64,000 nt of DNA, from NCBI GenBank assembly GCA_022562795.1, contig JADFOP010000006.1:11939-75938 (forward strand). The letters are read 5' to 3'. This DNA is from Nitrospinota bacterium (GTDB lineage Bacteria; JADFOP01). Position numbers and translations under genes: made by a program. Of the stretch, positions 1 to 64,000 are shown piece after piece. Every line of letters begins with the position of its first letter. Position 1 is the first letter of the stretch. The notes beneath the pieces are model-generated. The model did no database searches, was not told the origin of the DNA, and saw only the letters and a program-made list of their open reading frames with translations.

Positions 1-1013
<1,013 letters not shown>

Positions 1014-1014
<1 letters not shown>

Positions 1015-1643
1015 CACCGTTTCCTTTCAGAGACCTCGAGGGTAGATCTGCCCATTATTATGCCATATTGAGCTGGGGCCTCCACGAGTTTTTTCAGCGC
1101 ATCGATCATCGATTGGTTGCTCCAGCTGCGGGCCCCCTCGGCCCGGCCGATCACGCGCCCTTGTCCGTCAATGAGGATCGAGGTAGGAACGACCCGTACG
1201 TTGTAACCCTCCGAGACCTCCCCCCATAGATCTAGGAGCACGGGGACCGACGGGGAGTACTCTTGGACGAAAGCCTCAATGGAAGGCTTTTGCGCGACAT
1301 CGATAGCAACGGCGAGAACCGTAAAGGGCTCGGCATGCAATGCTCTCTGGAGCTTTCCCAGCTCCGCCACCTCAAAAGGCGCAGGGGGACTCCAGGTGGC
1401 CCAGAAATGGAGCAGGAGCAGGCGGCCCTTATAATCACCGAGGTCCGAAGTTTCTCCCTCTATGGTGGAGAGGGCGAAGGGGGAAGCCTCTGTAGGCGGC
1501 ATCACCGTCTCGAATCCCACCTCTTCGAGCAGTTTCCCTAGCGCTGACCCTTGCTCCTTGGCGTAGGCGGGAATCAAGGCGCAGAGGACAAGGACGAGAG
1601 CAAGGCAGGTCTTCAGGCGATGTCGGCCCTTTTGAGCTCCCAT
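1014..1643 (-). CDS. TlpA/ResA-like thioredoxin-fold protein lacking both active-site cysteines
   Basis: This 209-residue exported protein has a hydrophobic signal segment at about residues 8-28 and an AhpC-TSA/TlpA thioredoxin fold. The family normally carries a WCxxC redox site. Here the equivalent stretch reads ATWSPPAPFE, so Ser85 and Ala88 replace the two cysteines and thiol-disulfide chemistry should be impossible. The cis-proline loop (VVPTSILID) and the rest of the fold look intact, so this is probably a binding or scaffold role rather than a decayed gene (inference). The ATG has a good Shine-Dalgarno (GAAGGAG, 6 nt away), overlaps the end of lgt by 31 nt, and the stop overlaps the HtrA start. 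Confidence 0.85.
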
Positions 1644-2395
1644 AGTCGCTCCTTCACAATATAACCCCCAGCTAACGCTATGATCAGAAGGCTCACAACG
1701 TGCGCGGCCCTATATGGGCCCAACATCAGGCTGTCGGCCCGAAAAAAGCTTACGACATAGCGGCCCGTCGAGTATAGCACCAGGTAGAGAGAAAAGAGAA
1801 ATCCGTCTTTGGCTGGCCGAAGCCGGAGGCGATACAAAAAAACAAATATCATTAGGTTCAACACCATCTCGTAGAGCATGGTTGGGTGGATGGGTATATG
1901 GGGAAACTCCTGACCCGCAATGCTATAGCCAGGAAAGATAACGCCCCACGGCATAGACGTCGGCACCCCGTGGGCATCGCCGTTCATGAAGTTGCCGAAG
2001 CGGCCGAAAGCCTGGCCCAAAATCAAGGTGGGGGCGGCTACGTCGCTCATGAGGAGAAATGGTAGGTTGTGGCGGCGGACAAACCACCACCCGGCAAGCA
2101 CGCCCCCGGCAAGCCCCCCGTGGATGGCGAGCCCCCCGTGCCAGATGGCGGGGATTTCTTTCCAGTTCTGGCCGTAGAAATCCCAATTAAATGCCACGTA
2201 ATAAGCTCGGGCCCCCAGTATCCCCGCAGCCACAGCAATGAGAACGAAATTTGCCACGTCGTCGTCGGTGATGGGAAGCCCTCGCCTCCTAACATCGCGC
2301 CTGACCAAGGCCAAGCCCACCAATATGGCGACGGCGTACATAAGGCCGTAGTAGCGAATGGTGAGGGGGCCGATCTGAATCAGAATCGGGTTCAT
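1613..2395 (-). CDS. lgt: Prolipoprotein diacylglyceryl transferase
   Basis: Lgt transfers diacylglycerol from phosphatidylglycerol to the lipobox cysteine of prolipoproteins in the inner membrane, the first step of lipoprotein maturation. The protein is about 260 residues, normal for the family, with seven predicted membrane segments. It has the family signatures WHGGLAIHGG (about residues 85-94) and GRFGNFMNGD (about 131-140) with the essential Arg. I chose the ATG at 2395, just behind an AGGTGA ribosome site; a GTG two codons upstream (2401) is the alternative. The 3' end overlaps the next gene by 31 nt. Clients in this window include LptE, the BamD-like protein and the DsbA-like lipoprotein. 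Confidence 0.97.
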   Translation of the reverse strand: MNPILIQIGPLTIRYYGLMYAVAILVGLALVRRDVRRRGLPITDDDVANFVLIAVAAGILGARAYYVAFNWDFYGQNWKEIPAIWHGGLAIHGGLAGGVLAGWWFVRRHNLPFLLMSDVAAPTLILGQAFGRFGNFMNGDAHGVPTSMPWGVIFPGYSIAGQEFPHIPIHPTMLYEMVLNLMIFVFLYRLRLRPAKDGFLFSLYLVLYSTGRYVVSFFRADSLMLGPYRAAHVVSLLIIALAGGYIVKERLWELKRADIA

Positions 2396-2431
2396 TCTCA
2401 CCTGATTCGGTGTCGGGCGTTCTTAAGACCT

Positions 2432-2457
2432 ACAAAGAAGACGCCCCCAGGTGGGCG
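2432..2457 (-). terminator. Possible weak terminator after the anti-sigma gene
   Basis: On the minus strand CGCCC and GGGCG (2442-2457) form a 5-bp GC stem around a six-base loop, followed by TCTTCTTTG. It lies between the anti-sigma stop (2503) and the lgt start. The short stem and broken U-tract make this weak. Confidence 0.3.
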
Positions 2458-2502
2458 GCGTGGCGGAAGTCCTGCAAGTTTAATTGTTCGTTAGCCGGCT
2501 GT

Positions 2503-3303
2503 TTAGACTTTTAATGGGCTCTCGGAGCGAACCTCAAAAAGCATATCCATAATTTCATCACTGTCGAGAGCCGTTACGGCGCAGACGAGCAAGCCTCCTT
2601 CGTGCCACATCAAAACATTATAGCCCTTGTACGTGTCGATGAAAAGGGCTCTTCCTTTAAACATGCGCTTGCGGGATGAGGCAGGCATAGGGGCGTGGCT
2701 ATCCATAGCAATAAGGGATACCCGCCCCCCTTTCCAGCTATACTGTATGGAGGCGGCCTCCTCCCCATCCATCTTCATAAACCGCCCTCCGAGCAGCCCC
2801 AACTTGATTCGAGCGACCAAAGAGGGAGGCAGAAGGAATGAGGTGTGCTCGTTCAACCAACTCCAGAGCGCTTGCCGGTCTGATGTCATCATATCCGTTT
2901 TAGCAGTCGAAGAGAGCGATCGGCGATGGTCCGCCAGAATCAAGGCGTACATGGGCTCTTGAGCTTTAAAGAGACCGCCCGACCAGAGAATGACCCCTGC
3001 GACGAGGGCCGCTGCAGCCAGGCCAGCCGCAATGAGCCCATGGGGCCGGCCGCGTAGAAGCAGTGAAATGGGGGATCGTTCTTCCTGCCTGATTCCTTGG
3101 ACGACCCGTTCTCTAAGTTGTAAGGAGACCTGAGGCCTGGGGGCCTCGCGAAGGGCCCGTTTGAGCTCCTCGAGCTCCTCCAATTGGGCCGAGCATGTGT
3201 GGCACGACTCCACGTGACGCTGCACGGCCGCAGCCTCTGAAGAGGAGAGCTCGTTATCGACATAGGCGTCCAGGAGGTCTTGGACGTCGCTGCATTCCTT
3301 CAT
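2503..3303 (-). CDS. Membrane-anchored zinc-finger (zf-HC2) anti-sigma factor-like protein
   Basis: This 266-residue protein begins with a putative zinc-finger anti-sigma domain: Cys4, then His30-x3-Cys34-x2-Cys37 in HVESCHTC. A single transmembrane helix follows at about residues 88-112 and a C-terminal domain of roughly 150 residues lies outside the membrane. Such proteins usually hold an ECF sigma factor at the membrane until an envelope signal releases it. No ECF sigma gene is adjacent: the gene upstream is the DsbA-like selenoprotein and the gene downstream is lgt, so the partner must be encoded elsewhere or the protein has another role. The outer domain is not one I recognise. Confidence 0.8.
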   Translation of the reverse strand: MKECSDVQDLLDAYVDNELSSSEAAAVQRHVESCHTCSAQLEELEELKRALREAPRPQVSLQLRERVVQGIRQEERSPISLLLRGRPHGLIAAGLAAAALVAGVILWSGGLFKAQEPMYALILADHRRSLSSTAKTDMMTSDRQALWSWLNEHTSFLLPPSLVARIKLGLLGGRFMKMDGEEAASIQYSWKGGRVSLIAMDSHAPMPASSRKRMFKGRALFIDTYKGYNVLMWHEGGLLVCAVTALDSDEIMDMLFEVRSESPLKV

Positions 3304-3447
3304 TTCTCACATTCTCCGACCAGGCATAAAATGTCTATAATAATAACAGTCTTATTGCAAACCTATTCCCCGCGAATGCTCGAAACGGTTTTCCTTGGTG
3401 AGGAATTGACTGCAGGCAAGGATAGGGGGTATTCAATTACTTTCTGA

Positions 3448-4230
3448 TTACTTGTCTTCAGATGAAATTAGGCTCTCAATTTCTGCTCTAAAACGAGAAT
3501 AGGGATAAGCTCCCCGGATCACCTTATGGACCTTGATCGTCGGCTTGTTCGGCTCGGTCAGGCCGATGAAGAAGGTGGGGGTCCCTTTGACTCCGGCTTT
3601 CCCTCCGTCCGCGATATCCTTGCGGATCTCCGCCGTGTATTTTCCGTTAGCGAGACAGGGCTGAAATTTGCTGATATCCAACCCAAGGGCCTCGGCATGG
3701 CCCGATAAATCCTCCGGTCCCAGGGCCCTTTGGTTGGCAAAGAGCCGGGCGTGCATCTCCCAATATTTGCCTTGCTCGGCGGAGCAGTTGGCGGCCTCGG
3801 CCGCTTTGAAGGCATTGGGGTGAAGTTGCTTAATCGGAAAATCCCGGAAAACGTACTTGACCTTGCCCGTCTCGATGTACTCCTTCTCGATCTTGGGCAA
3901 CGTCTCACGGACGTGCCGGGCGCAAAACGGTCATTGGTAGTCTGAGAAATCGATGATGGTCACCTCCGCGTTTTTTTCGCCCAGGAAGGGATCATCATCG
4001 ACGCTGACGACGACGTTTTCCGGCTCTGGGGGTGGGATCGCCCCGACTCGTTGCAGGGCGGCTTTAATCTCCTTTAGCTCCTTCTCCGCCGTCTCCTGGC
4101 CTTTCTTAAGAGCCTCGACCTCTTTTTTAAGGGCCTCGATCTCACCACGGGGCTGTTCACATCCGGATAGAGGAATAAGGAGGACCAGAAGACTCAGCCC
4201 AAGCACGACGGTGAGCAATCTATTCATCAT
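3448..4230 (-). CDS. DsbA-like thiol oxidoreductase lipoprotein, probable selenoprotein (UGA at 3931-3933 read as Sec)
   Basis: The frame runs from the ATG at 4230 to 3448 with one internal UGA (codon 100, 3931-3933). The UGA falls exactly where DsbA_4/thioredoxin_4 proteins have the first cysteine of the CPxC motif: the sequence reads FSDYQ-[UGA]-PFCARH. The frame then continues without interruption through a complete DsbA domain, including the cis-Pro loop GTPTFFIG. The N-terminus is a lipoprotein signal (lipobox LSGC), followed by a charged coiled-coil (about residues 30-65). Cys103 would be the resolving partner. A SECIS-like hairpin lies just downstream of the UGA. The likely role is thiol-disulfide exchange or peroxide reduction at the cell surface (inference). 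The alternatives are two fragments or a single-base error (TGC to TGA). Selenocysteine synthesis genes are not in the window. Confidence 0.82.
3896..3917 (-). promoter_or_regulatory. Putative bacterial SECIS element downstream of the UGA codon
   Basis: Read on the minus strand, GGCACGUC (3917-3910) pairs with GACGU plus GCC (3904-3896), leaving one bulged U at 3899 and an apical loop CGUGA (3909-3905). The stem has eight pairs. The loop sits 22-26 nt after the UGA and has a G at its second position. Known bacterial SECIS elements lie inside the coding sequence just after the UGA, with a short GU-containing loop about 16-37 nt away, so both distance and loop fit. The folding was done by eye. 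Confidence 0.65.
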
Positions 4231-4298
4231 GCCCTTTATAATATTATCTAAAGTCAGGCAGGGCAAGCCCTAAGGGGCTAGCTTTCCCTTACAGGAAC

Positions 4299-4325
4299 GA
4301 GGGACAGCCTTTATGGCTGTCCCTC
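4299..4325. repeat. Perfect 11-bp inverted repeat between recO and the DsbA-like gene
   Basis: GAGGGACAGCC (4299-4309) and its exact complement GGCTGTCCCTC (4315-4325) flank a five-base loop. It lies in the 260-nt gap between the recO stop and the DsbA-like start. There is no U-tract on either strand, so a factor-independent terminator is doubtful; a transcript-stabilising hairpin or operator is possible. The GTCCCT core recurs twice more within the next 50 nt. Apart from this and AT-rich sequence just before the DsbA-like start, I see nothing in the gap. Confidence 0.55.
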
Positions 4326-4491
4326 ATGTTTAAGATGGTTTGTCCCTATCCGTGCACAGTCCCTGTAAAGACGGGGTTCGGCCCTATCAGGGCGGTCGTG
4401 ACTTATGGATCTGGAAGGAGCGGCGTTTTCGTTGCCGGCACGCAGAGCTCCTTTGGCCTCTTAGTGTCCAATTGCAGGGGCCAAATAGGAA

Positions 4492-5235
4492 CTACGTTTC
4501 CACGAGGAGGGCGGCCGATTTTAGCCGGCGATCGAGATGCTGGTTGAGGTGCGCCTCCACCACACGGTCGATCTCGGCCTTCAAGGGGGCCGTGAGCTTC
4601 AGGCGCCTAAGCTGCTGCCACGATAGCTCCCCTAGGAGCCGAAGATGTCGTATCGCCCCATGGCTTAGGGAGAGACCATCCCGCTCAGGCGCCCGGCATG
4701 CCTCGCAGAGGCACCCCCCAAGGCCAGGGTTGAAGGCTGCCAGGTCATTCTCCCCTCGGCAGACCACGCAAGCGTTTAGAGACGGGCCATAGCCGAGGGC
4801 CGCGAGAAAACGCCAGGTGCAACCCAAGCGGACCAGGTCGCCGTCGCCTCCCTCGTCCATCGCCCGAAGCGCCCCGGCCAGCTGCTCAAAACAAGCCGGC
4901 ACGGGAGAGCCCTCCTTGAGCATCGTATCGGCGAGCTCCGCCAGGTAGAGGCCGCGGATTAGCAGGTCGTAATCGCTCCTAAGATTTCCGAAAGGCTCCA
5001 GCAGCTCGCACTGGTTGAGACGCGCCAATGAGGAGCGCTGGGGCTGGATGAAATAAATCATCTCTACTATGGATAAGGACTCCAGAGTCCCGGCGAGGCG
5101 GCTTTTGGGCCGGCGGGCCCCCTTTGCGACTGCCTTGACCTTGCCACGGCCCAGAGTGAGGAAGGTGATTATCTTATCCGCGCCCGAAAGGTCTTGGTGC
5201 CTGAGCACTATAGCTTTTTCGCGATAGACCGGCAT
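4492..5235 (-). CDS. recO: DNA repair protein RecO
   Basis: RecO helps load RecA onto SSB-coated single-stranded DNA in the RecFOR pathway. The 247-residue protein has the N-terminal OB fold (starting PVYREKAIVLR, with the typical GADKIITFLT stretch) and the C-terminal helical domain with a zinc site, CVVC at residues 156-159 and CEAC at 177-180. Length is normal. It follows era by 13 nt and closes the aspS-era-recO unit; era-recO adjacency is widespread in bacteria. Confidence 0.95.
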   Translation of the reverse strand: MPVYREKAIVLRHQDLSGADKIITFLTLGRGKVKAVAKGARRPKSRLAGTLESLSIVEMIYFIQPQRSSLARLNQCELLEPFGNLRSDYDLLIRGLYLAELADTMLKEGSPVPACFEQLAGALRAMDEGGDGDLVRLGCTWRFLAALGYGPSLNACVVCRGENDLAAFNPGLGGCLCEACRAPERDGLSLSHGAIRHLRLLGELSWQQLRRLKLTAPLKAEIDRVVEAHLNQHLDRRLKSAALLVET

Positions 5236-5248
5236 AGGGATTGTCGCC

Positions 5249-6202
5249 TTAGCTATATCCCAGGCGGCGGAGCGCTGAAGAGTCTCTGCTCCAGTTCTTC
5301 CGCACCTTGACCAATAGCTTCAAATAGAGCTTGGCTCCGAAAAGCGCCTCAAGGTCTTCCCGTGCCGAGCTGCCGACCCGCTTTAGCATCGACCCGCCCT
5401 TGCCGATGACGATGCCCTTCTGGCTATCCCGCTCGACGTAAATGATGGCCTCCACCTTGAGGAGGTTTCGCTCCTCCTCCCATTCCATCTCATCAACCAC
5501 CACCGCCGTCGCATATGGGATCTCCTGATGGGTCAAGTTTGTGATCTTCTCTCGGATGAACTCTGCGATGATGAAGGGCTCCGGCTGATCGGTAACCATG
5601 TCCAGAGGAAAATATTGTGGGCCCTCGTCCAGGTGGCTAGGCAGCGCCGCCAGGAGCGGCCCGACCCCCTCGCCCGTAAGGGCGCTGATGGGAACAATGT
5701 CCACAAAGGGATGGTGCTCTTTAATTTGGTCGATGAGCTCGAGGAGCGTTTCCTTCCTGGCCAGCAGGTCAATCTTGTTGAGGACGGCGACTACGGGAGT
5801 TTCGACCTCTTCCAAAAGGTTGAGAATCCGCTCGTCATCCGGGGCAAGGGGGGCTGAGGCGTCGATGACCCATAGGATCGCGTCCACCTCCTTGAGGGTC
5901 CCCGTGGCGACCCGGACCATATACTCGTTGAGGAGCTTCGGGGGATCGTGGATTCCCGGGGTGTCGATGAATACAACTTGGGCCTCCGGCAGGTGGGCCA
6001 CCCCTGTGATTCGGTTTCGGGTCGTCTGGGGCTTGTCGGAAATAATGGCGATCTTTTTCTCGCAGAAGCGGTTGAGCAGGAGAGACTTGCCCACATTGGG
6101 CCGCCCGATTATGGCGACAAAGCCCGACCGGAAACCGGGTTCGGCTTTCAATGTCGGCTCGACCACGCTGGCTCCTAACGGCTCGGAGACTACGCTCCTC
6201 AT
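5249..6202 (-). CDS. era: GTPase Era
   Basis: Era is an essential GTPase that binds the 3' end of 16S rRNA during assembly of the small ribosomal subunit. Visible motifs are the P-loop GRPNVGKS (residues 33-40), switch/G3 DTPGIH, G4 NKID, and a C-terminal KH RNA-binding domain with VIGKGGSMLKRVG. At 317 residues it is slightly longer than average because of a 25-residue N-terminal extension ahead of the GTPase domain; the first ATG lacks a strong ribosome site, so the true start could be a little further in. Confidence 0.97.
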   Translation of the reverse strand: MRSVVSEPLGASVVEPTLKAEPGFRSGFVAIIGRPNVGKSLLLNRFCEKKIAIISDKPQTTRNRITGVAHLPEAQVVFIDTPGIHDPPKLLNEYMVRVATGTLKEVDAILWVIDASAPLAPDDERILNLLEEVETPVVAVLNKIDLLARKETLLELIDQIKEHHPFVDIVPISALTGEGVGPLLAALPSHLDEGPQYFPLDMVTDQPEPFIIAEFIREKITNLTHQEIPYATAVVVDEMEWEEERNLLKVEAIIYVERDSQKGIVIGKGGSMLKRVGSSAREDLEALFGAKLYLKLLVKVRKNWSRDSSALRRLGYS

Positions 6203-6254
6203 GGGAGCGAGCGACCGTACCAGAGGTCCAAACTCCCTGTCAACCCAACCCGCC

Positions 6255-8033
6255 TCAGGAGGGCTTTTTCAGCCGGAGATGGAGCTCATCGAGCTGAGAG
6301 GCATCTACTGTTGAGGGGGCATCAACCATGAGGTCGACGGCATTTTGGGTCTTCGGGAAAGCGATGACGTCCCGTATCGAGTTCACCCCGGCCATGAGCA
6401 TGATGATCCGGTCAAGCCCCAAGGCTATCCCCCCGTGGGGCGGGGCCCCATACTCCAGGGCCTCCAGCAAGAAACCGAATTTCTCCTCAGCCTCGGTCGG
6501 CCCGATGTCGATCGCCGCGAAGAGGCGCTCCTGGATCTCCCGGCGGTGGTTTCGGATGCTGCCGCCGCCGATCTCTTCACCGTTTAAGACCAGATCGTAC
6601 GCCTTGGCGCGCACCCGAGCAGGGTCGGTCTCCAGGAGATGCAAATCCTCCTCCCTCGGAGCGGTAAAGGGATGGTGCATAGCATAGTACCGCCCATCCT
6701 CCTCGTGGTACTCGAGGAGAGGAAAATCCAGGACCCAGCATGGCTGGTAGTCCTCGGGAGGGATTAGGCCGAGCCTGTGGCCAAGGGCTAGGCGGAGGGC
6801 GCCCAGGGATTTGCTGGCAACCTGAGCCTCGTCTGCCACCATGAGCACAAGGTCGCCGGATGCGGCCTCGACGGCCGAGGCGATGTTCTTCAGCGATCCC
6901 TCGCTGAAAAATTTCTCCAGAGGAGATTTGATCCCATCGGGGGTCACCTTCATCCAGGCCAGCCCCCGGGCTCCGTATCCCTGCACCTCTCCGTTGAGGT
7001 CGTCCAGTTCCTTTCGCGAAAGGCCGGCCTGTCCAGGCAAAGATAGGCCCTTGACCCGGCCGGCTCCTGTTAATACCTCGTTGAAGATGTCGAAGGAGCC
7101 TCCCTCAACGATGTCGGAGACATCCATGATGGGCATGCCGAATCGAAGGTCGGGCGCGTCGGTGCCGTAGCGCTCCATGGACTCCGCGAAGGCGAGGCGG
7201 GGGAAAGGGGTCGCGAGCTCCCTGCCCATGACTTCATGAAAGATATGGGCCATCATCGACTCGGTAAGGGCTAAGACGCCTTCTTGATCAATGAAGGAGC
7301 ACTCTACGTCGATTTGGGAGAACTCCGGCTGCCTGTCTGCCCGGAGGTCTTCGTCGCGAAAGCACCTGACGATTTGGAAATATTTCTCGTATCCAGCCAC
7401 CATGAGGATCTGCTTGAATATCTGTGGCGATTGAGGCAGAGCGAAAAACTTTCCTGGGTTGACTCGGCTGGGGACGAGGTAGTCCCGTGCGCCTTCGGGA
7501 GTGCTTCTGGTAAGAAAGGGGGTTTCGATCTCCAAGAAGCCCTGGCTGTCGAAGAAATCCCGTACGGCCTTCGTTGTCCTGTGGCGCAGCTTCATGATGC
7601 GCTGCTGATCGGGCCTTCTGAGATCGAGGTAGCGGTACTTATACCTCACGATATCGCCGACTTCGGCCCCCTCCTCGATGAGGAACGGGAGCGGTTTGGA
7701 TGGGTTGAGAATTTCGAGACGGCTGACGTTGACTTCAACAGCTCCCGTGGCGAGCTTGGGGTTGACCATGCCCTCCGGGCGGGCTACGACCTCGCCCTCT
7801 ACCGCAAGGACGAACTCGTTGCGGATGGCCTTGGCCTCCTGGTGAGCGGGGGCATCGACCTCGGAGTCAAAAACCACTTGAGTTATGTCTTCCCGGTCAC
7901 GGAGGTCCACAAAGATGAGCCCCCCGTGGTCGCGCCGTCGGTGAGCCCAACCGGCCAACACCACTGATGCGCCTACGTCCGCCTCTGTGAGCTCCCCACA
8001 GTGGTGAGTCCGCCTGAGCCAAAACTCGCTCAC
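6255..8033 (-). CDS. aspS: Aspartate-tRNA ligase
   Basis: This class II synthetase charges tRNA-Asp (or tRNA-Asp and tRNA-Asn if the enzyme is non-discriminating). The 592-residue length and the inserted GAD domain mark the bacterial form. The N-terminal OB anticodon-binding domain includes GWAHRRRDHGGLIFVDLRD, motif 2 lies in FRDEDLRADRQPEF, and motif 3 is GGIALGLDRIIM. Translation starts with GTG at 8033 behind GGAGGAGG. A strong sigma-70-type promoter lies 54-81 nt upstream, so aspS leads the aspS-era-recO unit. Confidence 0.98.
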   Translation of the reverse strand: MSEFWLRRTHHCGELTEADVGASVVLAGWAHRRRDHGGLIFVDLRDREDITQVVFDSEVDAPAHQEAKAIRNEFVLAVEGEVVARPEGMVNPKLATGAVEVNVSRLEILNPSKPLPFLIEEGAEVGDIVRYKYRYLDLRRPDQQRIMKLRHRTTKAVRDFFDSQGFLEIETPFLTRSTPEGARDYLVPSRVNPGKFFALPQSPQIFKQILMVAGYEKYFQIVRCFRDEDLRADRQPEFSQIDVECSFIDQEGVLALTESMMAHIFHEVMGRELATPFPRLAFAESMERYGTDAPDLRFGMPIMDVSDIVEGGSFDIFNEVLTGAGRVKGLSLPGQAGLSRKELDDLNGEVQGYGARGLAWMKVTPDGIKSPLEKFFSEGSLKNIASAVEAASGDLVLMVADEAQVASKSLGALRLALGHRLGLIPPEDYQPCWVLDFPLLEYHEEDGRYYAMHHPFTAPREEDLHLLETDPARVRAKAYDLVLNGEEIGGGSIRNHRREIQERLFAAIDIGPTEAEEKFGFLLEALEYGAPPHGGIALGLDRIIMLMAGVNSIRDVIAFPKTQNAVDLMVDAPSTVDASQLDELHLRLKKPS

Positions 8034-8086
8034 TAGTCCTCCTCCCCCAGGGAGTAAACCTTAAGCCCCTTAAAAACAAGGGAATA

Positions 8087-8114
8087 ATTATAGATAAGCG
8101 GACTCTGGAGTCAA
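8087..8114 (-). promoter_or_regulatory. Sigma-70 promoter of aspS-era-recO
   Basis: The -35 TTGACT (8109-8114) and a perfect -10 TATAAT (8087-8092) are separated by 16 nt on the minus strand, giving a leader of about 45-50 nt before the aspS GTG. The rest of the gap up to lapA (8115-8276) shows nothing recognisable. Confidence 0.75.
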
Positions 8115-8276
8115 GAACGTTTGCCAGGCCGCATTGTGCAGGAGATCAGTCCAACGTCGGCTATCAGTCCGCCGGTCGGGCTTCAATTAGCCGCTTGGTG
8201 GAGTGGTCCTAACGGCCGTACCCAGTCTATCGCAGGAGGGGCATCGCCAGAAGTACTCCCGAACGGAAGCCCGGCA

Positions 8277-8630
8277 CTACTTCGACTCAACAGCTACCCC
8301 CTCTTTCGATGAGGCCTCGGTCTTAGAAGCAGGCAGGGGTTCGGCCAGAGGGAGATTGCGGAGCGAAACGAGTTCCTTTTCCATCTCTCGAATGACCCGG
8401 TCGCGCTTTCGCACCTCATACAAGAAGTGAAAGCGCTCTCCGATGGCGAACAGGGCCGCAAGAATGGCTCCCATCACAACGGCAGCAAGCAAAACCACGT
8501 AGAGGGGAACGGGAGGTGTAGCGTAGCCATAGTAGTACTTAAGCACGACGGGCTCGCTGTTGTTTACGGCGAATGAGGCCAGAACCACCAAAACAATGAG
8601 GCCGATGATTAGCTTAAAAGTCCTTACCAT
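8277..8630 (-). CDS. LapA-domain (DUF1049) inner-membrane protein
   Basis: This 117-residue protein has two transmembrane helices (about residues 5-23 and 45-65), then a short coiled-coil (EVRKRDRVIREMEKELVSL) and a disordered tail. The layout and the NNSEPVVLKYYYG stretch fit the LapA/YciS family; the Escherichia coli member acts with LapB in regulating lipopolysaccharide synthesis. No LapB-type TPR protein is adjacent, so the role here is inferred from family only. AAGGAAG lies before the ATG. It ends the ybeY-HIT-lapA series. Confidence 0.8.
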   Translation of the reverse strand: MVRTFKLIIGLIVLVVLASFAVNNSEPVVLKYYYGYATPPVPLYVVLLAAVVMGAILAALFAIGERFHFLYEVRKRDRVIREMEKELVSLRNLPLAEPLPASKTEASSKEGVAVESK

Positions 8631-8700
8631 AACTTGCTTCCTTTGGACTTGGGGACGGCGTCACCCAACACCCTCATTGGGCGCTTCCGGAGGCCCGCCA

Positions 8701-9192
8701 TCATTCAAGGCTTATGCTCCCGAAGTAGGGCCGCAGATGTTCGTAGGTGCTTTGAATATGTTCCGAGATGACCTTGGTGTCCGAAATCACAGGCATAAAG
8801 TTGGTGTCCCCCTGCCAGCGGGGTACCACATGGAGGTGGACGTGATCAACGATCCCCGCACCGGCCACCCTACCCAGGTTGATGCCAACGTTGATTCCAT
8901 CTGGGGCGAAAGCTTCACGCAGACCCTTGAGGGCCTTCTGTGTCACCAGCGAGCACTCCAAGAGTGTTTGCTCGTCGAGATCTGTGTAATCGGCCACATG
9001 AGCAAACGGGGCAATCATGAGGTGGCCGTTAGAATATGGGTAGAGGTTCATCACCACGTAGGTGTGGCTTCCCCGAAAGAGAATGTGGTGAGCGGCGTCA
9101 TCCCCCGCCACAGCCACCTCACATAAAACACACCCATCATCCGGGTAGCGTTTTATATATTCCATTCGCCACGGTGCCCAAAGTCGTTCCAT
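8701..9192 (-). CDS. HIT-family nucleotide hydrolase/phosphorylase
   Basis: Histidine-triad proteins cleave dinucleoside polyphosphates or nucleoside phosphoramidates. The active-site triad is His117-x-His119-x-His121 within HVHLHVVPRW. A CVLC pair near the N-terminus (Cys21, Cys24) would bind zinc, as in the longer Ap4A-phosphorylase-like branch (the MERLWAPWR start is typical of it). The 163-residue length fits that branch. It lies 17 nt downstream of ybeY. The precise substrate cannot be told from sequence. Confidence 0.92.
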   Translation of the reverse strand: MERLWAPWRMEYIKRYPDDGCVLCEVAVAGDDAAHHILFRGSHTYVVMNLYPYSNGHLMIAPFAHVADYTDLDEQTLLECSLVTQKALKGLREAFAPDGINVGINLGRVAGAGIVDHVHLHVVPRWQGDTNFMPVISDTKVISEHIQSTYEHLRPYFGSISLE

Positions 9193-9209
9193 CGTCCATG
9201 CAGCTCCAG

Positions 9210-9653
9210 TTAATCCCCTCTCGAAAGCAGCCCAAGCAATTCCGCCTCCTTGAGGGTCATCGCCGCGGCTTGTTCTGCTGAGTCCTCGTGGTCATAGCCT
9301 ATCAGGTGCAGCAAGCCATGAATGAGGAGAGCGTCCATCTCATTCTCAAGGGAATGTCCTGCTTCCTCAGCCTGGGCAGCGGCCCGCTCGACAGAAATGA
9401 CCACATCGCCCAGCAGCGGTGGATGGGGGATGTCAGCGCGGTCTTCGTCCATCGGAAAGGCCAAAACATCGGTCGAATCTTCGACCCGGCGCCACTGTGC
9501 ATTTAGTGACGCGATGGTCGTGTTATCGACCAAAACGATGGAGAGCTCGGCCTCCTTACAGTCCAAGGCGTTTAAGAGGAGGCGGGCCTTCTGCCTCATC
9601 GTCCTCAGATCGATCGGAACGATGGTCTGCTGATTTAATACCGCTACCCCCAC
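9210..9653 (-). CDS. ybeY: Endoribonuclease YbeY, 16S rRNA maturation
   Basis: YbeY is a single-strand endoribonuclease acting in 16S rRNA 3'-end processing and ribosome quality control. The metal site His112-x3-His116-x5-His122 is present in IHGLLHLIGYDH. The 147-residue length is typical. It begins with GTG at 9653 behind GAGGAGGAGG, and this start is needed for the conserved N-terminal strand (VAVLNQQTIVPIDL). It therefore overlaps the end of the 7TM-HD gene by 98 nt. phoH, two genes upstream, is its usual neighbour. Confidence 0.96.
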   Translation of the reverse strand: MGVAVLNQQTIVPIDLRTMRQKARLLLNALDCKEAELSIVLVDNTTIASLNAQWRRVEDSTDVLAFPMDEDRADIPHPPLLGDVVISVERAAAQAEEAGHSLENEMDALLIHGLLHLIGYDHEDSAEQAAAMTLKEAELLGLLSRGD

Positions 9654-12108
9654 TTGCCTCCTCCTCGCTACCCGCGAACACCTGCTCGGGCATTTCCTTC
9701 TCTTCTGGGTAATCTATACGATGATGGTATATGCCGATCAGGGTTCGGGTAAAGCTATCAACTATCTTGTTCAAATCCTTAAGTGTCAGGTCGCACTCGT
9801 CCAGCTGAGCATCGGCGAATTTGTTGTTTACAATCTTTCGGACCAGTCCCTCGATGCGAGAAGGGGTAGGATCCGTAACGGTCCGGGCAGCGGCCTCGAC
9901 GCTGTCGGCCAGGTGAACTATGCCCGCCTCCTTGGTCTGAGGCTTCGGCCCGGGATAGCGGTAGTCCTCCTCTTTGATCTCCTGAATAGATGGGTCTTGC
10001 TGTTTCTTCGCCTTATCATAAAAATAAGTGATTAAGCTCGTGCCGTGGTGTTGGGGGATAACATCAATAATTTTTTCTGGGAGCTTGTTCTCGCGGGCAA
10101 GTTCGATTCCATCCTTGACGTGCGATGTGATGATAAGAGTGCTCATCGAGGGGGAGAGCTTCTTGTGCTTGCTCTCCTTGCCCATGAGATTTTCCACGAA
10201 GTATTCCGGCTTTTTGATTTTCCCTATATCGTGAAAGTACGAGCTTACCCTCGCAAAGAGGCTATTGGCCCCAATGGCCTCGGACGCCCCCTCGGCCAGG
10301 TTGCCCACAATAATACTGTGATGGTAGGTGCCTGGCGCCTGCATCATAAGCTTCCGCAAGAGAGGATGGTTGAGGTCACTCAACTCCAGCAACTTAATAT
10401 CGGAGGTGACGTTGAATAGCGCCTCTAACATCGGCAAAAATGCGGAGACCAGCACCGCAGCCATAAGACCCCCGACGAAGCCCATCATGATGTCAATAAA
10501 CCCTATGGCACTAAAGATTGTTCCCGAGTAGAGATCCAAGGCCAAAATGGTCAATATATTGACGCCCCCGATGAAAAGACCCGCCACTAGAATCGAGGAG
10601 CGGCGCTTGTACTCGTTGGCCCAAAGGACTGCAACCAGGCTCGAGAATAGACATACCAACGGATAGCTCAAACCCTCTTGAATCATGAACCCAATGAAGA
10701 AGGTGAGGATTACGCTGAACACCAAAGCCACCTCCTTCTCGAGAAGGATGACCAGGAGCATCGCGCCTATGGCGTAAGGAATCGCGAAAAAATATGAGGT
10801 GTGCGGAACTGCACCGAGGCTCGTTCCAATAGCCTTGGCAAAAATGATGCTGACCTTGACTAGCAGGACGTTGCCCACCAGCACAAGGCTGATGAGCAGA
10901 AGGTCTTTGGTGGACTTCAACGTTGCTGGGGTGAATTTGTAGAAAGCGGCCACCAACATGGCCAACAAGAGAAAAGTCAGCAGGTGAGCGCCACCAATAG
11001 CATGTATAGTCGAGCGATTTTCTTGCTGCAAGGCAAGTTGTCTGAGTTTGGCCAGATGCTCTTCTCGGACCCGCTCACCCTCTCGGAGAATCATCTCCCC
11101 CTTCTTGACCTGAAAAAGCACCGGCTTGACCGCGGTGATAGCCTCCTTTTTTTGCTTCTCGGTCTCTAGCTTGTTGAAGGTGAGGTTGGGCCGGATCATG
11201 GAAGCAGCCAAGCGGGTTACTAATGAACGATTGCCCCGGGTGGTTTCAGGGAACAATCGCAGGGCGGCCGCCCTGATGGCGCTTTCGAGCGACTTAATGT
11301 CTATAGTCGCTGAGAAATCGGTCAGGACTCGTGTCTCTTGCGAACCAACCTCTTGGACTATAATGCCTTGCTTGCCCTGTTGGAGCAATAATGGTTTGTT
11401 GGCCACAACGCCCTTGCGCATAACCTCCGCCATCACCTGGATACCGGCCTCTTGAAGCGCGGGGTCAAAATGGCGGGCCACCAATGCCGTGACCTCTTCC
11501 TGGGGAAGCTGCACGCCAAGAATTTTTTGGAATTGCTCTATTTTCATAGCAAAGAGAGGGCTTTTCTCAATGACGGAGATGTCGAGTGAATGCCCACTAG
11601 AGCCCAGTGGCGGCTGCTTAGGGATGAGCAGCCCTTCGGGCTTCACCGCAGGGGGCAAAGCTACCTCCGGGGCGCGTGTAAGATAGGCCTTCTGTATTGT
11701 GCCAAAGGCCCTATTCAGTCTAGCGCTAACCTCCTCAATGACTTTGATGTCGAAATCGTAGACGGGTAAGAGCTTGGTGACTGCTTCCTCGCGCTTGGCG
11801 AGGGTCGAGGCCTCATCGACGACGAGGAAATCCTCCGTGGCCTTGACATCGCCGAGGGCAACATCTCCTACGTTATAAGTTTTGGGCGGCAAGGTTACGT
11901 AGGGAACCAACAGCATGGCCAGAACTATCACTAGGACAACCGGGAGCACCAGCTTAATCCGCTGTTCTCCGGCCTTAAGCCGCGCAGCTACTCCCTTATG
12001 GCCACGCGCCCCCTTCTTGCCTTTTTTATTCCTCCCTGCGAGGACCATTAAGGTGCTTTGGCGTCTCCGGTCTTCTTGCCGTCTTTTCTCAATGTCCGAA
12101 ACGCCCAT
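9556..12108 (-). CDS. 7TM-HD family cyclic-di-AMP phosphodiesterase-like protein (PgpH/YqfF)
   Basis: This roughly 850-residue membrane protein has an N-terminal anchor helix (about residues 50-75), a large extracytoplasmic 7TMR-HDED domain, seven transmembrane helices, and a cytoplasmic HD domain with HHSIIVGNL (about 596) and the His-Asp pair in YFHDIGKIKKPEY (about 626). In Firmicutes the family hydrolyses the second messenger c-di-AMP; that activity is inferred here. I chose the ATG at 12108 (8 nt after GAGGGAG) over the GTG at 12117. The last 33 or so codons form a charged, low-complexity tail that overlaps ybeY in another frame. It sits between phoH and ybeY, a common arrangement. Confidence 0.93.
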   Translation of the reverse strand: MGVSDIEKRRQEDRRRQSTLMVLAGRNKKGKKGARGHKGVAARLKAGEQRIKLVLPVVLVIVLAMLLVPYVTLPPKTYNVGDVALGDVKATEDFLVVDEASTLAKREEAVTKLLPVYDFDIKVIEEVSARLNRAFGTIQKAYLTRAPEVALPPAVKPEGLLIPKQPPLGSSGHSLDISVIEKSPLFAMKIEQFQKILGVQLPQEEVTALVARHFDPALQEAGIQVMAEVMRKGVVANKPLLLQQGKQGIIVQEVGSQETRVLTDFSATIDIKSLESAIRAAALRLFPETTRGNRSLVTRLAASMIRPNLTFNKLETEKQKKEAITAVKPVLFQVKKGEMILREGERVREEHLAKLRQLALQQENRSTIHAIGGAHLLTFLLLAMLVAAFYKFTPATLKSTKDLLLISLVLVGNVLLVKVSIIFAKAIGTSLGAVPHTSYFFAIPYAIGAMLLVILLEKEVALVFSVILTFFIGFMIQEGLSYPLVCLFSSLVAVLWANEYKRRSSILVAGLFIGGVNILTILALDLYSGTIFSAIGFIDIMMGFVGGLMAAVLVSAFLPMLEALFNVTSDIKLLELSDLNHPLLRKLMMQAPGTYHHSIIVGNLAEGASEAIGANSLFARVSSYFHDIGKIKKPEYFVENLMGKESKHKKLSPSMSTLIITSHVKDGIELARENKLPEKIIDVIPQHHGTSLITYFYDKAKKQQDPSIQEIKEEDYRYPGPKPQTKEAGIVHLADSVEAAARTVTDPTPSRIEGLVRKIVNNKFADAQLDECDLTLKDLNKIVDSFTRTLIGIYHHRIDYPEEKEMPEQVFAGSEEEASGGSGIKSADHRSDRSEDDEAEGPPPLKRLGL

Positions 12109-12140
12109 CGGAGTCACTCCCTCTCGAAATCCCCGCTACG

Positions 12141-13172
12141 TCAGCTTACTCTTTCTTGACGGGAATCATGGCGCTCATAAGCCTTGACAATCTCCTGGAC
12201 GAGATCGTGTCGTACCACATCTTTCTCTGAGAAGTAGACGAACCGGATTCCATCAACGTTTTCCAAGACTTCCTGGATATTAATTAACCCGGAGCGCTTT
12301 TCTTCGGGGAGATCGACCTGGGTGATGTCTCCCGTTATCACGACCTTGGATAGGAAACCCATGCGAGTCAAAAACATCTTCATCTGCTCGCTGGTCGAAT
12401 TCTGTGCCTCGTCGAGGATGATGAAGGAATCGTTCAGCGTCCGCCCCCGCATGTAGGCCAACGGGGCAATCTCGATTGAGCCCTTTTCAATAAGACGCTG
12501 CGCCTCATCGAACTCCAGCATGTCGTATAGCGCATCGTAAAGGGGCCTAAGATATGGACTCACCTTATCTGCAATGTCGCCGGGTAAAAATCCGAGCTTC
12601 TCACCTGCTTCCACGGCCGGGCGAGTCAGGATGATACGGGCGAATTTTTTACTCTTCAAACCATTAACGGCCATTGCCATTGCTAGGTAAGTCTTCCCGG
12701 TCCCAGCCGGACCAATTCCGATGACGATGTCGTTACTCCGCATTGCTGCTACGTAGTCGCGCTGGATGAGGCTTTTCGGAGTGATGAAGCGCTTCCGGGA
12801 CGGTACATCGATCCGTTCGCTGAAAATCGTGGTAATGTCGACCTCAGGATCATCCCGCAGAATGCGAAGGAGATACTTCAAGTCATTGTTCTGGAGCGGA
12901 TAGCCCCCTTCCACCAAGTTGTAGAGGTCGCCTAAGAGCCGTTCCACCAGCTGGGTGGCATTCTCCGACCCCTTGATGGTGAGCGTCGACCCTTTGGTGG
13001 TCACTCGCACATCGAAGGATTTTTCTATCAACCGAAGATGTTTATCCTTGATACCGTAAAGATCGGGGATATATCGGCCGTCCTTTAACGTCAATGACCG
13101 GATGGATGCACCTCCTAATAGGGGCGGGCGGATAACTGATAGCCCCTCGGTTTCTCTTCGAATTATTACCAC
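12141..13172 (-). CDS. PhoH family ATPase (PhoL type)
   Basis: This cytoplasmic P-loop ATPase of 343 residues resembles superfamily I helicases. Walker A is GPAGTGKT (154-161) and Walker B is FIILDEAQN (about 250). An N-terminal KH-like segment (about residues 25-90) precedes the ATPase core. The family is genetically linked with ybeY and is thought to act in RNA metabolism. It starts with GTG, an AGGAG lying only 3 nt upstream, and lies 26 nt after glnD. Confidence 0.95.
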
Positions 13173-13198
13173 AAACTCCTGAACAATACAATGGCGCC

Positions 13199-15895
13199 TT
13201 AGGCAATCTCGCCCTTCTCGAGAACACCAAGAAGAGTTTCCCGAATGTGGGCGATGCGCGTATCGTCGAAGATTTTCTCCTTATCCAAGTCTGTTACATA
13301 AAAAACATTTATCGCCCTGCTGGCCTCGGTCGAGATCTTGGCAAGGTAGATATCGAGATTCAGCTTCACCATTTCCCGCGTCACTAGATAAAGCAAACCC
13401 AAGCGGTCGCGGGCCTTCATCTCGATGACCGTGTGCGTATCGGAAATCCGGTTGTTAATCTCGACACTGGCTCCCACGGGCCGCCCCAGGAAGCGCTTGT
13501 CCGTCACGTACTGTGTGCGACGGGAAAGGAGAGCCTCCACCGTCTCCTTGCCGGCAATCATGTCCCTCAAGTTGCCCTCGAGGGCTTGCCAGACCGACTC
13601 GTCGGTCACACAGCCGCCTTCGAGGCGGTCGACCTGTAGGGTGTCAATGGCAATGTTGTCCTGGCGGGTGAAGACCTGGGCCCCTAAAATATTGATGTTC
13701 TTTGAGGTTAGGGCCCCCGCTATCTCAGATAAGATGCCTGTGCGGCCCGTGGTACAGACCAGAACCTCAGAGTAGCCAAACTGTTGGTTGTGCCAGTGTT
13801 CCATGGCCAGCCCTTCCTGGGCGATCATCTTTTCGGCGAGCTGAATGTGGAGGACGATCCGATCAGGCGGAGTGGAGGCAACGTATTTATAAGGCATGGC
13901 TTGAAAATAAGCCTCAATGGCCTCCGGGGAAACGTCGTAAGCCAGTTCACGAGCCACCAACTCACGAAGACGCTCCAAGAGTGCCTCACCGGTGAGTCTC
14001 TCTTCGGGCTCGTGGGTCAAATAATCCTTGGCCCGGTGGTATAGGTCCCACAGGAGAGCCCCCTTCCACGCCGTCCATGCCTCGGGAGCCACGGCGCTGA
14101 TGTCAGCATACGTAAGAAGGTAAAGGAGTTTGAGGTTCTCCAGCGAGCCCACAGCATCGCTAAAGTCCTTAACAATTCGCTCTTCATGCATATCCCGGCG
14201 TTGGGCGGCCCTGTTCATTAGCAAATGGTTGGCCACAAGGAATATAACCTGCTGGGCGGCCTTCTCCCCCATCGGCCAGCGATCTAGAACCTCTCGGGCT
14301 ATCTCTACCCCCCGCTCAATATGACCTGCTGCCCCTTCGCTCTTACCAATGTCATGTAAAAGCAAGGCCATCTTGAGCACAGAAGGTCTCTCCAGGCCAC
14401 GGTAGATGGCCCTTAATTCCTTGAGGCTTGAAGATGTTGAATCCTTCAGCTCCTCCAAATTTCGAACTGCCTGTAACGTGTGCTCGTCAGCCGTATACCT
14501 ATGGAACACATCATATTGGGGCAAGAATGTCAGGTCGCCATACTCCGGCAGTATGACTCCTAGGAGGCCCACTTCATGCATTAAGCGAAGGACCCGTTCA
14601 GCTCCGTCATTATCCAGCAGACCATAAAAGAGATTTCGGACCTCCATGGAACTACGGAAACAGTCGTCGATGAATCCCAGGTGACGCCTGATGAGCCCTC
14701 GTAGGCTCTCATGAGGAAGCAGGTTATTTTTCTGGCACAACTCGAAAGCCCGAAGCATAAGTATGGGGCGGTCTTCGATCTGCATTGCCGCCACATGGTT
14801 CATGTGCAGCTCTCCCTCTCTAGAGACAAAGCCGTCACCCAGGTCTTTTGACTTAACCCGTTCCCAGGCTTTCGTCAGGCCCTTTTTGGGGGGTTGGCAG
14901 CGGGACAGGAGGAGTTCAGAGAATTGTTTAATCCTCGAGGCCTGATGATAGTAGTCTTGCATCAACCTCTCAACGGCAAGGCGAGGGCCTTGGTCTTCAA
15001 AACCCAAATGGTCGGCCACCCGACGCTGGAGCTCCACGGCAAGGACGTCCTCCCTCGCGTCCTGCAGGTAGTGGAGCTCGTTTCGAACCTTTAAGAGAAA
15101 ATTGTACGCCTCCCGGGTTACCTTATAAGCCTCCGCGTCGATGAGGCCCGCACCATAGCATTCGTCAAGAGTGGAGAAGCCAAAGCGTGCCGTTGCCAGC
15201 CACAAAGCGAGGTGGTAGTCACGAAGCCCTCCTACTCCCTCCTTTACGTTTGGCTCAAGAAGTGTGACCAGATTTTCGTGTCGCTTATAGCGTTGGTCTC
15301 GCCATTCGATTCTCTGCCGTATGAAGGCATCGACCGCTTTCTCGATCACCTGCTTCCGGAAGGCCTGTTGGAAGTCACCGTAGAGCGGATGACTCCCGGC
15401 AAGATAGCGGCCTTCCAACATGGCCGTACGAGCAGAGAGGTCCTTTCTGCCTAGGCTGATGCACTCGGGAATAGTCCTCACACTGTGGCCCACCTGAAAG
15501 CCACTGTCCCAGAGAAGCGTCAAGATTTCGTTCACAATGTCCTCTAAGGACACAGAGGACGGGCGGCGAAGGAAGAGAATATCCACATCGGAGTAAGGGC
15601 AAAGCTCTCCCCGCCCATAGCCCCCCGTAGCCACCAGAGCTAGGGGGAGGTCAATACCATCTGGGCTATATCCATGGTGGCGGACGGCCAGGCTGAAGAT
15701 CTCAGTGACCACCTGGTCAGCAAAGAGGGTGAGGAGGCCAGTGACCTCAATGCCGCTTGCTCCAGAGCGGTGTAGGGCCTTGACACGATCCTTTTCACGA
15801 CGGACCCGTTCCTTGACAGTCTCGACATACTCCTTCCTCTGTCTTGGGCTGGCAAAGACACTCTCTGGGTTAAGCTGTGTTATTGGCAATTCCAT
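13199..15895 (-). CDS. glnD: Bifunctional uridylyltransferase/uridylyl-removing enzyme GlnD
   Basis: GlnD senses glutamine and adds or removes UMP on PII proteins, controlling nitrogen assimilation. At 898 residues it has the full domain order: nucleotidyltransferase (GGYGRGELCPYSDVD, 91-105), the central GlnD helical region, HD domain (LLLHDIGKSEGA, about 515), and two C-terminal ACT domains that bind glutamine (about 705-890). No PII gene lies in the window. It has its own promoter and heads the glnD-phoH-pgpH-ybeY run. Confidence 0.97.
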   Translation of the reverse strand: MELPITQLNPESVFASPRQRKEYVETVKERVRREKDRVKALHRSGASGIEVTGLLTLFADQVVTEIFSLAVRHHGYSPDGIDLPLALVATGGYGRGELCPYSDVDILFLRRPSSVSLEDIVNEILTLLWDSGFQVGHSVRTIPECISLGRKDLSARTAMLEGRYLAGSHPLYGDFQQAFRKQVIEKAVDAFIRQRIEWRDQRYKRHENLVTLLEPNVKEGVGGLRDYHLALWLATARFGFSTLDECYGAGLIDAEAYKVTREAYNFLLKVRNELHYLQDAREDVLAVELQRRVADHLGFEDQGPRLAVERLMQDYYHQASRIKQFSELLLSRCQPPKKGLTKAWERVKSKDLGDGFVSREGELHMNHVAAMQIEDRPILMLRAFELCQKNNLLPHESLRGLIRRHLGFIDDCFRSSMEVRNLFYGLLDNDGAERVLRLMHEVGLLGVILPEYGDLTFLPQYDVFHRYTADEHTLQAVRNLEELKDSTSSSLKELRAIYRGLERPSVLKMALLLHDIGKSEGAAGHIERGVEIAREVLDRWPMGEKAAQQVIFLVANHLLMNRAAQRRDMHEERIVKDFSDAVGSLENLKLLYLLTYADISAVAPEAWTAWKGALLWDLYHRAKDYLTHEPEERLTGEALLERLRELVARELAYDVSPEAIEAYFQAMPYKYVASTPPDRIVLHIQLAEKMIAQEGLAMEHWHNQQFGYSEVLVCTTGRTGILSEIAGALTSKNINILGAQVFTRQDNIAIDTLQVDRLEGGCVTDESVWQALEGNLRDMIAGKETVEALLSRRTQYVTDKRFLGRPVGASVEINNRISDTHTVIEMKARDRLGLLYLVTREMVKLNLDIYLAKISTEASRAINVFYVTDLDKEKIFDDTRIAHIRETLLGVLEKGEIA

Positions 15896-15928
15896 GAGAA
15901 ATCATCCGGGGGTATTGTAGCTTTGAGT

Positions 15929-15957
15929 AATCTATTCCTTTAAAATATGAATGTCAA
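15929..15957 (-). promoter_or_regulatory. Sigma-70 promoter of glnD
   Basis: A perfect -35 TTGACA (15952-15957) and -10 TAGATT (15929-15934) are 17 nt apart on the minus strand, in the 67-nt gap between the xerD stop and the glnD ATG. The leader would be about 27 nt. Confidence 0.6.
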
Positions 15958-15962
15958 AGCGT

Positions 15963-16850
15963 TTAGGCCCTAGGATGAAAACGGTCATAGAGGGTGCGAA
16001 CCCTTTCTTTAAGCACGTGGGTGTAAATCTCAGTAGTTGCGATGTTTGCGTGGCCCAACATCTCCTGGACCGTCCGTAGGTCTGCTCCATGCTCCAGCAG
16101 ATGAGTGGCGAAGGAGTGACGCAAATGGTGCGGGCTGAGCTCGGGGGAGAGGCCCGCCTGGCGGGCGTAGGCCTTTAGGCGCTTCCAGAAACCCTGGCGG
16201 CTGAGAAGCCGCCCGCGCCGCGATACAAAGCAATGGGGAGATGAGCGACCACGCAGTAGCGCGCCACGGGCCTCCGATAAATAGCGTCGAAGGGCCTCGG
16301 AGGCGTAATCCCCCAAAGGGATGAAGCGCTCCTTCTTGCCCTTTCCGATGGTTCTTACAAAGTTGCGATCGAGATTGATATCATTGAGGCTTAGCGCCAC
16401 TAGCTCGCTCACCCGAAGGCCCGTAGCGTACAAAAGCTCCAGCATGGCCAAGTCTCTCAGGCCCTCCAGGGTTGTCGTATTTGGCTGGTCCAGGAGCCGC
16501 CTGACCTCCTCTTCGTGCAGGTAACGGGGAAGCCTCTTTTCCGGCCGCCACGACTCGACCTCCTCAACCGGATCGTTCACTATTATTCTCTCGCCCACTA
16601 AATAACGAAAGAATTGTCTAAGGCTGACCAGATGTCGGGCCAAGGAGCGGCTCGAAAGGCCATTGGCCTGGAGGTGACTCAAGTAAAGCACGATTGTGCC
16701 TCGGTCAACCAACAACAGATCCTGCATCGTCGAAATATTCTCCGTCTCAAGGAAGCGCGACAGATCGCGCATATAGCTCTCCACTGTATTTTTCGCCAGG
16801 TAGCGCTCCACTACCATATACTGAACATATTGATCTATGAGGCTATCCAT
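15963..16850 (-). CDS. xerD: Tyrosine recombinase XerD-like
   Basis: XerC/XerD resolve chromosome dimers at dif near the terminus. The 295-residue protein has the N-terminal SAM-like core-binding domain and the catalytic domain with all active-site residues: Arg146 (GLRVSEL), Lys170 (GKGKKERF), His241 and Arg244 (HHLRHSFATH), His267 (LGHANI), and the nucleophile Tyr276 (EIYTHV). Length and motifs fit XerD better than an integron or phage integrase. There are no attachment sites or phage genes nearby, so a housekeeping role is likely. It lies between murJ and glnD with its own promoter. Confidence 0.92.
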   Translation of the reverse strand: MDSLIDQYVQYMVVERYLAKNTVESYMRDLSRFLETENISTMQDLLLVDRGTIVLYLSHLQANGLSSRSLARHLVSLRQFFRYLVGERIIVNDPVEEVESWRPEKRLPRYLHEEEVRRLLDQPNTTTLEGLRDLAMLELLYATGLRVSELVALSLNDINLDRNFVRTIGKGKKERFIPLGDYASEALRRYLSEARGALLRGRSSPHCFVSRRGRLLSRQGFWKRLKAYARQAGLSPELSPHHLRHSFATHLLEHGADLRTVQEMLGHANIATTEIYTHVLKERVRTLYDRFHPRA

Positions 16851-16871
16851 AGTTAATATCCATTCTTAAGA

Positions 16872-16899
16872 ATTATATCATAAGGCCCTATGCTGTAAA
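16872..16899 (-). promoter_or_regulatory. Sigma-70 promoter of xerD
   Basis: The -35 TTTACA (16894-16899), a 16-nt spacer and a perfect -10 TATAAT (16872-16877) lie on the minus strand, in the 57-nt gap between murJ and xerD. The implied leader is only about 15 nt. Confidence 0.65.
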
Positions 16900-16907
16900 G
16901 TGAAAAA

Positions 16908-18473
16908 TCAGGTCTTTACATACCTCTCTCGAAAGATCCTGTACAAAAAGGAAAGCTCTTCGCACTTAAGAGCATAGGAGCATGCGATGTAGACGGCAAC
17001 GCCAACCAAGATGACCATGGCTAGAGACGATACGCGCTCCACACCACTCGCGGCCTGGGCTATCCAGCGGTGAGCCATCCAGGCAGCAGAGAGACCCATG
17101 ACGGCGGAAGAGGCAGTCAGCTTCAATGTGGAGGCAAGAATGCGCTGCCCCCCAAGGCGTCCAACTCGCCTTTTGAAGATGATCAGAAGGGCGAAGACGT
17201 TGAACAGCGAAGCCAGAGAGGTCGCAAGGGCCAGGCCTCCGTGCTTCAGGGGACCCATGAGCAGAAGGCTCAGCACGATGTTCAAGCCCACTGCGCATAC
17301 CCCAATCTTCATAGGGGTGGTCGTATCCTCCATGGAATAGAAGGCGGGTACGATAACCTTGACTCCGGCAAAAGCGCACAGACCTATGGCGTAGAAGAGT
17401 AGCGCGAACGCAGAGCCCTGAGTCGAGGCGGCAGTGAACTGGCCACGCTCGAAGAGAGTCTGCACGATGGGGTGGCGCAGAATAATCAGTCCCACCGTGG
17501 CTGGAATGGTGATGAAGAGAACCAGACGGATGGCGAAGCTCAGTGTTTCGACAAATCGCTCCATTTCACGTCGGGCTGCCTGGGCAGAAAGGGTCGGCAG
17601 CACGGCAATGCCCATAGCGATGCCAAAGACACCGAGAGGGAACTGGACCAGCCGGTTTCCATAGTAAAGGTATGAGACGCTCCCCTCGGCCAACAGGCTG
17701 GCCAGTAGTGTGTCCACCACGAGGTTAATTTGCATGGCCGCGAGGCCCAGAATCGTCGGCAGCAAGAGTCGGCTTACCCGCACGACGCCGGGATGAATAA
17801 GTTTCTTCGGCCTGGCGGGACGAAAGCCTCGCGACGCCAAGGCCGGCACTTGCACGAGCATCTGGAGCGCCCCTCCCACCACCACACCGTAGGCCAAACC
17901 CATCACCGGCGGGTCGAGCACAGGACACAGGGTAAAAATCGAGGTGATGACAGCGATGTTAAATAGTGCCGGACCAATGGCCGGAGTGAAGAAATGTTGG
18001 AGGGAGTTCAGGATGCCCATCTGGAGGGCCGCCATCCCCATGAAGAGGGCGAATGGAAACATCACGCGGGTGAGCGAGACGGTGAGCCCGAACTTCACCA
18101 GGGTTCGAAAACCAGGAGCGATTACAGCGACCAGCCACCATGTGCCCAGCATCCCCGCCAGCACGATGGAAGTAAGGATAGCCGCCACAATCCACGTGGC
18201 GCTCTGGGCCATAGCCCACGCCTCGTCCTTCTCTCCTTTCTCCCAGTAGCCGGTGAAGACCGGGATGAATGAGGCCGCCAAAGTCCCCTCGCCCATAAAT
18301 CGCCGAAGCAGGTTGGGGATCCTAAGAGCAACAAAGAAGGCGTCGGCGGCCATTCCCGATCCGAAGAGCTGGGCGATGAAGATATCCCGTGCGAAACCAA
18401 GCAACCTGCTTATCATTGTGGCTCCGCCGACCACTCCTGCGGCGGTGGCCACTTGCCGCTCGGGAGTCGTCAC
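16908..18473 (-). CDS. murJ: Lipid II flippase MurJ
   Basis: MurJ moves the peptidoglycan precursor lipid II across the inner membrane. The protein has about 14 transmembrane helices and the family N-terminus (AAGVVGGATMISRLLGFARD), with conserved arginines in the cavity region. I chose the GTG at 18473 (521 residues) because AAGGAGGGG lies 7 nt upstream (18481-18490); the frame extends to a TTG at 18521 with no ribosome site. The shorter start also leaves the divergent rpsT promoter outside the coding sequence. Confidence 0.95.
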   Translation of the reverse strand: MTTPERQVATAAGVVGGATMISRLLGFARDIFIAQLFGSGMAADAFFVALRIPNLLRRFMGEGTLAASFIPVFTGYWEKGEKDEAWAMAQSATWIVAAILTSIVLAGMLGTWWLVAVIAPGFRTLVKFGLTVSLTRVMFPFALFMGMAALQMGILNSLQHFFTPAIGPALFNIAVITSIFTLCPVLDPPVMGLAYGVVVGGALQMLVQVPALASRGFRPARPKKLIHPGVVRVSRLLLPTILGLAAMQINLVVDTLLASLLAEGSVSYLYYGNRLVQFPLGVFGIAMGIAVLPTLSAQAARREMERFVETLSFAIRLVLFITIPATVGLIILRHPIVQTLFERGQFTAASTQGSAFALLFYAIGLCAFAGVKVIVPAFYSMEDTTTPMKIGVCAVGLNIVLSLLLMGPLKHGGLALATSLASLFNVFALLIIFKRRVGRLGGQRILASTLKLTASSAVMGLSAAWMAHRWIAQAASGVERVSSLAMVILVGVAVYIACSYALKCEELSFLYRIFRERYVKT

Positions 18474-18511
18474 GAGCGCCTCCCCTCCTTGCCCCTGGAT
18501 AGAAAAATCGG

Positions 18512-18540
18512 TTGACTCCAACGGAGACGTATGTTAGAAG
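18512..18540 (+). promoter_or_regulatory. Probable promoter of rpsT
   Basis: TTGACT (18512-18517), a 17-nt spacer and TAGAAG (18535-18540) lie on the plus strand, between the divergent murJ start and rpsT. The leader would be about 30 nt. The -10 is imperfect. Confidence 0.45.
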
Positions 18541-18575
18541 TCCTATCGCTGCAGAAGTCGTAAGGAGGACCCACC

Positions 18576-18857
18576 GTGGCCGTAGTACATAAATCGACCA
18601 TCAAGCGGGCCAGGCAGAATTTGAAGAGGCGTGCTCGCAACCAGCGAGTCATTTCACGGATGAAGACTGAGTCCAAGAAAGTTTTGGAAGCCGTCAAGGC
18701 AGGAGACCCGGAGGGAGCCCGAGCCGCTCTCAATGTCGCCGTACCAGTCATCGCCAAAGCGGCCGGCAAGGGAATGCTCCACCGTCGAACGGCGAGCCGA
18801 AAAGTCAGCCGCCTCACAAAGAGAGTTAACGAGCTAGAAACCAAGAGCGCCACTTAG
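18576..18857 (+). CDS. rpsT: 30S ribosomal protein S20
   Basis: S20 binds 16S rRNA in the body of the small subunit. The 93-residue basic helical protein shows the family pattern (HKSTIKRARQNLKRRARN at the start and GMLHRRTASRKVSRL near the end). It begins with GTG at 18576, 7 nt after AAGGAGG. It is a lone plus-strand gene among minus-strand units, divergent from murJ. Its TAG stop (18855-18857) overlaps the TAA stop of the convergent holA gene. Confidence 0.97.
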   Translation: MAVVHKSTIKRARQNLKRRARNQRVISRMKTESKKVLEAVKAGDPEGARAALNVAVPVIAKAAGKGMLHRRTASRKVSRLTKRVNELETKSAT

Positions 18858-20002
18858 CCCTCGACCATTTCTTCCTTCCCTGAAGCGCAGAGGTCCATAA
18901 CGAGGGTCTCGAGCGCCCGCCTATCACTCGTCCCACCGCCCTTCAGCTCCTCGTCAGCCTGAAGCAGCCGGTGCAAGCCGCGAGAGAGGCTCGCTTCCGA
19001 GAACCGCCCCGCCGTCTCGCGAAGCTCCCTCAGCCGTTGCCCGTGCCACCTCGAAAGCTCCTTGACGGGGTTCTTCACGGTCAGGTTATAGGTCTCCAGG
19101 TCGGACAGGCCTTTTGCGAGACTATCCTTCACCAACCAGATCCTACGGACCTGCCAGGCCAGCGTGCCTAGGATGGGAAGAGGCTGGAGGGGCCCCTGCC
19201 CGTCGCCGACGCTCAACAACGTCTCCAAAAGATTAAGGGCGGCCTCCACGTCTTGACGACCGATCGCATCGGTAAGCTCAAAGACGCTCCGCTCCCGCCT
19301 GCCTACCACCAGCCGCTCAATAACCTCCACCGTTACATCCGAGCCTTCTGAGCCATACTCGGCCAGCTTATCAAGCTCGCGGGCGAGGCGCTGCAAATCG
19401 GGGCCGACCTCTTCCACCAAATAAGCGGCCCCCTCCCGGGAGAGGTTGCATCCAAGATCGCCGGCCCGCTCCCGCACCCACCGGGTTGCCGCATCATGGC
19501 TGTAAGTTTTGCACTCGACGAACGCCCCCATGGCTCGGAAACGCCGGACGATGGGCAGGCGGCCATCTACATTCCTGCCGACGAAAATTAGGTGAGTCGT
19601 GGGGTTTGGGTTTTCTAGATATTCCAAGAGACTCTGGCGGCACGCCTCAAGCTGGCCACCGGCTTCTGTCTCTTCCAAGGACTTCTCTTCGCCGGGCTCC
19701 TCCGACGAGGCGGCCCTCCGTGGTGGGCTGAAGAGGCCTTGCCAGGCTTCAACCCGCCGAACGACGACGAGGCGCCGAGAGCCGAACAAGGGAATGGTTC
19801 GGGCCTCGTCCAAGACCTCCTCAACTTCCACCTGGTCGGCGTAGAGCCTGACAAGGCCGAACTCCCGCTCCTCTGGGGGCAGGAGGCTCTCGAGAAGGGC
19901 CCGTAAGGCCTCCTCCGCCAGATAGGTATCGGGGCCGGAGACTAAGTAAGCGGGGCGGTGAGTCCCAGCCTTTAGCTCACGCCCAAGTTGTGCGACATCC
20001 AT
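18854..20002 (-). CDS. holA: DNA polymerase III delta subunit
   Basis: HolA (delta) opens the sliding clamp as part of the clamp loader. The 382-residue protein has the delta N-terminal fold (YLVSGPDTYLAEEALRALL), a mid AAA-like region and the C-terminal helical collar domain. A charged insert (EEPGEEKSLEETEAGG, about 100-117) makes it slightly longer than usual. It lies 9 nt after lptE and its stop overlaps that of rpsT on the other strand. The lptE-holA pair is common in Gram-negative bacteria, often followed by rpsT. Confidence 0.93.
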   Translation of the reverse strand: MDVAQLGRELKAGTHRPAYLVSGPDTYLAEEALRALLESLLPPEEREFGLVRLYADQVEVEEVLDEARTIPLFGSRRLVVVRRVEAWQGLFSPPRRAASSEEPGEEKSLEETEAGGQLEACRQSLLEYLENPNPTTHLIFVGRNVDGRLPIVRRFRAMGAFVECKTYSHDAATRWVRERAGDLGCNLSREGAAYLVEEVGPDLQRLARELDKLAEYGSEGSDVTVEVIERLVVGRRERSVFELTDAIGRQDVEAALNLLETLLSVGDGQGPLQPLPILGTLAWQVRRIWLVKDSLAKGLSDLETYNLTVKNPVKELSRWHGQRLRELRETAGRFSEASLSRGLHRLLQADEELKGGGTSDRRALETLVMDLCASGKEEMVEG

Positions 20003-20011
20003 GGGTTGAGC

Positions 20012-20545
20012 CTAAAATCTCTCTAAAACGAGGTTCAAAAGCTGGCCTGCCAATTCCTCGGCCGCCACCTGACGGCTGGCCACCTTGGCCGCCTCCCGCG
20101 AGACGATGGCCGAGGAGACGGCGAACTCCTCGCGGGCAGAGAAGCTCTGGTCGAGGAGAACCTTATCCTTGACGAGGTCCTTGAAGGAAACGTGAACGCC
20201 TATGACCACTCGGTACTGGGTGACTCGATCAAAAGAGTCGAATGCCACCGGGTCCAGGAAGTAGTTCTCTAGCTTGCCTTCCAACAGGGCTGTCGCCTCG
20301 GCTCTGCCAACCACTTTCAGGCGGCCGTCTCGTATGAACTCTCGGCGGATGGCGCTGGTGATCTCTTTTTCGATCTCCGGCTCGAGAGTATGATTGGCAA
20401 AGATAGGGATGGCGACGGAGGTGATGTGAGCAGGGAGCCCGCCGGAACCTCTTCCCACGACTCCATAACCACAGCCGTTGAGAAGGGTTGCTGCCAGTAC
20501 TATCCCTAGGAGAATGGAGCTTCCTGCAGGCCGCTGAGACCTCAT
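20012..20545 (-). CDS. lptE: LPS assembly lipoprotein LptE
   Basis: LptE is the outer-membrane lipoprotein that plugs the LptD translocon and helps insert lipopolysaccharide. The 177-residue protein has a lipoprotein signal ending in LLNGC (Cys25) and the LptB/E fold typified by [20 protein letters not shown], the usual start of the mature domain. It overlaps the leuS stop by 4 nt. Its presence is good evidence for a lipopolysaccharide-bearing outer membrane. Confidence 0.9.
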
Positions 20546-23040
20546 CCCACAACTATATTGGCTAGCCGGTCCGGGACCACGACCACCTTCTTGAGCTTCT
20601 TGCCGGCGATCCAGGGCTGAACCTTCGTATCGGCCAGGGCGGCGGCCTCTATCTCCTCGGAAGGAGTGCCGGCTGGCAGGTTGATTCGGCTCCGGAGCTT
20701 GCCGTTGACCTGCACCACGATGAGGACTTCCTCAGCCCGAACGAGCGCCGCATCGTAATTAGGCCATGCGGCCTGGGACACATCGCCTTGGGCGAGGCGC
20801 TCCCACAGCTCCGACATCGCGTGCGGCGCGAAGGGGGTGAACAGGAGGACAAGGGACGTAATCGTCTCCTTTAGCACCATCAGGGAGCGCTCGTCGGTCA
20901 GATCGAAGGTAGTCTTGTAGCAGGTGTTGACCAGCTCCATCAAGGACGCGATTGCCGTATTGAAGCGGAAACGCCCCTGTATGTCATCGGTGACTTTCCT
21001 AATCGTCCGGTGGGTGGCTCTTCGGAGCGCATCTAAGGGTTCTGGCAAATCGACTAGGCGTTCGTCCTCAACCTCTACGGAGGAGACCGCCTCGGCATGT
21101 TCGGTGACAAAGCGCCAGACCCGCAGGAGAAACCGGTGCGCCCCGGCGACACCGGCGTCGTTCCATTCAAGCTCCTTCTCCGGAGGAGAGGCGAATAGGA
21201 TAAAGAGCCTACAGGTGTCGGCCCCATAGCGGGCGACGATTTCATCGGGGGAGACGGTGTTGCCACGGGACTTGCTCATGACCGCTCCGTCTTTAGTCAC
21301 CATGCCCTGGGAGAGCAGGCGGGCGAAGGGCTCGTCGGTATCAATCAGCCCCAGGTCGCGCAGCACTCTGGTGTAGAAACGCGCATAGAGCAGATGGAGG
21401 ACGGCGTGTTCGATCCCGCCGATGTACTGGTCCACGGACATCCAGTATCGGGCCGCCTCATGGTCAAAGGGCCCGTCGGAGAACTGCGGGGAGGTGTAGC
21501 GCAGGAAATACCAGGAAGAATCGACGAAGGTGTCCATCGTGTCCGTCTCACGTTGGGCCGCTTCCCCGCAGGACGGACAGGCGACGTTTAGGAACGTCTC
21601 CAGATTGTTCAAGGGCGATATGCCGGTGAGGGCGCTTTCCAACTCCAGGGGCAGGATGACAGGGAGGTCCTTTTCGGGGACCGGCACGGTCCCGCAGGCG
21701 TCGCAGTATATGATGGGAATGGGGGTGCCCCAGTAACGCTGGCGCGAGATGCCCCAGTCGCGCAGGCGGTAGGTGATGGCTTTGTGCCCGATGCCCGCCT
21801 CCTCGAAGTGATCGGCGATGGCCTCGCAAGCCTGGGGGCTATCCATTCCGCTGAAGGGCCCGCAATTGACCAGAACCCCTTCGTGCACGTACGCCTCAGT
21901 CATGGTCGCCTCGTCGAGGCCACCCTCCGGGGGGTTGATGACGACACGAACGTGGATGTCGTTCTGGCGGGCGAACTCGAGGTCGCGCTGATCGTGAGCG
22001 GGGACCGCCATAATGGCCCCTGTACCGTAGTCCATCAGAACGAAGCTGGCAATCCAGATGGGGATTTTCTCCTTGGTCATTGGGTTGAGAGCGTAGCGGC
22101 CCGTGAATAAGCCCCGCTTCTCCCCAGTCTCGGCGACGCGGAGGATGCGGTCCTCCTTGGCGCACTCAGCTATGAACTCCAGAGCTTCCCGTTCCCGGTC
22201 GGAGCCGGCAATAATCTGGCGGCTCAAGGGGTGTTCAGGGGCAAGGACCATGAAGGTGGCGCCGTAGACGGTATCCTGACGCGTCGTGTAGACTCGAATC
22301 GCCTCCGTACCGTTACAAGCCTCGAGCAGGGGAAAGTCAATCTCCGCGCCATAAGACTTCCCGATCCAGTTGCGCTGCATGGTGAGGACGCGCTCGGGCC
22401 AACCCTCCCTGAGGTCCTCCAACCCTCCCAGAAGCTCCTCGGCGTAGTCCGTAATCTTGAAGAACCACTGGTCCAATTCCCGAAATGTGACCTCGCTATC
22501 GCATCGCCAGCACCTTCCCGCCTCGACCTGCTCGTTGGCCAGGACGGTCTTGCATCGGTCACACCAGTTGACCGTCGAAAGCCTCTTGTATGCCAAGCCC
22601 ATCTCATACATCTTGAGGAAAATCCACTGGTTCCAGCGATAGTAGGTCGGATCGCAGGTTGCCACCTCCCTGTCCCAATCGTAGGACAACCCGAGGGCCT
22701 TGAGCTGGCGCCGCATCGTCGAGATGTTCTCTTGCGTCCAGGTGTTGGGGTGAATCCCACGCTCGATGGCCGCGTTCTCGGCGGGCAGGCCGAAGGCGTC
22801 CCACCCCATCGGGTGGAGCACTGTATAGCCCTTCATCATGAGGTATCGGGCCAGGACGTCGCCTATAACGTAGTTGCGGGCGTGGCCCATGTGAATCTCG
22901 CCCGAGGGGTAGGGAAACATCTCCAAGACGTAATACTTCGGCTTGGAGGAATCCTCCTCAGTCTTGAAGCGCTGGGCCTCTTCCCAGCAGGCCTGCCACT
23001 TCGCCTCGATTGATTTTGCAATGTAGCGGTTGTCAGTCAT
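20542..23040 (-). CDS. leuS: Leucine-tRNA ligase
   Basis: This class I synthetase charges tRNA-Leu and edits mischarged products. HIGH is HMGH in [19 protein letters not shown] is MSKSRGN, and the CP1 editing domain lies between them. Zinc-binding cysteine pairs are visible (WCDRCK, CWRC, YCDAC). I chose the ATG at 23040 (832 residues), because [15 protein letters not shown] matches the usual N-terminus; the frame stays open to an ATG at 23100, and neither has a clear ribosome site. The stop overlaps lptE by 4 nt, in the same operon. Confidence 0.97.
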
Positions 23041-23187
23041 GGCCCGCGACGGGCTATTGAGGAATATGGGGAGACCGCCTGCAGACGCGCTACCCATCAT
23101 CCCATCAGGGAATTAACAACGGTGGGGTCTCGCTGGTCGCCCCGTTCAATACCACACTTGCGACGAGCTTGGCAACCCCGACGGAAC

Positions 23188-23922
23188 CTAAAGGCCGTGG
23201 CTCAGCCTCTTAGCGAAGGCGGGCGGAAGGCCGGCCTTGAGAATCTTTTCCCCGGCCGTCTCGATATCGTAATCCACCCGATGCAGCTCAAGGGCGCCCG
23301 CAGCGTGGTCGTAGACCGCATAGGCTGCCCTCGGGTCTCCGTCGCGAGGCTGGCCCACGCTGCCAACATTGATTATGTAGCGGTAGCCGATTTTCATCCG
23401 CAGCCGGTCAAAGTGAACGCCGGCCATCTCCCCGTTGGGGTTCTGCGCGAATGCGGTGGGGCAGTGAGTATGGCCCACGAAACAACACCTGGTGGTGAAG
23501 GCCGCAAACTCATCCAGCGCATCGGCCGGGTCAAATAGGTATTCCCAGGCCTCGGGCATGCTAGGTGTAGCGTGGACTAACGTCGCCCCTTCCCCAAAGA
23601 GGGTCATGGTCAACGGCAGAGCTTCGAGGTATGGGATATGATCTTTTTCAAGCATCCGGGCGGTCCATTGAATCGCCTTGCGGGCAAAGGGGTTGAAAGA
23701 TGAGACATCGGTCAGGCCGACGGCGCCGCGGTCGTGGTTGCCCGCCACAACCACCTCTGCCGTTTCTCGAATCCTATCACAGCAGGGGTTTGGGTCGGCT
23801 CCATAGCCAACAATATCACCGAGGCAAACAACCCGGTCGACCGACTCATCGGAGAGGTGCTCGAGGACGGCCTCAAGGGCTTCGAGGTTGGCATGGACGT
23901 CAGCGAGGATGGCGATCCTCAC
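23188..23922 (-). CDS. Calcineurin-like metallophosphoesterase (YfcE/MJ0936-type)
   Basis: This is a binuclear-metal phosphodiesterase of 244 residues. Metal ligands are Asp8 and His10 (ILADVHAN), Asp36 (CLGDIVGYG), the GNHD motif (61-64), and His residues in GHTHCPT near residue 150. The substrate is unknown; relatives hydrolyse generic phosphodiesters or diadenosine nucleotides. It starts with GTG overlapping the stop of the upstream gene (GTGA), so translation is coupled to the M17-N protein. It lies between that gene and leuS. Confidence 0.9.
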   Translation of the reverse strand: MRIAILADVHANLEALEAVLEHLSDESVDRVVCLGDIVGYGADPNPCCDRIRETAEVVVAGNHDRGAVGLTDVSSFNPFARKAIQWTARMLEKDHIPYLEALPLTMTLFGEGATLVHATPSMPEAWEYLFDPADALDEFAAFTTRCCFVGHTHCPTAFAQNPNGEMAGVHFDRLRMKIGYRYIINVGSVGQPRDGDPRAAYAVYDHAAGALELHRVDYDIETAGEKILKAGLPPAFAKRLSHGL

Positions 23923-24473
23923 CCCTCGTCCTCCAAAACCAGGTCGAACTCACGACCATACGTCCCAGCCATGGCCTGTAGCCAGATCGGCGCTTCTCGC
24001 ACAAGGAGTGCGAAGCTCTCAGGCTCCTCCTCGACTATGCGGATGGCTTCATCCCGCCCGCTGGCCTGAAGCAGACCCCTCAGCGTCGAGGCCGCCGCAT
24101 CCTGGTAGGAGATAGCCTCCAGCTCACGCCCCATCACTCCAAGGCTCCAGCCTCCAAACTTTAGCTTCGCCACGTCAGCCGCCGCCAAGGCAACGGCCTT
24201 TTGCAACTTATCAGGGTTCATGGCCGAAGCCGGCCCAAACCCGAACAGCAGCACCCGTTCCGCCCCCACCCTGTCGGCCCCACCGATCAAGTGCTTCTGG
24301 CCAAGCTGCCCCGTGAGGCTCCCATCTAAAACCAATCTCGCAATAGCGCCGTCCAGGCGCCAGTCGCACCATGCCGTATGGCCCCTGGTGGGGAGCCTGT
24401 CGCTGAATAGTGAGAGGAGCAGCAAGGGGGTTAGGAGGTCGGTGAATGGGCGGCGTGCCAGGATTAATCGCAC
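23919..24473 (-). CDS. Stand-alone peptidase M17 N-terminal-like domain protein
   Basis: This 184-residue protein resembles the non-catalytic N-terminal macro-like domain of leucyl aminopeptidases (M17): DWRLDGAIARLVLDG-x2-TGQ-x-GQ is followed by RVLLFGFGP. No C-terminal metallopeptidase domain follows in this frame or nearby, so it cannot be a peptidase. Similar short proteins with unknown roles occur in Deltaproteobacteria. It starts with GTG, overlaps nusB by 10 nt and the phosphoesterase by 4 nt, so it is tightly embedded in the operon. It could bind a nucleotide or peptide (inference). Confidence 0.65.
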   Translation of the reverse strand: MRLILARRPFTDLLTPLLLLSLFSDRLPTRGHTAWCDWRLDGAIARLVLDGSLTGQLGQKHLIGGADRVGAERVLLFGFGPASAMNPDKLQKAVALAAADVAKLKFGGWSLGVMGRELEAISYQDAAASTLRGLLQASGRDEAIRIVEEEPESFALLVREAPIWLQAMAGTYGREFDLVLEDEG

Positions 24474-24925
24474 GGAGACGTCTCCTCCTCGACCTCCTTT
24501 TCGATACGAGCCCGCAGGGCCTGGTCTAAGATACCATTGACAAAGGCCGCGGAGTCGGCCGTGGAGAACTTCTTGGCTATCTCGATGGCTTCGTTGACGG
24601 TCGCCTTGGGCGGGATGTCGAGCCGGAAGAGGAGCTCGTAGAGTGCGAGCCTAAGGATGCTTCGGTCCACGGTGCTCATCCGCTCTAGGCTCCAGTGAGT
24701 GGACCAGCGGCGAATTTCTGCGTCGATGGCCTCCCGCTCCTTGACCGTCCCCTCGACAAGCTCCAAACAGAAGGCATCGAGGACGAGAGGCGCGTCGGCT
24801 ACCGTGCGATACGATTCCAAGAGGTCCGCAATGTTTTGCTCCGTCATGTCCCACTGGTAGAGGAGTTTGACGGCAACCTCCCGCGATTCGCGTCGGCTGG
24901 TGGTGGAATCGGATTCATAGCTCAT
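24464..24925 (-). CDS. nusB: Transcription antitermination factor NusB
   Basis: NusB, with NusE (S10), promotes antitermination on rRNA operons. The all-helical family pattern is clear: [14 protein letters not shown] near the N-terminus, [14 protein letters not shown] in the middle and [11 protein letters not shown]-type sequence ([25 protein letters not shown]) at the end. I chose the ATG at 24925 (153 residues); upstream sequence up to 25015 is open but Arg-rich and overlaps ribH. This start overlaps the ribH stop by 11 nt. The ribH-nusB pair is a classic linkage. Confidence 0.95.
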
Positions 24926-25379
24926 CGTTAAGGCTCGCCATCTCAACGGCCGCCATCGCCGCCTCGAAGCCCTTGTTGTCGGAATTGCCGCCAGCCCGCT
25001 CAATTGCCTGCTCAATGTTATCAGTCGTGAGCAGGCCGAAGACTACGGGCATGCTGAACTCCATGCTCAATTGGGAAATACCTTTGGCCGCCTCGCCGGC
25101 GATGTAGTCAAAGTGAGGCGTCTCACCCCGGATGACCGCTCCAAGACAAATAACCGCATCGAAGTCGCCGCTGGCGGACAGCCATTTAGCTGCCAGTGGA
25201 ATCTCGAAGGCGCCGGGCACCCGGACCACGCTTATGTCCTCGTCGGCCACCCCCGTACGCGCCAGGGCGTCGAGGGCTCCCTCCAAGAGCCGGGAGGTGA
25301 TGAAATCGTTGAAGCGGCTGACGACGATGCCCATCTTTTTTCCGTCGCCCTTAGGCTTCCCTTCGATGTATCGCGGCAT
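24915..25379 (-). CDS. ribH: 6,7-dimethyl-8-ribityllumazine synthase
   Basis: RibH condenses the pyrimidine product of the RibD branch with 3,4-dihydroxy-2-butanone 4-phosphate to form lumazine, the penultimate step of riboflavin synthesis. The 154-residue length is typical. Visible signatures are [26 protein letters not shown], the [14 protein letters not shown] active-site loop, and [15 protein letters not shown]. It follows ribBA by 21 nt. Confidence 0.97.
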
Positions 25380-25400
25380 TGACTAAGCCCCTGCGGTTCT

Positions 25401-26603
25401 CTAGAGGTTCTCGATGAGGTGGCCTAGCTTGGAACGCTTGGCGGCCAAGTAACGGACGTTCGTATCGCGCGGCGCCATGACGAGCGGCTCGCGCTCGACC
25501 ACCTCCAGGCCGTAGCCGGCCAGCCCGACGATTTTGCGCGGGTTGTTCGTCAAGAGCCGGATCTTCTTGAGCCCCAAATCCACTAAAATTTGGGCCCCGA
25601 TCCCATAATCCCTGAGATCGTCCTTGAAGCCCAGGGTCTCGTTGGCCTCTACCGTATCGAGGCCCTCGTCCTGGAGCTCGTAGGCCTTTAGTTTATTGAG
25701 GAGACCGATCCCTCGGCCTTCTTGCTGGAGGTATAAGAGGACCCCGCTCCCTGCCTCGGAAATCATCCTTAAGGCCGCCTGGAGCTGCTCGCCGCAGTCG
25801 CAGCGATGGGAGCCAAAGACATCTCCCGTGAGGCACTGGGAGTGTAGCCGCACCAGCACCGGGCGCTCGATGTCAATCTCTCCTCGTATGAGAGCCAGGT
25901 GCGTCTGGTCGTGAATCGTATTCTTGTAGGCCACCGCATTGAAGTCCCCTAAATCCGTGGGGATGGTGGTCCGGGCGGCGACCGAAACGAATGACTCGGT
26001 GCGCATCCGGTAGGCGATAAGGTCCTTGACGGAGCACATTTTGAGGTCGTGCTCCTCGGCGAAGCGCTCCAGCTCGGGAACGCGGGCCATGGTCCCGTCT
26101 TCGTTTAGAATTTCACAGATAACCCCTGCCGGAAAGAGGCCCGCCAGGCGAGCCAGATCAACGGCCCCTTCGGTGTGGCCGGATCTAACGAGGACCCCTC
26201 CATTTCTGGCCCTGAGGGGGAAGACGTGGCCCGGCCTGGTGAGGTCCTGGGGGCTCGCGCCCAAATCAATGGCCGTGAGGATTGTCCGGTACCGGTCGTA
26301 GGCGGAAATACCTGTAGTGACTCCTTCGCGCGCGCTGATCGATACGGTGAAAGCCGTGTGGAAGTGAGCGCTGTTATCATCGACCATCTGAGGCAGCTTG
26401 AGCTCCTCGACCCGCCCGGGAGTTAGGGCAAGGCATATGAGGCCGCCACCGTTTTTAATCGCGAAATTTATGGCATCCGGGGTGACCTTCTCGGCAGCGA
26501 TCACCAGGTCACCCTCATTTTCCCGGTCTTCGTCGTCAACGAGAATAATAATCTTGCCCAAGCGGATATCCTCGAGGATTTCCTCGATGGGACGAAATGA
26601 CAT
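25401..26603 (-). CDS. ribBA: Bifunctional DHBP synthase / GTP cyclohydrolase II
   Basis: This fusion supplies both precursors of riboflavin. The N-terminal half (about residues 1-200) is 3,4-dihydroxy-2-butanone 4-phosphate synthase with the acidic DDEDRENEGD loop and RPGHVFPLRA. The C-terminal half is GTP cyclohydrolase II with the zinc cysteines in CLTGDVFGSHRCDCG and the catalytic EGRGIGL. I chose the ATG at 26603 (8 nt after GGGAGG) rather than the GTG at 26612. Both catalytic halves look complete. Confidence 0.97.
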   Translation of the reverse strand: MSFRPIEEILEDIRLGKIIILVDDEDRENEGDLVIAAEKVTPDAINFAIKNGGGLICLALTPGRVEELKLPQMVDDNSAHFHTAFTVSISAREGVTTGISAYDRYRTILTAIDLGASPQDLTRPGHVFPLRARNGGVLVRSGHTEGAVDLARLAGLFPAGVICEILNEDGTMARVPELERFAEEHDLKMCSVKDLIAYRMRTESFVSVAARTTIPTDLGDFNAVAYKNTIHDQTHLALIRGEIDIERPVLVRLHSQCLTGDVFGSHRCDCGEQLQAALRMISEAGSGVLLYLQQEGRGIGLLNKLKAYELQDEGLDTVEANETLGFKDDLRDYGIGAQILVDLGLKKIRLLTNNPRKIVGLAGYGLEVVEREPLVMAPRDTNVRYLAAKRSKLGHLIENL

Positions 26604-26617
26604 GAAGCACACCTCCC

Positions 26618-27277
26618 TTATTCAGCGAAACCGTGCTGGACTAGAAAATCCTTCGTGATGCCAGTAGAGCCCGAGACCTCATCACTGAAACGCTCGGCGA
26701 CGAAGCGCTCGACGTACTTACCAATGATGTCTGCTTCTATGTTGACGGCCTTCCCCACCTTGGCCGCTCCGAGAGTTGTGACCTCCTCAGTATGGGGGAT
26801 GAGGGCCACGCTGAAACTGCTCTCTGTATGGGCCGCTACCGTGAGGCTAACGCCGTCCACAGCCACCGAGCCCTTAGGCACGATGTAGCGCATCACCTCT
26901 TGCGGGGCCTCAATGGTCACCCAGAGGGAGTTGGCCTCGGGCCGGATATCAGAGATCACCCCTACGCCGTCGATGTGGGCGGTCACGAGGTGGCCCCCAA
27001 GGCGGGCCCCAAGGCGCATGGGCAGCTCCAGATTGCACCTGCCGCCGACCTTCTTGTAGCCCAAGGTGGTGCGGCGAAGCGTCTCGGCGGAGAGGTCGAG
27101 CGCGACGTTGGTCTCGCTAACCTCCACCGCCGTCAGGCAGACTCCATCGACGGCCAGGCTTTGGCCGACTTCCAGCTCCTTCGCCAAAACCCCAGTGCTT
27201 ACGACAAACCGCACGCCGTCATCGCGGCGAGTAATCGCCTCGATGGCGCCCTGCTCTTCAATCAGCCCGGTGAACAT
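26618..27277 (-). CDS. ribE: Riboflavin synthase alpha subunit
   Basis: This enzyme converts two molecules of lumazine to riboflavin. It consists of two tandem lumazine-binding repeats, the first beginning MFTGLIEEQGAIEAI and the second near residue 98 (HLVTAHIDGVG). The conserved SLAVDGVCLTA and SVAVDGVSLTV stretches mark equivalent positions in each repeat. The 219-residue length is normal. AGGAGG lies before the ATG. It lies 14 nt upstream of ribBA. Confidence 0.97.
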   Translation of the reverse strand: MFTGLIEEQGAIEAITRRDDGVRFVVSTGVLAKELEVGQSLAVDGVCLTAVEVSETNVALDLSAETLRRTTLGYKKVGGRCNLELPMRLGARLGGHLVTAHIDGVGVISDIRPEANSLWVTIEAPQEVMRYIVPKGSVAVDGVSLTVAAHTESSFSVALIPHTEEVTTLGAAKVGKAVNIEADIIGKYVERFVAERFSDEVSGSTGITKDFLVQHGFAE

Positions 27278-27289
27278 CGTCCTCCTCGC

Positions 27290-28402
27290 TCAGCGCCGCT
27301 TCACCACCGATGCCTCGACGTGGAGGTCGCCCTCCACCTCCTCAATGCGCAGGTCCTTTAGGCGCCAGGCCTCTTTTATGGATCCCGCCCCGAGGCCGTC
27401 CAGGAGTGTCGGGGCTTCCCGCCCTCCAATTAGCATCGGTGCGATAACGACGTGCAATCGGTCTACTAGGCCCGCCTCTAACATCGAGGCGTTTAGCTGG
27501 CCCCCGCCCTCGAGCAGGAGGTTTAAGACCTCTCTTTCGGCGAGCTTCTCCATGAGGGCAGGCATGTCGACGCGCCCATCCCGCTCGGGCAGGACGAGGA
27601 CTTCGCGGCCCAAGGCCTCGACGGCTTCCCTGCGCTCCATGGGCGCCTTGGCTGTGGTTGCCACAAGGGTCTTCACCTCCGGCCGCTCGGTCAATAGGCG
27701 GCTGGTCGGAGGGATTCGCAAAGCGCTGTCCACCACAACTCTGAGTGGATTGCGCACATCGCCCTCGAGAAGCCGGACGGTCAGCTCGGGGTCGTCCCGG
27801 ACCACAGTTTCCGCTCCCACCATGACGGCGTCGACTTCGTTTCGTAGCGCGTGGGTCCGCCGACGGGAAGCCTCGGTGGAAATCCAACGGCTATCTCCCC
27901 GGTAGGTCGCAATCTTGCCGTCGAGGCTCACGGCCGCCTTCAGAATAACGAAGGGCCGCCGCTCCGTCATCCAAGTGACGTACGCCTCGTTGAGGCGACG
28001 ACACTCCTCCTCAAGGATGCCCGCCTCCACGGGAACCCCTGCGTCCACCAAGCTTCTTACGCCCCGGCCCGCAACCTGGGGGTTGACATCGCGCGTTCCG
28101 ATAATCACCCGAGCGACCCCCGCCTCCAAGATGGCGTCTACACACGGAGGGGTACGGCCGTACTGGACGCAGGGCTCCAGCGTCACGTAAAGGGTCGCCC
28201 CGGCCGCATCCGACCCCGCGGCACTGAGCGCATTCGCCTCGGCATGGGGCTCGCCGGCCCGCGCGTGAAAGCCCTCGCCCACGATCCGGCCTTCCTTGAG
28301 GAGAAGGGCCCCCACCATGGGGTTGGGGCTCGTTCGCCCCCGCCCTCTCTGGGCCAGCTCAAGGGCCCGGCGCATCCACTTTTCGTGTTCCTCGCGCATC
28401 AT
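27290..28402 (-). CDS. ribD: Bifunctional riboflavin deaminase/reductase RibD
   Basis: RibD performs two consecutive steps after GTP cyclohydrolase II. The N-terminal deaminase (about residues 1-145) has zinc ligands in HAEANAL (His53, with Glu55 as general base) and in the C-x8-C pair EPCVQYGRTPPC (Cys78, Cys87). The C-terminal half is the DHFR-like reductase. The ATG at 28402 (or the adjacent one at 28399) directly follows the riboswitch terminator U-tract, so GGGG in the terminator's 3' arm is the only candidate ribosome site. The frame extends to 28456, but that would run through the expression platform. Confidence 0.96.
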   Translation of the reverse strand: MMREEHEKWMRRALELAQRGRGRTSPNPMVGALLLKEGRIVGEGFHARAGEPHAEANALSAAGSDAAGATLYVTLEPCVQYGRTPPCVDAILEAGVARVIIGTRDVNPQVAGRGVRSLVDAGVPVEAGILEEECRRLNEAYVTWMTERRPFVILKAAVSLDGKIATYRGDSRWISTEASRRRTHALRNEVDAVMVGAETVVRDDPELTVRLLEGDVRNPLRVVVDSALRIPPTSRLLTERPEVKTLVATTAKAPMERREAVEALGREVLVLPERDGRVDMPALMEKLAEREVLNLLLEGGGQLNASMLEAGLVDRLHVVIAPMLIGGREAPTLLDGLGAGSIKEAWRLKDLRIEEVEGDLHVEASVVKRR

Positions 28403-28434
28403 AAAAAATCCCCGACGCCGCTGGGGCGTTGGGG
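28403..28434 (-). terminator. Riboswitch-controlled intrinsic terminator upstream of ribD
   Basis: On the minus strand CCCCAACGCC (28434-28425) pairs with GGCGTCGGGG (28419-28410), nine of ten positions, around a five-base loop. AUUUUUU (28409-28403) follows and is immediately succeeded by the ribD ATG. A competing antiterminator is visible: GCGUUG (28452-28447) is complementary to CAACGC (28431-28426) in the terminator's 5' arm. The 3' arm also holds the only Shine-Dalgarno-like G-tract. Confidence 0.85.
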
Positions 28435-28497
28435 TGGCAGACAACACAACGCACACCGGTCAGCAGCGTCTCCCTCTGGACCGGCTCCGGTCACCTG

Positions 28498-28622
28498 CCA
28501 CCTTCTCCCATCCCGACTCTCACGGTCGGCTCCGGAATTCCACCGGATCAACCCCGCTGGGAGTTAGCGGGGGTCGCGGGCTCTTGCCGCCGGTAGGGAA
28601 TTTCGCCCTGCCCCGAAGGTGG
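28498..28622 (-). promoter_or_regulatory. FMN riboswitch (RFN element) aptamer
   Basis: The minus strand carries the conserved RFN core: GGGGCAGGGCGAAAUUCCC, ACCGGCGG, AGCCCGCGA, GGUUGAUCCGGUG, GAAUUCCGGAGCCGAC, and GGGAUGGGAGAAGG, in the right order. Helix P1 is CCACCUUC (28622-28615) paired with GAAGGUGG (28505-28498). Binding of FMN should favour the terminator downstream and shut off the ribD-ribE-ribBA-ribH operon. Confidence 0.95.
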
Positions 28623-28657
28623 TGTCTTATCCCTATGTTTACTACTTCTCTAGAATC

Positions 28658-28687
28658 AATATATCCTGATATCTATTGTTTTGTCAA
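28658..28687 (-). promoter_or_regulatory. Sigma-70 promoter of the riboflavin operon
   Basis: A perfect -35 TTGACA (28682-28687), an 18-nt spacer and -10 TATATT (28658-28663) lie on the minus strand. Transcription would start near 28651, about 29 nt before the riboswitch aptamer. The promoter begins 39 nt after the Nudix gene stop. Confidence 0.7.
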
Positions 28688-28725
28688 GGGAGTTGCTTTG
28701 GCTAAGGACCTGAAAACAGTGGAAC

Positions 28726-29190
28726 TTATCTGCCTTCGGCCTCACGACGGTCAATCTCAAGCGCCTTGGCGATCACCTCGACGGCGCCCTCTGTCATCTC
28801 AAGCCCCTCGAGCTGCTCGATCTCGAACCAGCGGGCCTCATCCACATCCGAGGCCCCAAGCGGCTCGTCCGGAAGCGCCGTGCAGAGGTAATCGACCAGA
28901 ATGTAGTGGTAGCGAACCCGCTCGGCGTCGTCGTAGATGACGCGGTCCACCACCTCGACAAGAGGACCCACCTCCACAGTAAGGCCCGTCTCCTCGCGGA
29001 TCTCCCTTTGGAGAGCTTCGCCAAGGGACTCGCCCACCTCCACAAGGCCCCCCGGGAAGCTCCAGCGCCCTTGAGCGGGCTCGCGGCCACGCTTCACCAG
29101 GAGAACCCGGCGTCGGCCCTGGTCGAAAATAATGGCCCCGACGCCAACCATGGGGTGTGCGGGATATTCGCGGCTCAATATATTTCCCAA
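28726..29190 (-). CDS. Nudix hydrolase
   Basis: Nudix enzymes hydrolyse nucleoside diphosphates linked to another moiety. The 154-residue protein has a complete Nudix box at residues 48-70 (G-x5-E-x7-RE-x2-EE-x-GL; REIREETGL is its second half). The N-terminal HPMVGVGAIIFDQGRRRVLLVKRG is typical of the ADP-ribose pyrophosphatase/MutT-like group. The substrate cannot be assigned. It stands upstream of the riboflavin promoter; a function in flavin metabolism, such as FAD cleavage, would be speculation. Confidence 0.92.
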   Translation of the reverse strand: MGNILSREYPAHPMVGVGAIIFDQGRRRVLLVKRGREPAQGRWSFPGGLVEVGESLGEALQREIREETGLTVEVGPLVEVVDRVIYDDAERVRYHYILVDYLCTALPDEPLGASDVDEARWFEIEQLEGLEMTEGAVEVIAKALEIDRREAEGR

Positions 29191-29269
29191 GAAACGCCGA
29201 AAGCCGCCCCGTTAGAGGGCGGTGGCACGGCTCATGGATGAATGGCGTGCTTCTTCTCGTCCGAGGCGC

Positions 29270-31927
29270 TCAGCGGGAAGCCTTGATGGCCGCCTGGGCG
29301 GCCGCCAGGCGGGCGACGGGAATACGGTATGGGGAGCAAGAGACATAATTTAGCCCCACCTTATGGCAAAACTCAATGCTGGCAGGCTCGCCACCATGCT
29401 CTCCGCAGATGCCTATCTTGAGGTCCGGCCGGGCCGAGCGACCCCGCCTGACCCCAATCTCTATCATCTCTCCGACCCCTTCGACATCAATGGTCGAAAA
29501 CGGGTCGGCCTCGAGGATGCCCTGCTCCACGTAGAAGGGGAGGAACTTCCCGATGTCGTCCCGGCTGTAGCCGAACATCATCTGGGTCATGTCATTGGTG
29601 CCGAAAGAGAAAAAATCGGCGTACTCGGCGATTTTGTCGGCGATCAACGAGGCCCGTGGAATCTCAATCATAGTACCTACCGTGTAACGGATGCGCGTCT
29701 TGGCCTTCTTGAGCACCTCCTCGGCAACGCGCACGGTGTTTTCCCTCATGATGGCCATCTCGCCCAAAGTCCCGGTGAGAGGTATCATAATTTCCGGCCG
29801 GACCCGGCGCCCCTTTTTCTTGAGCTTCAGAGCCGCCTCCATGATTGCCCGGACCTGCATGTCATAGATGGCGGGGAATGTGATACCGAGGCGACAGCCC
29901 CGATGGCCCAGCATGGGGTTGAACTCGTGATGAGACTCCACCGCGTGAAGGTAATTTTCCAGCTGCTCTATTCGCTTTTTACGAATAGCTTTACGTGACT
30001 TTTCTTTATAAAGCTCTTCAAGTAAATCCTCCCGGCGGGGCAAAAACTCGTGGAGGGGAGGGTCGAGGAGGCGTATGACCACAGGGCGGCCTTTCATTAC
30101 GGTGAAAATGCCCTCGAAGTCCTTGCGCTGCATGGGCAAAAGCTTTTTCAGAATAGCGGCCCGCTCTTGGCCATTCTCCGCCAAAATCATCTGGCGCACC
30201 AGGGGCAAACGCTCGTCAGTGAAGAACATGTGCTCGGTGCGGGCGAGGCCGATGCCTTGGGCGCCGAAACGCAGGGCCGTCCCGGCATCCTTCGGGGTGT
30301 CGGCGTTGGCCCACACCTCCAGATGGCGGACCTTGTCGGCCCACTTCATGAACGTCTCAAAATCTCTGCTCAAGGTGGGCTCAATGAGAGGAACCTTGCC
30401 GAGGATAATGTCCCCGGTGGCGCCGTTAATGGAGATCCAATCGCCCTCCTTTACCTCATAGCCGTTGACCCGCATCCGGCCCTTTTTCTCGTCCACTTTG
30501 AGAGCGCTGCAGCCCACGACGACGCACTTGCCCATGCTCCGGCCGACCACGGCCGCGTGGCTTGTCAGTCCGCCGGTTGCCGTCAGAATGCCCTGGGAGG
30601 CGGCCATGCCCCCCACATCCTCGGGCGAGGTCTCGTTCCGGACCAGAATGACTTTTTTCCCATGGGCCCCCCACGCTCCGGCCTTACGGGAGCTAAAGGC
30701 GACCTGCCCGACGGCCGCCCCTGAGGAGCCGGGCAGACCACGGGCAACCGGTGTATAGGTGGCCTCTGGGTCGAACATAGGATGCAGCAGCTGGTCGAGC
30801 TGCTGAGGGTCGATGCGCATCAAGGCCTCTCGCTCGTCGATTAAGCCTTCTTTGACCATGTCCACGGCAATCTTGATGGCGGCTTGGGCCGTGCGCTTTC
30901 CCGTCCGGGTCTGGAGCAGATGGAGCTCGCCCTCCTGGATGGTGAACTCGATATCCTGCATATCTTTATAGTGGCGCTCCAGGCGGCCGTGAATATCCTC
31001 CAGTTGGTTGTACACTTTGGGCATCTGGCGTTTCAATTTGCTAATAGGCAGGGGGGTTCGAATCCCGGCGACGACATCCTCGCCCTGGGAGTTGATAAGA
31101 TACTCCCCGTAGAAGCGATTTGCCCCCGTGGCCGGGTCTCTCGTGAACGCCACACCGGAGCCGGAGGTCTTTCCCAGGTTTCCAAAGACCATGGCTTGAA
31201 CGTTGACGCCGGTCCCCCATTCTTCAGGAATATTGTTAAGGCGCCGATATGTGACGGCTCGGGGATTATCCCAAGACTCGAAGACGGCATTGATGGCCAT
31301 CTTTAACTGCTCTAAGGGATTTTTGGGGAAAGTCTTGTTATTAAAGCTTTTGACCAAGGCCTCATAGCTGAAGGAAACCTCCTTGAGGTCCTCGGCCGTA
31401 AGCTCCGTATCAAGGGTGACGCCCCTCTCCTGCTTCTTGGCAGAGATTATGTCCTCGAAATGGTGGTGGGCGATATCCATCACCACCACGGCGAACATAT
31501 TAATGAGGCGGCGGAAGCTATCGTAGGCGAAGCGGGGATTGGCGCTCCGTCGGGCTAAGCCGTCCACCGTGGCGTTATTGAGCCCGATGTTGAGCACCGT
31601 ATCCATCATTCCGGGCATCGAGACCCGGGCGCCAGAGCGCACAGACAGCAGCAAGGGGTTATCGGGATCGCCGAATCGTTGCTTCGTGACGCGCTCCAGC
31701 CGGGCTAAGGCCTTTTCAACCTGATCCCACATCCCGCCAGGGGCCTTCTTATGGCGATGGTAGTGGACACACGCCTCGGTGGTTATGGTATACCCAGGGG
31801 GGACGGGAATGCCCAGATTGGCCATCTCGGCCAAATTGGCCCCCTTCCCCCCCAGGAGATTTTTCATCCCTGCATTTCCTTCGGTTTTGCCCGCCCCGAA
31901 GAAATAGATATACTTTGCTTGGCCCAT
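29270..31927 (-). CDS. ppdK: Pyruvate, phosphate dikinase
   Basis: PPDK interconverts pyruvate, ATP and phosphate with PEP, AMP and pyrophosphate. The 885-residue protein has the N-terminal ATP-grasp domain (GGKGANLAEMANLGIPVPPG), the central swivelling phosphohistidine domain (GGLTSHAAVVGRSMG, His about 465), and the C-terminal TIM-barrel with the PEP-site GICGEHGGEP. I prefer the ATG at 31927 because GGGAG lies 7 nt upstream; another ATG is at 31933. The enzyme allows gluconeogenic PEP formation or PPi-linked glycolysis. The 200-nt gap upstream of it shows no convincing promoter. Confidence 0.97.
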   Translation of the reverse strand: MGQAKYIYFFGAGKTEGNAGMKNLLGGKGANLAEMANLGIPVPPGYTITTEACVHYHRHKKAPGGMWDQVEKALARLERVTKQRFGDPDNPLLLSVRSGARVSMPGMMDTVLNIGLNNATVDGLARRSANPRFAYDSFRRLINMFAVVVMDIAHHHFEDIISAKKQERGVTLDTELTAEDLKEVSFSYEALVKSFNNKTFPKNPLEQLKMAINAVFESWDNPRAVTYRRLNNIPEEWGTGVNVQAMVFGNLGKTSGSGVAFTRDPATGANRFYGEYLINSQGEDVVAGIRTPLPISKLKRQMPKVYNQLEDIHGRLERHYKDMQDIEFTIQEGELHLLQTRTGKRTAQAAIKIAVDMVKEGLIDEREALMRIDPQQLDQLLHPMFDPEATYTPVARGLPGSSGAAVGQVAFSSRKAGAWGAHGKKVILVRNETSPEDVGGMAASQGILTATGGLTSHAAVVGRSMGKCVVVGCSALKVDEKKGRMRVNGYEVKEGDWISINGATGDIILGKVPLIEPTLSRDFETFMKWADKVRHLEVWANADTPKDAGTALRFGAQGIGLARTEHMFFTDERLPLVRQMILAENGQERAAILKKLLPMQRKDFEGIFTVMKGRPVVIRLLDPPLHEFLPRREDLLEELYKEKSRKAIRKKRIEQLENYLHAVESHHEFNPMLGHRGCRLGITFPAIYDMQVRAIMEAALKLKKKGRRVRPEIMIPLTGTLGEMAIMRENTVRVAEEVLKKAKTRIRYTVGTMIEIPRASLIADKIAEYADFFSFGTNDMTQMMFGYSRDDIGKFLPFYVEQGILEADPFSTIDVEGVGEMIEIGVRRGRSARPDLKIGICGEHGGEPASIEFCHKVGLNYVSCSPYRIPVARLAAAQAAIKASR

Positions 31928-32135
31928 CAACATGCTCCCAACGAGCCCTCGAGCAGCTCCTGATATCTCCTATCGGTTGTTGAGTAAAGAAGGTTTCGCG
32001 CTGTTGAATGCAGTGACCGCTCCCCCGACCGATTCTAATGAGCTAGTGAACCGGGCAATTTTGATGAACAGCGCAACCGATTGAAATTGCTAGCTCTCAC
32101 AGCATCCCGCGCTGGGGAAGGGAGGGTCACCACCC

Positions 32136-32627
32136 TCAGCCTTTGGTCACCATTTCTTCTGCTTCGATCGATAAGTTCCGATAGGAGGTCGAATCGGGGT
32201 ATACGATCTCGCCACTCCGGAGCTCGGCCCACCTCTGGCCATCTCCGTCAATCCCCGATTTTCCCACAATCGCGACTTTGCGTTGCCCGCTAACAATCCG
32301 GCGAGCGAGTATCACGGACTCGAGCGCCTCGACCTCGCTCATCACCTGGTCCAGTTGTTTAAGCTCTGTGACCTCAATGGCGAAGTTCATGTGCGCCCGC
32401 TCGTCGCCGGTCGTTTTGATAACGCACTCGGAGATGTTGACCTGGCAAGCGGCGATAGCGTCGGCGACTTCGGCCAAGACCCCCGGTTTGTCCCCCGTCT
32501 CGACCAGAATACTCACCGTACGGGGCTCCTTCTTCTCAACACCCTCCCCGGCGTCAAGACTCCTCTCGGCGTTCCCCTCCATTTCGCCAATTTCAATGAC
32601 GTCTCCCGCCCGCCAATTTCGACTCAT
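32136..32627 (-). CDS. Stand-alone RelA/SpoT-type ACT-domain protein
   Basis: This 163-residue protein contains one ACT domain (about residues 36-110) most like the C-terminal ACT of RelA/SpoT: RTVSILVETGDKPGVLAEVADAI, then VNISECVIKT and a second half ending VILARRI. The last 50 residues are of unknown type. There is no synthetase or hydrolase domain. GGAGGAATTACC precedes the ATG. It lies upstream of ppdK on the same strand, 200 nt away, so it might be a small-molecule sensor linked to PEP metabolism (inference). The gap 32628-32859 holds nothing I recognise. Confidence 0.7.
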   Translation of the reverse strand: MSRNWRAGDVIEIGEMEGNAERSLDAGEGVEKKEPRTVSILVETGDKPGVLAEVADAIAACQVNISECVIKTTGDERAHMNFAIEVTELKQLDQVMSEVEALESVILARRIVSGQRKVAIVGKSGIDGDGQRWAELRSGEIVYPDSTSYRNLSIEAEEMVTKG

Positions 32628-32859
32628 GGTAATTCCTCCAAAACCCTTCCCGCTACCAGTGCGAACGCGGGAATCTCAGCACACTTTTTTCTATCTATTC
32701 CTACTGCAAATATGGAGCCATTGAAAGCGAAACGCAAAGAAATTTCCCACTCCACTTGGAAGGCTGAGAACCTCCCTGGCGTTCCCGCCAGCGCAGCCGT
32801 CTGAAAAATCCTCTTCTTTTATTCGAATTGTCGCCATGGGGAAGGGACGAGCCAGCGGC

Positions 32860-33618
32860 TCAGGCCGCCACTACGGGGTTTCTGAGCGTACCGACTCCCT
32901 CGACAGTCACGGCCACCTCGTCCCCCGCTTGAAGGGGGCCTATCCCGCTTGGGGTGCCCGTGGCGATGACATCGCCCGGCAGGAGGCTCATGACGTGCGA
33001 TATGAAGCTCACCAAATCCTCGGCGGCACGGATGAAATCCTTAGTATTCGAGTCTTGACGCACCTCCCCGTTGACCTCGGTTCGGATGGCCAGGCTGTTT
33101 ATGTCAAGACCCGACGCGACGCCCGGCCCAAGAGGGCAGAAAGTATCAAATCCTTTGGCCCTGGTCCACTGACCGTCTTTGGACTGAAGGTCCCGGGCCG
33201 TAACGTCGTTGATGCAGGTCACACCAAGGAGGTAGTCTGCCACCTCCTCTGGCGCCACTGCGTGCATGGGACGCCCTACGACGATCGCCACCTCCCCTTC
33301 GTAGTCCACCCGACCCACCCCTTCTGGGAGATGGATGGCCTCTCCCGGACCTATAACTGTCGTGGAGGGTTTCAGGCTGATGAGAGGCTCCTCGGGTGTC
33401 TCCCATCCGAGCTCCTCTATGTGAGCCCGGTACATCAGGCCCACAACAACAACCTTCGACGGTTTGGTGGGCGCCAGCAGCGTTACCTCTTCGAGGGGCA
33501 ATGTCCGGCCGGTCTCAGCATAATGCCCAAGGTAGGAGCCGTAAATCTCGGTAATGACTCCATCGCGCAAGATTCCCATCCGCTCGTGAGCGCCGCGGCG
33601 ATACCGGACGAACAGCAT
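32860..33618 (-). CDS. Fumarylacetoacetate hydrolase (FAH) family protein
   Basis: This 252-residue protein has the FAH fold, which cleaves carbon-carbon bonds or decarboxylates beta-keto acids (for example acylpyruvate hydrolase or oxaloacetate decarboxylase). Conserved stretches are SKVVVVGLMYRAHIEELG, the metal-binding DYEGEVAIVVGR, CINDVTARDLQ, KGFDTFCPLGP, and GDVIATGTPSGIG. Length and motifs fit the FAHD1-like group, and oxaloacetate decarboxylation would suit the nearby ppdK, but substrates cannot be read from sequence. I chose the ATG at 33618 after TTGGAG over the TTG at 33630. Confidence 0.9.
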   Translation of the reverse strand: MLFVRYRRGAHERMGILRDGVITEIYGSYLGHYAETGRTLPLEEVTLLAPTKPSKVVVVGLMYRAHIEELGWETPEEPLISLKPSTTVIGPGEAIHLPEGVGRVDYEGEVAIVVGRPMHAVAPEEVADYLLGVTCINDVTARDLQSKDGQWTRAKGFDTFCPLGPGVASGLDINSLAIRTEVNGEVRQDSNTKDFIRAAEDLVSFISHVMSLLPGDVIATGTPSGIGPLQAGDEVAVTVEGVGTLRNPVVAA

Positions 33619-33800
33619 CAATTTCTCCAATCATACGGCTCTCTCTGCAATGAGAACCACAACGAAAGATATCGCAAAGCCAGGACCACCTGCTAAGGGG
33701 AGGAGGGATGCGGCGATGGGCGGCGCAATGAAAAGCGGCGGGCCGGGGCCCTATGCCAGGCGCGGCGCATTTGGGCCCGTGGCTCTTTTAAGGAGACGAC

Positions 33801-35879
33801 TCAAGCTGCCTTAAGCTTGCTGAAATCCGCCAGCCGGGAGAAGAGCTCCGCCACCTGGCCGAGCAGGGCTATTCGGTTCGCCCGCACCGCCTTATCCTTA
33901 TCCATGACCAAAACCTCGTCAAAAAAGCGGTCTATGACGGGCCGTAGCTTTGCGAGCTGGGCGAGCGCTTCCTTGTACCGGCCTTTCGCTTCAGCTTTTG
34001 TCACCGCCGCGGCCACCTGCCGGGTCATTTGGTAGAGCCGCTTCTCCGCAGGCTCTTTTAAGCGCCTCGGGGCGAGCGAGCCGGGCTTTTGGGAGGTCGC
34101 GAGAATGTTTATGACCCGCTTGAAGGCTGTGGTTATGGCCTTGAAGTCCTTCTGCTTGCGCCATGCCGAGAGAGCCTCCACCCTCCTCGCCGAATCCACC
34201 ACATCGTCGAACCCAAGGGCGAGCACGGCGTCGACGGTGTCGGGCTGGAAATTACGCTGCTGGGTCATAAGGAAGGCGAAGCGTCCCCTTAGGAAGTCCA
34301 GGACATCCTGGGAAACCTTCTGGGACGGCAGCTCTACTTTCTTGCCAAGCTGTCCAATGGCCTTCTTGATAAGTTCCTGGAGGGAGATGCGAAATCCCCT
34401 GTCCAGGAGAATGGTGACGATGCCCGCCCCTTGGCGGCGAAGGGCGTATGGGTCGCCGGCGCTGGTGGGTGTCACGCCGATGCCGAAGTTTCCGCAGATT
34501 GTGTCGATCTTGTCGGCAACGGAGACGACGGCCCCGCTGAAGGTCTTGGGCAGTTCATCGCCGACAAATTTCGGCAGGTAATGATCGTAAATGCCTTGAT
34601 AAACTTCCTTTTTCTCGCCCTGAAGCCGGGCGTACTCCCGGCCCATCAGGCCCTGAAGCTCGGGAAACTCGTAAATCATGCTTGTTTCAAGGTCGGCCTT
34701 TGAGAGCCACGCCACCTGGGAGACGTCTTTAGCCTTCTTTGCGCCGTCGAGCTTTCGGGCCAACCATGCGGCGACCTTCTCAAAACGCTCCACTTTCTCG
34801 TAGCTAGTTCCGAGCTTCGACTGATAGAGGACGTCTTTTAGGGCCTCTACGAAGTCCCCGAGGGGTTTCTTCCGGTCCTCGATGTAGAAGAAGTCCGCAT
34901 CAGCGAGCCGGGCCCTAAGGACGTACTCGTTGCCCCGGGCCACCTCCTTTGGACGCCTGGCCTTGGTGTTGTTCACCGTGATGAAATAGGGCATGAGCTT
35001 GCCTTTGGCGTCAACGACGGCGAAATACCTCTGGTGGCTCCGCATGCAGGTGATAAGCACTTGGTCGGGAAGCTGGAGAAAACGATCGTCGAAGGAGCCC
35101 AAGACGGCCGAGGGCTCTTCGACCAGGAAGGCCACCTCCTCCAGAAGATCCTCGTCGTCGATGAGGTGGCCGCCGTGGCGCTTGGCGAGCTGAGTGACCT
35201 GGCGGCGGATCATGGCCTTCCGCTCCTCGTGGTCCACGACCACGTGACGGGCCTTGGCGTCTTTAAGATACTTGGACAAGCTCGTCACCTTGAACTCGCC
35301 GGGGGCGAGGAAGCGGTGGCCGCGTGAGCGGTTTCCGCTGGTGACGGCCCCGTAGCTGAAGGGGATGACCTTGCCGCCCAGGACGGCGACAATCCAGTGT
35401 ACCGGTCGAGCGAAGCGCACATCGTAGTTGCCCCAACGCATTTGCTTGGCAAAGGGTATGGAGTCGATGATACGCGGCAGAAGCTCTTGGAGGGCGGGCA
35501 TCGCCGACTTGCCCTTCGTCTTCCTCCGCACGCAGACGTAATCGCCCCGGTCGGTCTTGACGATCTTAAGGTCCTTGACACTGACTTTCTGGCTCCGGGC
35601 AAATCCTTGGGCCGCCTTGGTGGGCCGGCCCTTATCGTCATAGGCGATGCGCTTTGCAGGGCCGATGACCTCTTCGGTGACATCGGCGGTTTTGTCCGCA
35701 ACCGCCTTAACACAGCAAAAAAGCCTTCGAGGGGTGCCCGTCACTACCATCTCGCCGTGTGCGATGCCATTGTCCCGAAGCCCCCGTGTGATGGAGCGCC
35801 TCAGATAATCGAACGCGGGCTCCATAAAACCGGTCGGAATCTCTTCAGTCCCGATCTCCAAGATGAGCTCTTTCGTCAT
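33801..35879 (-). CDS. glyS: Glycine-tRNA ligase beta subunit
   Basis: This is the large subunit of the bacterial alpha2-beta2 glycyl-tRNA synthetase, carrying tRNA recognition and an HD-like domain. The N-terminus LILEIGTEEIPTGFM is the family hallmark; VRFARPVHWIVAVLGG and HGGHLIDDEDLLEEVAFLVE are also conserved, and a DALR-like anticodon-binding region lies at the C-terminus. The 692-residue length is normal. It lies 54 nt after glyQ. Confidence 0.97.
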   Translation of the reverse strand: MTKELILEIGTEEIPTGFMEPAFDYLRRSITRGLRDNGIAHGEMVVTGTPRRLFCCVKAVADKTADVTEEVIGPAKRIAYDDKGRPTKAAQGFARSQKVSVKDLKIVKTDRGDYVCVRRKTKGKSAMPALQELLPRIIDSIPFAKQMRWGNYDVRFARPVHWIVAVLGGKVIPFSYGAVTSGNRSRGHRFLAPGEFKVTSLSKYLKDAKARHVVVDHEERKAMIRRQVTQLAKRHGGHLIDDEDLLEEVAFLVEEPSAVLGSFDDRFLQLPDQVLITCMRSHQRYFAVVDAKGKLMPYFITVNNTKARRPKEVARGNEYVLRARLADADFFYIEDRKKPLGDFVEALKDVLYQSKLGTSYEKVERFEKVAAWLARKLDGAKKAKDVSQVAWLSKADLETSMIYEFPELQGLMGREYARLQGEKKEVYQGIYDHYLPKFVGDELPKTFSGAVVSVADKIDTICGNFGIGVTPTSAGDPYALRRQGAGIVTILLDRGFRISLQELIKKAIGQLGKKVELPSQKVSQDVLDFLRGRFAFLMTQQRNFQPDTVDAVLALGFDDVVDSARRVEALSAWRKQKDFKAITTAFKRVINILATSQKPGSLAPRRLKEPAEKRLYQMTRQVAAAVTKAEAKGRYKEALAQLAKLRPVIDRFFDEVLVMDKDKAVRANRIALLGQVAELFSRLADFSKLKAA

Positions 35880-35933
35880 ATTTCTCGTCCCCCCTCCACC
35901 AATCAGACCGTTCTATAGCAGGTCTGCCTTCGG

Positions 35934-36830
35934 CTATGCTTTTATGAGTTCGGCCCACACGCCCTTCTCTATAAGCGGGTAGCCCATCTCTTCGCGCTGT
36001 TTGACGTAGCCCTCGGCGCATCCGCGCGCCAGTTCCCGGACACGCCCGATGTAACTCGTCCGCTCATTAACACTGATGGCCCCCCGGGCGTCGAGCAGGT
36101 TGAAGACGTGCGAGCACTTGAGACAGTAATCGTAGGCGGGCCAGATGAGGTTCTTGCCCAGCAATTGCTTGGACTCCGCCTCAAACATTTCGAAGAGCTG
36201 GAAGAGCATCTGGGCATTACTCTCCTCAAAATTATAGACGCACCACTCGTACTCGCTCTGCTTGTGGACATCGCCGTACGTTAGGCCCTGGGTCCATTCC
36301 AAATCGAAAATGTTGTCTATATCCTGCAGGTACATTGCGATGCGCTCGATTCCGTAGGTGAGCTCGCCGCTTATGGGCTTGAGGTCGATGCCGCCACACT
36401 GCTGGAAGTAGGTAAACTGAGTGATTTCCATCCCGTCGAGCCAGACCTCCCATCCGAGACCCCAGGCGCCGAGGGTGGGGCTTTCCCAGTCGTCCTCGAC
36501 GAAGCGGATGTCGTGCTCCAGCGGATCGATACCGAACGCCTTCAGGCTATTGAGGTAGAGCTCCTGAAGGTCGTCGGGGCTGGGCTTCAGAATCACCTGG
36601 TACTGATAGTAGTGCTGGAGGCGGCTGGGGTTTTCGGCGTAGCGGCCATCGGTGGGCCGGCGAGAGGGCTCGACATAGGCCACGTTCCACGGCTCAGGCC
36701 CCAGGGCCCGAAGGAATGTGGCGGGGTTCATCGTGCCGGCGCCGATCTCCAGATCGTACGGCTGCTGGATAATGCAGCCGTAGTCGTGCCAGTATTGCTC
36801 GAGGGCCAAGACCAGTTCCTGGTATGTCAT
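35934..36830 (-). CDS. glyQ: Glycine-tRNA ligase alpha subunit
   Basis: The catalytic subunit activates glycine. Family signatures include [55 protein letters not shown]-like sequence (here with Ala), and [19 protein letters not shown] chose the ATG at 36830 (298 residues), 8 nt after GGGAGGA; the open frame extends ten codons further without support. The leader upstream carries unusual tandem repeats but no T-box features. glyS follows directly. Confidence 0.97.
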
Positions 36831-36844
36831 GGTTTCTTCCTCCC

Positions 36845-36940
36845 GCCGAGAGCGGAACACCTCCCGTCCCGTCCGGCCGTTTTCCGGGCTCCTGCCGAGA
36901 GCGGAACGGATTCCGTCCCGCCCGGCGTTTTCCGCGAATT
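36845..36940. repeat. Imperfect 49-bp tandem duplication in the glyQ leader
   Basis: Unit 1 (36845-36893) and unit 2 (36894-36940) both begin GCCGAGAGCGGAAC and share CCGTCCCG and GTTTTCCG further on, with a few substitutions and a one-base gap. The block lies between the lysC stop and the glyQ start, just upstream of the glyQ ribosome site. Its role is unknown: it may be promoter or leader duplication. Confidence 0.7.
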
Positions 36941-36957
36941 TCCGCGAATTTCCGAAT
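36931..36957. repeat. Tandem decamer TCCGCGAATT array, copy 1
   Basis: The decamer TCCGCGAATT occurs twice in a row (36931-36950) and is followed by a partial third unit TCCGAAT. The same array, reversed, occurs at 56711-56743 in another intergenic region. Two such arrays in 64 kb suggests a dispersed family of short intergenic repeats. Confidence 0.7.
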
Positions 36958-37039
36958 AAGCTAATTTTATATGACGTCCGCTCATGCTTGTTTAAACCTC
37001 GCGCAGGCCCGAGCTCATAACGCCGTGCCCCGCAGAGGC

Positions 37040-38272
37040 CTACTCCCCGCCGGCCGGCGGGGAGGCCTCCTCGAAGGCCTCGTGGAGCACCCGGACGGCC
37101 TCATCGGAGAATTTCTCCTCCACAATACAGGAGACCTTAATCTCCGAGGTGGAGATCATTATAATGTTTATTCCCTCGTTGGCCAACGTGCGGAACATCC
37201 GAGCAGCCACCCCCGGGGCGCTCCGCATGCCAGCCCCCACGATCGAGACCTTCACGATGCCCGTATCGAGGGTCGTATCGCGGGCCCCGATCTCTTTGGC
37301 CACCTCCCGCATCAGCTTCTGGGTGCGTTCGGCATCGTCCCGGCTCACAGTGAAGGAGATGTCGGTGAGGCCCTCCTCGGAGATGTTCTGGACAATCATA
37401 TCCACCACTACGTTGTGCTCGGCCACGGTCTCGAAGATAATCGCGGCGATGCCGGGTCGGTCGGGCACCCCAAGGATGGTCACCTTCGCCTGGTCCTTGC
37501 TAGATGTGACGCCGGCCACCGTCACCTCTTCCATGCCGGGCTGCCTCTCAACCACCATAGTACCCTCCCCCGCCCCGAAGGCGGATTTTACCAGAATGGG
37601 CACCCCGTAGCGTTTGCCGAACTCCACGCTCCTGGCGTGGAGCACCTTCGCCCCCAGGCTCGCCAGCTCCAGCATTTCGTCGTAGAAGATGGTCTTCAAC
37701 CGCCGGGCCGATGGGACGACGCTCGGGTCGGCCGTATAGATGCCGTCGACATCGGTGTAGATTTCACAGACTTCAGCCCCGGTGGCCGCCGCCAGGGCTA
37801 CGGCCGTCGTATCGGAGCCACCCCGGCCGAGGGTCGTCACATCGTCGTTGAGGCTGATGCCCTGAAAGCCTGCCACCACGCAGATGCAGCCTTCCTCCAG
37901 GGTCCGGCGGACTTTGTCAGCATCGGCGCTGATGATGCGTGCGTTCGTATGATTGGTATCGGTTATAATCCCCACCTGGCGGCCCGTCAAGGATTTGGCC
38001 TTATAGCCCATGCTTTGCAGGGCCAAGGTCAGCAGACTGATGGAGATGCGCTCGCCGTTGGCGATGAGCTGATCGATCTCCCGGCCGTCGGGCTCGTCCG
38101 TCAGCTTAAGGGCCATATCGAGGAGCCGGTCGGTCTCTCCCTCCATGGCTGATAGAACCACCACGACCTGGTCGCCCCCGTCAACCCTCGCCGCGACCTG
38201 TTTCGCTACTTCACGTATTTTCTGAAGGTCGCCAACGGAAGTGCCTCCATATTTTTGAACTACGAGCGCCAT
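37040..38272 (-). CDS. lysC: Aspartate kinase
   Basis: Aspartokinase phosphorylates aspartate, the first step to lysine, threonine and methionine. The kinase domain starts [16 protein letters not shown] and has the substrate loop [22 protein letters not shown]. Two C-terminal ACT domains (about residues 265-405) provide feedback control. I chose the ATG at 38272 (410 residues) after GGGAG; this lies just after the apgM stop. It ends the alaC-hom-thrC-apgM-lysC unit, so flux to threonine is encoded together. Confidence 0.97.
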
Positions 38273-38273
38273 C

Positions 38274-39479
38274 TTACTCCCTATCATGCCTCAAGAAATA
38301 GGCCATAATGGTATGGCCCTCCGGAAAATGCCGGGAGCCCTCTTCACGACATGCCTCGGTGTATCGCTCCACAGCGTCGCCGGGCCGGGTCGAGTCCCAA
38401 AGGGCGTACGGTACCGGTTCGGCCACATGGGTCTTCAAGGAGACGGGCGTGGGGTGGTCCGGGCAGAGGAGAACCCGGAACGGCCCCATGGCTTCGAGCC
38501 CCTCCAGAAGGGGCGCCACGAGTAGGCGGTCGAAGTCCTCCAGGGCCTCGACCTTCTTTTTCGCATCTCCAAGGTGTCCCGCCTCGTCGAACGCCTCCAC
38601 GTGGACGTAGACGAAATCTTTCTCGCTGAGAGCATCCAGGGCGTAGTCAGCCTTGCCCCGGTAGTTTGTATCGAGGTAGCCGGTCGCCCCGGGCACGGCG
38701 ATGAATTCTAGGCCCGCCAGCAGCCCTATCCCCTTGACGAGATCGACCCCCGAGATGACTGCGCCCTCCACCCCATAGCGCTCCTTGAATGGCTCTAGCC
38801 TGGGTGCCCTGCCCTGCCCCCAAAGCCATATAGAATTGGCCGCCTTCTCGCCCCTTTCCTCCCGGCTCCGGTTGACAGGATGGGCCTTCAGGAGCATCTG
38901 GGCGCTGGTCATCAGCTCAATCAGAGGCCCGGTGCCTTCACCCTTTGGCAGATAGGGAGCGACGGGCTGGTCGGAGATGTCATGGGGCGGGGTCAGGACC
39001 ATCCCATCGTGCCCCTCGCGCCAGACCAGAAGGTGGCGGTAGCTTACCCCGGGGTAGAGCCTAAAGGTCTCGTTGCCAAGCTCCTGGGCCAGGGTCGAGA
39101 TGAGCGCCTCGGCATCCTCGGTGGAGATATGGCCCGCGCTGTAGTCCTCCATGACCAGGGCGTCGGCGTCAAAGCCCAGGGTGACGAGATTGCATCGGAA
39201 GGCGACATCCTCCGGGGCAAGAGCGACACCCATGGCGGCCGCCTCCAGGGGCGAGCGCCCCGTGTAGCTGGTCTTCGGATCGTAGCCGAAGACGGACAGG
39301 TTGCCGACATCGCTCCCGGGCGGCATGCCCTCGGGGATGGTGCGCAGGGAGCCGGTGATGCCGTTCCTTGCAATGGCGTCCAGCGAGGGGATGTGGGCCG
39401 CCTCAAGAGGGGTGCGCCCGCCCAGCTCTTCGCAGGGGTGGTCGCTCGCTCCGTCGGCCAACAGCACACAGTATTTCAT
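38274..39479 (-). CDS. Phosphoglycerate-mutase-like protein (COG3635), candidate homoserine kinase
   Basis: This 401-residue alkaline-phosphatase-superfamily enzyme resembles archaeal cofactor-independent phosphoglycerate mutase (ApgM): [14 protein letters not shown] with the first metal Asp, [14 protein letters not shown], and late [17 protein letters not shown] and LLCPDHPTP metal motifs. A subfamily of these proteins lying beside thrC and hom has been proposed to be a non-orthologous homoserine kinase (TIGR02535). The genes here are hom, thrC and lysC with no thrB, so that role is the better guess than glycolysis. I chose the ATG at 39479, since the longer frame would overlap thrC. Confidence 0.85.
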
Positions 39480-39501
39480 AGAGCGGGTTCCCTCTCTCTT
39501 T

Positions 39502-40560
39502 TCAAAGCTGCAAGATCTCAGCGACGGCATCGACGTCGGGCAGAACTGTCCGGGGCTCGGGAGAGACGGCCTGGGCCAATCCGATGTCCTTGAGGCCGTG
39601 GCCCGTCAAGGTGCATACCACTACGTCGCCGTCTTGAAAGTAACCCTTGGCGGCGTATTTTACGACACCCGCAAGGGCGGCCGCCGAGGACGGTTCACAG
39701 AAGATGCCCTCCCGGCTGGCGATGAGACGGTACGCCTCGATGATCTCCTCGTCGCTGACCATGTCGATGAGGCCCCCGCTGTCCTCCGCGGCCTCGACGG
39801 CTTCTTTCCAGCTGGCCGGGTTGCCGATGCGGATGGCGGTGGCGAGGGTCTCAGGGCTCTCGACAACCTGACCCCTCACGATGGGGGCCGCTCCCTCAGC
39901 TTGAAAGCCCATCATGACGGGTGTTCGGGACACGCGGCCCGCCTCAGCATACTCCACATAGCCTCGCCAGTTGGCGGTGATGTTTCCCGCGTTTCCAACG
40001 GGCAAGATATGGTAGGTCGGCGCTGTCCCCCCCAGCTGGTCGCAGACCTCGAAGGCCGCGGTTTTCTGGCCCTCGATCCGGTGCGGGTTCAGGGAATTGA
40101 CCAGGGTGATGGGGTATCGCTCCACAATCTCCAAGACGATGCCGAGCGCATCATCGAAGCTCCCCTTGACCTGGATGACCGTGGCATGGTGGATTAGGGC
40201 CTGGACGAATTTGCCGACGGCAATCTTGCCCTCGGGCACCACCACGATGGCCCGAAGGTTTCCCCTGACGGCGTAGGCCGCCGCCGAGGCCGACGTGTTG
40301 CCCGTCGATGCGCAGATGACAGCCGTAGAGCCCTCCTCAACCGCCTTGCTCACGGCCACAGTCATTCCGCGGTCCTTGAATGATCCTGTCGGGTTGACTC
40401 CCTCGTACTTAACGTAGAGCTCCAAGTTGACCCCGAGCAGCTCGACGAAGCGGCGAAGCTGGATGAGGGGCGTGTTGCCCTCATTGAGAGTGATGACCGG
40501 GGTAGCCTCCGTCACCGGCAGGAACTCTCGATAGCGTTCAATGACTCCTCGCCAGCGCAT
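39502..40560 (-). CDS. thrC: Threonine synthase
   Basis: This PLP enzyme converts O-phosphohomoserine to threonine. The PLP lysine is Lys62 in YEGVNPTGSFKDRGM, and the phosphate-binding LPVGNAGNIT loop is present. At 352 residues it belongs to the short form. The N-terminal WRGVIERYREFLPV and NEGNTPLIQL are typical. It lies 22 nt after hom and 22 nt before apgM. Confidence 0.97.
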   Translation of the reverse strand: MRWRGVIERYREFLPVTEATPVITLNEGNTPLIQLRRFVELLGVNLELYVKYEGVNPTGSFKDRGMTVAVSKAVEEGSTAVICASTGNTSASAAAYAVRGNLRAIVVVPEGKIAVGKFVQALIHHATVIQVKGSFDDALGIVLEIVERYPITLVNSLNPHRIEGQKTAAFEVCDQLGGTAPTYHILPVGNAGNITANWRGYVEYAEAGRVSRTPVMMGFQAEGAAPIVRGQVVESPETLATAIRIGNPASWKEAVEAAEDSGGLIDMVSDEEIIEAYRLIASREGIFCEPSSAAALAGVVKYAAKGYFQDGDVVVCTLTGHGLKDIGLAQAVSPEPRTVLPDVDAVAEILQL

Positions 40561-40582
40561 TCTCGCCTCGTGCCTCCTCCGC

Positions 40583-41908
40583 CTATTCCATAGCCTCTGA
40601 GGCCAAGGTGTTCTCGACCCGGATTAGCATGCTCGGGCCAGCGACCACATCGAGACCGTCAATCGCTTTCAGGGCGATTTGCATAGCCCCCTCTTTGGCT
40701 TGATGGGTCATCAGGACAACTGGCACGGCCCCCTCCTTGCGGCGTCCCCGCTGAATGACCGAAGAGATGCTGATGCCGTTATCACCCAGAATGCCTGAGA
40801 CCTGAGAAAGGACGCCGGGCTGGTCCTCTGCCATGACGCGAAGGTAGTACTCTGTCACGATATCATTGACATCGCTTATCGGCAGCGGAAGCAACGCTTC
40901 GGGCGGGTAGGACATTGGGGGGACCCGCCCCGCGCTCCCCTTGAGTATGTTTCGGCAGATGTCGATGATGTCGCCCACGACCGCGCTCGCCGTCGGTAAC
41001 GAGCCCGCCCCACGCCCGATGAATATAGTGCTCCCCACGGCGTCGCCCTCAACGTGGACCGCGTTTAGGACGCCGTCAACGGTCGAGAGGATATTGGTGG
41101 TCGGGACCATTGTCGGATGGACCCTCACTTCCACCTTGCCGTCCATCTCCTTGGCGATGGCCAGCAGCTTGATCCGGTAGCCGAACTCCCGGGCGAACTC
41201 AATATCCACCGGCTCGATGCGGCGGATGCCCTCGGTGAAGACCTTTTCCTCCGGCACGGGGGTGCCGAACGCCAGCGAGGCCAAGATAGCCAATTTGTGG
41301 GCCGAATCGATGCCGTCTATATCGAAGCTCGGGTCTGCTTCAGCGTATCCCTTCTCCTGGGCCTCGCGCAAGACCTCCTCGAAGGGGCGCCCCTCGTCCG
41401 TCATCTTCGAGAGAATGTAGTTGCCCGTCCCGTTGATGATGCACGAGATGGAGCGAATGCGGTCGGCGGAGAAGCCCTCCTTGATGGCCCTGATGATGGG
41501 GATACCACCCCCCACACTCGCCTCAAAGCCTACGTCGAGGCCCCGTCGCCCGGCCGCTTCGAATATCTCCAATCCGTTGCGTGCGAGCAAGGCTTTATTC
41601 GCCGTCACCACGTGCTTGCCATGCTCAAGGGCCTGGAGCAAGAGGGTGCGGGCGGGCTCGTAGCCTCCGATGAGCTCCACCACAATCTCGATCGACTCGT
41701 CCTTTACCACCTCCTGGGCGTTCGTGGTCAGGAGAGTCGGGTCCACCTCCACAGGGCGGGGCCGATCGAGGTCGAGATCGCTAATACGCGTCAGTTCAAT
41801 GCCCGCTCCTAAGCGTTGACGAATGACGTCCTGATTGGTCTGGAGAACTTGGGCCACCCCGCACCCGACGGTCCCTAGGCCGAGCAGGCCCACGCGAAAT
41901 GTGCGCAC
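40583..41908 (-). CDS. hom: Homoserine dehydrogenase
   Basis: This enzyme reduces aspartate semialdehyde to homoserine. The N-terminal Rossmann motif is GLLGLGTVGCG (residues 7-17); the catalytic domain includes IINGTGNYILSKM and the substrate motif AYAEADPSFDIDG-like KGYAEADPSFDIDGIDSAHKL. A C-terminal ACT domain (about residues 350-430) gives threonine feedback. GTG start at 41908 with GGGAG 7 nt upstream. The 441-residue length is typical of the ACT-bearing form. Confidence 0.97.
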   Translation of the reverse strand: MRTFRVGLLGLGTVGCGVAQVLQTNQDVIRQRLGAGIELTRISDLDLDRPRPVEVDPTLLTTNAQEVVKDESIEIVVELIGGYEPARTLLLQALEHGKHVVTANKALLARNGLEIFEAAGRRGLDVGFEASVGGGIPIIRAIKEGFSADRIRSISCIINGTGNYILSKMTDEGRPFEEVLREAQEKGYAEADPSFDIDGIDSAHKLAILASLAFGTPVPEEKVFTEGIRRIEPVDIEFAREFGYRIKLLAIAKEMDGKVEVRVHPTMVPTTNILSTVDGVLNAVHVEGDAVGSTIFIGRGAGSLPTASAVVGDIIDICRNILKGSAGRVPPMSYPPEALLPLPISDVNDIVTEYYLRVMAEDQPGVLSQVSGILGDNGISISSVIQRGRRKEGAVPVVLMTHQAKEGAMQIALKAIDGLDVVAGPSMLIRVENTLASEAME

Positions 41909-41932
41909 GGATGAACTCCCACCGACTGGTAA

Positions 41933-43099
41933 TTAAAGAGCTTCTTTGATGCCTTTAATCGCTTGCCGCGTGCGATGGACGTTTTCCACCAAGGCAAAGC
42001 GGACGTGTTCGTCGCCGAACGGGCCGAAACCTACGCCAGGAGCGATCGCCACATTGGCCTTCTCCACCAGAAACTTGGCGAACTCCAGCGAACCCGCCTT
42101 CTTATGCTCGGACGGTATCTCAGCCCAGAGAAACATCGTGGCCTGTGGTTTTTCCACCTTCCACCCTATTCGATTGAGGCCATCGCACAGAATATCACGC
42201 CGCGTCCGGTAGGTCTCCCTTATCTCTTTCACCACCGAAGGAGGGCTGTTGAGAGCGATGATGCTGGCAATCTGGATGGGCTGAAAAATTCCGTAGTCGA
42301 GGTAGCTTTTCATGCGGGTCAAGGCGCCGATAATCTGAGAGTTGCCCACGGCGAAGCCAACCCGCCAGCCAGGCATGTTATAGCTCTTAGAGAGGCTGAA
42401 GAACTCGACCCCGACATCCTTTGCGCCGGGAACCTGCAGCATGCTCGGAGGCTCGTAGCCGTCGTATCCGAGATCGGCGTAAGCAAAATCGTGGATGACG
42501 ATAATGTTGTTCTCCTGGGCGAAGTCCACTATCCGCTCGAAGAATTCCAGGTCTACACAGGCGGTGGTTGGGTTATGGGGGAAATTGATGATAAGCACCT
42601 TGGGCCGCGGCCACAAAGTCTTGAACGTCCGCTCCATATCCTCGAAGAAGTCATGGTCGCGCGAGACTGGGATGTTGACCACATTACCGTTTGCGATGAT
42701 GATCCCGTAGCTGTGAATCGGGTAGGTGGGTGCGGGGACCATGACCAAATCCCCCAGCCCGATGATCGAAAGCGAAAGGTGGGCGATTCCCTCCTTGCTG
42801 CCTATCGTCACGACCGCTTCGGATTCGGGGTCGAGCTCCACATCGTAGCGCCGGGCATACCACTGGCAGATGGCATCTCGTAGCTTCGTAATCCCTCGGG
42901 AGGCCGAATATCGGTGGTTCTTGCCCTTCTCGACCGCCTCAAGGAGCTTGTCCACGATGTGGCTGGGAGTGGGCTGGTCGGGATTCCCCATCCCAAAATC
43001 GATAATGTCGTGCCCAGCCCTCCGAGCCTTCATCTTCAGCTCGTCGACAATGGAAAATACGTATGGTGGTAGGCGCTTGATGCGTTGGAAATCAAACAT
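41933..43099 (-). CDS. alaC: Class I/II aminotransferase, AlaC (YfdZ)-like
   Basis: The 388-residue PLP enzyme resembles the Escherichia coli alanine transaminase AlaC along its whole length, from [17 protein letters not shown] through [15 protein letters not shown] to the end. The PLP lysine is Lys238 in [14 protein letters not shown], and HNP in FPHNPTT binds the cofactor. Related enzymes act on other amino acids, and its position as first gene of the threonine/aspartate unit could mean use of aspartate. The ATG at 43099 follows a 200-nt gap containing a TTGACA box. Confidence 0.92.
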
Positions 43100-43239
43100 G
43101 AAAACTCCAGACCCTAAATTGCGCCGGACCGGCCCGGCTTAAATGCCTGTTGGGCCGACCCTCGCTCTACTTGAGGTAAGGCATGACTAAGAGCCTAGGG
43201 AGGCGCCCGCTAGAATAAAAAGTCAACCCCTTTTTGTAA

Positions 43240-43262
43240 TAAATAAATGCAATGAATGTCAA
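43240..43262 (-). promoter_or_regulatory. Possible promoter upstream of alaC
   Basis: A perfect TTGACA (43257-43262) on the minus strand is followed by an AT-rich stretch in which the -10 is uncertain (TATTAC at 15 nt or TACAAA at 18 nt spacing). It would serve the alaC-hom-thrC-apgM-lysC unit, with a leader of about 130 nt. Confidence 0.4.
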
Positions 43263-43299
43263 GGAATATGGCGGACGGCCCTCTCCTGGACCAGGGGCC

Positions 43300-44037
43300 T
43301 CAATATGTGTAGAGGTTGCCGTAGGGCCGGTGGCTGATAGGAATCAGCTTAATGAAGGGCTCACCCATCACTTCGTCTAGGTCGAGCTCAAAATCGTCAC
43401 AGTACTCCTGAAGGATATCGTTGAGGAGCGTGAAGTCCTCTTCGTCGAGCTCGAGGATGCCAACTTCCGCGCCGACCTGGTGCTCGGCCACCTGACCGCG
43501 AACGTAAATGACTCCGCCGTGCATGCCCGTTCCCAGATAGGGCCCAGCGATAGGGGTATCTTCCGAGCGATCGAGACCCAGGAGAATAAGGACGCCCCCG
43601 GCCATATACTCCCCCAGAAAAGACCCCGCCACGCCCCCAATGACCAGGTACGGGACCTGGTCGAGGAAGCCCTTCATGTGGATTCCAACCCGGTAGCCCA
43701 CGTTGCCGCGAACGAAAATTTTGCCGCCCCGCATCCCGTATCCGAGCACATCGCCGGCATTGCCACGGACAACAATCTTTCCGCTGTTCATGGTGTTTCC
43801 TACCCCGTCTTGGGCGTTGGAATCACAGATGACGAGCGGCCCGTCCATGAAAGCGCCGAGGTCATTCCCCGGCACCCCGTTAATGTGGATGGTGACGGGA
43901 GTGGAGATGCCGTCGGCAATGTAGCGCTGGCCGTTGACATTCTCCAGGAAGAACTCGTCCTTGCCCTGGTCAACCAGGACTTTGAGCCGTTCGTTGAGGT
44001 CTCTGTAATAGACCCCTTTAGCCTCGAGGACAACCAT
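43300..44037 (-). CDS. GXGXG-repeat glutamate synthase domain protein (GltB3-like)
   Basis: This 245-residue protein is a beta-helix of repeated G-x-G-x-G turns (for example GYGMRGGKIFVRGNVGYRVG), like the C-terminal domain of the large glutamate synthase subunit, where it is structural. Stand-alone copies are the B3 subunit of archaeal-type glutamate synthase and of relatives such as N-methylglutamate synthase. The C-terminal tail ends in LIPISHRPYGNLYTY. It is the next gene after the amidotransferase (132 nt gap, nothing seen in it). The FMN/FeS subunit that should complete the enzyme is absent here. Confidence 0.85.
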   Translation of the reverse strand: MVVLEAKGVYYRDLNERLKVLVDQGKDEFFLENVNGQRYIADGISTPVTIHINGVPGNDLGAFMDGPLVICDSNAQDGVGNTMNSGKIVVRGNAGDVLGYGMRGGKIFVRGNVGYRVGIHMKGFLDQVPYLVIGGVAGSFLGEYMAGGVLILLGLDRSEDTPIAGPYLGTGMHGGVIYVRGQVAEHQVGAEVGILELDEEDFTLLNDILQEYCDDFELDLDEVMGEPFIKLIPISHRPYGNLYTY

Positions 44038-44169
44038 GGGGCTTGCTCCCCCCCTCCTCTCTGTATGAGCCGATCATCTAAGGTGGGCTCAGGTTCTGAT
44101 ATGGGCTACGGAGTGTTCGTCCTAGGCTCCGCGGCAGAAGCGTAGAGGCAGGCTGGTCCTTGCTAGCCT

Positions 44170-45297
44170 TCAAACCGCCACGTCAGGATCTAGCTCAACG
44201 ATAACGGGGTCCCCTGCCCGGGGCGCCCAAGCTTCATCCAAGTCCGGGACGATCTCGCGAATCGCGCTCTCCTCGCTGGCCATGATCGTCAAGTCCCCCT
44301 TGATCCCGCAGACAAGGGGACGCAGCTTAATCCGGTCGTTGAGCCCGATGAGCCCCCGGCTGTATGCGAAGAGAAAGGCGTAGGGGCCGTTGAGCAGCCC
44401 GCTTCCGTAAACCATCCTCAAGTTGGTGAGCGCTTCCCTTTCGCCCTTTTCCAGCATGTCAATATCATCCCAGAAGGGAGCCGCCAAGGCCAAACAGGCG
44501 ATCCGGTGCGGGAGGCCGTGCTTGCGAATCATGAGGTCTAGCATGTAGGCGATGACCTCGGTGTCGGTCAAGAGGGCTAAGCGGTAGCCGTACATCTCCA
44601 GGTAGCGCTTGTTGATACCGTAGCTTGATATCTCCCCATTGTGAACGATGGACCAATCAAGCAGTGTGAATGGGTGAGCGCCGCCCCACCAGCCGGGAGT
44701 GTTCGTGGGGAAACGGTTGTGGGCAGTCCAAAGGTACGCCCGGTACTCGTCGATCCGGAAGAACTCGGCCACCTGCTCGGGAAACCCTACGCCCTTGAAT
44801 ACCCCCATGTTCTTGCCGCTGGAGAAGACGAAGGCCCCGGTAATATCTAAGTTGATGTGCATGACGGTCCTGACGACGATATCGTCGTCACCCATCCCCT
44901 CCATGCCCCTGCGTTCGAGATCTTCCACGCGCTCGTGAGGTGCGACGAAGTAGCGTTTGAGCAGGGGGCTGTCTTTAATCGAGGCGATCGGGCGGACGGG
45001 GATCGTCTCTTGGTGCTTGATCAAGAGGTACTCGTTCAGAAATTCCTCGGTCTCATGGACGCTTGAGATTCCCTCGAACATGATATGGAGGGCGTAGTAG
45101 TCCTTGAACTCAGGGTAAATCCCGTAGGCCGCAAAGCCCGACCCCAGGCCATTGCCCCGGTCGCGCTGGTGGCATATGGACCTGATGATGAGATCACCGT
45201 CTATGAGCTCTCCCCGGCGGTGGATGATTCCCGTCATCCCGCAGCTGGAGATATCTTTCTCATAACGATGCGAAAATCTGTCCCTGTCCCATCGCAC
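44170..45297 (-). CDS. Class II glutamine amidotransferase (GltB1-like)
   Basis: This is an N-terminal-nucleophile glutaminase of 375 residues that would release ammonia from glutamine for a partner synthase. The nucleophile is probably Cys19 in SSCGMTGII, so the first 18 residues must be removed, as in glutamate synthase maturation. The family pattern AHNRFPTNTPGWWGGAHPF and SIVHNGEISSY is present. The GTG at 45297 has GGGAGGGG 8 nt upstream. It resembles the B1 subunit of archaeal-type glutamate synthase and MgsA/GlxB of methylotrophs; it could serve another amide-transfer reaction. Confidence 0.88.
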   Translation of the reverse strand: MRWDRDRFSHRYEKDISSCGMTGIIHRRGELIDGDLIIRSICHQRDRGNGLGSGFAAYGIYPEFKDYYALHIMFEGISSVHETEEFLNEYLLIKHQETIPVRPIASIKDSPLLKRYFVAPHERVEDLERRGMEGMGDDDIVVRTVMHINLDITGAFVFSSGKNMGVFKGVGFPEQVAEFFRIDEYRAYLWTAHNRFPTNTPGWWGGAHPFTLLDWSIVHNGEISSYGINKRYLEMYGYRLALLTDTEVIAYMLDLMIRKHGLPHRIACLALAAPFWDDIDMLEKGEREALTNLRMVYGSGLLNGPYAFLFAYSRGLIGLNDRIKLRPLVCGIKGDLTIMASEESAIREIVPDLDEAWAPRAGDPVIVELDPDVAV

Positions 45298-45460
45298 GGC
45301 TTTGCCCCTCCCTCACAGGAGTGATAGGGCCGCATCCACTTTGAGGCCTGGCCAAGGTATATATACCCTTCGCTCCCCTTCTCCTAACAATGTGTCGAGT
45401 GAAGATTTTCCCGACAAGAGCGAGGCGGGAGAACCCGGGAAGACCCCATTTAAACTCTTT

Positions 45461-45489
45461 ATGCTACTGAGCGTCACCTATACTGTCAA
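45461..45489 (-). promoter_or_regulatory. Sigma-70 promoter of the gltB1-gltB3-like pair
   Basis: A perfect -35 TTGACA (45484-45489), a 17-nt spacer and TAGCAT (45461-45466) lie on the minus strand. The leader would be about 155 nt. An 8-bp inverted repeat, TGAGCGTC (45468-45475) and GACGCTCA (45520-45527), brackets the promoter; it may be chance. Confidence 0.6.
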
Positions 45490-45514
45490 TCATTATTTTT
45501 GAGGCCCAACGTCA

Positions 45515-46204
45515 TTAGCGACGCTCAGGCTCACGGATAACAAGGGTCGGGTAGAGAAGTTTCTTTTGAAGGCGGCGCCCTATGAGGGCGGCTTCCTTCC
45601 GAGACTCGTATGGGCCCACCCTGACCTGGTGGGGCTTAGGAGCGTTCCTTGCGGTTAGGGCTTTGGCCCTGTAGCCCTGCCGTCGAAGCTCTTGTGTCAG
45701 GCGGCGTGCATTCTCCTTGTATTGGAATGCCGCGACCTGGACGAAGTAACGTCGAGAAGGCTTCACGCCCTTCGGGCGGACGGTTTTTGGAGGGCTCGTC
45801 GGAAGAGGCTTAGCAAGCACCGGAGCGGCCTTTTTAGACACAATAGCTTCGAGGGGCGGAGGGGCCTCGCCTGTCGGCTTGAAGGGGACGAAGGTCTCCC
45901 CATCCCGAGGAGAGCCCTCTTTGAGTGTTTCGAAGAAGGTGAGTTGATCGGACTTCCCAGTCGCCCGTTCTCCGGAACGCGTTTCTTTAGGTGCCGTCTT
46001 TTTCGAAGGGGCGGCCAATGAGAGGACGCGAGTCGTCTCCGGCGGCGACGCGGTGGTCTTGGGCCTCGCCAGGGGTCCAAGAAAGGCCCCCACTACCACC
46101 CCGACACCGAAGAGGACACAGCCTCCCACGGCCAAGCTCACACCGGAGCGGCGGGCCCGTCGCCTTGGGATCGCTGGGGCTCTGGTCTTGCGCTGAGCGG
46201 CCAC
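45515..46204 (-). CDS. SPOR-domain membrane protein
   Basis: The 229-residue protein has a basic cytoplasmic N-terminus, one transmembrane helix (about residues 19-45), a long Pro/Lys/Ser-rich periplasmic linker, and a C-terminal SPOR domain (about 148-224; YFVQVAAFQYKENARRL and HQVRVGPYESRKEA are diagnostic). SPOR domains bind denuded septal peptidoglycan, so a cell-division role like that of FtsN or DedD is likely. It begins with GTG 3 nt after the argS stop; SPOR genes commonly follow argS. Confidence 0.92.
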   Translation of the reverse strand: MAAQRKTRAPAIPRRRARRSGVSLAVGGCVLFGVGVVVGAFLGPLARPKTTASPPETTRVLSLAAPSKKTAPKETRSGERATGKSDQLTFFETLKEGSPRDGETFVPFKPTGEAPPPLEAIVSKKAAPVLAKPLPTSPPKTVRPKGVKPSRRYFVQVAAFQYKENARRLTQELRRQGYRAKALTARNAPKPHQVRVGPYESRKEAALIGRRLQKKLLYPTLVIREPERR

Positions 46205-46207
46205 CGG

Positions 46208-47890
46208 CTACATTGCCTCCGGCGCCGACACACCCAGCAGCCCCAGAGCGTTGGCCAGCACCTGCCTTACGGCTTGGACGAGCACGATCCTCGCTGCCGT
46301 GAGGGCCTTATCAGGCCCTAAAACGCGGAAGGCCGGCTCGGTGTTCCCGAGATTGTAATACTGATGAAACTGTGCGGCCAACTCTTGGAGATAAAAGACC
46401 AGCCGATGGGGCTCGTAGGCCTGCGCCGCATCGACCACGAGCTCCTCGAAGCGGAGCAGCGTCACCATGAGGGCCCGCTCCTGCGGCATTTGCAGGGGCT
46501 CCAAGTCTGCGGAGGCCGTCTCGGGCAACGCCACCCGTCGAGTGAGAGCTTCCCGCATGATGCTGCAGATGCGGGCATGGGCATACTGGACGTAAAAGAC
46601 CGGATTCTCCGACGTCTTCTGCTTGGCCAGCTCAAGATCGAAGTCGAGGTGGCTGTCGGAGCTGCGCATGAGAAAGAAGAAGCGAGCGGCGTCTCGCCCA
46701 ACCTCGTCCATCACCTCCCGGAGAGTGACAAACTCCCCGGCCCGGGTGCTCATAGCCACGGGCTCTCCTCCCCGAAGGAGGGTCACGAACTGAACGAGCA
46801 CGATATGCAGTGAATCAGGATCGTGCCCCAACGCCTTCATGGCTGCACTAATCCGCGGAATGTGACCGTGGTGGTCGGCGCCCCATACGTCAATTACCGT
46901 CTTGAATCCCCGCTCGTACTTCTCCTGGTGATAGGCAATGTCGCTGGCTAGATATGTGGGCCGTCCATCCTCTCGCACAACCACCCGGTCCTTCTCGTCG
47001 CCGAGGGCGCTGGATTTGAACCACCGAGCCCCATCCCGCTCGTAGAGGTAGCCCGCCTCTTCCAATGCGTCAAGTGCCCGGTCCACCCGGCCGGACTTAA
47101 AGAGACTATCCTCGCTGAACCAACGGTCGTAGGCGACACCGAAGTCCCCTAAATCGGCCTCGATGCCACCAAGGAGTGTCTCGGCGGCGAATGCGGTGAA
47201 GGTCGGCAAGACAGCGCTCTTATCTTTGTCGAGGTGAGCGGGCCCGTCGCGCTCGATGATACGGCGGGCGATGTCGGATATATAGGCCCCTTTGTAGCCG
47301 TCATCTGGTAGGGGTTCGTCTCTGCCCAGCTCCTGGCAGTAGCGGCCGTAGGTGGAGAGGCCGAGCGCATCCATTTGAGATCCAACGTCATTGATATAGT
47401 ACTCTTTTTGGACTGCAAACCCGGCAGCTTCGAGCATGGAAGCCAGAACGTCGCCCACGGCCGCACCTCGACCATGACCCACGTGGAGAGGGCCTGTCGG
47501 ATTTGCGCTTACGAACTCCACCTGTACAGGGCGTCCCCGGCCGACGCTCGAGCGGCCGTAATCTGGCCCAGCAACTAAGATTGCCCTTAAGCCATCTCTA
47601 AGAAGGGCGCCCGCAAGACGGAAATTGATGAAACCCGGCCCCGCCACCTCGACTGATTCGAAGACATCGCGATGGGTCTCCAGACGAGGCTGGATCGCTT
47701 CGGCCAGATCTCTAGGGGATTTCCGGAGAGGACGGGCGAGCACTAGGGCCACGTTGGTGGCAAGGTCGCCGTGGCTAGGGTCTTTCGGCCGTTCCACGAC
47801 GAACGTCCCCGCTTCAACAGGAGGCCTCTCCCCAACCAATCCAGCCTCTTCCAGGGCCTCCTCCACAATGGTCCGCACCCGCGTTCTCAT
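46208..47890 (-). CDS. argS: Arginine-tRNA ligase
   Basis: This class I synthetase has the N-terminal Arg-tRNA-synthetase domain, HIGH variant HVGH in PTGPLHVGHGRGAAVGD, and the C-terminal DALR anticodon-binding domain. The KMSKS loop is degenerate, as in many ArgS (MSTRAGEF). I chose the ATG at 47890 (560 residues), after GAGGTG, because RTRVRTIVEEALEEAG is the family start; the 34 extra codons upstream are unconserved. It follows a TPR gene by 98 nt. Confidence 0.97.
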   Translation of the reverse strand: MRTRVRTIVEEALEEAGLVGERPPVEAGTFVVERPKDPSHGDLATNVALVLARPLRKSPRDLAEAIQPRLETHRDVFESVEVAGPGFINFRLAGALLRDGLRAILVAGPDYGRSSVGRGRPVQVEFVSANPTGPLHVGHGRGAAVGDVLASMLEAAGFAVQKEYYINDVGSQMDALGLSTYGRYCQELGRDEPLPDDGYKGAYISDIARRIIERDGPAHLDKDKSAVLPTFTAFAAETLLGGIEADLGDFGVAYDRWFSEDSLFKSGRVDRALDALEEAGYLYERDGARWFKSSALGDEKDRVVVREDGRPTYLASDIAYHQEKYERGFKTVIDVWGADHHGHIPRISAAMKALGHDPDSLHIVLVQFVTLLRGGEPVAMSTRAGEFVTLREVMDEVGRDAARFFFLMRSSDSHLDFDLELAKQKTSENPVFYVQYAHARICSIMREALTRRVALPETASADLEPLQMPQERALMVTLLRFEELVVDAAQAYEPHRLVFYLQELAAQFHQYYNLGNTEPAFRVLGPDKALTAARIVLVQAVRQVLANALGLLGVSAPEAM

Positions 47891-47988
47891 GGACACCTCA
47901 CTTACCCTGCACGAATCGGGCGCTTGAAAAGAGATTTCGCGGTGAGCACGAAGGATAATGAGACAGGCCGGCCGTAAGGCCGTAGACG

Positions 47989-48657
47989 TCATTTGAGGAT
48001 GCGGGCAATGACCTCATCCCAATTGACATTGGTCGCGTCGTCTTTGGTAATGGGGGACATGTCTCGAAACTTTTTCGCCTCCTTGAAATTGCTGAAGGCG
48101 CTCACCCTGGGCTTGCGGGCTTTCCCGCGCCTGCGACGTCCTGCCGCCGCGAGTCCACGGCGTGGCTTAGTAACCTTGAAACGCTTAATGGCTCGTTGCT
48201 GGCGGCGAGAGGCATCGTGGATTTTTTCCGCCGTCTCGCGCAGCTCAATGGCGCATTGCTCCAAGTTCTTCACAAGATCTCCAAGAAGGTCGCCCTCGGG
48301 CTGGCTGGGCGGGTCAGTCCCGGGAAGATTGCTCGCGGCGCGGTAGACGGCAAACTTTTTGGGATCCAAGCGTTGGGCCCGAACCATGGCAGCGTGAGCC
48401 TCCGTATGCCGCCCCTGGTGATAGATCGCAACTCCCAAATAGAGGTGGGCAAGAAAGTGCCCGTCCTGGCGGGCCAGCACGCGGGAGAAGGCCGCCTCGG
48501 CCTCAGCCCATCGAGATTCATTAATGGCCCTGACCCCCGCCTGAAAGTGTCGGCGGACGGTATGGTCAAGGGATTGGCGGCGCTGGAGAAGGGAGAAGCG
48601 AAGAGAATTCCAAAGGGCCCGTATGCTGCTCCACAACCCCCCAGCCCTTCGAGCCAT
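47989..48657 (-). CDS. TPR-containing protein of unknown function
   Basis: This 222-residue soluble protein contains at least two TPR-like helical pairs (about residues 35-105; FQAGVRAINESRWAEAEAAFSRVL-type pattern then HFLAHLYLGVAIYHQGRHTEA). The C-terminal part is charged, with an Arg/Lys-rich segment (GLAAAGRRRRGKARKPR) and a predicted disordered tail. TPRs mediate protein binding; the partner is unknown. It has a good promoter and is divergent from ccdA. Confidence 0.65.
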   Translation of the reverse strand: MARRAGGLWSSIRALWNSLRFSLLQRRQSLDHTVRRHFQAGVRAINESRWAEAEAAFSRVLARQDGHFLAHLYLGVAIYHQGRHTEAHAAMVRAQRLDPKKFAVYRAASNLPGTDPPSQPEGDLLGDLVKNLEQCAIELRETAEKIHDASRRQQRAIKRFKVTKPRRGLAAAGRRRRGKARKPRVSAFSNFKEAKKFRDMSPITKDDATNVNWDEVIARILK

Positions 48658-48694
48658 GTCTCCGGCCTCCTACATCGAATGCGGATTAAAACAT

Positions 48695-48724
48695 ATGATA
48701 CCAATTCGATGGGCGGAGCGTCAA
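48695..48724 (-). promoter_or_regulatory. Sigma-70 promoter of the TPR-argS-SPOR unit
   Basis: TTGACG (48719-48724), an 18-nt spacer and TATCAT (48695-48700) lie on the minus strand about 38 nt before the TPR gene ATG, in the divergent region with ccdA. Confidence 0.65.
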
Positions 48725-48817
48725 GGGGGCTGGGAGCAATTTCCCTTGAAACCCCCGATGAGACGCCATATTATTGAAGCGCTCAACAGCGCGGAGCTGA
48801 CCGAGGGGCAAAACAAT

Positions 48818-49564
48818 ATGGAAGGTGGCGCCAACTTATCGATTCTTATAGCCCTAGGCGCGGGGCTTCTCTCGTTCCTCTCGCCTTGCGTCCTTCCCCT
48901 CTTCCCGAGCTATCTCTCGCTCATCACCGGCACCAGCCTCACAGACCTCGAAGCCTCCCACGACCAGCGGATGGTGCGATGGGCGGTCATCGGCAACTCC
49001 CTGGCTTTCATCTCAGGGTTCTCGGCAATCTTCATCGCCCTAGGCGCCTCCTTTAGCCTCGCTGGCCGGTTGCTCCTCATCTATCAAGACATTTTCCGCA
49101 CCCTGGGCGGCATTCTCATCGTGTTTTTCGGCATCTACATTACTGGCATCTTGAAGATCCCCGCCCTCGCCCGCTATTATCAGCTTTCGCCACGTGAAAA
49201 ACCCACCGGCTACATCGGAAGCGGGTTAGTGGGAGCGACCTTCGCCGTCGCGTGGACGCCGTGTGTGGGCCCCATCCTTGGGGCCATTCTCCTGCTGGCC
49301 TCGACCCAAGAGACCGTCAGGGCGGGAGTCGTCATGCTGATAGCTTACTCGGCGGGCCTAGCGATTCCGTTCTTCCTGAGTGCCCTTGCCGTCAACTCCT
49401 TCTTCGCCTTCTCCCGCACCTTCCGCCGCTACATCCAGGGCGTCCACATCACCGGGGGCCTGATCCTCATTGCCGTCGGACTCTTGTTGATCACCAACTA
49501 CTTCACCATCCTGAACGCCTATGCGCTGAAGCTCACCCCGAAGTGGCTGATCCAGTACCTCTAG
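48818..49564 (+). CDS. ccdA: Cytochrome c biogenesis protein CcdA
   Basis: CcdA carries reducing equivalents from cytoplasmic thioredoxin across the inner membrane to periplasmic thiol proteins. The 248-residue protein has six transmembrane helices. Its redox cysteines are Cys24 in FLSPCVLPLFPSYL and Cys149 in AVAWTPCVGPILG, each in the conserved proline-rich setting. I chose the ATG at 48818 after GAGGGG; upstream frame to 48623 is open but polar and overlaps the divergent gene. It converges with a TlpA-type thioredoxin (29 nt apart), a likely substrate. Confidence 0.95.
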   Translation: MEGGANLSILIALGAGLLSFLSPCVLPLFPSYLSLITGTSLTDLEASHDQRMVRWAVIGNSLAFISGFSAIFIALGASFSLAGRLLLIYQDIFRTLGGILIVFFGIYITGILKIPALARYYQLSPREKPTGYIGSGLVGATFAVAWTPCVGPILGAILLLASTQETVRAGVVMLIAYSAGLAIPFFLSALAVNSFFAFSRTFRRYIQGVHITGGLILIAVGLLLITNYFTILNAYALKLTPKWLIQYL

Positions 49565-49593
49565 CCAGGGGTAGGCTCGCCCAATCACACGAT

Positions 49594-50223
49594 CTACTGC
49601 GCGGTGCGGGACGTGGGTTTTAGTGCCGAACGACCTGAACCGGGCCCGGAAGCTCCTTCGGCCTGCTCGACAAGCTTAACGATTCGCTGAACGGTGACCT
49701 CATCGGCCCAGTTGCGTCCGCCGATGACCCGCTCGGTTATTACCCCGCTCCCATCGATGAGAAAGCTCTCGGGGACTCCGTTCGTCCCATAAAGGCGGGT
49801 TATCCGACCTCGGGGGTCCAGGAGAATGGGGAAAGGCAGGTTGAACTCATCCTTGAATAACTTTACGCTTCGCGCATCTCTGTCAATGGAGATAGCGAGA
49901 ATCACAAACCGCCTGCCCCGGAGGTGATCGTAGAGCCGCTCCAGGGAGGGCATCTCATCCCTGCAAGGCACACACCAAGTGGCCCATATGTTGATAAGCA
50001 CCACCTGGCCGCGGAAATCCTCCAGAGCCACGGTCTCGCCCTCGATCGTCTTAAAGGCGAAGTCCTGCGCCTTGATGCCCTTGCCCATAGGCTGAAAGAC
50101 CTCCGTATCGGGCCACTTCAAAACGAGCACAATTGCTACCGTAGCGAGGATCGCAACGACGACCAAGGCCAATCTGGCTCTGCTGGCTGACCGAGGTAAT
50201 CGCGCGGCCTCTTGTTCTTTCAT
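49594..50223 (-). CDS. TlpA/ResA-family thiol-disulfide oxidoreductase
   Basis: This membrane-anchored periplasmic thioredoxin has 209 residues, one N-terminal anchor helix (about residues 17-36) and an intact redox site WATWCVPCRDEMP (Cys84, Cys87). The cis-Pro loop NGVPESFLIDG is present. Such proteins reduce apocytochrome c or copper-site cysteines, using electrons from CcdA, which is encoded convergently next door. It is a useful contrast with the cysteine-less paralogue at 1014-1643. I chose the ATG at 50223 (GGGGAG just upstream); the frame remains open to 50292. Confidence 0.93.
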   Translation of the reverse strand: MKEQEAARLPRSASRARLALVVVAILATVAIVLVLKWPDTEVFQPMGKGIKAQDFAFKTIEGETVALEDFRGQVVLINIWATWCVPCRDEMPSLERLYDHLRGRRFVILAISIDRDARSVKLFKDEFNLPFPILLDPRGRITRLYGTNGVPESFLIDGSGVITERVIGGRNWADEVTVQRIVKLVEQAEGASGPGSGRSALKPTSRTAQ

Positions 50224-50312
50224 AGCTCCCCATCCCTGGATGAAAAAGGCAGCTCCTGCCCTTGCCAATAATGGATTGTAGCCCCACCCCACGCTCTCTG
50301 GCCAAAGAAGAC

Positions 50313-50342
50313 TTGACAGAGGCCCGACCCGCCTCTTATATT
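50313..50342 (+). promoter_or_regulatory. Sigma-70 promoter of the BamD-like gene
   Basis: TTGACA (50313-50318), an 18-nt spacer and TATATT (50337-50342) lie on the plus strand; the leader would be about 63 nt. The same two hexamers and spacing recur at the riboflavin promoter. Confidence 0.7.
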
Positions 50343-50411
50343 GTGATACCCTGTAAAATAAGGGGTTTGTGGTAAACTTGCAACCGTTGGCCTTATACGA
50401 GAGACCCCTTC

Positions 50412-51203
50412 ATGAGGCCCTCTTTCCACGCTCTTCTTCTTTCGCCCCCACTTAAGGTAGCTTTTTCCCTTTGCCTCGTGACCATTATGGCCTCCGGTTG
50501 CGGCTTTTTCCATAAGGAACCAACTCCGACCGAGCCATCGGCGCTTCTCTCATTTGGCCAAGAGAAACTGGCAGAGAAGCGTTTCTCGAAGGCCAAAGAA
50601 CAATTCGAGCGGGTTCTCGAGACCACATCCGACAATGAACTTCGCCTCCAGGCCCTAATCAACCTTGCCGACACCCTCTACAAGAATGCCGAGTACGAAG
50701 AGGCTCGTTTTCAATACAGAAAGTTTCTCGAGCTGTACCCCGTCCATCCCCTGGCACCGAGGGCTCAATTCCAGCTCGCCATGTGCAGCTTCGCGGAAAT
50801 CAAGACCCCCGACCGCGACCAGGCGATTACCCTCGAGGCCCTCCGCCAGTTTGAGCGATTTCTCCAATCCTACCCAGACCATCCCCTCGCGTCTGAAGCC
50901 GAGCAACGTCATGCCTTTTGCATCAATCGCCTGGCTGAGCACGACCTACTGGTTGCCCGATTCTATTACAAGCTAGGAAAGTACCACTCCGCGATAAACC
51001 GCCTCTCGGCCCTCCTGGACAGTTATCCCGACTTTGCCCAGAACGACAAGGCTCTCTACCTCTTGGGCCAGTCGTACGAAGAAGAGGAGAGCCTTGAAAA
51101 AGCCCAGGCGGCTTTCGTTCGCCTAGTCAATGAACATCCCGACAGCGGCTATGCTTCGAGTGCAAAGAGGGCTCTAAGAAAGTGGCGAAAGAAAGGAGGA
51201 TGA
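50412..51203 (+). CDS. BamD/YfiO-like outer-membrane lipoprotein with TPR repeats
   Basis: The 263-residue protein has a lipoprotein signal (ASGC, Cys30) and a series of TPR-like helical pairs from residue 40 to the end, in the arrangement of BamD, the essential lipoprotein of the beta-barrel assembly machine (SFGQEKLAEKRFSKAKEQFERVL; YRKFLELYPVHPLAPRAQFQLAMC; FERFLQSYPDHPLASEAE). BamD is the best family match, but YbgF/CpoB-like TPR proteins are similar. No other Bam genes are adjacent. It is a single-gene unit with a strong promoter. Confidence 0.82.
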   Translation: MRPSFHALLLSPPLKVAFSLCLVTIMASGCGFFHKEPTPTEPSALLSFGQEKLAEKRFSKAKEQFERVLETTSDNELRLQALINLADTLYKNAEYEEARFQYRKFLELYPVHPLAPRAQFQLAMCSFAEIKTPDRDQAITLEALRQFERFLQSYPDHPLASEAEQRHAFCINRLAEHDLLVARFYYKLGKYHSAINRLSALLDSYPDFAQNDKALYLLGQSYEEEESLEKAQAAFVRLVNEHPDSGYASSAKRALRKWRKKGG

Positions 51204-51284
51204 AAGGAACTAAGAACGGCGAACACAGCAAGAACTTAATTGTCCAGTTTCCCAGAGGCTAAAGAGGTTCGGGACGAAATAGAC

Positions 51285-51305
51285 CTTGACAATACCAGAC
51301 TCATA
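51285..51305 (+). promoter_or_regulatory. HAIR-like HspR operator overlapping the hsp20 -35 box
   Basis: CTTGACA-N7-ACTCATA (51285-51305) matches the HspR-associated inverted repeat CTTGAGT-N7-ACTCAAG at ten of fourteen positions, with exact spacing. It covers the -35 hexamer of the promoter upstream of hsp20, and an HspR homologue is the second gene of the unit. This suggests autorepression relieved by heat or unfolded protein. Confidence 0.6.
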
Positions 51306-51314
51306 TATCATAAT
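51286..51314 (+). promoter_or_regulatory. Sigma-70 promoter of the hsp20-hspR-sigma unit
   Basis: TTGACA (51286-51291), a 17-nt spacer and CATAAT (51309-51314) lie on the plus strand; transcription would begin near 51321, 50 nt before hsp20. Confidence 0.7.
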
Positions 51315-51370
51315 ATGAAATAAAGCAACCTGCACGCTATTTCCGCCTTGCTGGCGCGAAGGTAAGTGCG

Positions 51371-51790
51371 ATGACAAATAACCTCCGGCCCATATTTCAG
51401 GACCTTCTCACGATTCAGGAGCAAATGAACAGCCTTTTTGGCGATATTTCACTTAAGACCCAAAACACTCCGCCCCCATCAGAGAGTTTCTCACCTCCCG
51501 TAGATATTTACGAGACGGCCGGCGAGGTCATCCTGGTGGCTGAGGTCCCCGGCATGAAAGAAGATGAGGTCGAGCTCGAAATCACCGACAACCTGCTCAC
51601 CCTCAAGGGCGATCGGAAGCTCGAGCGCGGAAGTCCCGAAGATTCCATACATTTTTTGGAACGGTCCCACGGTTCATTCGTTCGAACCTTTACCCTGCCC
51701 GGCACGGTGCAGCAGGACAAGGCCAAAGCGACTCTCAAAGACGGGCTCCTCAAGGTGGTTTTGCCCAAGGTGAAGGTCGCCTCCCAATGA
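51371..51790 (+). CDS. Hsp20/alpha-crystallin small heat-shock protein
   Basis: Small heat-shock proteins hold unfolding proteins without ATP. The 139-residue protein has a short N-terminal arm and a full alpha-crystallin domain (about residues 40-135): PPVDIYETAGEVILVAEVPGM, then DNLLTLKGDRKLE, and the closing GLLKVVLPKV with the LPK variant of the I-x-I/V tail. It is first in a unit with hspR and a sigma factor. Confidence 0.95.
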   Translation: MTNNLRPIFQDLLTIQEQMNSLFGDISLKTQNTPPPSESFSPPVDIYETAGEVILVAEVPGMKEDEVELEITDNLLTLKGDRKLERGSPEDSIHFLERSHGSFVRTFTLPGTVQQDKAKATLKDGLLKVVLPKVKVASQ

Positions 51791-51860
51791 GGTTGAGATC
51801 GAGAAGGATAGAAAGGCAAGTGAGTGTCCGGGCTGTTGCATTCCAAGGAGAATCGCTACC

Positions 51861-52256
51861 ATGGTGAGGACCAATGAGCCCGTCTTCATGATCAGCATTG
51901 TGGCGCATATGCTTAGCATCCATCCGCAAACGCTGCGCCTCTACGAACGGGAGGGGTTCATCAAACCATCCCGAACCCTTGGCAACACGCGCCTCTACTC
52001 TCAAGACGATGTCGAGGAGATTCGCACCGTTCTCCGGCTCACCCGGGAACTGGGTGTCAATCTAGCCGGCGTAGATATAATCCTCAATATGAAGGAGAGG
52101 GTCGAGATGCTCCAGGCGGAGCTCAACGCCGTATTGCAGACTATTGAGGAACGACACGGCGCCGAGGCTCGACGAGAAATCGAGGCGGCAGTAGCCCCGA
52201 CCGAGGCAGCTCAAGAGAGCCACGTCATCAGGGTCAAGATTGAGCGCGAAGGCTAG
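51861..52256 (+). CDS. hspR: MerR-family heat-shock regulator HspR
   Basis: HspR represses chaperone genes by binding HAIR sites, often with DnaK as co-repressor. The 131-residue protein has the HspR-type winged helix: VFMISIVAHMLSIHPQTLRLYEREGFIKPSRT, then NTRLYSQDDVEEI, and ELGVNLAGVDIIL, which is the hallmark of HspR within MerR. A C-terminal coiled-coil (about residues 75-110) dimerises it. A HAIR-like site lies over the promoter of this unit. No dnaK or dnaJ is near. AAGGAG precedes the ATG. Confidence 0.9.
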   Translation: MVRTNEPVFMISIVAHMLSIHPQTLRLYEREGFIKPSRTLGNTRLYSQDDVEEIRTVLRLTRELGVNLAGVDIILNMKERVEMLQAELNAVLQTIEERHGAEARREIEAAVAPTEAAQESHVIRVKIEREG

Positions 52257-52289
52257 GCCCGTCCCCCCATTTGGACGTGAGGAAAAGAA

Positions 52290-53144
52290 GTGGTCGACCA
52301 CGAGGATAAATCCCGTGGAGTTACTGACGACTCCCTTGGAGCCTATCTTAAGAAAATAAGCAACATACCTATCCTTACCCGCGAGGAAGAGGTGGAGCTG
52401 GCCCGCCGCATTCAGGAGGGCGACGCAGAGGCGGAGCGGGAGCTGGTTCGCCACAACCTTAAATACGTGGTCAGCGTGGCCAACCGCTACAAGGGCTCAG
52501 GGTTGCCCCTGCTTGACCTCATCAACGAGGGCAACATCGGCCTCATGCAGGCCGCCAAGCGATTCGACCCCGACCGAGGCGTGAAGTTCATCACCTACGC
52601 CGTCTGGTGGATCCGGCAGGCGATTATGCACGCAATGGCCGATCAGTCCGGGACCGTGCGACTTCCGCTCAAGCAGGCTGGAATACTCTATAAGATCTCC
52701 GAGAAGCAAAGCGAGCTCCAAAAGCAGCTTGCCAGGGAGCCTTCGGCCGAGGAGATGGCCGAGGCCCTCGGCCTATCCCCCGAGGAGTTGGAATCCCTCC
52801 TGCGGGTCTATCGAACCCACCTGTCGCTCGATGCTCCGATCGGCGATTTTGAAGAAACCAGCCACATGGACCTCTTGGAGGCCAAAGATATACCCTCCGT
52901 GGAAGAGCAGATTCTCCAGAGCGCATTAGCCAGCGAAATAAACACCATGCTCGAAGAGTTGCCGCCTAGGGAGCAGAAAATACTTCGGATGCGGTTCGGG
53001 TTTGAAGGCAAGCCTCAGACGCTTGAGGAGGTCGGCCGCGAGCTCAATCTCTCGCGCGAGCGGATCCGTCAGATTGAGAAGAAAGCCAAGGGCCGTCTGA
53101 GGGCTCAATCAAAAAGCAAGGCGGTTCGCGACTACCTCAACTGA
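52290..53144 (+). CDS. Sigma-70 family RNA polymerase sigma factor (group 2, RpoD/RpoS-like)
   Basis: The 284-residue sigma factor has regions 1.2 (DSLGAYLKKISNIPILTREEE), 2 (DLINEGNIGLMQAAKRFDPDRGVKFITYAVWWIRQAI), 3 and 4 (EEVGRELNLSRERIRQIEKKA), and lacks region 1.1, so it is a group 2 factor rather than the main RpoD. The RpoH box (QRKLFFNLR-type) is not visible. GTG start at 52290, 33 nt after hspR, places it under the same heat-shock promoter, so stress control of its level is likely (inference). Its regulon is unknown. Confidence 0.92.
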   Translation: MVDHEDKSRGVTDDSLGAYLKKISNIPILTREEEVELARRIQEGDAEAERELVRHNLKYVVSVANRYKGSGLPLLDLINEGNIGLMQAAKRFDPDRGVKFITYAVWWIRQAIMHAMADQSGTVRLPLKQAGILYKISEKQSELQKQLAREPSAEEMAEALGLSPEELESLLRVYRTHLSLDAPIGDFEETSHMDLLEAKDIPSVEEQILQSALASEINTMLEELPPREQKILRMRFGFEGKPQTLEEVGRELNLSRERIRQIEKKAKGRLRAQSKSKAVRDYLN

Positions 53145-53166
53145 TCCGCCTTTCGTCATGGGGCTA

Positions 53167-53196
53167 TTGACACAGCCATTGCGCCTAAGCTATCTT
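53167..53196 (+). promoter_or_regulatory. Sigma-70 promoter of pgsA-plsY
   Basis: TTGACA (53167-53172), an 18-nt spacer and TATCTT (53191-53196) lie on the plus strand just after the sigma gene stop; the leader would be about 72 nt. Confidence 0.6.
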
Positions 53197-53274
53197 GCAA
53201 ATACCTTTCCGCAGCTCCCAGGGCACGGAATATGCCTGCGAGCCCCCTCCTGCCCCGGCGGCTGAGGCCGTGTC

Positions 53275-53868
53275 ATGCTTGCATACTTAAAAGAGAAAGC
53301 GCTAAGGCTTAACGGGTCGACGAACCTCAATCTGCCCAACAAGATAACGCTGGCCCGGATTTTCATCGTCCCCCTGATCGTCGTCTTTCTCATCCGCCCC
53401 TCTGGTTGGAGCAGCACAATCGCCGGAGCGCTCTTTATCATTGCCTCCCTGACCGACTGGCTCGACGGCCACCTGGCCCGGAGCCGAAACCAGGTGACCG
53501 ACCTCGGAAAAATGCTCGATCCCATCGCCGATAAGATTCTGGTGGCGGCAGGACTCATCCCGCTGGTCGCCCTCGGTCGGGTCCATGTATGGATGGCGGT
53601 CGTGCTTCTAGGCCGTGAATTCGCCGTCACGGGACTCCGGTTTATTAGTCTCTCGGAAGGTTATTCCATCCCCTCCAGCCGTCTGGGCAAATACAAGACC
53701 GTCCTGCAAGTCGTGGCCATAGCCATGCTAATACTCCACTATGAAGTCCTTTACTTTCAATTCTTTGGCATGTTGATCCTCTGGGCTGCCCTCATCGTCA
53801 GCGTGATTTCAGGGGCCGAATATTTCATCCATTACTGGAACTTCGAGGGTAGCAAGAAGGCCCCATGA
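53275..53868 (+). CDS. pgsA: CDP-diacylglycerol-glycerol-3-phosphate 3-phosphatidyltransferase
   Basis: PgsA makes phosphatidylglycerol phosphate, precursor of phosphatidylglycerol and cardiolipin. The CDP-alcohol phosphotransferase motif is exact: Asp61-x2-Asp64-Gly65-x2-Ala68-Arg69-x8-Gly78-x3-Asp82-x3-Asp86. NLPNKITLARIFIVPL is the usual start of this family, and six membrane helices are predicted. The 197-residue length is normal. plsY follows 28 nt later, so two phospholipid steps are joined. Phosphatidylglycerol is also the donor for Lgt. Confidence 0.95.
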   Translation: MLAYLKEKALRLNGSTNLNLPNKITLARIFIVPLIVVFLIRPSGWSSTIAGALFIIASLTDWLDGHLARSRNQVTDLGKMLDPIADKILVAAGLIPLVALGRVHVWMAVVLLGREFAVTGLRFISLSEGYSIPSSRLGKYKTVLQVVAIAMLILHYEVLYFQFFGMLILWAALIVSVISGAEYFIHYWNFEGSKKAP

Positions 53869-53896
53869 GGGTAGCCGGGCGGCCTAGGAGGTCCTC

Positions 53897-54496
53897 ATGT
53901 TGACCGCCGTGCTCTGCGTGGTTCTGGGCTACCTCGCCGGCTCTGTCCCGTTTGGCTTGCTCATCGCCCGCTTTCGGCGATTCGACCTCAGGAGCGCCGG
54001 AAGCGGCAATATAGGGGCTGCGAATGTCTGGCGAGTTATGGGCTGGCGCGAAGGGGCGCTTACAATGGCCGGGGACTTCGCCAAAGGTCTCCTGCCCGTA
54101 CTTTTGGCCGTCCGCCTGACTGCCTCGCCAGCGGTGGCGGGCCTAACGGGCATAGCGGCCATAGTCGGCCACAGCTACCCGTGCTTCGCCGGGTTCCGAG
54201 GCGGCAAGGGAGTCGCTACAGGCATGGGCGCCTTTCTCGGGCTCCTGCCGCTCGCAACCCTCATGGCCTCGCTCACGTGGGCCGGATGCTTGGTGCTGTG
54301 GCGTTACATCTCGCTGAGCTCTATTATCGCCGCACTCTCCTTCCCCGTCTGGGCGGGCATGCTCCATGCACCTCCAAGTCTCATCGCCCTAAGCGCCCTG
54401 GGTGCAGTTATGGTGGTGTTGCGGCATAGGGACAACCTGAAGCGCCTACTGGACGGCCAGGAGCCCAAGACGACTTGGCCTCAGAGGCCAGCCTAG
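53897..54496 (+). CDS. plsY: Acyl-phosphate:glycerol-3-phosphate acyltransferase
   Basis: PlsY transfers an acyl chain from acyl-phosphate to glycerol-3-phosphate in the inner membrane, starting phospholipid synthesis. The protein has 199 residues, about five to six membrane helices, and the three conserved loops: GSVPFGLLIAR then SAGSGNIGAANVWRVMG, and GHSYPCFAGFRGGKGVATG. AGGAGG precedes the ATG. Confidence 0.97.
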   Translation: MLTAVLCVVLGYLAGSVPFGLLIARFRRFDLRSAGSGNIGAANVWRVMGWREGALTMAGDFAKGLLPVLLAVRLTASPAVAGLTGIAAIVGHSYPCFAGFRGGKGVATGMGAFLGLLPLATLMASLTWAGCLVLWRYISLSSIIAALSFPVWAGMLHAPPSLIALSALGAVMVVLRHRDNLKRLLDGQEPKTTWPQRPA

Positions 54497-54572
54497 GCTG
54501 ATGGACCCTCAGCCTGAATGATCGCATTCGCTCGTTTTTCGTCGCGGCGGCCTGTAATCCACGGATTTCCTC

Positions 54573-54599
54573 TTGACACGAGCCGGGTGCTCATTTAAT
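54573..54599 (+). promoter_or_regulatory. Promoter of tRNA-Gly
   Basis: A perfect TTGACA (54573-54578) is followed by TTTAAT (54594-54599) at 15 nt; TAATTT at 17 nt is an alternative -10. It lies 17 nt before the tRNA. Confidence 0.6.
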
Positions 54600-54616
54600 T
54601 TTAATACTGTTAGGAG

Positions 54617-54691
54617 GCGGGAATAGCTCAGGGGTAGAGCACCACCTTGCCAAGGTGGGGGTCGCGGGTTCAAATCCCGTTTCCCGCTCCA
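54617..54691 (+). tRNA. tRNA-Gly (anticodon GCC), CCA encoded
   Basis: The acceptor arm GCGGGAA (54617-54623) pairs with TTCCCGC (54681-54687); D arm AGCTCAGGGGTAGAGC, anticodon stem CACCT/AGGTG with GCC at 54649-54651, and T arm GCGGGTTCAAATCCCG-like sequence are all in place. Discriminator U and an encoded CCA (54689-54691) end the gene. Confidence 0.97.
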
Positions 54692-55005
54692 CTTTCATCG
54701 CTTAACTCCTTTTAGAAGGAGTGACCGGTCGGACGGTGACACCGGCGGTGCGTATGTGTCAACGGGCGTAGCGGAGTCCTTCTGGTCGGAGGCGGCCGTC
54801 ACCTTTCGAAGACACCAGCATCGACTTAGTCTCCTCCGGTGTTGCCGCCCTAATACTTTGTCCTTACCCCAACCCCAGCCGACTCTTTCTCTCGGGCACT
54901 CTCCGGGCTACGGTTTACGCTATCGTCTCTCGACAATGTGAGAGGCGCCTCACCTCACCCGAGCCGTACGGCCTTGCTCAGATAGCTGAAAGACTGTAGC
55001 CTTGA
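54692..55005. other. Intergenic region after tRNA-Gly
   Basis: In these 314 nt I see only a 7-bp hairpin just after the tRNA, ACTCCTT (54705-54711) and AAGGAGT (54716-54722) with loop TTAG, but without a U-tract. No credible gene or RNA element was recognised in the rest. Confidence 0.4.
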
Positions 55006-56076
55006 TTAAGGGGATGGGGAGCGGGGTTGGCCAATCGCACGGACGATAGTATCAGGAATGGTCCGCCGCGGGCCGAGCCCCAGCACTATGTGGGGGGGCG
55101 TATTTAGGACCTGGTCCACCACCTCGGCAATGGAGCGCCAATTGGGAGGGCACCCGTTGAGGGCCTTCTCAAGGGCGGCAATGGCTGGCCAATCGGCAAT
55201 GAACTCGCCCAGCAGGCAGACCCGGCCCAGACGCTCCTCGCTCTCCAGGGCGAGGGACACCTGGAAGCTACCGAGCTGGCTCGGCACTCGAACGGTACGG
55301 TCTAGAGACCCCGTCGGTGTGCGGTCTGCAAGCCAGGCCTCGCGAGCGAAGTTCTCAGCGAAAAGGGTTTCGGCTTCGGTCTCAAACTCCTCCGGAAGCG
55401 GTTCTATCGATACGGGAGCCTCAACATACTCGGCAAACCCCTCCTTCAGAGCATCCAGCACCTGCTCCAGCTTAGGCGTGGCGCCTAAGGCCTCGCTGAA
55501 AGTGGTGCATGCCTCGGGGGGAAGCAGATCATTTCGAGCATCGGTCCGCCCGCCGGCCTCTGAGAGTCGCGAGGCCGCCTCCGCCAGGGATGTTCTCCAG
55601 GCAAGGTGGAACTGGACGAGGGGTCGGCCCGCCTCGTCGATGTCGAAGGCCACGTGGCCCACCGCCCGCTTTTGGACCGTGATGAGGTCGCGGCCAGGAT
55701 AGAGCACGCCCAGGCGTAGCCGCTCCAGACCTCGGAGTACGCCCCGGACGTAGCGGTTGAGGAGAAGGTCGGAGCCGAGAGGACGCTGATGTATAGTTAG
55801 GTCCGTTAGCGTCGGCGCAGTCACGGAGACCTCGATGATACCTTGACCCACAGGCAAGAGCCGGCCGCCGGTTATTCGGCGCTGGACCTCCGGAAGGTGC
55901 CGGACGCTCTGGGGGATAGGTTGGTAGCGGCCGAAGAGCAACCCCTCGGTAGAGCCAACCGCCATCCGCACAAGGGCCGGCCTTTCCAGGGCACACCGGG
56001 CGCGGAGGGTCAGATCGAGCGCCTGGCTCTCGCCCGGCCCACGCGGGGTGGTCGCGTAAAGGTATAGGGGCGTCAT
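55006..56076 (-). CDS. Lipoate-protein ligase A-like protein
   Basis: This 356-residue protein resembles the BPL/LPL catalytic domain of lipoate ligases and octanoyltransferases. The substrate-binding pattern FGRYQPIP-x10-VQRRITGGRLLP (Arg-Arg-x-Thr-Gly-Gly at 66-71) is present, and Lys136 in DLITVQKRAVGHVAF is at the position of the lipoyl-binding lysine. The C-terminal region (about 255-335; GEFIADWPAIAALEKAL) resembles the LplA accessory domain. A long, charged middle part is unusual. It is a lone gene, divergent from the next. Similarity is distant, so a ligase-like regulatory or transfer role is possible. Confidence 0.6.
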   Translation of the reverse strand: MTPLYLYATTPRGPGESQALDLTLRARCALERPALVRMAVGSTEGLLFGRYQPIPQSVRHLPEVQRRITGGRLLPVGQGIIEVSVTAPTLTDLTIHQRPLGSDLLLNRYVRGVLRGLERLRLGVLYPGRDLITVQKRAVGHVAFDIDEAGRPLVQFHLAWRTSLAEAASRLSEAGGRTDARNDLLPPEACTTFSEALGATPKLEQVLDALKEGFAEYVEAPVSIEPLPEEFETEAETLFAENFAREAWLADRTPTGSLDRTVRVPSQLGSFQVSLALESEERLGRVCLLGEFIADWPAIAALEKALNGCPPNWRSIAEVVDQVLNTPPHIVLGLGPRRTIPDTIVRAIGQPRSPSP

Positions 56077-56196
56077 AGTCTAGAATCTACCAGCCGTGAG
56101 GCCAATTGGCCAGACGGGGACTAAGTGGCTAAGGGCTGAGGGCTGATCCCCTCTCTAGTCTTGGCTTAGGCCGTAGCGATCATAAGGAGGAGAAAG

Positions 56197-56613
56197 GTGT
56201 CATACCTAAAAGAGAAGTGGCAGGCCAATATAGATAAGGTAGCCTTCGCAAAAGCCTTTCCCGGACGGCAGACTGAGTGGCAGGCCTCTGTCGGAAAGAC
56301 GGTGGAGGCGGTGATTCCCGTTCCGACCGACGAGGAGACCGTGGTTCTCAGCTTTACCGACGGCGACTTCATCATCGCCCCGAAGCTGAAGGACACGCCC
56401 AAGGAGATTCTCATCGCCCTTAAAGAGGCTAAACCCGCCCTCGAGCGCTTTCACGCCGAGGCCTACAAGAAGCTGGAGGAGCTGGTAGTCCGCGACCGCG
56501 AGCTGACCCGCAACGCCCGGATGGAGCGGATCGTAGACGCGGTCCGGAACAACATGGACAAGATGCCCGACCTCAAGGCGTCCCTGCTGAACCTCCTTAA
56601 GGAGGCGGACTAG
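56197..56613 (+). CDS. Conserved-looking small soluble protein of unknown function
   Basis: I do not recognise this 138-residue protein. It starts with GTG 6 nt after AAGGAGG, a strong ribosome site, so it is very likely translated. It is mostly charged and helical, without signal peptide, membrane segments or cysteine motifs. The central part (TVEAVIPVPTDEETVVLSF, DGDFIIAPKL) would form a few strands and the rest two long helices (ALKEAKPALERFHAEAYKKLEELV). It sits between a divergent lipoate-ligase-like gene and the repeat-rich gap; no operon partner is obvious. Confidence 0.6.
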   Translation: MSYLKEKWQANIDKVAFAKAFPGRQTEWQASVGKTVEAVIPVPTDEETVVLSFTDGDFIIAPKLKDTPKEILIALKEAKPALERFHAEAYKKLEELVVRDRELTRNARMERIVDAVRNNMDKMPDLKASLLNLLKEAD

Positions 56614-56710
56614 GCGTAGCGGCGCCTCTGGCCGCCTCCTCCCAACCGCCTGCCTCTCTCCAGCTCTCCCCCCTCTCTTGCTTTAGCCGCATTAGTACGG
56701 AAAAAAACGA

Positions 56711-56743
56711 TAATTGGAAATTCGTGGAAATTCGCGGAAATTT
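56711..56743. repeat. Tandem decamer array, copy 2 (reverse orientation)
   Basis: Three near-identical decamers, AATTGGAAAT, TCGTGGAAAT and TCGCGGAAAT, read on the reverse strand as TTTCCGCGAATTTCC units. This matches the array at 36931-36957 with only a few differences, in opposite orientation. Confidence 0.7.
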
Positions 56744-56784
56744 TGACCATTATAAAGACCTCATAAGGGGAAAAACGAGCGGAG

Positions 56785-56870
56785 ACCATTAACAATGGTA
56801 AATTTGATAATATATATAATACAATATTATATATACAAATAGCTGAGAATATTATTTAAATTTAGGTTGG
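56785..56870. repeat. AT-rich segment with two perfect inverted repeats
   Basis: ACCATT-AAC-AATGGT (56785-56799) is a perfect hairpin. About 12 nt later TATATATAAT (56811-56820) and ATTATATATA (56826-56835) form a perfect 10-bp inverted repeat around ACAAT, followed by more AT-rich sequence to about 56870. The composition contrasts with the GC-rich surroundings. It might be an unwinding element, a protein site, or a remnant. Confidence 0.55.
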
Positions 56871-56976
56871 CGGTTTTGGAAGCCTACTACGGCCAGGGGT
56901 GGAGACGGAAAATATCGCTCCTCGAAGGCCAACTTTCTTATGACATCAGCCAGCCGCCAGCGCCTTTAGTTTTCAT

Positions 56977-57006
56977 TTGACAGCAGCCCCCTTGAAGACT
57001 TACAAT
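56977..57006 (+). promoter_or_regulatory. Strong sigma-70 promoter of the ABC importer genes
   Basis: TTGACA (56977-56982), an 18-nt spacer and TACAAT (57001-57006) match the consensus at 11 of 12 positions. Transcription would start near 57013, leaving a leader of about 235 nt before the binding-protein ATG. Confidence 0.75.
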
Positions 57007-57100
57007 AGATGGTCCGCGGCTATTGTCGCGGGCACCTCCCACCGAAGAGCACCAAATTGACGGTAGAACAGTCAGAATAGTAGGGGTATTCGGCAAGAAC

Positions 57101-57211
57101 GTCGTCCTGTCCCATCGGAAGGACGACAGAGGGGGGAAGGCGGAGGCGGCTCTCTCTTATCCCCGCAACGATTGCTTTGGTCGACCTTGAACGCCAGGTG
57201 GGCTCAAGGTC
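57101..57211 (+). promoter_or_regulatory. Structured 5' leader of the binding-protein mRNA
   Basis: Two perfect 8-bp hairpins lie in the leader: GTCGTCCT (57101-57108) with AGGACGAC (57120-57127), and GACCTTGA (57183-57190) with TCAAGGTC (57204-57211). The second ends 35 nt before the start codon. No known riboswitch class is recognised; a role in mRNA stability or regulation is inference. Confidence 0.45.
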
Positions 57212-57246
57212 CAAAGCTTTACCCGGAACACGGAGGAGAATCAGCA

Positions 57247-58680
57247 ATGGACGAAAAAAGCAAGAAGAAAAATGGCATCGGCAGGCGGGACTTCCTAAGA
57301 ACCGTCGGCGCCGGGCTGGTGGTAGGAGCTGCCCCGGCGGTGATCATCCCCGGCAGGGCGTTGGCAAGGGAGAAGAGCCTGAAAATCCTTCAGTGGGCCC
57401 ACTTCGTGCCACGGTACGACAAAGAGTGGTTCGACGCCTTCGCCAAGAAGTGGGGGGAGGATAACGGGGTCAACGTCGTCGTGGACCACATCCACATTGG
57501 CCAGGTTGTGGCCCGTACAGCGGCGGAATTGGCCGCCCGCGGGGGCCACGACCTCATCGAGTGGTTCTTTCCTCCGTCTCAACACGAGCCAAGCGTGCTG
57601 GACATGACCGACGTCGTCCAAGAAGCCGAAGGGCGCTTCGGAAAACAGCACCCCCTCTGCAAGCGGAGCTCCTTCAACCCGACGACCGGGAAATACTACG
57701 GCTTCTGCCACGGATGGGTCATCGACCCTGGGGACTACCGAAAGAGCCTGTGGGAGAAGGTCGGCAAGCCAGAGGGCCCCGATACCTGGGAAGACCTGAT
57801 CACCTACGGCGGGAAAATCAAAAAGGATCACGGGGTGCAGCTCGGTATCGGCCTGTCTCAAGAGCTCGACTCGAACATGGCCGCCCGGGCGCTGCTCTGG
57901 TCTTACGACACCGGCGTCCAGGATGAGCAGGAGAACGTGGCTATCAATAACGAGCGGACCGTAAAGGCTGTGGAGTATATGGCCAGGCTGTATAAATCGT
58001 CGATGACCCCGGAGGTCTTCGCTTGGTCACCTGCGTCCAACAACCGGGCCCTCATCGCTGGCAAAGCCTCCTACATCATCAACTCGGTCTCCGCCTACCG
58101 CAGCGGCCAAAAGAAGAAGCCGGAGATTGCGAAGGACGTCTACTTCGTGCCACCGCTCAAGGGCCCGGAAGGGACGCGCTGGACGAGCGAGCACGTAATA
58201 TACAACTACATCATCCCGAATTACGCCTCGAAGAATGCCGACACGGCGAAGAAATTCCTCCTCGCCCTCGTTGAGAACTACGACCAGTCGATGTACTTCA
58301 GCGAGCTCTACAACTCCCCGGCCTTTTTCAACACCAAAGTGCCGTCCGGCGACCGCGGCTACCCCCGCGTCCAAGGGGCCAAGAACCTGCGGGACCTTAA
58401 CGATGCGTGGTTCTCAAAGGACCCATTCGCTCTGCCGGGCGAGGACACGGATAAACTTAAAGGACTGAAGGACGCGGAGAAGTGGAGCACAGCCGTCGGT
58501 CATCCGGGCCCGGCCAGCCCGGCCATCGGGGAGATTTTCGACACATCTGTTATCTCGAACATGATGGCCAACGGCGCCCGCGGTCTGAAGGCTGAGACGG
58601 CGGTTGCGCAGGCGGAGATCCTGATCAAGGCGATCTTCAAGAAGTGGCGCGCGAAGGGGCTCGTGGGCGGCACGATGTAA
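57247..58680 (+). CDS. Extracellular solute-binding protein of sugar ABC transporter, Tat-exported
   Basis: This 477-residue family 1 (sugar-type) binding protein captures a substrate outside the membrane and delivers it to the permeases encoded downstream. The N-terminus carries a twin-arginine signal, GRRDFLRTVGAG (Arg13-Arg14), then a hydrophobic stretch ending APAVIIPGRALA, so it should be exported folded through Tat, which is less common than Sec for this family. The mature part begins KSLKILQWAHFVPRYDKEWF. I chose the ATG at 57247, 8 nt after GGAGGAGA. The ligand cannot be told; the genes suggest a carbohydrate or polyol. Confidence 0.9.
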   Translation: MDEKSKKKNGIGRRDFLRTVGAGLVVGAAPAVIIPGRALAREKSLKILQWAHFVPRYDKEWFDAFAKKWGEDNGVNVVVDHIHIGQVVARTAAELAARGGHDLIEWFFPPSQHEPSVLDMTDVVQEAEGRFGKQHPLCKRSSFNPTTGKYYGFCHGWVIDPGDYRKSLWEKVGKPEGPDTWEDLITYGGKIKKDHGVQLGIGLSQELDSNMAARALLWSYDTGVQDEQENVAINNERTVKAVEYMARLYKSSMTPEVFAWSPASNNRALIAGKASYIINSVSAYRSGQKKKPEIAKDVYFVPPLKGPEGTRWTSEHVIYNYIIPNYASKNADTAKKFLLALVENYDQSMYFSELYNSPAFFNTKVPSGDRGYPRVQGAKNLRDLNDAWFSKDPFALPGEDTDKLKGLKDAEKWSTAVGHPGPASPAIGEIFDTSVISNMMANGARGLKAETAVAQAEILIKAIFKKWRAKGLVGGTM

Positions 58681-58717
58681 AACGCGACTCCTCCGCTCAA
58701 CCGTGCCATGGTGATAG

Positions 58718-58755
58718 GGGGCTGGAGGCTCTATAAATTAAGGGCCTCCAGCCCC
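58718..58755 (+). terminator. Intercistronic 12-bp hairpin after the binding-protein gene
   Basis: GGGGCTGGAGGC (58718-58729) and GCCTCCAGCCCC (58744-58755) form a perfect 12-bp stem with a 14-base loop, followed by TGTTTAATT. Such hairpins between a binding-protein gene and its permease genes often attenuate transcription or stop 3' exonucleases, so that more binding protein is made. Confidence 0.65.
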
Positions 58756-58799
58756 TGTTTAATTGCCGAGAAGATTATCCCACTCAAGACGGTTAACTC

Positions 58800-58829
58800 C
58801 CCGCAGGCGGCGGCCTGCGGGTTTCTTTT
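58800..58829 (+). terminator. Rho-independent terminator between binding protein and ATPase genes
   Basis: CCCGCAGG (58800-58807) and CCTGCGGG (58814-58821) form an 8-bp GC stem with loop CGGCGG, followed by TTTCTTTT. It lies 131 nt upstream of the ATPase gene. A weak TTGTCT/TATTAT pair (58861-58887) after it could restart transcription. Confidence 0.7.
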
Positions 58830-58959
58830 GCCGCTCCTCCCTAGGCAAGCGAGGGTCTTTTTGTCTAGCTGCCCTCTATGGTATTATGAGCAATTTGAGT
58901 ACGCTTGGAGCCACTACCGAGCCCCTGGAATGCACTATCAACTAGCGGAGTAATAACTT

Positions 58960-59991
58960 ATGGCCACAGTGGAGGTTCGAGGAATCGTTAAACGGTTCGG
59001 CGATGTGACGGCCGTTGACGGCGTCGACCTGGCCACCAAGGAAGGCGAATTCCTCGTCCTGCTTGGGCCCTCGGGGTGTGGAAAAACGACCCTCTTGCGC
59101 ATGATCGCCGGGTTGGAAACTCCTACGGCCGGCGATATTCTCATTGGAGGAGAGGTCGTGACCGATTTATCTCCCCGGGCCCGCGGGATAGCCATGGTAT
59201 TCCAGAGCTACGCCCTTTACCCCCACATGACGGTCTTCAAGAACATCGTCTTTCCCCTCAAAGCCCAGAAGGTGCCCAAGGAGAAATGGACTGAGAAAGT
59301 GGAGTGGGCCGCCTCCATGTTCGGCATTGAAACCCTACTTCACCGCAAGCCCCGGGAGCTCTCCGGCGGCGAGCGGCAGCGGGTGGCCCTTGCCCGGGCC
59401 CTCGTTAGAGAGCCCAACGTCTTCTTGCTCGATGAGCCGCTCTCTAACCTAGATGCCCAGCTTCGGGCCTCCGCCCGGGAAGAGCTACAGCAACTTCAGC
59501 GCGACATCGGCACCACGACGATCTACGTGACCCACGACCAGGTGGAGGCAATGGGGCTGGGCGATAGGATCGCCGTGATGAACCACGGCAAAGTCCACCA
59601 GACCGGCACCCCACGGGAAATCTATCACGAGCCTGCCGACACCTTTGTGGCAGGGTTTTTGGGCACACCTCCGATGAACCTGCTTGATAAAGAGGACCGC
59701 ACCATCGGCTTCCGCCCCGAAAGCTTTCTCCCCCTCGAGGTGAGCGATGGTCACGATGATCTCGAAGAGTTCCAGTTCGAGGTCACCTTGGTCGAGCAAC
59801 TGGGAGCAGACCGGCTCGTTTATGGCAATGTAGGGCCCCGGTTCATCCATCGCCGCGTTGTGGCCAAGCTCCCTGCCAACGTCACCGTGCCGATCGAGTC
59901 CGGAGAAACCTACACATTCGCCGTGCTCCGGAATGACATAAAGTTCTTCGATGTGGTGACGGGCCTCAAAGCGAGTCCGATCCCCTTGTAA
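58960..59991 (+). CDS. ABC transporter ATP-binding protein, MalK/UgpC type
   Basis: This 343-residue ATPase powers the importer. Walker A is GPSGCGKTT (36-44), the Q-loop is VFQSYALYPHM, the signature is LSGGERQR (near 137), Walker B is VFLLDEPLSNLD, and the switch histidine is in YVTHDQVEA. A C-terminal TOBE-like regulatory region (about 235-343) marks the carbohydrate uptake (CUT1) group. It precedes the two permease genes by 10 nt. Confidence 0.95.
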   Translation: MATVEVRGIVKRFGDVTAVDGVDLATKEGEFLVLLGPSGCGKTTLLRMIAGLETPTAGDILIGGEVVTDLSPRARGIAMVFQSYALYPHMTVFKNIVFPLKAQKVPKEKWTEKVEWAASMFGIETLLHRKPRELSGGERQRVALARALVREPNVFLLDEPLSNLDAQLRASAREELQQLQRDIGTTTIYVTHDQVEAMGLGDRIAVMNHGKVHQTGTPREIYHEPADTFVAGFLGTPPMNLLDKEDRTIGFRPESFLPLEVSDGHDDLEEFQFEVTLVEQLGADRLVYGNVGPRFIHRRVVAKLPANVTVPIESGETYTFAVLRNDIKFFDVVTGLKASPIPL

Positions 59992-60001
59992 GGGAGGGTT
60001 G

Positions 60002-60967
60002 ATGGAAGCCGGCAAGGGGGAGGCGAGGGCCACGTCCTTTCCCGCCCCCACCTTCTTTGGTAACCTCTTTGACAGCGAGCGGTTGCTTGCCCCGCTGATG
60101 ATCGCCCCGGCCATTCTCTATATCGTGGTGCTGGTCGGAATTCCCTTTCTCCTGGCCATATACTACAGCCTCAGCGACGCCACCACGGGTGACCCGAGCC
60201 TAAATTTCGTGGGGTTGAGGAATTTTGTCGCCGTCCTCGAAGACCCGGTCTTCCGCCGATCGTTAAAGAACACCTTCATCTTCACGATAGTCTCTCAAGC
60301 TCTCGTTTTGGTACTGGCGAAAATCCTGGCGCTCGCCTTGCTCAAGGACTTTCGGGGGAAGTGGCTTGCGCGGTTCCTGATCATGCTGCCCTGGACGGCC
60401 CCCATCTCCCTTGGGGTCATCGGCTGGATGTGGATACTCGATTCGATCTTCAGCCCCATTGACTGGTCCCTGCGCTACATGGGTCTCTTAGGCAGACCCG
60501 ATGCCATCCTCGGTCCCGCCTCTAACCTCTATTGGCTTGGGGTGCCTAGCCTGGCGATGACTTCCGTGATAGTCGTCCATATTTGGCGGATGCTCCCCTT
60601 GGCGACGGTGATTTTGCTCGCGGGATTGACAGCCCTTCCCCAGGAGGTCCTCGATGCCGCCGAGGTCGATGGAGCCGGATTCTGGCGCCGCTTGTTTCAG
60701 ATCATGATCCCGCTTCTCCTCCCCATCATCAGTATCGCCGCCCTCTTCGGGGTGGTCTTTACCTTTACCGATATGGTCGTCGTATATGTGCTCACCCAGG
60801 GCGGCCCGATCCACAGCACTCAAGTCTTGGCCAGTTGGGCCTTCTTTAAGGGCATTGAGGCGGGAGACCTAGCCCAGGGCTCGGCGATCGCCATCTTTCT
60901 ATTCCCCGTGATGGCGGCCATGGCAATTTTCATGCTACGACTGGCCCGACGGACGGAGGTTGCCTGA
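60002..60967 (+). CDS. ABC transporter permease, MalF/UgpA type
   Basis: This 321-residue inner-membrane protein has six predicted helices and the cytoplasmic EAA loop VLDAAEVDGAGFWRRLFQIM-(I)P near residue 225, where it contacts the ATPase. The N-terminal segment RLLAPLMIAPAILYIVVLVGIPFLLAIYY is typical of the MalF-like subunit. I chose the ATG at 60002 after GGGAGGG. Its stop overlaps the next start (TGATG), so the two permeases are translationally coupled. Confidence 0.93.
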   Translation: MEAGKGEARATSFPAPTFFGNLFDSERLLAPLMIAPAILYIVVLVGIPFLLAIYYSLSDATTGDPSLNFVGLRNFVAVLEDPVFRRSLKNTFIFTIVSQALVLVLAKILALALLKDFRGKWLARFLIMLPWTAPISLGVIGWMWILDSIFSPIDWSLRYMGLLGRPDAILGPASNLYWLGVPSLAMTSVIVVHIWRMLPLATVILLAGLTALPQEVLDAAEVDGAGFWRRLFQIMIPLLLPIISIAALFGVVFTFTDMVVVYVLTQGGPIHSTQVLASWAFFKGIEAGDLAQGSAIAIFLFPVMAAMAIFMLRLARRTEVA

Positions 60968-61809
60968 TGTCGCGCATAAAGCGAGTAGGGGCACGTATCT
61001 CGCTCTACAGCGTCGTGACCTTCTTTGCCATCTTTTGCGCGTTCCCCTTCTTCTGGATGCTCATCACCACATTCAAGCCCGCACATGACCTCTATACCCT
61101 GGAGAACAACCCCTTCCTCTTCAACGAGCCCCCTACGCTGGAACACCTGCACCATCTCTTTTTCGACACATTGTTTGTCAAATATCTCTTCAACACTTTT
61201 TTCGTCGGGGTCGTGGTGGTGGGCATCACCCTGCTCGTGGCCGTCCCTGCCGCCTACAGCCTCGCGCGCTGGGCGGGGCGGTGGGGCGAAGGTATGGGCA
61301 TCGCCATCTTTCTCACCTATTTGGTGCCCCCCACCCTGCTCTTCATCCCGCTTTCCCGGCTCATCGGCATCCTCGGGCTCCAGGAATCCCTGTGGTCCTT
61401 AATACTCATCTATCCCACCTTCACCATTCCCTTCTGTACCTGGCTCTTGATGGGCTTCTTCAAGTCTATCCCCCGCGACATCGAGGAGCAGGCCCTGATC
61501 GACGGCCACAGCCGCCTGGGGGCGATGCTGAAGATCGTACTCCCGCTTTCCACCGCCGGGATCCTGACCGTCGTGGTCTTTACCTTTACCCTGACGATGC
61601 ATGAGTTCATCTACGCCCTGGCCTTCATCTCAAGCTCAGCCTTAAAGACTGTCAGCATCGGGGTGCCGACGGAGCTCATCGGGGAGTTCTTCGAGTGGGG
61701 CCCGCTGATGGCCGGAGCCCTAATCCCGAGCATCCCCGTGGCCCTCCTGTACACATTCTTCCTCGACAGGTTCATCGCCGGCTTTACCGTCGGCGCGGTC
61801 AAGGGCTGA
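60967..61809 (+). CDS. ABC transporter permease, MalG/UgpE type
   Basis: This 280-residue permease has six helices, the N-terminal FCAFPFFWMLITTFKP that is nearly invariant in MalG-like proteins, and the EAA loop EEQALIDGHSRLGAMLKIVLP. It ends the importer unit (binding protein, ATPase, two permeases). No sugar-processing enzyme or regulator is adjacent, so substrate prediction is not possible. The next gene lies on the opposite strand, about 90 nt on. Confidence 0.94.
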   Translation: MSRIKRVGARISLYSVVTFFAIFCAFPFFWMLITTFKPAHDLYTLENNPFLFNEPPTLEHLHHLFFDTLFVKYLFNTFFVGVVVVGITLLVAVPAAYSLARWAGRWGEGMGIAIFLTYLVPPTLLFIPLSRLIGILGLQESLWSLILIYPTFTIPFCTWLLMGFFKSIPRDIEEQALIDGHSRLGAMLKIVLPLSTAGILTVVVFTFTLTMHEFIYALAFISSSALKTVSIGVPTELIGEFFEWGPLMAGALIPSIPVALLYTFFLDRFIAGFTVGAVKG

Positions 61810-61830
61810 GGTATTCTCCCTCAAAAATAT

Positions 61831-61893
61831 TTCCACCTGGGCTGCGTGTCCGGGAAGTCGCTCATCCAGGACAACCCCATCCAGCAGGTGGAA
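61831..61893. repeat. Inverted repeat between convergent permease and HTTM genes
   Basis: TTCCACCTG (61831-61839) and CAGGTGGAA (61885-61893) are perfect complements, and GCTG/CAGC extend the pairing inward. The long loop and lack of U-tract leave a bidirectional-terminator role uncertain. Confidence 0.4.
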
Positions 61894-61896
61894 TAG

Positions 61897-63276
61897 TCAC
61901 CTTGTTTGTTTTTCTTGATTAAGGGGAAGAATCCACGGCGCCGGTGGCCAAAGCCGGCGCTTCAATTTTACAAGATTCACGTTGGGGTCGATCAAAAGCT
62001 GAGGAGGCCTTCCATTCAGTGTAACCAGCGCACGGGCTTTCACTTCAACGTCAGGATAACCTTTTTCTTTGTAGAGCTCAGCTAGATAGTGAGCAAACTG
62101 CAAGATCATGTCTGGGCTGGCAGCCATAGTGAGGTATTGATTTCGCGTTAACAAACTATTAACAATTTTTTCGGGCGGATATTCCTGTTTTTGATGGCTC
62201 TTGGCATCCGTCACATAAAAAATGCCTAAGCTTTCATTTTCATCAAGCTTCATATTCCAAGAAAAACGATAACCCTCTTCAGTCCAACTTGAGTAACCTG
62301 GGTAAAGGACTTGTCTGAACGGCACGAGCAGCTGGATTGCTAAATACACCATGAGAAAACATATTGTTAATCCCCGATAGGATGGGAACAATTCCGGGGT
62401 GGGCGTCACTTCTGCTTCAAGATCCAATTCTTTCCGTCGAACGGTCGCCATTAATCGACGCGGCCAGCTTGGGGGGAAGAATATTAGGGTGGCCGGTATC
62501 ATCAGCCACGGGAAAATTCCAATATTAAAAATATAGGCGTTCGTTAAATGAAACATTGCAGATGCGATGAATGCTATTGCCCTCGTTTTGCGAAAGAGCA
62601 AAAGCGGAACAATCAATAAATCGAAGCCCAGCCCACCATAGCTAAAGAGATAAACTACCCATTCTTCCGTGAGGAATTGGCCCAGCAGGGGAGTGCTTGT
62701 AAGCTCCGCCAGCCATGTCCTCATTGGTTCTCCGCGCAACCAGTCCGGGTTCAGCTTGGCGAGACCACCATAAAAGTAAGGAATTCCTATCTGGGCACGC
62801 AACACCCAAAGAGACCAGGCAGGAACGAATTGAGACCGCAATTTGGGATTTATTAGAGCGTCCAAGGAAAAAGAGCGATGGCAAGGGATTAGAATTAAGA
62901 GAAAGCTGAGTATAGAAACCAAATACATGTGATTTAAGTAGTAAGTCTTATCGAGCAGAAATATATAAGTAATGCCTACGAAAAACAGGGTGGCCGCGAT
63001 GCGGTGAAAAAACCCTAACGTAATGAGCGAAGCAAGTATGCCCAGCAAGGCGATAAGGTAATAGATCCCATCGCCGGGCAGGACGTGCACCCAACCAAAA
63101 CCGTAATACTTAAATTGAAATATCGGACGGAGGAAATAGCCTTCAGCCGCGCGCCAAAGACGGGTAGCCTCCCAGAGCATTACCAGCCCAAAGACCACGC
63201 GAAAGAAGACGAGGGAGGCGATATCAACAGGCTCAAACAGCTTACCGGACTTTTTTAAGATACTTTTAATTTGCAT
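61897..63276 (-). CDS. HTTM / vitamin K-dependent gamma-carboxylase-like membrane protein (copy 1)
   Basis: This 459-residue integral membrane protein resembles bacterial homologues of the vitamin K-dependent gamma-glutamyl carboxylase (HTTM domain). The N-terminal two thirds hold several helices: PVDIASLVFFRVVFGLVMLWE, YFYGGLAKLNPDWLRGEPM, and MFHLTNAYIFNIGIFPW. The C-terminal soluble part (about 340-450) includes YRFSWNMKLDE and TLNGRPPQLLIDP. Biochemical activity of bacterial members is poorly known, so carboxylation is not assured. The ATG at 63276 or the GTG at 63297 may be the start; neither has a clear ribosome site. A close paralogue follows 29 nt upstream. Confidence 0.78.
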   Translation of the reverse strand: MQIKSILKKSGKLFEPVDIASLVFFRVVFGLVMLWEATRLWRAAEGYFLRPIFQFKYYGFGWVHVLPGDGIYYLIALLGILASLITLGFFHRIAATLFFVGITYIFLLDKTYYLNHMYLVSILSFLLILIPCHRSFSLDALINPKLRSQFVPAWSLWVLRAQIGIPYFYGGLAKLNPDWLRGEPMRTWLAELTSTPLLGQFLTEEWVVYLFSYGGLGFDLLIVPLLLFRKTRAIAFIASAMFHLTNAYIFNIGIFPWLMIPATLIFFPPSWPRRLMATVRRKELDLEAEVTPTPELFPSYRGLTICFLMVYLAIQLLVPFRQVLYPGYSSWTEEGYRFSWNMKLDENESLGIFYVTDAKSHQKQEYPPEKIVNSLLTRNQYLTMAASPDMILQFAHYLAELYKEKGYPDVEVKARALVTLNGRPPQLLIDPNVNLVKLKRRLWPPAPWILPLNQEKQTR

Positions 63277-63305
63277 GTAAGGCGCAATTGTCCCCACACA
63301 TAAGA

Positions 63306-64000
63306 TTATCTTTTTTCATCAAGGGGAAGTATCCACGATGCCGGCGGCCAAAGCCGGAGCTTCACTTTCGCAAGATCCACTTCGGGGTCGATCAATAGCT
63401 GAGGCGGCCTTCCATTCAAGGAGACGGTCACTTGGGCTCTTACTTCAACGTCGGGGTAACCTCTTTTCCGGAAGCGCTCCGCAAGATAGTGGCTAAATTG
63501 AACAATCATATCCGGGCTGCTAGACATCTTTTGGAGTTGACGTTTTGTCAATAAATTATTAAGAATTCTTTCCGGTGTAAACTCCCGCTTTTGGCCGCTC
63601 TTGGGGTCGGTCACATTAAAAACAGAATAATTTTTCTTATCGTCAAGCCTCATATTCCAAGAGAAATAATATCCTTCTTGAGTCCAGCTTGAGGTGCCGG
63701 GGTAGAGACCCTGCCTGAATGGCATGAGCAGCTGGAACGCCAAATATAGAATAAAAGCGTGCGTTGTCAATAATCGGTAGAATGGGGAGATTTCCGGCAT
63801 GGGTGCCGCTTCACGTTCCGGGGGCGATTCCTTTCGTTGAACTCTTGCCAGCAATTGACGAGGCCAACTCGGGGGGAAGAATATTAAGGTTGCCGATATC
63901 ATCATCCATGGAAAAATTCCAAGCTGAAACATATAGGCATTCATTAAGTGAAACATTACAGCAAAGGTGTATGCATATGGCCGTGTTCTGCGATAGAGCA
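63306..64000 (-). CDS. HTTM / gamma-carboxylase-like membrane protein (copy 2, 5' end cut by window)
   Basis: The frame runs to the window edge. The codons before the ATG at 63956 (LYRRTRPYAYTFAV) continue the alignment with copy 1, so that ATG is not the true start and the N-terminal membrane region lies outside. The visible part ends with the same domain as copy 1: MFHLMNAYMFQLGIFPW, YYFSWNMRLDD and SLNGRPPQLLIDPEVDLAKVK. The proteins look about two-thirds identical by eye over this region, so they arose by tandem duplication. Confidence 0.78.
   Translation of the reverse strand, partial: LYRRTRPYAYTFAVMFHLMNAYMFQLGIFPWMMISATLIFFPPSWPRQLLARVQRKESPPEREAAPMPEISPFYRLLTTHAFILYLAFQLLMPFRQGLYPGTSSWTQEGYYFSWNMRLDDKKNYSVFNVTDPKSGQKREFTPERILNNLLTKRQLQKMSSSPDMIVQFSHYLAERFRKRGYPDVEVRAQVTVSLNGRPPQLLIDPEVDLAKVKLRLWPPASWILPLDEKR

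Follow-up and report, generated by a model that had tools for sequence, protein, structure and literature searches.

A DsbA-type gene with one in-frame UGA

In the stretch of DNA analysed here (64,000 nucleotides, hereafter the window), the minus strand carries at 3448-4230 a coding sequence of 260 residues for a DsbA/Thioredoxin_4-type oxidoreductase, interrupted by a single in-frame TGA at 3931-3933. The preliminary description had claimed such a UGA inside an otherwise complete DsbA-type gene, and we confirm it on the minus strand at codon 100. The translation around this codon is FSDYQ-U-PFCARH, where U is the TGA, read as selenocysteine (Sec), and is the first residue of a U-P-F-C motif whose partner residue is Cys103. 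Read on the plus strand, the frame of the same interval is broken by several stops. Translation table 11 yields two same-frame ORFs, 4266-3931 and 3900-3448; genes like this are probably split in two or called pseudogenes where annotation reads UGA as a stop. The ortholog in a same-genus genome (G001) has the same layout as the window gene. All features of the gene given below lie on the minus strand.

The catalytic domain spans residues 78-224 (3559-3999). It matches the Pfam families Thioredoxin_4 (PF13462, 116.8 bits) and DSBA (PF01323, 62.8 bits), both over cut-off, and DsbA structures by fold. Both Pfam matches run across the TGA, in line with the earlier observation that conserved domain sequence lies on its two sides. 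An AlphaFold2 model in which Cys was substituted for Sec (mean pLDDT 90) has the DsbA fold with an N-terminal helix. A CxxC-type motif and a cis-Pro loop (Thr217-Pro218, 3577-3582), which faces the active site and is invariant in 28 members, complete the hallmarks of the DsbA/Thioredoxin_4 superfamily. Two further cysteines stand out among the 28 aligned members: Cys149 (3784-3786), which is invariant, and Cys192 (3655-3657), which is nearly so. They are probably the two halves of a structural disulfide. Both align with cysteines of Wolbachia alpha-DsbA1, whose listed structures include a C97A/C146A mutant, and this suggests that Cys149 and Cys192 form a second disulfide.

Ahead of the catalytic domain, a signal peptide (4159-4230) ends in the lipobox LSGC (residues 21-24, with Cys24 last). 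Read by eye from the translation, it has the lipoprotein form L-[ASTVI]-[GAS]-C past a hydrophobic helix. A long helix follows at residues 28-62 (4045-4149), which the AlphaFold2 model predicts with block pLDDT of about 87-95 over most of its length and which is a probable coiled-coil stalk. The surface anchoring proposed in the preliminary description would apply to the window copy, where the lipobox is present, and not to the other members whose N-terminus was read, which have ordinary signal peptides.

On one side the gene is flanked by an anti-sigma-like gene, lgt and a ResA-like gene, and on the other by recO, era and aspS. These neighbours are not conserved in other genomes. No conserved operon partner was found in the relatives' neighbourhoods that were examined, and thus the gene stands alone. 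The ResA/TlpA-like protein (1014-1643, minus strand) is itself without a CxxC motif, the place of which reads WATWSPPAP; to judge by its sequence, the protein has probably lost its catalytic activity or serves another purpose. Elsewhere in the window, an FMN riboswitch (28496-28624, minus strand, 114 bits) precedes an ORF of 388 aa on its own strand.

TGA is a stop codon elsewhere in the window

A full-length protein would likewise result if TGA had been reassigned in this genome to an ordinary amino acid, as in codes 4 or 25. However, 20 of the 47 window genes terminate in TGA, and TGA is thus an ordinary stop elsewhere and no reassigned sense codon. A scan of the 64-kb window for a second TGA-interrupted gene comparable to 4230-3448 gave no convincing case, and relatives carry Cys at exactly codon 100. 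On these three grounds we reject reassignment, which we regard as next to impossible.

The UGA recurs in relatives and the sequence beyond it is under selection

The same-genus ortholog is 65% identical to the window gene and contains exactly one TGA, at the same codon. More widely, TGA occupies codon 100 in 20 distinct copies, a total that combines a scan of genome contigs with a profile search in 396 genomes from the phylum that includes Acidobacteria CTSoil_012, while 124 matches have TGC or TGT there. Nearly all homologues other than the TGA copies encode Cys at this position. The TGA copies come from genomes whose labels include Nitrospinae, Acidobacteria and Syntrophaceae; record titles from the contig scan include Acidobacteria AH-259-O06, Acidobacteria CTSoil_012 (two copies) and Syntrophaceae UBA2188. 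The CTSoil_012 genome as a whole holds three TGA paralogues (L023 4678-5430, L023 6343-7029 and L170). Aligning the homologues, a check put forward in the preliminary description, therefore gives either TGA or Cys at codon 100, and the presence of TGA at this codon in the same-genus genome and in 20 distinct copies excludes a chance origin.

A comparison of the window gene with its same-genus ortholog gives a dN/dS of ~0.20 before the UGA and ~0.17 over the 125 codons after it. The low value past the UGA indicates that the downstream part is translated and under purifying selection.

A conserved hairpin follows the UGA

Directly past the UGA lies a stem-loop of the bacterial SECIS type (3896-3917), which we identify from its near-invariance in 18 TGA copies, from pair counts and from its fold. 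Its stem, ACGUC/GACGU, pairs 3910-3914 with 3900-3904 around the loop CGUGA (3905-3909), and its lower stem has a bulged U. The hallmark of bacterial SECIS elements is a small apical loop with a G (PMC1088965), and the window hairpin has such a loop. The form ACGUC-CGUGA-GACGU, 17-19 nt past the UGA, is near-invariant in 18 of the 20 TGA copies and absent from most Cys homologues. Conservation extends to silent sites: among the 18 copies, the third codon positions within the stem-loop are fixed in all (positions 24 and 30), in 17 (position 21) or in 16 (positions 27 and 33). The third positions that border it (15, 18, 36 and 39) vary freely in the TGA copies, as do the stem-loop columns in 114 Cys homologues.

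Pairing is also specific to the register of the stem, with the five pairs formed in 96.5% of cells versus 12.9-43.5% once the partner is shifted by 1-3 columns. The stem also shows two compensatory changes, one from C-G to U-A and one from U-A to C-G. The covariation score was reached by 2 of 500 shuffles, a count that does not amount to a probability since the sequences are related. When folded alone, the window hairpin is not significantly stable (z -0.75); the single-sequence fold is thus uninformative, and the case rests on comparison. The two remaining, remoter TGA copies (L172, 613-1182, and L173, 1439-2101, both on the minus strand) have an unrelated perfect hairpin, GAGGGUC-GGUCC-GACCCUC. 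The preliminary description had named a SECIS search as a further check, and a conserved hairpin is indeed present downstream of the UGA.

These comparisons bear directly on the possibility that the gene is a pseudogene created by a nonsense mutation, or that the codon is really TGC or TGT and was misread in sequencing. The one point in favour of either is that the assembly is a draft in 84 contigs in which selA and selB go undetected. Nevertheless, a single mutation or error does not account for the recurrence of TGA at this codon across separate genomes (20 distinct copies), for purifying selection that persists past the TGA (dN/dS 0.17) or for frozen silent sites in the hairpin. We reject a pseudogene or sequencing error on this evidence and consider either extremely improbable.

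Selenocysteine machinery in the genome and its relatives

The genome that contains the window is a draft of 2.15 Mb with an estimated completeness of 97.1%. It encodes a tRNA-Sec with anticodon TCA (contig C37, 77.6 bits) and a SelD (307 bits) with an in-frame TGA of its own, in LSHGGG-U-ACK, and with a strong hairpin after it (z -4.2). The selD gene (L138, C27:1-672) is incomplete, broken off at the end of contig C27. In the same draft, two SelA models failed to find selA, and a search for selB returned only matches to related GTPases far below cut-off. A search of the genome for the Sec machinery, as suggested in the preliminary description, has thus succeeded for tRNA-Sec and selD and not for selA and selB.

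Related genomes have the missing components. The same-genus genome carries adjacent selA and selB on contig C277, and a tRNA-Sec too, and in a genome of the same class selA, selB and a selD that contains a UGA are all present. In the genomes G001 and G002 selAB adjoin scpA; selAB were not found beside scpA in the genome of the window, where unrelated DNA lies at that place. True SelB occurs in most other genomes with a TGA copy. Of the remainder, G062 has a partial SelB match only, and G346 and G356, which hold the two remoter TGA copies, have no true SelB at E <= 1e-40.

If the lineage had recently lost selA and selB, the gene would be a relic whose UGA has become a stop, and cells would have ceased to produce the protein. 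Failure to find the two genes in a 97%-complete assembly, and their being missing from the place that they hold in the sister genome, would fit such a loss. However, tRNA-Sec, the SelD UGA with its strong hairpin and the DsbA UGA with its hairpin are all intact, and the truncation of selD at the end of contig C27 demonstrates that sequence belonging to this trait is missing from the assembly. We therefore consider a relic very unlikely. Equally slight is the chance that selA and selB are truly absent and that Sec in DsbA and SelD is decoded by another route, with a different Sec synthase or elongation factor. An assembly gap is, as we infer, the likeliest explanation for the missing selA and selB, given that the sister genome has both and that a contig end demonstrably truncates selD.

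We conclude that UGA-100 almost certainly serves as a Sec codon, or did so until very recently. The selenocysteine reading of the preliminary description is strongly supported by TGA in relatives, the hairpin, selection, tRNA-Sec and SelD, and the residual doubt mainly concerns the presence of selA and selB in this strain today.

Evolution of the Sec and Cys forms

On a tree of 65 homologues, 20 of them Sec copies, the Sec and Cys labels require 7 changes versus 17 in shuffles, the tree being a quick build with many weak branches. One set of 26 members holds eighteen of the Sec copies together with 8 Cys copies that nest among them; the other two Sec copies, the remoter ones, are placed elsewhere. 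A Sec copy (L171) and a Cys copy (L175) are close sisters with support 100, and hairpin-like remnants persist in L175 and in L146. The sister pair and the remnants together indicate that conversion between Sec and Cys, in whichever direction, took place more than once. Such conversions have been documented in other families (PMC1794560). The clade of 18 Sec copies presents one near-frozen recoding hairpin in genomes that bear the labels of different phyla, and its nested Cys versions, such as L175 beside L171, make the value of selenium over sulfur directly testable in one enzyme.

A proposed membrane-anchored Sec oxidoreductase

From these sequence features we propose the following course of events. 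A ribosome would arrive at UGA-100, and the hairpin 17-19 nt downstream would bind SelB carrying Sec-tRNA(Sec), so that Sec would be inserted at UGA-100 in place of termination, a step borne out by sequence comparison. The protein would then be exported, lipidated at Cys24 and held at the membrane by the helical stalk that the structural model predicts. By homology, its DsbA-fold domain would carry out thiol-disulfide exchange in which Sec100 attacks and Cys103 resolves, while a Cys149-Cys192 disulfide would stabilise the helical domain. The protein would thus act outside the cytoplasm as a membrane-anchored thiol-disulfide oxidoreductase, Sec100 being the attacking residue. For a lineage that has been little studied, it adds a well-supported Sec enzyme that handles disulfides in the extracytoplasmic space.

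The Thr-cisPro loop and the N-terminal helix ahead of the catalytic domain allow either an ScsC/BcfH-like oligomeric isomerase or an alpha-DsbA1-like oxidase. A protein that is chiefly an oligomeric disulfide isomerase or reductase, and not a DsbA-type oxidase, would agree with both of these features and with the occurrence of ScsC and BcfH among the fold matches; moreover, a low-potential selenol would favour reduction or isomerisation. However, the best matches in both fold and sequence are alpha-DsbA1, BdbD and Corynebacterium DsbA, which we take to be oxidase-type enzymes, and no redox partner was identified in the gene neighbourhood. We regard an isomerase or reductase as a serious possibility, somewhat short of an even chance.

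Comparison with known systems

Among solved structures, the model comes closest to Wolbachia alpha-DsbA1, Corynebacterium DsbA and Bacillus BdbD; ScsC and BcfH rank lower. Alpha-DsbA1 (PDB 3f4r/3f4s/3f4t), the top fold match, shares the two extra cysteines that align with Cys149 and Cys192, but has Cys in place of Sec, and its match includes no long N-terminal helix. Proteus ScsC (4xvw, 5id4) and Salmonella BcfH (7jve) align over most of the model, including both the catalytic and the N-terminal helical parts, yet they are Cys enzymes of ~16-22% identity.

That thioredoxin-fold selenoproteins with UxxC are known, as the preliminary description stated, is borne out by DsbA-like and DsbG-like examples in the literature (PMC1088965, PMC2398784, PMC1794560). 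For the same reason the oxidoreductase, which had been called unusual, is not so in kind. DsbA-like and DsbG-like UxxC selenoproteins have been known since 2005 from the Sargasso Sea (PMC1088965). They have been described from the Global Ocean Sampling data as DsbA 1, 2, 3 and DsbG-like (PMC2398784) and from bacterial genomes (PMC1794560; PMC5029168, in whose table the DsbA-like row reads 41 and 45), and are also covered by recent reviews (PMC9312934, PMC13188914). The selenoproteins of these surveys share with the present one the UxxC position, the DsbA-type domain and a hairpin with G in its loop. In our incomplete coverage of the literature, we found no paper that joins selenoproteins with Nitrospinota or with metagenome-assembled genomes of Acidobacteriota.

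The closest named family is NF041057, the Rcas_1661 family thioredoxin-like (seleno)lipoprotein, which appears as 'DsbG-like protein' with UxxC in PMC13188914; within NCBIfam, all 28 aligned members match it best, whether they carry Sec or Cys. The family shares with the window protein the lipoprotein character, the thioredoxin-like fold and UxxC. However, the window protein scores 134.7 bits against a curated cut-off of 190 and is thus no member by this model, and most of its relatives here, unlike that family, are not lipoproteins. With 'DsbA 1/2' and 'DsbG-like' the present clade was compared by description, and it may or may not fall inside them. The window gene therefore adds a well-supported case to a type of selenoprotein already known, and is no new kind of system. 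It belongs to what is apparently a new clade of that type, seemingly without a name.
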